Of a DNA stretch of 23,094 bases, positions 1 to 23,094 are shown in pieces. Each line of letters begins with the position of its first letter. The first letter of the stretch is position 1. A program made the translations under genes and the position numbers. The stretch is taken from the IMG/VR virus record IMGVR_UViG_3300045999_008022, positions 1 to 23,094 of that record, one strand, 5' to 3'. Under the pieces are notes generated by a model. That model did not search any database and had not been told where the DNA came from. It saw only the letters and a program-made list of their open reading frames with translations. Source of the stretch: a virus.

Positions 1-2389
1 AAGCAGCTGCTCCATAAGCCTTTAGCCCAGTACTTGTTACCCTGTCCATTCCTGATTGGGCGAAGTCTTTTAGAGCACTTCCCCTGACATCCCTGAAAGG
101 CATATCAGCAGCGCTCTCTGCAGCAGCTCTTCTTGCTCTTCTTTGTCTAGCAGTTCCTGTTCCGGCTTCACCTGCTGGTATGTATGCTGCAGCTGCTCGT
201 TCTTTCTCTGCTGCAAGCGCACGGTTGTACGCCCTATCTTCTGCATTTTTTTCTCTTTGCGCTGCTCTTTCGTCATACCATGAACCAGCCGCCTGGTCAA
301 AAACAAGCGCCTTACCCATCCCCATTGCCCCACGCATTGTGTACCCAGAAAATGGGTCAAGACCGACAGCGCCACCACCCCTAAATGCGCTAAGTGCTCT
401 TTGGTCGTACGCCTCTTTGCTTATGTTTCCTTGGTCGAAACTACCCCTTCTTGCTTCGTGACCCATATCTGTTACATGTCCAGTAGGAGATATTCCAGCA
501 ACACCCCGTTGTCCAAGAAATGTTCTATGTCTCTGTGCTGCCAGAACCGTACTGGCCAGTACCGGACCAGCCGCACCAGACGACAGTGAAGTACTAGATG
601 ACACTCTTGTGGCTCCTGAGGAAAGAGCTGGAGAACCTGGACCAACTACAGCTCCTCCTCCTCCCGGCCCAACAGGACCTCTTCTGCCACCTCTTCCTCC
701 CCCACCAGCGCCAGGGACAGGGCTGCCACCGACTGTTACTGTTCCGGCAGTCACGTTCATTTGCTGTGTGGTGAGTCGACCTGCTTCTGGAGCCATTCTT
801 CCAGTGACTTTACCCATTGCCCGTCCAGCAAGACTGAATGCAAGAAGTGGGGCGAGTGCACTCATGAGACCTTGGCCCATTGTCCCAGTGAGTAGCTTGG
901 TCATCATTCCGAGCACTTGAGAAACCATGTTTACAATCTTTGTTAAGAATGGAAGAAGGTCAAAAAATCCTTTTTTAAGATTCATGAATAATTCAGAACC
1001 TTTTGTAATCATTCCGCCAAGTGCTTCACCAAATGCCGTAACTTCACCTTCGTTTTTTTGCAACAAATCGTTAAATAACCACAAGTTGCTAGCACCACCT
1101 TGAAGAGCTTTTCCTATTGGTTTAAAAGCTTTCTCGAGAACTCTGGCACCATCTTGCAGTGGGCGCATGTATTCGGTCACACGCCTCCAACCTTGTTTAA
1201 AGTTAAGCATCCAATCGCCAATTCTGTCGAACATGCCAACAGCTTTTGGTAAGTACTCGCGGATTGTCTTCACCATCCAGTTACTAACGCCATCAACAGC
1301 GCCAACAAAACCATCGGTTATAGTCTCAAACCCCATTGATTGCTGAATTGTTGCACTTATTCTTTGAAGGTCTCTTCTTATTATTTTAAATACACCCTCA
1401 AATGCGCCCTTTGTCGGTTCAAGGAATTGGTCTCCAAAGTCTGCAAATTCAGTCCTGAGTCGAGTCATGTATGATTTCAACTGACCTATTAATGTGTTGT
1501 TTATTGCCGCAAACTGTCCGGCAACACCACCTTTTTCAGCAAGAAGACCAGAAAATAATGCATCTCTGAACCCCTCTTTTGTTTGTGTGAATTTTGATTC
1601 TTTTAATGCTTTTTGCATTTCTGGACCAAGTTGACTTGCAGCTGCTTTTACGTCCGCAAGACTTTTCTTTTGGTCATTCAGTGCAGCAACGACTGCAGCA
1701 ACTTGCTCTATGGCTTTCTGTGGGTCTTGCCCAGCAGAACCAAAATCCATCAAAGCTTTTATTGCTTTACCGCTTGCATTTATCTGAGTTGAGCTCATTG
1801 TCTTTGACATGACCCCATAGGCTTTGTTTAAACCATCTATTCCAAGAACTGCAAGGTCTGCATCTGCTTGCAGGTTACGCATTGCCATTCTTGTCTGATT
1901 CATTGCTGAGCCGAACTGTTGCGCGCCTTTGCCTCTATACGCGTACATTGCAGCCTGCTGTTCCCTCACCGCTGCAGCAGCAGCCCCAAGGGCCATTGTC
2001 ATTGCCGCTGCACCTCCAGCGACTAATTGCATCGCCCCCTGGTAGGCCTTCATGAGGAATCTTCCTGCAGCAAAAAGAGCGTGGGTAGCCAGCATTGTGG
2101 CACTAAGTAAGCCCATTTCCAGAATTACACCCTTAATCGCTGTCATCAGGAATTTGGTCATTGCTTTACCGGCCATTTTTACGCCAGCATCAATTACGTC
2201 AAAACTCTTTTTAAATTTTCTGGATGTTGTTTCGAAAGATAGAGAAGACCGGGCCATCTGTGCACCTAGGTCTCGACTTCCTAGTTTCTTGGCTGCCCTA
2301 TCTAGCGCGAGTAATTCAAGACGTGCTTTTACAAGGTCTTTTGTTTTGGCATCAAATGAAATTTTGATTTTTACAAGCTCGTCAGCCAT
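1..2389 (-). CDS. Tape measure protein, C-terminus beyond left edge
   Basis: The frame opens at ATG 2389 and stays open to base 1, giving 796 visible residues. Tape measure proteins set tail length and line the tail tube during assembly. The call rests on size, the position directly after the tail chaperone pair, Ala/Gly/Met-rich helical sequence, and long hydrophobic stretches (about residues 70-140 and a second near 480-530). A Gly/Pro/Arg-rich linker lies at about 552-588 and is followed by two LSSG motifs at residues 589-592 and 602-605. The part after the linker looks like a separate domain rich in charged and Ala residues. The linker plus motifs suggests proteolytic processing (inference). 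Plus-strand frames here, including a proline-rich one at 609-920, are shadows of this gene. Confidence 0.88.
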   Translation of the reverse strand, partial: MADELVKIKISFDAKTKDLVKARLELLALDRAAKKLGSRDLGAQMARSSLSFETTSRKFKKSFDVIDAGVKMAGKAMTKFLMTAIKGVILEMGLLSATMLATHALFAAGRFLMKAYQGAMQLVAGGAAAMTMALGAAAAAVREQQAAMYAYRGKGAQQFGSAMNQTRMAMRNLQADADLAVLGIDGLNKAYGVMSKTMSSTQINASGKAIKALMDFGSAGQDPQKAIEQVAAVVAALNDQKKSLADVKAAASQLGPEMQKALKESKFTQTKEGFRDALFSGLLAEKGGVAGQFAAINNTLIGQLKSYMTRLRTEFADFGDQFLEPTKGAFEGVFKIIRRDLQRISATIQQSMGFETITDGFVGAVDGVSNWMVKTIREYLPKAVGMFDRIGDWMLNFKQGWRRVTEYMRPLQDGARVLEKAFKPIGKALQGGASNLWLFNDLLQKNEGEVTAFGEALGGMITKGSELFMNLKKGFFDLLPFLTKIVNMVSQVLGMMTKLLTGTMGQGLMSALAPLLAFSLAGRAMGKVTGRMAPEAGRLTTQQMNVTAGTVTVGGSPVPGAGGGGRGGRRGPVGPGGGGAVVGPGSPALSSGATRVSSSTSLSSGAAGPVLASTVLAAQRHRTFLGQRGVAGISPTGHVTDMGHEARRGSFDQGNISKEAYDQRALSAFRGGGAVGLDPFSGYTMRGAMGMGKALVFDQAAGSWYDERAAQREKNAEDRAYNRALAAEKERAAAAYIPAGEAGTGTARQRRARRAAAESAADMPFRDVRGSALKDFAQSGMDRVTSTGLKAYGAAA
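575..625 (-). other. Two LSSG putative protease-site motifs in tape measure
   Basis: Minus-strand codons at 614-625 and 575-586 both encode Leu-Ser-Ser-Gly, preceded by Ala and Ser respectively and followed by Ala in both cases. They lie 13 residues apart, just after a Gly/Pro/Arg-rich low-complexity linker. The same motif recurs in the C-terminal extension of the prohead protease on the opposite strand. The codons of the two copies differ, so the similarity is at protein level. Cleavage by the phage protease is inferred, not shown. Confidence 0.5.
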
Positions 2390-2464
2390 AGCTCTTTGCC
2401 ACTTCTAGATGTGATTGTTAAGTCACGTGAGTGTAAAAAGCGCCGGAGCTATGCGGACATTCGG

Positions 2465-2701
2465 TTATGCCTGCTGAGTCTTCGACTTGCGCTCTTGCTC
2501 TTCGCGGTCGTTGGATATAACTTTAGCACATGCCATAAGCAACAACCAGTCAACATCATCTCTATCAAGTAGGTCTAGCGGGTTTTGCCCGAATAGCTCT
2601 CCAAGTCTTGCTGCTGATTTTATTATGGAATCTTTAACTAGCTCGTCGAAGATTCCTTCGTAGGGTCCGATGCTGACACCGTATCTGAGTATCCAGCGGC
2701 A
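2465..2701 (-). CDS. Tail assembly chaperone, frameshifted (gpGT-type) extension
   Basis: This frame is open from the stop at 2702-2704 to TAA at 2465-2467 and overlaps the end of the upstream chaperone in the -1 frame. It has no convincing start of its own. The encoded segment ends with an acidic Asp-Trp-Leu-Leu stretch and then a highly charged Glu/Arg/Lys/Gln tail, which resembles the T part of gpGT chaperones as I know them. Placement between the tail tube and tape measure genes is the classic site of this pair in long-tailed phages. A -1 shift from the 2638-3201 frame would give a product of about 245 residues. I see no standard slippery heptamer in the overlap (2638-2701), so the slip site is unresolved. 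Confidence 0.72.
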   Translation of the reverse strand, partial: CRWILRYGVSIGPYEGIFDELVKDSIIKSAARLGELFGQNPLDLLDRDDVDWLLLMACAKVISNDREEQERKSKTQQA

Positions 2702-3201
2702 TCAAGGATTGCAAGCGCTGCTGATTCAATATGTGGGTCAACGCCAAACAGCGCTCTAACAGCATCTGGAACAGGCTTGGTTGTTTCGGTCATTTCAAGA
2801 ATAAACGGATGGGCGAAATTCATGATGTTGCCGTACTCATCGAATACTTCTTCATCATCAACGTAGATGCCAATTGTTGTATGGCCAATGACCATGCAAG
2901 CAAATTTTGTTGCATCGAGACCATTGCGTGAATCTTCACCGCACTGCTTACGCCAGTTCTTCATCTGTGTCTGGGTGATATTTGGGCTCACCTTGACGCT
3001 TAGGCCTGGTCGCTCTGGTACTTCAATGAGTACAGGGTTTCTTTCAACCTTGCGCTTAACGAGGGCACGCAGCTTGTTTAGCTGTGTCTCTTCTGGGACG
3101 GTTGTTAAGCCAGCAGCCGATGAAATGGCGTCTTTGATTGAAGCCTTCTTCTGCTTCTGGCTGTCTGAATCTTCTGTTGTGTAAAGTGTGTTATCGCTCA
3201 T
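2638..3201 (-). CDS. Tail assembly chaperone (gpG-type)
   Basis: A 187-residue soluble protein sits between the tail tube gene and the tape measure gene. Proteins here act as chaperones that hold the tape measure protein during tail assembly and are absent from the finished virion. The C-terminal third has a short acidic region (Asp-Asp-Glu-Glu-Val) and ends in a Ser/Thr-rich tail. The last 21 codons overlap the -1 frame of the extension at 2465-2701, which supports the assignment because gpG/gpGT pairs share a start. The ATG at 3201 lies 49 bases after the tail tube stop, with a stable hairpin in between. Confidence 0.75.
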   Translation of the reverse strand: MSDNTLYTTEDSDSQKQKKASIKDAISSAAGLTTVPEETQLNKLRALVKRKVERNPVLIEVPERPGLSVKVSPNITQTQMKNWRKQCGEDSRNGLDATKFACMVIGHTTIGIYVDDEEVFDEYGNIMNFAHPFILEMTETTKPVPDAVRALFGVDPHIESAALAILDAAGYSDTVSASDPTKESSTS

Positions 3202-3223
3202 GCCCTGAAACTATCACACCTTT

Positions 3224-3239
3224 TTCCGCCGTAGCGGAA
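3224..3239 (-). other. Hairpin with UACG tetraloop between tube and chaperone genes
   Basis: On the minus strand the sequence reads TTCCGC-TACG-GCGGAA, a perfect 6-bp stem closed by a C(UACG)G loop of the very stable UNCG class. It is followed by AAAAAGG rather than a T-run, so it does not look like an intrinsic terminator. It may mark mRNA processing or protect the 3' end of the highly expressed tube message; this is inference. Confidence 0.45.
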
Positions 3240-3250
3240 GTACCCTTTTA

Positions 3251-3754
3251 TTATCTAAGGGTTGAAGTGACGTCAGATATGGCGAACGTAAGGGCGAATG
3301 TCGCTGGGGCACCGGATGACGAGTCACCATCTGGCTCTGTGATGCCTACCAAAAGGGCATCATAGTAGTAGCGGTCATTCGTTGGGTCCTTGATATCGCA
3401 GTCAAAAACTGAGATTACGATGTTGTAGTAAGCAATACCTACGTATCTACGAAGTCCCTGCAACTTTGCACCAATTCCGGCTGCTGTTTCGGCGCTGACC
3501 ATGTCATCGTCGTAGTGTGCAGTCAGAGTGATGTCGCCAATCTCCGAAGGAGCGCAAAGAACTGTTGGGCGTGACTTGCCACCTTCGTAGATTTTCTCAA
3601 CGGAGGCTGTTATTTCACCACCAGACACCTGAGCGAACTTGAAACCCGTCCACTTAGGAAGGTTTGCCTGAACGTTTGTTTGCTGCTTGGCGTTGCTCGC
3701 AAAGTTGCTTGGGAATATCTCCGCAAGTACTTGTCTCTGTGCAATTTTTGCCAT
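3251..3754 (-). CDS. Tail tube protein
   Basis: This 167-residue protein follows the sheath gene by 14 bases. Myovirus tube proteins of the gp19/FII type stack as hexameric rings inside the sheath and form the DNA channel. The sequence is rich in beta-forming segments, has no signal peptide or membrane segment, and has the size expected for a contractile-tail tube. The start is ATG 3754 with a strong GGAGGA ribosome-binding site just upstream. The call depends mainly on the sheath-tube-chaperone-tape order, which is well conserved, plus length and composition. Confidence 0.8.
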   Translation of the reverse strand: MAKIAQRQVLAEIFPSNFASNAKQQTNVQANLPKWTGFKFAQVSGGEITASVEKIYEGGKSRPTVLCAPSEIGDITLTAHYDDDMVSAETAAGIGAKLQGLRRYVGIAYYNIVISVFDCDIKDPTNDRYYYDALLVGITEPDGDSSSGAPATFALTFAISDVTSTLR

Positions 3755-3768
3755 TTCCTATTCCTCCG

Positions 3769-5229
3769 TTATACGACTGTTGAAGTCAGGTTTGATTTGA
3801 CGATGTCAATTTCAATCTTGTCACCAACGCTGGATACTCTTACTCCAACGCGAGCTTTGACAAGACCTGTTTGCAGCTGTGCAGCTGGGTTGATTCCGGC
3901 ATCACATTTCACTGTGTAGCCATTGTCAAGCTGCTTGCCATTTGCATCGAACGCTGGGTAGAGTGCACCAAGGTCTCTCATTCCGGCGAGAATAACCACG
4001 AGTCTTGCTTCGATATTTGCGAAGATTGTATTTCTTCCATCAATCGTTGAGAAGACCAAGTCTTCAAGCGAGCGGTAGCATTCCGTGACAATCGTGTTGA
4101 CAACGTCTTGCTGGGTTATGTAGCGGAAGTTCTCAGTGTCGACCGAAAGTGAGCGAGCACCATAGATTCTGACAGTGTTCTGAATTACGCGGATTGCGTT
4201 TACGTAGTTCTCGTCAAGGTCATCGCCAGTTGTCTTGTCTATATCAACAGCAGCTCCAGTAACGAACTTTGCGGTTGATATCAAACCAGCTGCTGGCAAA
4301 TGTGGGCCAGTCTGATTGTGGGCAACAGCTCTTTTTGCAGCAACATAACCATCTGGTGGAATTGTTCTTGTTACACCAGCCACTCCAGATGGAACAGTAA
4401 CCCAAGGGTAGTAAATTGCTGCGTGCTCTGCATTGTCTTCAGCTTGAAGGGCGAGCGCGGTTGCCTTGATTGTTGCAGCACTGTCCACAGCTCCTCCGTG
4501 AAGAATTGCGATTCTGCTGTAGTTATTGGCATGTGCAACTAATCCGTTGCGAACAGCTACGTCATCATTTGAAATTTCAGGGCATGAAACAGCACCGGTT
4601 CCCAATGCGTCATTGAATAATGTCAAGGCGTTTACGTAGTAAGTCGAAGTGACTTGGTTCTCATATGCGTTTCCTGCTGCAAGCGGTGTTGATGCAATTG
4701 CTGCAGGAAGAGTTGTAGTTGACTGAATTGAAGCAGTCACATAGCGAGAAGCAATTGCACTGGAGTTAATTCGTCCAGCCATCTGCGATGAAGTTGAACA
4801 ATTTCCTGTCGTGTAGACGAGTGTGCCATCGTAAGAAAGATTGAGTTTTGCTGTTGCTCCAGATACCGTTACTTCTGCTTCTACGTCTGAGCTCCACGCG
4901 CCAGCACCGTTGGCCGTAAGCGTGATGCAGTTTACTGCCGAGCTGTTGTTTAATACCAACGTTCCTACTGTTGCGCTAGCTCCAACAACACGAGCAACAT
5001 ATGCCTGTGTGCCGCCTTCTTCAAAGAATGTTTCGACTGTTGGGTGGAGGTATGAGTCTGAACGGTAGTCACCGAACATGGCCTCGAACTCTGCAATGCT
5101 CTGAACCAAAACTGCTTCATCGCTTGGACCCCTGTCGGCCAAGCCAACGACGAATAACTGTGATGACTCACGGACCGTCGCTGTTGATGGGCCGGTTCTT
5201 ACTGAAGTTGATATAACTACGCCAGGCAT
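3769..5229 (-). CDS. Tail sheath protein (contractile tail)
   Basis: A 486-residue protein of the phage tail sheath family. The N-terminus (Met-Pro-Gly-Val-Val-Ile-Ser) and the early region with Phe-Val-Val-Gly-Leu-Ala-Asp-Arg-Gly-Pro, followed by a Phe-Gly-Asp-Tyr and Phe-Phe-Glu-Glu-Gly-Gly block, are typical of sheath subunits. The last 170 residues hold the conserved core: an Ala-Ile-Arg-Val-Ile-Gln segment, Tyr-Gly-Ala-Arg-Ser-Leu, and a Val-Arg-Val-Gly-Val end. The middle region, about residues 105-200, is Ser/Thr/Ala-rich and probably an exposed insertion domain. The protein contracts around the tube and drives penetration of the cell envelope. ATG 5229 has an AGGAAGG ribosome-binding site. 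This gene is the main evidence that the phage is a myovirus. Confidence 0.9.
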   Translation of the reverse strand: MPGVVISTSVRTGPSTATVRESSQLFVVGLADRGPSDEAVLVQSIAEFEAMFGDYRSDSYLHPTVETFFEEGGTQAYVARVVGASATVGTLVLNNSSAVNCITLTANGAGAWSSDVEAEVTVSGATAKLNLSYDGTLVYTTGNCSTSSQMAGRINSSAIASRYVTASIQSTTTLPAAIASTPLAAGNAYENQVTSTYYVNALTLFNDALGTGAVSCPEISNDDVAVRNGLVAHANNYSRIAILHGGAVDSAATIKATALALQAEDNAEHAAIYYPWVTVPSGVAGVTRTIPPDGYVAAKRAVAHNQTGPHLPAAGLISTAKFVTGAAVDIDKTTGDDLDENYVNAIRVIQNTVRIYGARSLSVDTENFRYITQQDVVNTIVTECYRSLEDLVFSTIDGRNTIFANIEARLVVILAGMRDLGALYPAFDANGKQLDNGYTVKCDAGINPAAQLQTGLVKARVGVRVSSVGDKIEIDIVKSNLTSTVV

Positions 5230-5302
5230 AGGACCTTCCTATTACTTATCATTGAGGGTTGGATTCCCTTATGTGAGTCAATTGTACAGAGGCAAAGTGA
5301 TT

Positions 5303-5331
5303 ATTTTGTGCAACTATCACTACAACCTCAA
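5303..5331 (-). promoter_or_regulatory. Possible promoter for the sheath-tube operon
   Basis: Within the 135-base gap upstream of the sheath gene, the minus strand carries TTGAGG (5326-5331) and CAAAAT (5303-5308) separated by 17 bases. Each hexamer matches four of six positions of the sigma-70-type consensus. The spacing is ideal but the match is modest. A promoter here would make sense because sheath and tube must be made in large amounts. Confidence 0.3.
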
Positions 5332-5364
5332 ACAAGTGGCTTTAATAAGAAAAACATTTATAAA

Positions 5365-6042
5365 TCATACACCAGGGCCAGTAATTGTGACCCCATTATT
5401 TGTTCCGGTGAGGGTTATTCTGTTATCTGGTGATGGACTGCTTAGGTCTGGAATGTCAACACCTGCACCAACAGATGAAGTATCAAACTCTATTTCTTCA
5501 ACATTTCCATAGCCTTTTCTCATTACAACTTCGTCTATCTGGAGGGTGTACGAGACGTAGGCTCCAGCCATAACTCTGTCGCCTTTGAGTAGGGTTATGT
5601 CGGAGAACTCTTCACGGATAGTTGATTCATCGATTAGTGCACGGAAAGAGGTTCGCGAGTCATACGCTCTCAAACAAGGATAATCAAGAAGCGCAGAACG
5701 AACGACTGTCGTCATTCTGTCTCTCATTAGGGTGCATTCCTCTGAGCCCTCTGTGCGAACCCATACGTACGTTCGCATTGAGTAACTGACTCTATATAGT
5801 GGGTCTCCATTATCGAACCCAATTCGCTCTAATTCGTTTGTTGTCAGGACTGTCGTGATAATCGAAGGCCACCTGTCCAGAGCAAGTGGTTCGTGAATTA
5901 TGTACTGCTCTGGTTCTGGAAGTTGCTGATTGTCTACGGCCCATCCGTTTTGATAGTCAATGAGCCTGCTCGGGATGTCAATTTTTAAATAGTCGTTAAC
6001 GTATTTCTTTGCAAAATGCGCACCATTCATTAATCTAATCAT
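5365..6042 (-). CDS. Probable tail terminator / neck protein
   Basis: A 225-residue protein between the Mu gpG-like protein and the sheath. In contractile-tailed phages this slot usually holds the tail terminator, which caps the tail and joins it to the head. I do not recognise a diagnostic motif. The first 150 residues are mixed alpha/beta with the pattern Tyr-Ser-Met-Arg-Thr-Tyr-Val-Trp-Val, which fits the terminator fold. The last 40 residues form a Ser/Pro/Thr/Gly-rich tail. Its start overlaps the previous stop as ATGA at 6039-6042, indicating translational coupling. The function is inferred from position. Confidence 0.55.
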   Translation of the reverse strand: MIRLMNGAHFAKKYVNDYLKIDIPSRLIDYQNGWAVDNQQLPEPEQYIIHEPLALDRWPSIITTVLTTNELERIGFDNGDPLYRVSYSMRTYVWVRTEGSEECTLMRDRMTTVVRSALLDYPCLRAYDSRTSFRALIDESTIREEFSDITLLKGDRVMAGAYVSYTLQIDEVVMRKGYGNVEEIEFDTSSVGAGVDIPDLSSPSPDNRITLTGTNNGVTITGPGV

Positions 6043-6524
6043 GTCAATTTGCTTCCATGTTTAATGTACTTTCGAGCAACTTTTCCAAGGTCTCTATCAA
6101 AATCGCGCGGTGTAAAAAGTATTGGTCTAGCTGGCATATCTTCAGTACCGTATTGATGAAACTTTGCAATTCTATTATTAACTGTAAGGGTTATTGATTG
6201 GTCGCTTGATGAGCCCCCAACTACATCAAGATTTGTTGCGTCAAACAGCAATCCACCAGTCCTAACCATTAATGGGGTTGCCCAGTTCGTTGCCTTCCAT
6301 GCTCCATATTCCGGAGATAGTGGTGGCCACGCTCCACCAAGCATCGACCTTGCCGACACAGCACCTTGAGATAAAAAATTCTCTTTTGTTGCTTCTTCTA
6401 ATGTTCTTTTTGCCCATCTAAGAACAGGGCCCATATCCCTAGTTCTGTCCTGCATGTCATCAAGGCGCTCTTTGGCTTCGTCTGAGTCGACTTTAATTTT
6501 TGTTACTACTCGTATTCTTGCCAC
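6039..6524 (-). CDS. Mu gpG-like virion morphogenesis / tail completion protein
   Basis: A 161-residue protein with features of the Mu gpG / HK97 gp10-like family. It has an N-terminal helical part, then Gly-Gly-Ala-Trp-Pro-Pro-Leu-Ser-Pro-Glu-Tyr near residue 62, a Met-Val-Arg-Thr-Gly-Gly-Leu segment, and near the end Phe-His-Gln-Tyr-Gly-Thr followed by Met-Pro-Ala-Arg-Pro-Ile-Leu. The last two blocks are the family hallmark. These proteins act at the head-tail junction during tail completion. The start is GTG at 6524, two bases after the stop of the connector gene, and the end overlaps the next gene by four bases, so the three neck genes form a tight operon. Confidence 0.8.
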   Translation of the reverse strand: MARIRVVTKIKVDSDEAKERLDDMQDRTRDMGPVLRWAKRTLEEATKENFLSQGAVSARSMLGGAWPPLSPEYGAWKATNWATPLMVRTGGLLFDATNLDVVGGSSSDQSITLTVNNRIAKFHQYGTEDMPARPILFTPRDFDRDLGKVARKYIKHGSKLT

Positions 6525-6526
6525 AC

Positions 6527-7171
6527 TTATATCCGAGTTCTTTTGTATTTCCTTAACGTAGAAAGTTCTGCGTCAAGAAAACCAGTTTCGATTGGAGCAA
6601 CACCACGTGGATTCAGGTCTTTGACGCCAACAACATCATCGTGCATGTTTTGCATTTCTCTTGTTGCAGCGCGAAGAATCATTAACTTGAAAACCGGAAT
6701 GCTCGCTCCATCAAGTCCTGCTGTGTAGGTGATTGTTACCAGGTCATCTGGGTATCCGTAGTAGTAGTCAATCCCATAAGTTCTCTCAATGTAATGCTGT
6801 TCGTGTTGCAATATTCTTTCAGTCCCAAAAACTGGCTTTACTTTTACCTGTGTTATAGAGACAATTGGGGTGTTCTTGAGATATATGGCTGGGGGTGGAG
6901 ATGCAAAAGTTGTGCTGTCCACCACATTGTCCACGAAAGTATCTGTGTAGTTGTAGTCACTAACCGAAAGGAACGATGTCATTGGTACGCCGTGGTGCTG
7001 GGAGTCGAGCCTATGTTCCTCTATGAAGGTTTGTGGCTCTATCGGTCTGCGAAGGAATGCCTCCAACTCGCTCTGAAGGCCAGCGAGTATCATCTCGCAC
7101 GCGTCAATCTGGCGGTTTGTTAGGGATATATCCATATAGACCTTGAGGTCATTTACCGAAACAAGCGCCAT
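6527..7171 (-). CDS. Head-tail connector / adaptor protein
   Basis: A 214-residue protein opening the neck gene block. The N-terminal helical region (Val-Asn-Asp-Leu-Lys-Val-Tyr-Met-Asp, then a long helix ending Leu-Glu-Ala-Phe-Leu-Arg-Arg-Pro) matches the layout of gp6/gp15-type adaptors, which form a ring under the portal. A beta-rich insertion follows, and the C-terminal part ends with helices and a basic tail. ATG 7171 has AGAGGA just upstream. The two following genes (gpG-like and probable terminator) support the role. The exact adaptor subfamily is not resolved. Confidence 0.7.
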   Translation of the reverse strand: MALVSVNDLKVYMDISLTNRQIDACEMILAGLQSELEAFLRRPIEPQTFIEEHRLDSQHHGVPMTSFLSVSDYNYTDTFVDNVVDSTTFASPPPAIYLKNTPIVSITQVKVKPVFGTERILQHEQHYIERTYGIDYYYGYPDDLVTITYTAGLDGASIPVFKLMILRAATREMQNMHDDVVGVKDLNPRGVAPIETGFLDAELSTLRKYKRTRI

Positions 7172-7290
7172 GTCATCCTCTGGTCAAAAGTTATTGGGAC
7201 TCTTTATAGTCCATAATTTTAACATTTTTTCCTTATTTTTAAGGTCAATGATTGATTGACCAACCATCTGGGTGCTGGTACTGTACGGGA
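7172..7290. promoter_or_regulatory. Divergent intergenic region with inverted repeat
   Basis: This region separates the minus-strand connector gene from the plus-strand acidic gene and so should hold start signals in both directions. An inverted repeat GGACT-CTTTAT-AGTCC spans 7197-7212 and could be an operator. CATAAT at 7212-7217 is a passable plus-strand -10 box but lacks a good -35 partner, and TATAAA overlapping the repeat could serve the minus strand. No strong promoter pair is visible. Confidence 0.3.
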
Positions 7291-7677
7291 ATGGCCAAAT
7301 CAAATAAAACAGAAATCAAAGAAGACGTAGTCAACATTCTTAATCACGTCACTGAAACTCTTTTTTACTTTTTTGAAGACACCGAAGAAGACCTCGATGA
7401 CGACGATGAGGCTTTGGATGAATTCACCAACTTTATTTGGATAATTGCCAATGTAGCCATGGCTTCAGTGGGGATGACTATTACTGGAAGAAACTCTGAC
7501 GGAACCATAAATGCAGTCTTCAATCCAGTAAAAAGTGTTAAAGAATTTCTTCAAAATGATTACACCGGGGACGATGGCGATAGATACTTTGAAGACATGG
7601 TCTCTGTAGATGAGGAGTCTTCAGAGGTCGACCTTGGCAGCTTCGAAGGTCTATTTATCGGCGAGGACAATAAGTAA
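7291..7677 (+). CDS. Acidic protein of unknown function, opposite strand to neighbours
   Basis: A 128-residue protein, the only plus-strand gene inside the minus-strand tail block. It is very acidic, with a Glu-Asp-Thr-Glu-Glu-Asp-Leu-Asp-Asp-Asp-Asp-Glu run near residues 30-41 and another acidic region near the C-terminus. Between them is a hydrophobic helix (Phe-Ile-Trp-Ile-Ile-Ala-Asn-Val-Ala-Met) with no clear membrane topology. No minus-strand frame of similar length competes here. I chose ATG 7291, which has GGGA directly before it. An alternative TTG at 7252 with AAGG upstream would give 141 residues. The gene ends two bases from the convergent stop of a very basic protein. I do not recognise the family; the location is moron-like. 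Confidence 0.65.
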   Translation: MAKSNKTEIKEDVVNILNHVTETLFYFFEDTEEDLDDDDEALDEFTNFIWIIANVAMASVGMTITGRNSDGTINAVFNPVKSVKEFLQNDYTGDDGDRYFEDMVSVDEESSEVDLGSFEGLFIGEDNK

Positions 7678-7679
7678 AC

Positions 7680-8447
7680 CTACTTCTTGCGCGTTGTCTT
7701 GCGTTTAGGTGTTTTGCCAGCAGCCTTAACAGTGCTCTTGGTTTTTGATTGAGTTGTTTTTGCTCTTTTTGAAGATGCAGCTGCTCTAGGTGTTTTTACT
7801 TTTTTGGGTCTAAGTACCTGTGGCCTTATCTTTACACCACCACCAGTTAGCAATCCAACTGGTTTTGGACGTTTTGCAATCTGCAAATTATCCAAACCTT
7901 CTGCATTTGTTACTTTTTTCCTTTTTCCGCTACCAGTTCGTACGCCGCCACGCTGCTTCATTCTTTTAAAAGCACGGTCACTTGCATCCCTGTATGCCTT
8001 AGGGGCAGTTGCACCAATGTAAGAAGAACCCATTCCGGCTCGACGAGTTACTTTTCCTTCGCTTCTATCCAAGCTCTCCTTGGTGTCCCTTTTTATTTTC
8101 ATTTTGCCAGTTCTTTTATTTTTGGCAACTTTGTATTTTTTGGATTGCTTGCCCTTCTTTGTAACACCATCACGCGAGTATTGCTGCAAGGTGTATAGGT
8201 CGCCAAATCTTCCAGCCTTTAAATCGCGTTTTGTTACGCCAAAAATATCCGAAGCCATGTTCGCAAAACGTTCATACTGCGCCTTGTCGCGAGCATTCAG
8301 CGTTCCGCCTCTTACTTTTTTGCCTGCTTTTTTTGCAGCCTGAGCTTTGCGCTTTAGCGCCTGTTCCTTCTTTTGGAGACTGACAATCCCCTTATAAATA
8401 TATGCGGCATCATCTGAGATGTCTGGGCCGTAACGTACACCTGGCAT
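7680..8447 (-). CDS. Very basic Lys/Arg-rich protein, possible DNA-binding virion protein
   Basis: A 255-residue protein dominated by Lys, Arg, Ala and Gly with very few acidic residues after residue 90. The N-terminal 90 residues are helical (Gln-Lys-Lys-Glu-Gln-Ala-Leu-Lys-Arg-Lys). The middle is Lys/Arg/Gly-rich. The last 40 residues form a histone H1-like tail of Lys-Thr, Ala-Ala-Ser-Ser-Lys and Pro-Lys-Arg-Lys units. ATG 8447 has a strong AAGGAG site. It lies between the second ParB-like gene and the connector gene, so it could be made with the structural proteins. DNA condensation or packaging inside the head is a guess from composition. A scaffold-like or RNA-binding role is possible. 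Confidence 0.7.
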   Translation of the reverse strand: MPGVRYGPDISDDAAYIYKGIVSLQKKEQALKRKAQAAKKAGKKVRGGTLNARDKAQYERFANMASDIFGVTKRDLKAGRFGDLYTLQQYSRDGVTKKGKQSKKYKVAKNKRTGKMKIKRDTKESLDRSEGKVTRRAGMGSSYIGATAPKAYRDASDRAFKRMKQRGGVRTGSGKRKKVTNAEGLDNLQIAKRPKPVGLLTGGGVKIRPQVLRPKKVKTPRAAASSKRAKTTQSKTKSTVKAAGKTPKRKTTRKK

Positions 8448-8522
8448 AAAACTCCTTGGTCATAAAAATATACCAGAGTTTATGCGTCCAACCTAGACAC
8501 CATTTAATTAAGTTTTATTTAA

Positions 8523-9083
8523 TTATCTATCAGGGTTTGGTGGGGACTCGAAGAATGGTTTTGAAGAGTCGCTTTTCCCGGATGGGGCCTCAATCGGAAC
8601 CCATGCACGAGCATAATTGTGTTCTTTTATTTTTCTAACTTTAATTAGGCTGCTGTCAAGCATTAATGATAATTCATCAGACTTCATGCACAAGAGGTCA
8701 TCAAAATCTTGATTTGTATAACGCCCTGACCTTTTCATCTCCCTAATTATCTTCGACATCTTTGCTGCAACGATTACCGACTTACCACGGTTTAGTTGCA
8801 TGTGCATCATCATTGCTTCAATCTTGTCGCAGTCATGAAATACGACTGGTATCAATTCTCCATGGATTTCAGATATTTCTTCAATATTTATTAAAAGTTT
8901 ATATCTTTCTGAGCCGTCTATTATCTCTCCAGTTTCCCTTCGTGCATGAATAGGTTGGATGAAACCATGCTGCATAAGGGATGCAGATATTAAAAGCAGT
9001 TCTGGTCTAAGCGTATAAGTGGATTTCCACTCTGGAACAATTAGTTTTTCTTTTGTTACCCAATCAATTTTTATATCTTTCAC
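8523..9083 (-). CDS. ParB/Srx-fold protein, second copy in operon
   Basis: A 186-residue protein with a degenerate ParB/sulfiredoxin-like fold. It shows a His-Gly-Phe-Ile-Gln-Pro-Ile segment at residues 39-45 and Ile-Ile-Asp-Gly-Ser-Glu-Arg-Tyr at 54-61, the equivalent of the nucleotide-binding DGxxRY/GxHR box. The C-terminal half is helical and ends in a Ser/Pro-rich tail. It starts at GTG 9083, overlapping the previous stop by four bases (GTGA), so its translation is probably coupled to the PP-loop enzyme. It is clearly different in sequence from the first ParB-like protein (10204-11031). In phages such proteins accompany DNA modification or transcription control; the specific role is unknown. 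Confidence 0.65.
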   Translation of the reverse strand: MKDIKIDWVTKEKLIVPEWKSTYTLRPELLLISASLMQHGFIQPIHARRETGEIIDGSERYKLLINIEEISEIHGELIPVVFHDCDKIEAMMMHMQLNRGKSVIVAAKMSKIIREMKRSGRYTNQDFDDLLCMKSDELSLMLDSSLIKVRKIKEHNYARAWVPIEAPSGKSDSSKPFFESPPNPDR

Positions 9084-10207
9084 AATTCTGTTTCACTTTC
9101 AAGAATTCTTACTGCATTTGCTTTTGTTTTCGGTCCAACTGGAGTTGGTGAGTTGACGTCTATTTCATTTAACATCAAGTTTCTTATCAACCAACTTACC
9201 GGGTATCCATATGGGTCTTGAAGATGTTTTTTTCTAAACTTTGAAACATATACGCGTGCTTCCATTTTTCTTCTGTCCCCAACAAGATATTCATCGATGA
9301 ATTCAGAGGCACCATCAAACCCTCGACCAGAGTATCTAGCTATAAGGCTTTCGCTATCAAATTCTGGCCACCATCTTCTTTGCGCATCTATGAATGGAAA
9401 GCACTCCCATAGCCTGTCATAGAATTCTGGCTCAGTTGCTATTACGTCACCAATTCTTCTTATTGCTGTTGCGTGGAGCGGTATACCAACTCTCGTGTTG
9501 CTCCCTGTTGCTACAGCCAAGTCGTAGTACTCACAATATTCGGCATTGTGTTCTTCTATTATGAACTTGAATACGTCGTTGGTGTTCCAGTCATAAATGA
9601 CTTTTGCGAATTTGAGCGGTATCCCAGCTTTTAGTTTGTACGGGGTATTTATGTAATTTTCATGTAATTTCTGAACTACAGAGCGATATCTAACCATTGA
9701 TTCACTCGCTCGAACACCTGTTAGGAAAGCAACATTCCCCTTCTTGCCCTGCATTGTGTAGTAGTCAGTTTGCTCCGGCAGCGAACTATCGTGAGAAAGA
9801 CCAAAATCATTTGCATTAATTGCAAACTCTGGCATGTCCCTTAGCCACCTATTCTGTTCTCCACGCTGCTGACTCCAAAGAACCGTTGTTAAACGATAGC
9901 CAAGAACCCAAATTTCCGCTGGGTATGGGAGGCAGTACCACTCCATATCAACCCAGTCATAATTGCGAACTTTTTCAACATACTCAACGACACTTGGGCT
10001 GACCATTTCCTCATCTCGAAAAATGACTTTTACTGGCCCAAGATTTCTTTCTTCGTGCACTTCTTTTGCAAGATATAGAACTGCAGTTGAGTCTTTTCCC
10101 CCAGAGAACTGCACGCAGACAGTGTCAAACTGGTCGTAAACATGCCTGATTCTTTGGCGTGCAGCCTCCACGCAAGACATATCGAGAAATAGGCGCTGTC
10201 TCGTCAT
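9080..10207 (-). CDS. PP-loop ATP pyrophosphatase, PAPS reductase-like (DUF3440/IbrA-like)
   Basis: A 375-residue enzyme with the PP-loop motif Ser-Gly-Gly-Lys-Asp-Ser at residues 35-40 and the second family block Leu-Thr-Gly-Val-Arg-Ala-Ser-Glu-Ser near 162-170. These are typical of the PAPS reductase/DndC superfamily, which uses ATP to activate a substrate by adenylation and is often involved in sulfur chemistry. The C-terminal 150 residues (Trp/Tyr/Arg-rich) resemble the DUF3440 type seen in IbrA. The start overlaps the ParB-like stop as ATGA (10204-10207), and the end overlaps the second ParB-like gene. The pairing with a ParB-like partner recalls E. coli IbrA/IbrB. Substrate and product are unknown; phosphorothioate-type nucleic acid modification is one possibility. 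Confidence 0.82.
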   Translation of the reverse strand: MTRQRLFLDMSCVEAARQRIRHVYDQFDTVCVQFSGGKDSTAVLYLAKEVHEERNLGPVKVIFRDEEMVSPSVVEYVEKVRNYDWVDMEWYCLPYPAEIWVLGYRLTTVLWSQQRGEQNRWLRDMPEFAINANDFGLSHDSSLPEQTDYYTMQGKKGNVAFLTGVRASESMVRYRSVVQKLHENYINTPYKLKAGIPLKFAKVIYDWNTNDVFKFIIEEHNAEYCEYYDLAVATGSNTRVGIPLHATAIRRIGDVIATEPEFYDRLWECFPFIDAQRRWWPEFDSESLIARYSGRGFDGASEFIDEYLVGDRRKMEARVYVSKFRKKHLQDPYGYPVSWLIRNLMLNEIDVNSPTPVGPKTKANAVRILESETEL

Positions 10208-11031
10208 GGTGTGTGCTCTGAGATAAAAGAAATCAACTTCTCTGCAACCGTGTCACCTTCTAGCCCGGCATCCGAACGCAGCCACTTTATGAACGTGTAC
10301 CATTCTGCCTGTTGCTGGGTGTTGTCAAAAACAATCGTGTACTGAACAACGGCTTGTGGCGCAGAGCGAGGAGATACGGTTGTCGAGCCCCTGACTACAG
10401 CGTCGTTCTGGTCAATCCCTGGTCTGATATTTATCTGCTGATTTCCCTCTTTATCCTTGGTAATTGAGACAGCATTCATATCCATTGAGGTATCTTTTAT
10501 TTTTGTCTCCTGGAATTTTTCATACTCTTCTTCCGCTTCTGAATCCTCCACCATCACCGGGGGAGTGTAAGAACCACTTCCAACAACTTGATATTCATCT
10601 CTAATTGATGTCTGTTCGAATTCTGCAATCTCGAATTCATCCCATCCAAGACTGTCAACAAGCTCTGGGTATTCTTCGTGAATTTCAAGGATGAACTCAC
10701 TCAGTAGTTCTGATTCCGTGTAACCGAGCTCCATGGTTCTGTTGTCGGCAATCGCAAATGCAATTGCCTTCTTGTTGTCAACGTCATAGCTAACTGCTGC
10801 TATCTTGTCCCACCCAAGAAGTTTTGCTGCTTCTAACTGGTGATTACCTGCAATAACGGTTGATGTTCCATCATCGTTTGGGCGAATAACAATTGGCTTT
10901 ATCTGTCCAAATTCTCTGTATGAAGCCACGATTGACTGGACGTTACCTTTTCTCGGGTTTCCCTCAAGTGGAACTAGTTTGTCTACATCAACCGCAAGTT
11001 GCTTTAATGATTCGTGAATTTTGTTTGACAT
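10204..11031 (-). CDS. ParB/Srx-fold protein (IbrB-like partner)
   Basis: A 275-residue protein. The N-terminal 75 residues form a ParB/sulfiredoxin-like domain: Gly-Asn-Pro-Arg at 24-27, Phe-Gly-Gln-Ile-Lys-Pro-Ile at 41-47 and Val-Ile-Ala-Gly-Asn-His-Gln-Leu at 59-66. An Ala-Asp-Asn-Arg-Thr helical region follows (about 93-120), then an acidic linker (160-180) and a distinct C-terminal domain with Trp-Tyr-Thr-Phe-Ile-Lys-Trp. It lacks the HTH and C-terminal dimer parts of chromosomal ParB. It is coupled to the PP-loop enzyme by an ATGA overlap, the same pairing as IbrB/IbrA. Roles proposed for such pairs include gene regulation and DNA modification; which applies here is not visible. Confidence 0.78.
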   Translation of the reverse strand: MSNKIHESLKQLAVDVDKLVPLEGNPRKGNVQSIVASYREFGQIKPIVIRPNDDGTSTVIAGNHQLEAAKLLGWDKIAAVSYDVDNKKAIAFAIADNRTMELGYTESELLSEFILEIHEEYPELVDSLGWDEFEIAEFEQTSIRDEYQVVGSGSYTPPVMVEDSEAEEEYEKFQETKIKDTSMDMNAVSITKDKEGNQQINIRPGIDQNDAVVRGSTTVSPRSAPQAVVQYTIVFDNTQQQAEWYTFIKWLRSDAGLEGDTVAEKLISFISEHTP

Positions 11032-11033
11032 AT

Positions 11034-11369
11034 TTATACCTGCGTTCTGACATTTGCATTGAGTGTTCTCATTGCATCAATTGATGTTCTTAGGGATAGA
11101 AGTAACTCTCTCTTTGTTTTAACTAGTGCTTCTGCGCACCTGTAGTCAAAATTCTGCTCATCCATTTTGTAGTCTGCCCAAGCTTCGCGTTCTTTAATTG
11201 AACCTTTCGCGGATAGGTATTCACGTGCCCATGTCGACTTGTAGAGCGCGTCTTTCTTCGCCGCATCTATCGCTAGGGTCTCAAATTTTTCTGTTTCTGT
11301 TTCGAGTCTGTCTATTAGCCTTATCAGCTCTTGTTCAATTTCTATCTGGCTTATGGGTGATGTTCTCAT
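11034..11369 (-). CDS. Conserved phage protein of unknown function, helical
   Basis: A 111-residue, almost entirely helical protein, probably a coiled coil. The N-terminal part is rich in Glu/Leu, the middle has a Trp-Ala-Arg-Glu-Tyr-Leu segment, and the C-terminal helix ends Leu-Arg-Thr-Leu-Asn-Ala-Asn-Val-Arg in similar form to proteins I recall from many actinobacteriophages. I chose ATG 11369, which overlaps the RuvC-like stop as TAATG and is preceded by AGGGGAA; the longer open frame to 11438 is inside the resolvase gene. The coupling to the resolvase suggests a role in DNA metabolism. No function is known to me. Confidence 0.7.
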   Translation of the reverse strand: MRTSPISQIEIEQELIRLIDRLETETEKFETLAIDAAKKDALYKSTWAREYLSAKGSIKEREAWADYKMDEQNFDYRCAEALVKTKRELLLSLRTSIDAMRTLNANVRTQV

Positions 11370-11896
11370 TATTCCCCTTGTTCCTCGATTGGTGTCCAAT
11401 CTACCTTGGCTAAAGCATCCATGTTCTGTGCTGGCCAATTAAATCGTGGTTTACCTATATGTGCCAAGCCCATCTCCTGCAGAATCCATGCATCACATCT
11501 GTCGTCGGCTCCTGGGTTTTGCCAAACAATCCCAGTACGTGCGGATATGGATGAAATTACTTCGTTTTTTGAGGCGTTTCCTTTTCCGGTTGCAAACTTC
11601 GCTCGGCAAGTTGGGGGTATTGTCACATATGGGATTCCAATTTGCCACAGCAGCAAGCGGACCACTCCTCCTAGCTCCCCAATGGAGAAAGCCTGACCAC
11701 TGCGTGAAGCAAATGAGTAGCCCTCAAGCATGACTGCCTTTGCGTCATATTTATTGATTAGGGATTCTATTTCCCTTTTCACTAGCCATAGTCGTTCCGG
11801 CCCAGACTTGTTAAACGAGATAACTCCTGATTCATCGCCAAACGCATACCCAGTTGACGTTAGGGATAGGTCTAGTCCAAGAAAATCGTTTATCAC
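11369..11896 (-). CDS. RuvC-like Holliday junction resolvase
   Basis: A 175-residue protein with the RNase H-fold RuvC layout. It has Gly-Leu-Asp-Leu-Ser with Asp9, Met-Leu-Glu-Gly with Glu58, and the C-terminal acidic pair in Gly-Ala-Asp-Asp-Arg-Cys-Asp-Ala (Asp132 and Asp135). The fold places these acids around two metal ions that cut branched DNA. In phages such enzymes resolve recombination or replication branches before packaging. It is the first gene after a 347-base non-coding leader, with a terminator-like hairpin 26 bases upstream of its start, so its transcription may be controlled by readthrough. ATG 11896 is the only reasonable start. Confidence 0.85.
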   Translation of the reverse strand: MINDFLGLDLSLTSTGYAFGDESGVISFNKSGPERLWLVKREIESLINKYDAKAVMLEGYSFASRSGQAFSIGELGGVVRLLLWQIGIPYVTIPPTCRAKFATGKGNASKNEVISSISARTGIVWQNPGADDRCDAWILQEMGLAHIGKPRFNWPAQNMDALAKVDWTPIEEQGE

Positions 11897-11915
11897 GATG
11901 ACATACTAACCTAAA

Positions 11916-11954
11916 AGCAAAAACCCACCGAACATCCAGCTAGTTCGGTGGGTT
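11916..11954 (-). terminator. Intrinsic terminator or attenuator upstream of resolvase
   Basis: On the minus strand a perfect 12-bp stem, AACCCACCGAAC with GTTCGGTGGGTT (11943-11954 and 11922-11933), encloses a 9-base loop. It is followed by TTTTTGCTTTT, as expected for Rho-independent termination of leftward transcripts. It lies only 26 bases before the resolvase start codon, which is an attenuator position rather than the end of an operon. Confidence 0.75.
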
Positions 11955-12068
11955 AAATTCGAACCGTTTGCGGCGGCTCAGAATCATTGCCGTGTAGGAA
12001 CACTCGACTCTTGGACCACCGCCTTTCTTCCGTGAAGGGTAGATATCGGCTAGACGAATAAAGGTTAG

Positions 12069-12093
12069 CACTTATGTTATGCACCAATAAGTG
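12069..12093. promoter_or_regulatory. Inverted repeat, possible operator
   Basis: CACTTAT (12069-12075) and ATAAGTG (12087-12093) form a perfect 7-base inverted repeat separated by 11 bases. The half-site spacing is compatible with a dimeric repressor. It lies between the two terminator hairpins, where a promoter for the leader RNA or resolvase operon would be needed. No good -35/-10 pair was found nearby. Confidence 0.3.
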
Positions 12094-12130
12094 AAGAGCT
12101 TTTAAATAATGTTTAAATAAAACAAAAGAC

Positions 12131-12166
12131 GCAAAAGCCGAGTGAGTCTCCTCACCCGACTTTCGC
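12131..12166 (-). terminator. Intrinsic terminator after HNH gene
   Basis: On the minus strand GCGAAAGTCGGGTGAG pairs with CTCACTCGGCTTTTGC through 16 base pairs. These include G-U pairs that would be mismatches in plus-strand RNA, so the structure belongs to leftward transcripts. The loop is GAGA, a GNRA tetraloop. A T-rich run (GTCTTTTGTTTT) follows. It should end transcripts coming from the HNH and recombination genes. Confidence 0.75.
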
Positions 12167-12243
12167 GCCTATAACGGTCCTAAGAATTACAACGATACAC
12201 CTGTATTAAATACTGAAAGTGTTAATTATAAAACTATAAAAAA

Positions 12244-12585
12244 TTATCTTTCCCAGCCGTGCTTTGCTAGGCCCAAATCAAAAGCAAGCTGTGGATAATT
12301 GCCGATTCTTACATGGCACAGCCTGCAAACTGCAAGTACATTTTCCTCATCGAGTATTGAGCCACCCTGAGAGCGTCTAATTATTTCATGCACATCATTG
12401 CTCAGATGTTGATTGTATGTTGACTTTCCGTCGTGTGATGCAAAAACCTTACATGCCTCACATGCCGGTCTTTCCCTCAAGATTCGTTCAACGAATTTAC
12501 GTCGTTCAACATATATCTCTTCGGTTTTTGCACTTCTTTTTTTAGGAGGGCCACTTCTCTTGATTGGTTTGTTTCTTCGAATCAT
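12244..12585 (-). CDS. HNH endonuclease
   Basis: A 113-residue protein with a basic N-terminus and a full HNH finger. It has the zinc-binding pairs Cys42/Cys45 and Cys87/Cys90, and Asp64-Val-His66-Glu, Asn82 and His91 as the HNH set. This is a ββα-metal nuclease. Small stand-alone HNH proteins are common in long-tailed phages, where some assist terminase in cutting DNA for packaging. Others are homing enzymes. Here it follows the recombination genes and precedes a terminator. A 23S rRNA-like 16-mer lies 60 bases downstream of its stop. The packaging role is the more likely by context, but TerL is 2.6 kb away. Confidence 0.82.
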   Translation of the reverse strand: MIRRNKPIKRSGPPKKRSAKTEEIYVERRKFVERILRERPACEACKVFASHDGKSTYNQHLSNDVHEIIRRSQGGSILDEENVLAVCRLCHVRIGNYPQLAFDLGLAKHGWER

Positions 12586-12613
12586 TAGGCACCTCGCGCA
12601 TCATGGATTTACA

Positions 12614-13123
12614 TCACAGTGAATCGACGTCAATATCGTCAAATGTCCACTTATTATCAAGAGTATCCCACAGCGAACGGTCTATCGAGGTATCTTCTAG
12701 GTCAAAATCACGAAGCATTGCTCGATGCCTCGCTATTGCGCGCCTCAAGAATTCAACCTGCTCCCAACCATCGTTTTGCATTTCCTGACCAGTTGAAATC
12801 ATTACAGCAACCTCGTCAAGGCGTCTATCAACGTGAAACTTAAACCTTTTTATTCTTGTCGCTTTCGTCTCGTAGTAGGAGCCAGCTTCACGGCCCAACT
12901 TCGTCCCAGCCCTACCCAAAGCACTGTATCTAGAGAGGTCTGATTTGGAATCAGATTCAATATCTTCAATTTGACGTCCAAGATTTTCCGAGAGTGCTAA
13001 TAGTGCATCTCTCCATTTTTCCCAGTTTTCTCGCTTCATTAATTCTTTTTTATGCAGTGGAGAGAGCTTGTTCTTTACCTCTTCTGCCACCATGCGCGCA
13101 AAAGCATCATCATTAATAATCAT
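12614..13123 (-). CDS. Conserved phage protein of unknown function
   Basis: A 169-residue helical, charged protein with no membrane segment. From memory its N-terminus (Met-Ile-x-Asp-Asp-x-x-Phe-Ala-Arg-Met-Val) and the Phe-Lys-Phe-His-Val-x-x-Arg-Leu-Asp-Glu-Val segment near residue 95 match a family found next to recombination and HNH genes in actinobacteriophages. It starts at ATG 13123, ten bases after the nuclease stop. The location suggests a role in DNA recombination or repair, but no catalytic motif is visible. Confidence 0.68.
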   Translation of the reverse strand: MIINDDAFARMVAEEVKNKLSPLHKKELMKRENWEKWRDALLALSENLGRQIEDIESDSKSDLSRYSALGRAGTKLGREAGSYYETKATRIKRFKFHVDRRLDEVAVMISTGQEMQNDGWEQVEFLRRAIARHRAMLRDFDLEDTSIDRSLWDTLDNKWTFDDIDVDSL

Positions 13124-13133
13124 TTACTTTTCC

Positions 13134-13925
13134 TTAATTCCAGGCTGGACAAAAAGATTTGTACCCGCACCATCCACACAGAACAGATTTCTTTGCTTCA
13201 AAATCACCAGAGACACAACGCTCATCAATTCCTGATTTTGTTTCTTGAATTTGTTCAACAACCCTGCTTACGTCTGATGGGGTTATTTGCATTTCAAACC
13301 TAACCCCATCTTTCAGGTACAGGAGTTCTGCTGAAGATTCATCTGACTCAATACCGATACTTGATAAGAGCTGAGAATAAACAATCAACTGAAAGAACTT
13401 ATCCTCAAGGTCCATCTTTCTTGGCGTCTTGCCAGTTTTGTAATCGCTAATCTTTGGCGCTCCAGTGAACTTGTTCTGCGTTAGCCTGTCGATGAATCCA
13501 CGAATCTTGACTCCACCAATTCCTCCGCTAACAAACGATTCAAGACTGTGTGGGGTTACTAGTGCTGGGTCTTCTAAACGCCATAGATTTTCGACACACC
13601 ACCATGCAGACCATCTGAACAATTTTAAGTTCTTTTCATCGGTGACGATTTCTTGAACCTGAACAGCCCACTTCGTATCCCACTGCTCTTTGGCAATTAT
13701 TTTTGCCTGTTGCTGTGTTCTGAATTCTGGTGGAAGTTTGTACATTTCCTCAAGAATGTCGTGAACAAAGTTTCCAAGAAGCGCTTCCTTGCCACTCGGG
13801 TCTTTGATGTTGTCAATCTTGCTGTACTTAAATTTCAATGGACATTGATTAAATGTTGAAATTGAAGATGGTGAAAGGAACTCTGGCGCCTTTAGGCCTG
13901 CACCTGAATTATTTGTTGTCGACAT
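13134..13925 (-). CDS. PD-(D/E)XK exonuclease, RecB/Cas4-like with Fe-S cluster
   Basis: A 263-residue nuclease. Residues counted from ATG 13925 show Leu-Ser-Pro-Ser-Ser-Ile-Ser at 17-23, His55, Asp146 in Gly-Phe-Ile-Asp, Asp161-Tyr-Lys163-Thr-Gly, and Gln-Leu-x-x-Tyr-Ser. Together they form the RecB-type active site. Cys28 together with Cys250, Cys253 and Cys259 matches the 4Fe-4S staple of Cas4 and AddB. A TTG at 13937 in the same frame would add four residues, but ATG 13925 has GGTGG at a good distance. The start overlaps the annealing protein stop by 17 bases. It probably resects DNA ends for the annealing protein encoded just before it. Confidence 0.85.
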   Translation of the reverse strand: MSTTNNSGAGLKAPEFLSPSSISTFNQCPLKFKYSKIDNIKDPSGKEALLGNFVHDILEEMYKLPPEFRTQQQAKIIAKEQWDTKWAVQVQEIVTDEKNLKLFRWSAWWCVENLWRLEDPALVTPHSLESFVSGGIGGVKIRGFIDRLTQNKFTGAPKISDYKTGKTPRKMDLEDKFFQLIVYSQLLSSIGIESDESSAELLYLKDGVRFEMQITPSDVSRVVEQIQETKSGIDERCVSGDFEAKKSVLCGWCGYKSFCPAWN

Positions 13926-14613
13926 ATTTGCCACCAAACTGAAGTCGCAGGGCTTCTACTACGAGGGCCTGCAGGTCATCAAGTGACGCTGTTGTCTTTG
14001 TCGGCTTTGGCTTACCACCGCTATGTGTTGACCAGAACTCATTGAGTTCATTCTTTTGCTCTTTGGTGAGTGCTTTTGTTATTTCAACAAAAGTATCCCA
14101 CTTCTCTTCAAGCTCTGTTTTTGGTGCTGTTTCAACTGGCTCTGGTTGATGGGATGTCAAGATGCCAGCTTCCATTGCGTCCTCAATATCCATAGCGTCC
14201 GCAGAACGTGATAGGTACAAACCAACACCAAGGCTTTGGGCTGCTTTCTTGAAAGCGTTTGACTCCGCACTCTTATATGCGTCACCAAGGTTAACTATCT
14301 GACCTTGCTTAGTGCGCATAATCTTTGCTCCGTCAATTCCATCGCGAATTACTGCGTCGGTACCATCCGTGAAGTGCAATGTAATGCGAACATGGGCGAT
14401 AACCCAGTCGGTATCGATTGGGTCGCGTTTGCACTCGATTACTTCGCGCGACCACTTCCTACCAAGTACCTTGATGAGGCGATTGGTCACTTCACTGACT
14501 GGAATGAACTTTAGGTTGACCCCCGAAAGGTTCATTACTTTTTCCATCTCCTCTGGAAATGGTGCATACAACGCCTGCATGATGGCTTGTTCGTTTACTT
14601 GTTGCTGTTCCAT
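13909..14613 (-). CDS. Rad52-family single-strand annealing protein
   Basis: A 234-residue protein. Residues 35-135 match the Rad52/Rad22 fold: Val-x-Asn-Arg-Leu-Ile-Lys-Val-Leu-Gly near 42-51, a Trp-Val-Ile-Ala-His-Val strand, and the signature Leu-Gly-Asp-Ala-Tyr-Lys-Ser-Ala-Glu-Ser-Asn-Ala-Phe-Lys-Lys-Ala-Ala at 109-125. The C-terminal 90 residues are a variable helical tail. Proteins of this family anneal complementary single strands and usually work with a phage exonuclease, here the next gene. ATG 14613 has AGGAGATAG upstream. Confidence 0.87.
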   Translation of the reverse strand: MEQQQVNEQAIMQALYAPFPEEMEKVMNLSGVNLKFIPVSEVTNRLIKVLGRKWSREVIECKRDPIDTDWVIAHVRITLHFTDGTDAVIRDGIDGAKIMRTKQGQIVNLGDAYKSAESNAFKKAAQSLGVGLYLSRSADAMDIEDAMEAGILTSHQPEPVETAPKTELEEKWDTFVEITKALTKEQKNELNEFWSTHSGGKPKPTKTTASLDDLQALVVEALRLQFGGKYVDNK

Positions 14614-14641
14614 AGTTGGTTCTATCTCCTGTTTCTAGTGG

Positions 14642-15133
14642 TTATTTTGCTTTGCGTACAATAATGCTTGTCTTAAGGTCGCCAACCTCACAATAATTGT
14701 CGGGATTAATCCCAATTTTATTGAGTTCTTTTACTCTCCAGTAGGACGGAGCGCAATATGTGAGCATATCCAGCGCAATGTCATATGGTGATTTTGTCAC
14801 TTCGCCAGTGTCCATGTCAACAGACATCTTTATTAATTTGTCTGCAACAGCAGAACCAAGGTCCTTGTGCTTCCAGCCCTTGCGTTCGTAAGATGATGTC
14901 TTTTCAATCTTTACGCCACTTGAAAGATTTACTTCTTGTTCATTGCCAATAATCCTACCCATTGCAAAAGAGTAAGAATCATAAACCATCGCCAAGTCGC
15001 GCTTTAAAAAATTCAATTCTGCCAGCAATTCACAGGCCTCAACCATGTCTGGACCAGAGTCTGTATATTCCATCAATTCGGAATCGAGCTCAGCAACGAG
15101 CTTTTTAATAAGGTCTAATTTCTCATTGTTCAT
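14642..15133 (-). CDS. Conserved phage protein, recombination-linked, function unknown
   Basis: A 163-residue protein with an N-terminal coiled-coil half and a C-terminal half holding Arg-Lys-Gly-Trp-Lys-His-Lys-Asp-Leu, a Val-Asp-x-Asp-Thr-Gly-Glu-Val-Thr segment, and Pro-Ser-Tyr-Trp-Arg-Val-Lys near the end. I recall this combination from a family that sits beside annealing protein and exonuclease genes in actinobacteriophages. It contains an LSSG tetrapeptide at residues 70-73, but in a conserved loop without the usual preceding Ser/Ala, so I treat that as chance. ATG 15133 has AAGGAAT upstream. Function is not known to me. Confidence 0.68.
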   Translation of the reverse strand: MNNEKLDLIKKLVAELDSELMEYTDSGPDMVEACELLAELNFLKRDLAMVYDSYSFAMGRIIGNEQEVNLSSGVKIEKTSSYERKGWKHKDLGSAVADKLIKMSVDMDTGEVTKSPYDIALDMLTYCAPSYWRVKELNKIGINPDNYCEVGDLKTSIIVRKAK

Positions 15134-15164
15134 TTTAATATTCCTTGTGGTAGTGGGTCTATCT

Positions 15165-16478
15165 CTACAGCAGTATAGAAACTCTTCTGCGCTGTGGCAA
15201 CCCGAGACCAGTTAAAAATGTAAAAGCCCCAACAGCAGAGTCGACCTGGTCATCATGGTCGCACGATTCCGGGAATGACGAAAACTCGTCAAGCCAACTC
15301 GACAACCACGGAGCCCTGACTATTCTCACATTTCCGTTAGCTACGGCAGCCGCAAATGGTCTCGCCCTTGTTTCTTTATCTCCAGTTGACCGAATTGCCG
15401 AAAAATCGTAACCAGGAAGCACGTATCTTGCATACTGGTCGGCTAGAGCCTTGCCCGAAGAGCCGGGCTCCTGTTCCATGCGTATAGCAACCCCATGACC
15501 ATCCTCTAGCGCCGTTTGCGCCATTAGCTGCTCAACCTTCTCGCCTTTGACGCGGGCTCTCCTGACGTCCAGGATGTAGGAAATACCCTCGTCAAGAAGC
15601 ATGAGCGTCCCTACGGTCCAGTCTGGGTCTGGATTAGATGGCGTTGGCTCCGATGCGGCAAGGTCCCAAAATCTCACGACCCTGGCGGAGCTTGTTATTG
15701 GCGGTAGCTCGTTTGAATCTATTATCACGAATGAGGTTCTATCGAAAAGGGAGCCGAGAGTTGTGCTCCACCAGTCACCCTCCTCAAGTCTGCGTCTTTC
15801 GATTGGGTCTAGAGCCTGGAGGGCTTGGCGGTAGGAAACAGCGTCAATTCCTGGGTTATCCGTCAGTTTTGAGGGTACGAAAATCCTCCCCTCCTGCATG
15901 CCTTCAACTATGAAGCGCTGCCTAACCCAATTGGGAGCAGGGTTTGAGGCGCACCTCATTCTCAGGGGTATCTGAGAAACTGGACCACTGGCAGGGCGGC
16001 GTAAACGGGAGAACAGGTAGCGATAATCGGATTCCCTGATTTCGGTAACCTCGTCCATGCCGATGAATTGGAATTCGGAACCTTTATAACGAAGATAGTC
16101 ATTTACGTTGTTTAGGTAGCCGAAGGATATTCTTGCACCAGATGGGAACGTTGCAATAAATGTATTGCTATTCCAGTGAATGTCATCATAGTTAGACATC
16201 CATGATTTGAATCGGTCCATCAAGGCTCCGGGCAGGGAGAGGTCAGCAAAGGTTCTACGGAAAAGAATGGCCGAATATCCAGGAACATCCACGTATTGCA
16301 GGGCCGACATCAACAAGGCGGAAGATTTTCCTCCACCAGCAGCACCTCCGAATAATGCCTCAAGGGAGTGTGTGCGCAAAAATACTTTTTGGTTTAGTGA
16401 CGGTTCTTCAGGGCAGAAGGGAGTTTCCTTGGGCGTGAGGTACTTGAGTACTTCCTCCCAGTTCGGTTTATTAGCCAT
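15165..16478 (-). CDS. terL: Terminase large subunit
   Basis: A 437-residue packaging motor. The ATPase has Walker A Gly-Gly-Ala-Ala-Gly-Gly-Gly-Lys-Ser at residues 44-52 and Walker B Phe-Ile-Gly-Met-Asp142-Glu143. The RNase H-like nuclease starts near residue 265 with Phe-Trp-Asp272-Leu-Ala and ends with Asp407-His-Asp409-Asp410. The length is normal for the compact TerL class, and the start at ATG 16478 places Walker A in the usual position. It threads DNA into the prohead through the portal and cuts at the end. Unusually, it is divergent from the portal gene and separated from it only by 54 bases and a small membrane protein gene. No small terminase subunit is recognised nearby. Confidence 0.95.
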   Translation of the reverse strand: MANKPNWEEVLKYLTPKETPFCPEEPSLNQKVFLRTHSLEALFGGAAGGGKSSALLMSALQYVDVPGYSAILFRRTFADLSLPGALMDRFKSWMSNYDDIHWNSNTFIATFPSGARISFGYLNNVNDYLRYKGSEFQFIGMDEVTEIRESDYRYLFSRLRRPASGPVSQIPLRMRCASNPAPNWVRQRFIVEGMQEGRIFVPSKLTDNPGIDAVSYRQALQALDPIERRRLEEGDWWSTTLGSLFDRTSFVIIDSNELPPITSSARVVRFWDLAASEPTPSNPDPDWTVGTLMLLDEGISYILDVRRARVKGEKVEQLMAQTALEDGHGVAIRMEQEPGSSGKALADQYARYVLPGYDFSAIRSTGDKETRARPFAAAVANGNVRIVRAPWLSSWLDEFSSFPESCDHDDQVDSAVGAFTFLTGLGLPQRRRVSILL

Positions 16479-16532
16479 CAGCTATGCATTCCCTAGTGTC
16501 GTATGTTGTTTTTATAGGCTACTGTATGTTAT
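16479..16532. promoter_or_regulatory. Divergent promoter region, terL / head genes
   Basis: These 54 AT-rich bases are the only gap between leftward terL and the rightward head operon, so they should hold start sites for both unless readthrough serves one of them. TATAGG at 16513-16518 on the plus strand and TATAAA on the minus strand overlap and could be -10 boxes. Neither has a good -35. The plus-strand gene at 16533 has no clear ribosome-binding site. Confidence 0.35.
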
Positions 16533-16733
16533 ATGCCCAAACTAAGAACTCTGCCTAACAAATTCACCATTTGGCTCAAACCAAAATTAACTAGGCGTAC
16601 GTTCGCTAATGTGTTCATGGTTTCATTTATACTATGTACAAGTATTGGAGCAGGTTTAATATTCCCGCCCGCGGGATTGGTGGTTGCCGGAGTGACGTGC
16701 GGTCTATTTGGTTTTTTGTTAGGACTTGAGTAA
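16533..16733 (+). CDS. Small membrane protein upstream of portal
   Basis: A 66-residue protein with a basic N-terminus (about eight Lys/Arg in the first 25 residues) and two hydrophobic segments, about 26-43 and 46-64, separated by Pro-Pro-Ala-Gly. It probably forms a helical hairpin in the membrane with the basic end in the cytoplasm. From memory, similar two-helix proteins ending Gly-Phe-Leu-Leu-Gly occur before head genes in actinobacteriophages. It lies three bases before the portal start. Function is unknown; anchoring of head assembly to the membrane or a holin-like role are guesses. The antisense frame at 16529-16738 is treated as a shadow. Confidence 0.62.
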   Translation: MPKLRTLPNKFTIWLKPKLTRRTFANVFMVSFILCTSIGAGLIFPPAGLVVAGVTCGLFGFLLGLE

Positions 16734-16736
16734 AAC

Positions 16737-18806
16737 ATGGCTTGGAATTCATCCGAAAATAAATCACTGGACCAACAGCAGAAAAAATCTGCAATTGGTT
16801 ATGGCGCTCCAGTCACATCAAACCCTAGTTACACGGATAAGCCATACAGGGACTCGTGGGATATTGAGCGTGCATACCGAGAGGGTATGCAGAAAATCAC
16901 TTGGGTGAACAGATGTATCGATGCTATTGCAGGCAACCAAGCACGACTTCCAATCATTCTCAGAAAAGATAATTCAAAAGATGGTGAAGTCGTAGTTGGA
17001 CGTGAGGCGAAGCGTTCATCACTGCTTGAGTTACTCAACGTTAAATCCAATATTGGTGAAAACTCGTTTATTTTCCGATACAGACTTTCTGCTCAGTTGT
17101 TGCTTGGCACAAGAGGGGCATTCATTGAAAAAGTTCGCGGAAGAGATGGCGGTGTTATTGGCTTGAATCTCCTCCCCCCACAATCGACTGCCCCAATTCC
17201 ATGCCCTCGCAAATTTGTTTCTGGGTACGAAGTGAACATGCCGTATGGCAAGAAAATAATAATGAAGCCAGAGGATGTTGTGTGGATTAGAAGACCGCAC
17301 CCCCTTGACCCATACCTTTCTCTCACGCCTCTAGAGGCTTCTGGTGTTGCTATAGAGATTGAAAATTTGGCAAAGCTCTACAACAGAAACTATCTATTAA
17401 ACGATGGAAGACCTGGTGGACTTCTTGTTGTTAGAGGCGAAATAGACGAGGACGATAAAGAAGAATTACGCAATAGATTCAGGGGCAATTTGGGCAAAAC
17501 TGGTCATACAACAGTTATCGCCGCAGACGAAGGCGTTGACTTTGTTGATACATCAGCGAACCCACGAGATGCTGCATATATTCAAATGCGACAGATTACA
17601 AAAGAAGAAATTCTTGCAGCCTTTGGTGTTCCAGAATCAGTTATTGGAAATGCCTCCGGAAGAACGTTTAGCAACTCGGCAGAAGAAATTAGGGTGTTTT
17701 GGGTTGAGACAATGCTGCCTCACCTTGAGCCGATAGCGCGAGCACTGGATGAGCTTGACGAGAAATATTACCTAGATTTTGACACAAGCGAAGTTCCAAT
17801 CCTTTTGCTCTACAAGCAAGAGCGCGACAGATATTTGAAAGATGAGCTGTCCCAAGGTTTGATTTCTGTCAACGAATACAGACAGGCAAGTGGAAGAAAA
17901 GAAGTTGAAGCAGACCTTGCTGATTCTCTGCTTATGAATCCAAACCTAATTCCAATTGCTAACACCAAAAAGAAGATGGAAGAGAATGCTGCACAGGTTC
18001 CCGGCGGAGCTCCAGGTATGCCCCCGGTTCCAGGTATGCCTCCAGTTCCTGGAATGCCGCCAGTCGAAGCTCCAGTACCACCACTTGACCCAAATACAAT
18101 GCAGGGCGCAATGGCCGAAGTTGCTGCTGGCGGAACTGGGGATATGGCTCAAACAACGTTGCCACCAGAGGTCGCTGGTATGGCTCCTGCTACTGGAGCA
18201 GCGCCAATCCCGTCTGGTATGGCTAGCGAGTCTTCTGGCGGATTCCAGCACAAATCTGCTCAAAGCGATGAATTCGACAAATCTGAGATGGCAATAGAAA
18301 GATGGTCTGAAATTCTTTCAAGAGGTATTGAAAGAGTTGTTGAAAGACAGCAGCGCGTGGTCTTAGAGAAAGCAAGTAGCAGTAAGTCCAAGAAGGCCCT
18401 TATGTCGGGAACACTTGACCTTGATTCAATTTTTTCAATAGACACATGGAACAAGCAATTGGAAGACGACCTACGTCCTGTTATCTCTGCGATAGTCAAT
18501 GACTCCTACGAGTTCAGAAAAGAGTCATACTCGCAGAAGGGATTGAAGCCAAGGGCGCTATCTCCAGCAATTGTCAAGAAGCACATTGATTCGCAAATAT
18601 CCGAGATACTCACCATGAACTCTGGAATTCGTTCCTCAATGGAAGAAATGATGATGAAATCATTCTCGCATGTGGGAGAAGAACAGCGTTTCTCGGTTTT
18701 TAGAGAAGAGCTTGTTGGGATGTACGCAAATATCCTTGCAAAAGACCAGCTTGAGATATCTGAGTCAGAAGCAAAAAGAGCCTGGACATTCGGACAGGTT
18801 GCTTAG
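16737..18806 (+). CDS. Portal protein with long C-terminal extension
   Basis: A 689-residue HK97-type portal. The core (about residues 1-400) shows Trp-Val-Asn-Arg-Cys-Ile-Asp-Ala-Ile-Ala near 57-66, a Leu-Leu-Gly-Thr-Arg-Gly-Ala-Phe block, Glu-Asp-Val-Val-Trp-Ile-Arg, and Phe-Gly-Val-Pro-Glu-Ser-Val-Ile-Gly near 296-304, the latter a strong portal hallmark. It forms the dodecameric ring through which DNA enters. After residue 420 comes a Pro/Gly/Met-rich linker with three tandem Val-Pro-Gly-Met-Pro-Pro units. A helical domain of about 170 residues follows (Asp-Leu-Asp-Ser-Ile-Phe-Ser-Ile-Asp-x-Trp) that resembles minor head protein segments fused to portals. ATG 16737 is the first start. Confidence 0.92.
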   Translation: MAWNSSENKSLDQQQKKSAIGYGAPVTSNPSYTDKPYRDSWDIERAYREGMQKITWVNRCIDAIAGNQARLPIILRKDNSKDGEVVVGREAKRSSLLELLNVKSNIGENSFIFRYRLSAQLLLGTRGAFIEKVRGRDGGVIGLNLLPPQSTAPIPCPRKFVSGYEVNMPYGKKIIMKPEDVVWIRRPHPLDPYLSLTPLEASGVAIEIENLAKLYNRNYLLNDGRPGGLLVVRGEIDEDDKEELRNRFRGNLGKTGHTTVIAADEGVDFVDTSANPRDAAYIQMRQITKEEILAAFGVPESVIGNASGRTFSNSAEEIRVFWVETMLPHLEPIARALDELDEKYYLDFDTSEVPILLLYKQERDRYLKDELSQGLISVNEYRQASGRKEVEADLADSLLMNPNLIPIANTKKKMEENAAQVPGGAPGMPPVPGMPPVPGMPPVEAPVPPLDPNTMQGAMAEVAAGGTGDMAQTTLPPEVAGMAPATGAAPIPSGMASESSGGFQHKSAQSDEFDKSEMAIERWSEILSRGIERVVERQQRVVLEKASSSKSKKALMSGTLDLDSIFSIDTWNKQLEDDLRPVISAIVNDSYEFRKESYSQKGLKPRALSPAIVKKHIDSQISEILTMNSGIRSSMEEMMMKSFSHVGEEQRFSVFREELVGMYANILAKDQLEISESEAKRAWTFGQVA
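18012..18065 (+). repeat. Three tandem 18-base units encoding VPGMPP
   Basis: Three consecutive 18-base units (18012-18029, 18030-18047, 18048-18065) encode Pro-Gly-Met-Pro-Pro-Val with third-position changes between copies. They make a flexible Pro-rich hinge between the portal core and its C-terminal domain. The copy number could vary between related phages. Confidence 0.7.
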
Positions 18807-18914
18807 TTTCACTAAACAATTTCTGTAAAAGATTTGATTTAAGCAAATACTTGCATTCTGTAGCTGTTTTCTCGTTTATTATCGACTAGCAACCGAGAGA
18901 AGTTGGTTTGGAAA
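18807..18914 (+). promoter_or_regulatory. Intergenic region before protease, possible promoter
   Basis: This 108-base AT-rich gap separates portal and protease. TATTAT follows TTGCAT by 20 bases, a poor but possible promoter. GAGAGAAG and GGAAA upstream of ATG 18915 could serve as ribosome-binding sites, the second being close to the start. No terminator hairpin was found. Readthrough from the portal operon is equally likely. Confidence 0.25.
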
Positions 18915-21900
18915 ATGTCAAAAGAAACATTCGAGTATAAGACCACATCGGTATCAGGCTCCCAGCAGATTAAGGGTGCTGTAGGCCTGGATGAGATGCA
19001 GGGCATTGTCGAGTGTTTCGTTGCGGGAATTGGTAATAAAGACTCTGTTGGCGACGTTTGCGCCTCGGGGGCATTCACAAAGAGTCTTCTCCGCCGCAAA
19101 CCGAGAGTTGTTTGGGGCCACAACTGGAATGACCCAATCGGCAAAGTGCTTGAAATTTACGAAGTTGGCCCACAGGACCCACGCCTTCCAATGAAGATGA
19201 AAATCGCCGGAATTGGCGGTCTTTTTGCAAAAGTTCAATTCAATCTTCAGTCAGAAAAAGGCAAAGAAGCATTTGCAAACGTGGCCTTCTTTGGAGAAGA
19301 ACAAGAGTGGTCAATCGGGTACAAGACGCTAAGAGCTCAATTCGACCAGAAGTCACAAGCAAACATTCTTTACGAAGTTGAGCTTTATGAAGTAAGCCCT
19401 GTTCTGCATGGGGCAAACCAGTTAACTGGAACAATCTCGGTCAAGGGTGATGACTCATCGTACGGTAATCCTGTCATGGTGATGCCGGAGCAAGATGAGC
19501 GCAACGGGTACGAAGAGATGGAGAAGGAGCTGTCAAGACTTTTTAATGCCAAAGTCTCAGTTCATTCAATAGATGGCGATGAAGTTGTCTTCACCAGACA
19601 CGAAATGTCCGGAGCGAAAAAGTACAAGTGTGGATTCATGAGAAATCATGGAAGATACATGTTCGGAACACCTGAGATGATTTCTGTTCCGCAGAATCCT
19701 CAGGCAGCTCCAATGCCAGTTGTTAGCGGTAGACCGACTCCACCAAATGAACCACAAAGAATTGTCAGACCACAGCAAATGCCATCCATACCTGTCGCTG
19801 TTAAGCCAGGCGACAATGGAGTTGTGATGATTCCACTCCCTTCAGTCCAATATGACGCTTCGCCAAAAATGAGCCTCGACAAAGAAGAAGCAGACCTGCG
19901 TGATGCTCTTCTTAAAATCGTTGCACGCCACGGAAAATTTAACGAGGATTCAAATGGAGTTTGGGCTGGCTACTACCCTCCTGCTGAAAATCCAGTTGCC
20001 AGAATTGGTGTCAAGTGCGCTAATTGCGTGTTTTATAAAGGCGGGTCAAACTGCAAGATAATTGACATGCCTGTAGAACCAGAAGGCAAGTGCAGATTTG
20101 CTGTCATCCCGAATGGCGTTGTATTGAGCAGTGGCTCAAAAGAACTTGAGGAACACGCTTCAGAAGCAGAAGATGCAATCATGGAAACGCTTGAGCTCAA
20201 GTATCCAGGGGAGTTTGTTCTCGGTGTGCTACGAAATGCCGTCGGCAAACGAAAGAAGAGAAGAAAGAAGTACAAGAATCTCGCCGAATTTGGCGACGAG
20301 GACGATATGGGCGAGAAGTCCTACCTCATTCCTGTCGAAACAGATTTTGCATTTAGTGTAAAGACCGCACTAGACCCAGTATTCGATTACTACAGAGCAG
20401 AAACATTTGTTGACAAAGAGGGAATAGTAATAACCTCTGGAGTTACTGAAGATTTGATAGATGCAGTCGATACGGCTCTCTACAACTTAAAAAAAAAATT
20501 TCCAAATCATGAAATAGAGGGTAAATCCCTCGGCTACAGAATTGGCCGTTCGCTTGCATCAAGAGCAATTGATAGACCAAGCATTGGTGGCAAAAGGCGT
20601 GGTGGCCGTGGATTCGGCATGCCAGAGGGCGACCTGGACCCACGAACAAGAGTAGACAAAAACAGAGACGGAACACTCTTTGACAACATTCCTGGTTGGG
20701 AACAACCAGACCCAACACCAGATGGTCCTGGCTCGATAAACAACCCAAAACTTTCTTCCGCACAAAGAAGAGACGTTGCCAGTATTCCTGGTGAAGGTGA
20801 AAAAACAAAACCAGCAGATGGTGAAATAATAAAGAGCCGTAAACCAAAGTACACGGCCGACGACCTTGGTGAAATTCTTGGAGAAAAGAAGAAGCCCGCG
20901 AAGAAGGCTGTAGCCAAAAAGGCTCCTGTTAAAAAAGAAAAAGTAAAACGAGGAGAACTAGATTTCGCTAAGGGTCCTAAAAAGGATAAGACGCCTTCAC
21001 TTTCATCTGGTGAAAGCGACAAGAGACTCACTCGCCACTCGGGAGACCCAAAATTTGAATCACTTGTTTCTCCAGAAGAACTAGAGAAGCGCAAGAAATT
21101 CGAAGAAGTAATTAAAGACTGGAAAGATTCCGGTTATGGCTGGACAGATGTACCTAGGTATAAGCCAGATGCTTACAGGTCGCCTGACTATCTGCGCGGA
21201 AGAGAGATGGGTGTCAATCAAGCCAGGGTGATGTGGCTTGGAGATAAAACCAATCCAAGACCAGCCAAATTCGAAGATAAAAATACGTCTTCTGTTGCCT
21301 ACAGGGATTGGTACTCAGGGATGGTTATGCGTGCCGGCACCTTCCTTGATGCATCACGTGGTGATGACAACGAATTCTACAACGGCATGGAAGATGCAAT
21401 ACATGAATTCATGTACAACAACAGACCTGATGCAACTGGGTTCAGGGGTATTGGCCCAGATGGGAAAGACGGTCTATCCGACTGGATGCGTCAATATGGT
21501 TTCGACTCATTATCGCCAACTCCATTAAGAAAGAAAAAAGAAGGAAAAAAGAGAAGTTCACTCTCCCTCTCTTCTGGCGCAGACGACGATACAAGACCAA
21601 ATTTCGACGAAGAAAATTATGAGAGCGACACGAATGTAGATTTCTACGACACCATTCTTGACATGATGGGTCCAGAAGATGACCGACCAAAGGTTTCTTC
21701 TCGCAAGAAACAAATGAGCGATGAAGAGATTTATCGCAAGAGAACGACAACTGGAGCTTCCCTGCAGGATGTTGCAGAAGAGCTCGGTCTGACGAGAATG
21801 GAAGTCAGAAAGCGCGAGCAGCGTCACATGCGCAAAATGCGTAAAGACAAAGAGGGCGTTTCGCTCTCTTCTGGTGCAAAGAACGAGTGGGCCACTTCGC

Positions 21901-23094
21901 GTGGGTATGAGCCTGACAGATTTGACCTTCGTGAGGCAACAAACCAAATAGGTCGCGGAAACATCATGGCCATCTCTGGCGGTCGTGTTGAGCGCAGAGG
22001 AAACGAGATGGTTCTTCCTTCAACAAAGGACCAGCAAGTCGTTATCGGTTATAACTCCGTCCCAGACCTCTACTACGTCAGAGCTGAACAAAAAATCAAT
22101 ACAGGTAAAGACAAGGGCAAAAACAGAATTCTTGCTCAGTGGGATGAAGTTTATGCTGACGAACTTGGCGAACTTGCATATCAAGCAAGTCTCAAGCCAG
22201 CAAATCTGAATAACGAGAACAAAGAGTACTGGAAGCTTGGTAAGGGGAATCAATTCGCTGACAGAATTGTTGACAGGAGAAACGGAAAACTCGTAGATAG
22301 AGATTCAGAGAATCTCCCATCTGCACCATCGAAAGATGAAACTCCTTCGCTGTCTTCTGGTGGACGGGGTCGTGATTATTACAACTACGACATTGAAACA
22401 AGCGATGATGGAAACAACCTTCTTGACCAAATCCACGATGCACTAGAAGAGAACCCACTTATCAAGGATGACATAACTGCCGATATAGCGGACATGCTTG
22501 GTGGGGATGGAATAGTTGAAGCCAATGGTTTTGACACGCAAAAGGCTTTTAATCTTGTAACTGGAAGCGATGATGAGTTCCAGGACTACATGGACATCGT
22601 TGACGATGCAATGGACGCACTGGAAAACGGCTCTCTTGCAAAACACAAAGCAACAGTGCGTGATGCGAACGTAAGACTCGATTCAGCAAAGCCTGGAAGT
22701 AATGAAGCAGGGAAGCTTGAAGCACTTCGCGACAGGTCGTATGAGTGGATTGGTGACATCAACAAGTATTCACGTGTTTCTACAATTAAAGACAAGAAGA
22801 ATATTGAAGCCAGTGACGTAGCAACACGAATGATTTCCAAGGAGCAAGACGCACTCTGGAACGCCCGTTCTGCAATAACTGAAAAATACATAGAAGACGT
22901 TGTTTCTGCTAAAAAAGAATCTAAGCGCCGAGTGCCAATTGATGAAATTGATTCCAATACTGACGATGTCCCTGATTATGATTTAGCGCTTTCTTCTGGA
23001 AGCGTAATGAAGGATGGTCCACTGTCCAATACCCTTGCATCAAAGGAAGAAGGAGCCACCCTCTCCTCCAGTGAGCTGCAAGATATTTTCTCTT
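18915..23094 (+). CDS. Prohead protease fused to giant extension with LSSG motifs, C-terminus beyond right edge
   Basis: The frame is open from ATG 18915 to the window end, 1393 residues so far. Residues 25-170 are an HK97-type (U35) maturation protease with His69 in Trp-Gly-His-Asn-Trp, Ser133 in Trp-Ser-Ile-Gly-Tyr, and Glu159 in Tyr-Glu-Val-Ser-Pro. A Pro-rich linker follows (about 245-310), then a four-Cys domain at 368-393. Usual U35 proteins are about 200-250 residues, so the extension is exceptional. It contains LSSG at 404, 696, 885, 984, 1146 and 1359, plus LSSA at 613 and LSSS at 1383. A Lys-rich linker lies at 650-690 and a helix-turn-helix at 949-975. I infer a self-cleaving polyprotein that yields several virion proteins. 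The rest resembles no family I know. Confidence 0.85.
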   Translation, partial: MSKETFEYKTTSVSGSQQIKGAVGLDEMQGIVECFVAGIGNKDSVGDVCASGAFTKSLLRRKPRVVWGHNWNDPIGKVLEIYEVGPQDPRLPMKMKIAGIGGLFAKVQFNLQSEKGKEAFANVAFFGEEQEWSIGYKTLRAQFDQKSQANILYEVELYEVSPVLHGANQLTGTISVKGDDSSYGNPVMVMPEQDERNGYEEMEKELSRLFNAKVSVHSIDGDEVVFTRHEMSGAKKYKCGFMRNHGRYMFGTPEMISVPQNPQAAPMPVVSGRPTPPNEPQRIVRPQQMPSIPVAVKPGDNGVVMIPLPSVQYDASPKMSLDKEEADLRDALLKIVARHGKFNEDSNGVWAGYYPPAENPVARIGVKCANCVFYKGGSNCKIIDMPVEPEGKCRFAVIPNGVVLSSGSKELEEHASEAEDAIMETLELKYPGEFVLGVLRNAVGKRKKRRKKYKNLAEFGDEDDMGEKSYLIPVETDFAFSVKTALDPVFDYYRAETFVDKEGIVITSGVTEDLIDAVDTALYNLKKKFPNHEIEGKSLGYRIGRSLASRAIDRPSIGGKRRGGRGFGMPEGDLDPRTRVDKNRDGTLFDNIPGWEQPDPTPDGPGSINNPKLSSAQRRDVASIPGEGEKTKPADGEIIKSRKPKYTADDLGEILGEKKKPAKKAVAKKAPVKKEKVKRGELDFAKGPKKDKTPSLSSGESDKRLTRHSGDPKFESLVSPEELEKRKKFEEVIKDWKDSGYGWTDVPRYKPDAYRSPDYLRGREMGVNQARVMWLGDKTNPRPAKFEDKNTSSVAYRDWYSGMVMRAGTFLDASRGDDNEFYNGMEDAIHEFMYNNRPDATGFRGIGPDGKDGLSDWMRQYGFDSLSPTPLRKKKEGKKRSSLSLSSGADDDTRPNFDEENYESDTNVDFYDTILDMMGPEDDRPKVSSRKKQMSDEEIYRKRTTTGASLQDVAEELGLTRMEVRKREQRHMRKMRKDKEGVSLSSGAKNEWATSRGYEPDRFDLREATNQIGRGNIMAISGGRVERRGNEMVLPSTKDQQVVIGYNSVPDLYYVRAEQKINTGKDKGKNRILAQWDEVYADELGELAYQASLKPANLNNENKEYWKLGKGNQFADRIVDRRNGKLVDRDSENLPSAPSKDETPSLSSGGRGRDYYNYDIETSDDGNNLLDQIHDALEENPLIKDDITADIADMLGGDGIVEANGFDTQKAFNLVTGSDDEFQDYMDIVDDAMDALENGSLAKHKATVRDANVRLDSAKPGSNEAGKLEALRDRSYEWIGDINKYSRVSTIKDKKNIEASDVATRMISKEQDALWNARSAITEKYIEDVVSAKKESKRRVPIDEIDSNTDDVPDYDLALSSGSVMKDGPLSNTLASKEEGATLSSSELQDIFS
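20016..20093 (+). other. Four-cysteine domain in protease fusion
   Basis: Cys368, Cys371, Cys380 and Cys393 are spaced C-x2-C-x8-C-x12-C, followed by Arg-Phe-Ala-Val-Ile-Pro. The spacing could bind zinc, or a [4Fe-4S] cluster as in high-potential iron-sulfur proteins, whose spacings are usually longer. It lies directly before the first LSSG (404), so it would end up on the protease-side fragment after cleavage. Confidence 0.5.
20124..23072 (+). repeat. Series of LSSG motifs, putative self-cleavage sites
   Basis: Exact Leu-Ser-Ser-Gly copies lie at 20124-20135, 21000-21011, 21567-21578, 21864-21875, 22350-22361 and 22989-23000. Near copies lie at 20751-20762 (LSSA) and 23061-23072 (LSSS). The residue before is Ser, Ala, Val, Lys or Thr, and the one after is usually Ala, Gly, Ser or Glu. 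Codons differ between copies, for example TTG-AGC-AGT-GGC against CTC-TCT-TCT-GGT, so this is a protein-level repeat. Spacing is uneven (24 to 213 residues), fitting boundaries between domains and not tandem duplication. Confidence 0.6.
21759..21839 (+). other. Helix-turn-helix segment inside protease fusion
   Basis: Residues 949-975 read as a helix-turn-helix: Ser-Leu-Gln-Asp-Val-Ala-Glu-Glu-Leu-Gly-Leu-Thr as the first helix and turn, then Arg-Met-Glu-Val-Arg-Lys-Arg-Glu-Gln as the recognition helix, followed by a very basic stretch. The pattern resembles sigma-70 region 4 or similar domains. It lies between the LSSG motifs at 885 and 984 and so would be released as a fragment of about 99 residues. 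Confidence 0.5.

Follow-up and report, generated by a model that had tools for sequence, protein, structure and literature searches.

A giant open reading frame (ORF) with an HK97-type prohead protease at its start, dotted with the short motif LSSG, was found in the window, the whole 23,094-nucleotide stretch of viral DNA analyzed here, whose own record is a 23-kb fragment. We consider it quite probable that the HK97-type prohead protease encoded by the phage itself recognizes LSSG as its site, and that three giant polyproteins bearing the motif are made up of packaged and injected proteins. The cleavage itself, the protease responsible, and the bond that is cut are steps that we infer, as are packaging and injection, for which gene position and domain content are the grounds. 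A wider claim, favored with less assurance, is that of a polyprotein system common to a widespread clade of aquatic tailed phages, in which one fused protease, three polyproteins and the tape-measure protein, a lineage-specific [LF]-x-S site co-evolving with the protease, and a plug-in array of effectors, with modules acquired or dropped at motif borders, belong together. The group appears to consist mostly of freshwater bacterial viruses that make many of their head-packaged proteins as a few giant motif-dotted chains. A preliminary description of the window had already read LSSG as a cleavage signal; conservation, movable modules, and co-variation all support that reading, while its single gene, its sole spelling of the motif, and its suggestion of LSSG in the capsid protein have had to be amended as described below.

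The ORF, termed polyprotein 1, occupies positions 18915 to 23093 of the plus strand (with a possible start at 18903 or 18915) and is still open at its 3' end, where the contig stops; the end at 23072 given previously is therefore not the end of the ORF. Its first 586 nucleotides (18915 to 19500) encode a domain that, judged by profile, catalytic residues, and gene position, belongs to the HK97-type prohead proteases (PF04586, MEROPS S78/U35). Two orthologues match PF04586 with E-values of 7.5e-11 and 3.4e-09, and the head maturation protease family of phrog is matched at E=1e-10. The predicted catalytic residues, numbered from the ATG at 18915, are His69 in VWGHNW, Ser133 in EWSIGY, and Glu159 in YEVSPV. 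The H of WGHN, S of EWSIGY, and E of YEVSP align with their counterparts in Gordonia phage proteases, and only a poorly aligned stretch of phage DSL-LC01 departs from this pattern. The gene lies between the portal and capsid genes, as in the HK97-type family: the 689-residue ORF upstream is taken for a portal protein by its position and sequence, and a PF05065 capsid protein is encoded downstream in 14 of 16 contigs.

The protease is followed in the same frame by six exact LSSG motifs and two near copies, as had been reported. Ahead of them lies a conserved Cys-rich domain (CANC...C...GKCRF, 20010 to 20099) that is common to the Actinomycetia phage DSL-LC01. In that phage, its counterpart (55% identity) forms the end of a separate protein (L080:12001-12285), and a neighboring gene is annotated as a high potential iron-sulfur protein. 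LSSG site 1 (20124 to 20135) is restricted to the window clade in comparisons of homologues, so not every copy is old. Between 20526 and 20720 is a tag, SRxxDRPxIGG...DLDPRTRxDxNxDGTxFD..WEQPDPTP, that recurs near the N-terminus of another giant chain, polyprotein 3, with 65% identity over 55 residues, and the near copy LSSA (20751 to 20762) follows shortly after. Both the position of the tag and the site after it resemble those of capsid-targeting sequences, and by this analogy the tag probably targets polyproteins 1 and 3 to the prohead. Site 2 (21000 to 21011) is followed by module c7 (21012 to 21566), which is predicted to be folded, site 3 (21567 to 21578), and module c5 (21579 to 21863), in which a sigma-70 region 4-like helix-turn-helix is predicted at 21759-21842 from matches of relatives to PF04545. 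Site 4 (21864 to 21875) precedes module c12 (21876 to 22349), delimited by clustering and the structure model, and site 5 (22350 to 22361) precedes the mostly helical (as predicted) module c13 (22362 to 22988). After site 6 (22989 to 23000), the near copy LSSS (23061 to 23072) corresponds to an LSSG in similar context in a close relative, L001. All six exact sites fall in stretches of an AlphaFold model with pLDDT below 50 between better-predicted segments (chance about 1%), in a model that is weak overall (mean pLDDT 53). This agrees with the earlier placement of the motifs at segment borders, and the low-confidence stretches are presumably disordered linkers. One further LSSG in the window, at 14915-14926, lies outside both the giant ORF and the tape-measure gene and is probably a chance occurrence.

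The six copies are spelled by six different DNA words, in line with the varying codons noted before, and thus do not form a DNA repeat. In 20,000 shuffles of the extension, LSSG occurred 0.034 times on average and twice at most, against the six copies observed. Over 20 distinct ORF1 and 13 ORF3 proteins, 181 copies were counted where 2.8 are expected from composition, a 64-fold enrichment, while the other head genes hold 1 against 1.45 expected. Single-change variants are also enriched (FSSG 19-fold, MSSG 8-fold, LASG 5.6-fold, and the rare LCSG), whereas altering the third or fourth residue gives next to no enrichment. When homologues (mean identity about 40%) are aligned, the match to the LSSG-bearing row is, residue by residue across the motif, 0.69, 0.69, 0.75, and 0.85, compared with values of mostly 0.25-0.35 in the flanks. 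Since background conservation is 0.46 for L, 0.32 for S, and 0.57 for G, all four residues exceed their own background. Loss of the motif with retention of its flanks, which had been named as evidence against cleavage, is the opposite of this pattern. The profile comes from a MAFFT alignment, in which identical words can be pulled together; the enrichment and the co-variation described below are independent of alignment. Within six proteins, only 2 of 57 sites fall inside domain matches, where 8.0 are expected.

Relatives were collected in a scan of viral contigs, which returned 311 related stretches, and 79 loci were kept. In contigs 99% identical to the window, polyprotein 1 has 3,639 residues and 11 LSSG motifs. 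Complete versions range from 2,899 to 3,723 residues with 0 to 16 copies, truncated ones can be longer, and one lineage has only four recognizable sites in this ORF. Downstream lies a scaffold-like ORF that is acidic and bears Cys; a second giant ORF and then some five smaller genes separate it from the capsid gene (PF05065). The scaffold-like ORF (L096:749-2422 and equivalents) has a strongly acidic middle together with conserved Cys-bearing segments, which is unusual for a scaffold. Polyprotein 2, located between the scaffold and capsid genes, is 2,076-2,918 residues long and bears the motif, as does polyprotein 3 (1.2-5.3 kaa), which lies beyond the capsid gene and was present with 2-14 motifs in all ten contigs examined in that region. 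A 170-kb contig, G001, has LSSG in its three giant ORFs and one copy elsewhere, and here some 15 kb separate polyprotein 3 from the capsid gene. The tape-measure protein carries the motif as well. On the minus strand of the window, it is encoded at 614 to 625 (near residue 590) and, again as an exact match, at 575 to 586. All ten tested tape-measure loci have [LFM][SA]SG at the former position and seven of the ten have a site near residue 41; eight of these loci together hold 19 sites where 1.75 are expected. The earlier proposal that one gene delivers several proteins thus stands as far as the multi-module chain is concerned, but the system comprises three giant ORFs and the tape-measure protein.

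The major capsid protein had been suggested as a further place to look for LSSG, and none was found in the capsid genes of relatives. What these proteins (L082-L108 genes) do have is L[ST]S[RHS]E, conserved at the end of the N-terminal coiled region just before KSIGQMF. In capsid proteins of the HK97 type, the delta domain is usually removed at the end of this coiled region, and L[ST]S[RHS]E is a candidate for the delta-domain cut site. Its L[ST]S[RHS] core keeps the L in the lineage that spells the motif FSSG.

Modules were defined by splitting the chains at each motif and grouping the resulting fragments by clustering. The recurring units are c1 (protease and tag), c7, c5 (sigma-region-4-like), c2 (ArdC-N and MPTase), c3 (UvrD-like helicase), and the C-terminal c4, alongside many that are lineage-specific. 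The motif-bounded modules come and go between homologues and change their order. One such unit, of about 85 residues, occurs in L004 and L011; the window lacks precisely this motif-to-motif stretch, at site 2. L073 and L064 have their units in a different order. Pfam matches to ArdcN, MPTase-PolyVal (E=9.1e-39), UvrD, and Sigma70_r4 all occur within the single polyprotein 1 ORF of relatives. Polyprotein 2 has a head-morphogenesis match and polyprotein 3 a DEDD-type exonuclease match, with GNAT matches in a relative. By eye, a KTSC-like insert was identified in polyprotein 1 of L004, and ART-like and zincin-like (HEWGHW) segments in a polyprotein 3 (L121:5058-12857). The predicted presence of several motif-bounded enzyme modules fits a role as injected proteins.

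The spelling of the motif drifts in concert across genes. In contig G008, of the FSSG lineage, the first motif position is F at 19 of 26 sites, compared with 7 of 165 elsewhere (Fisher p=4.6e-15, with sites counted as independent, which overstates the precision of this and the following tests). The change is spread over polyprotein 1 (4/4), polyprotein 2 (3/5), polyprotein 3 (9/14), and the tape-measure protein (3/3). Likewise, the window clade has Ser immediately ahead of the motif where the other lineages have Arg or Lys, with p=1e-11, 0.002, and 1e-12 for polyproteins 1, 2, and 3. The same spelling change in separate genes of one genome points to one recognizer, and such co-variation is as expected if a single protease acts on all of them. 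More distant relatives extend this picture. A marine contig, L165 (JASLZV010000001.1), encodes a 53% identical protease in an ORF of 2,698 residues that holds no LSSG but eight copies of [LFM]xSR[RNKD], where 0.5 are expected. A second viral-contig scan, started from L165, recovered GLAS (9 copies in L195), GFAS (8 in L220), GFSS, GLRS, and RLSSG (L203). These relatives retain the protease plus extension, with the site written as G[LF]xS or [LF]xSR. What had been described as the signal is therefore a recurring site, as claimed, of which LSSG is one lineage's spelling within a broader [LF]-x-S.

Several other features of these contigs were noted. The protease ORF extensions of L208 and L233 contain many GADL/GANL repeats, possibly pentapeptide-repeat modules. 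A scan of a genome collection returned, besides one weak match, a single marine phage contig, binned in a Phycisphaerae metagenome-assembled genome (MAG); this contig, L165, encodes portal, protease polyprotein, and terminase-like ORFs and is thus probably a misplaced virus contig. The window itself has, at 8523-11031 of the minus strand, three overlapping ORFs in which a PAPS-reductase-like protein (FSGGKDSTAVLYL) lies between two ParB-like ORFs. The combination resembles an IbrA/IbrB-type pair, and a similar ORF is found in L165.

The mechanism that we propose is as follows. The S78 protease at the N-terminus of polyprotein 1 would be packaged and would cut itself free in the prohead; polyprotein 1 would be processed in cis, and the other two polyproteins, like the tape-measure protein, in trans. 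The tag common to polyproteins 1 and 3 would steer these chains to the prohead, as capsid-targeting sequences do in T4. Each cut would free a folded module, such as an ArdC antirestriction module with its metallopeptidase, a UvrD-like helicase, a sigma-region-4-like DNA-binding module, a DEDD exonuclease, GNATs, a MuF-like head protein, and others that are unassigned. By likeness to the [LI]-x-E of T4 and the A-x-E of SPN3US, the cut probably falls after the second Ser (LSS/G), that is, after the [LF]xS core.

Two alternatives concern the identity of the cutter. The zincin-like MPTase-PolyVal module inside polyprotein 1 could itself cut at LSSG, either before packaging or after injection, since it lies in the same ORF, is present in the LSSG/FSSG contigs tested, and belongs to a type for which autoprocessing was proposed by Iyer et al. 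in their treatment of polyvalent proteins (PMC5512222). It was absent from ten contigs of the wider group, including two with lengths of 132 and 118 kb, and present in 3/3 LSSG/FSSG controls. In these two large, motif-bearing contigs with GLAS or GFSS sites, which may be incomplete, the S78 protease is the remaining constant, and we regard the metallopeptidase as an unlikely cutter; the zincin-like HEWGHW segment of polyprotein 3 would be a further possible candidate. Slightly less probable again is that a host protease, or one met after injection, cuts LSSG in the infected cell and that the chains travel intact. The tape-measure protein is a tail part, and a purely in-head protease would not meet its sites; in addition, the N4 virion RNA polymerase is described in PMC5512222 as packaged unprocessed. 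Spellings that are lineage-specific and change in concert within a genome nevertheless speak for a cutter encoded by the phage more than for one from the host, and intact giant chains would be awkward to inject.

Explanations without cleavage were also weighed. Short repeated words can act as docking motifs, and one LSSG per module might be an uncut docking, sorting, or modification signal, bound for example by a packaging protein. Because the sites sit at module junctions in predicted disordered linkers, beside a fused protease whose active site is intact, we give this improbable reading little weight. That the motif reflects chance, low complexity, or recent duplication might be suggested by the few copies in some lineages, but this is refuted by the 64-fold enrichment, the six DNA words, and the conservation peak over unconserved flanks, and has next to no probability. 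Cutting by the S78 protease remains our preferred reading, although LSSG counts of 0-16, the lineage with just four sites in polyprotein 1, the sites in a tail protein, a capsid site that is not LSSG, the lack of a clear recurring motif in the Gordonia phages, and the origin of all polyproteins from uncultured contigs count against it.

Proteolysis of this kind has close parallels. RNA-virus polyproteins, such as those of potyviruses, are cut by their protease in cis and in trans at a short site that recurs between modules. The window phages differ in being dsDNA tailed viruses with a serine protease of the HK97 class, and in that the presumed cutting would serve virion cargo and not the main gene expression. 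T4 gp21, phiKZ gp175, and SPN3US gp245 belong to the prohead-protease/herpesvirus class of serine proteases. Their substrates, numerous head and injected proteins, are cut at short P3-x-P1 sites, [LI]xE in T4 and AxE in SPN3US; T4-type substrates have N-terminal capsid-targeting propeptides, and one of them, IPI, blocks restriction (PMC9026906, PMC10052503). The predicted window system is similar in its short P3-x-P1 site, its many head or injected substrates, and its targeting sequence. In those phages, however, the substrates have separate genes and lose their propeptides, whereas here the cargo is strung in polyproteins, one of them with the protease. The P1 residue is Glu in T4 and SPN3US and presumed to be Ser in the window phages, where the spelling drifts between lineages.

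Polyvalent proteins are large phage proteins that combine ArdC-N, MPTase, helicase, and other conflict domains and are thought to be packaged and injected (Iyer et al. 2017, PMC5512222). Polyprotein 1 resembles them in its combination of ArdC-N/MPTase and conflict domains. For their processing, the passages of that paper dealing with it propose MPTase autoprocessing or assemblin-like peptidases, which some of them carry and which are described as always C-terminal, unlike the N-terminal protease of the window. The same passages give no linker cleavage motif, whereas the window phages have a lineage-specific one at module borders in three genes. Nearer in sequence are the proteases of the contractile-tail Gordonia phages GMA6 and Gray, with a 36-42% identical domain, which are encoded just before the capsid gene but as short separate genes of about 455-485 residues, unlike the giant window ORF. 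No recurring motif stood out in a scan that covered DSL-LC01 and the cultured relatives (Gordonia, Brevibacterium, and Streptomyces). In the open-access literature (thus excluding subscription papers and preprints), we found no recurring cleavage motif, tailed phage with several polyproteins, or lineage-specific spellings described, and no publication linking LSSG with phage cleavage. Among papers that join prohead proteases with polyproteins, only the one on polyvalent proteins was pertinent, as judged by title and abstract. In the passages located in a survey of viral NAD-ADPr systems from 2022, the term 'polyprotein' is applied to RNA viruses only. The earlier remark that no such phage polyprotein had been described holds within this literature. 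By analogy, then, the layout reads as T4-type head processing joined to polyvalent proteins, in a polyprotein arrangement without known description.

If the proposal is correct, tailed phages would have a polyprotein strategy of their own, comparable to that of RNA viruses. The cut sites would parse injected proteins that are as yet unknown, so that each stretch between motifs would become a candidate effector delivered at infection. The lineages would also amount to a natural panel of prohead proteases, each paired with its own substrate site, on which site choice could be tested directly.
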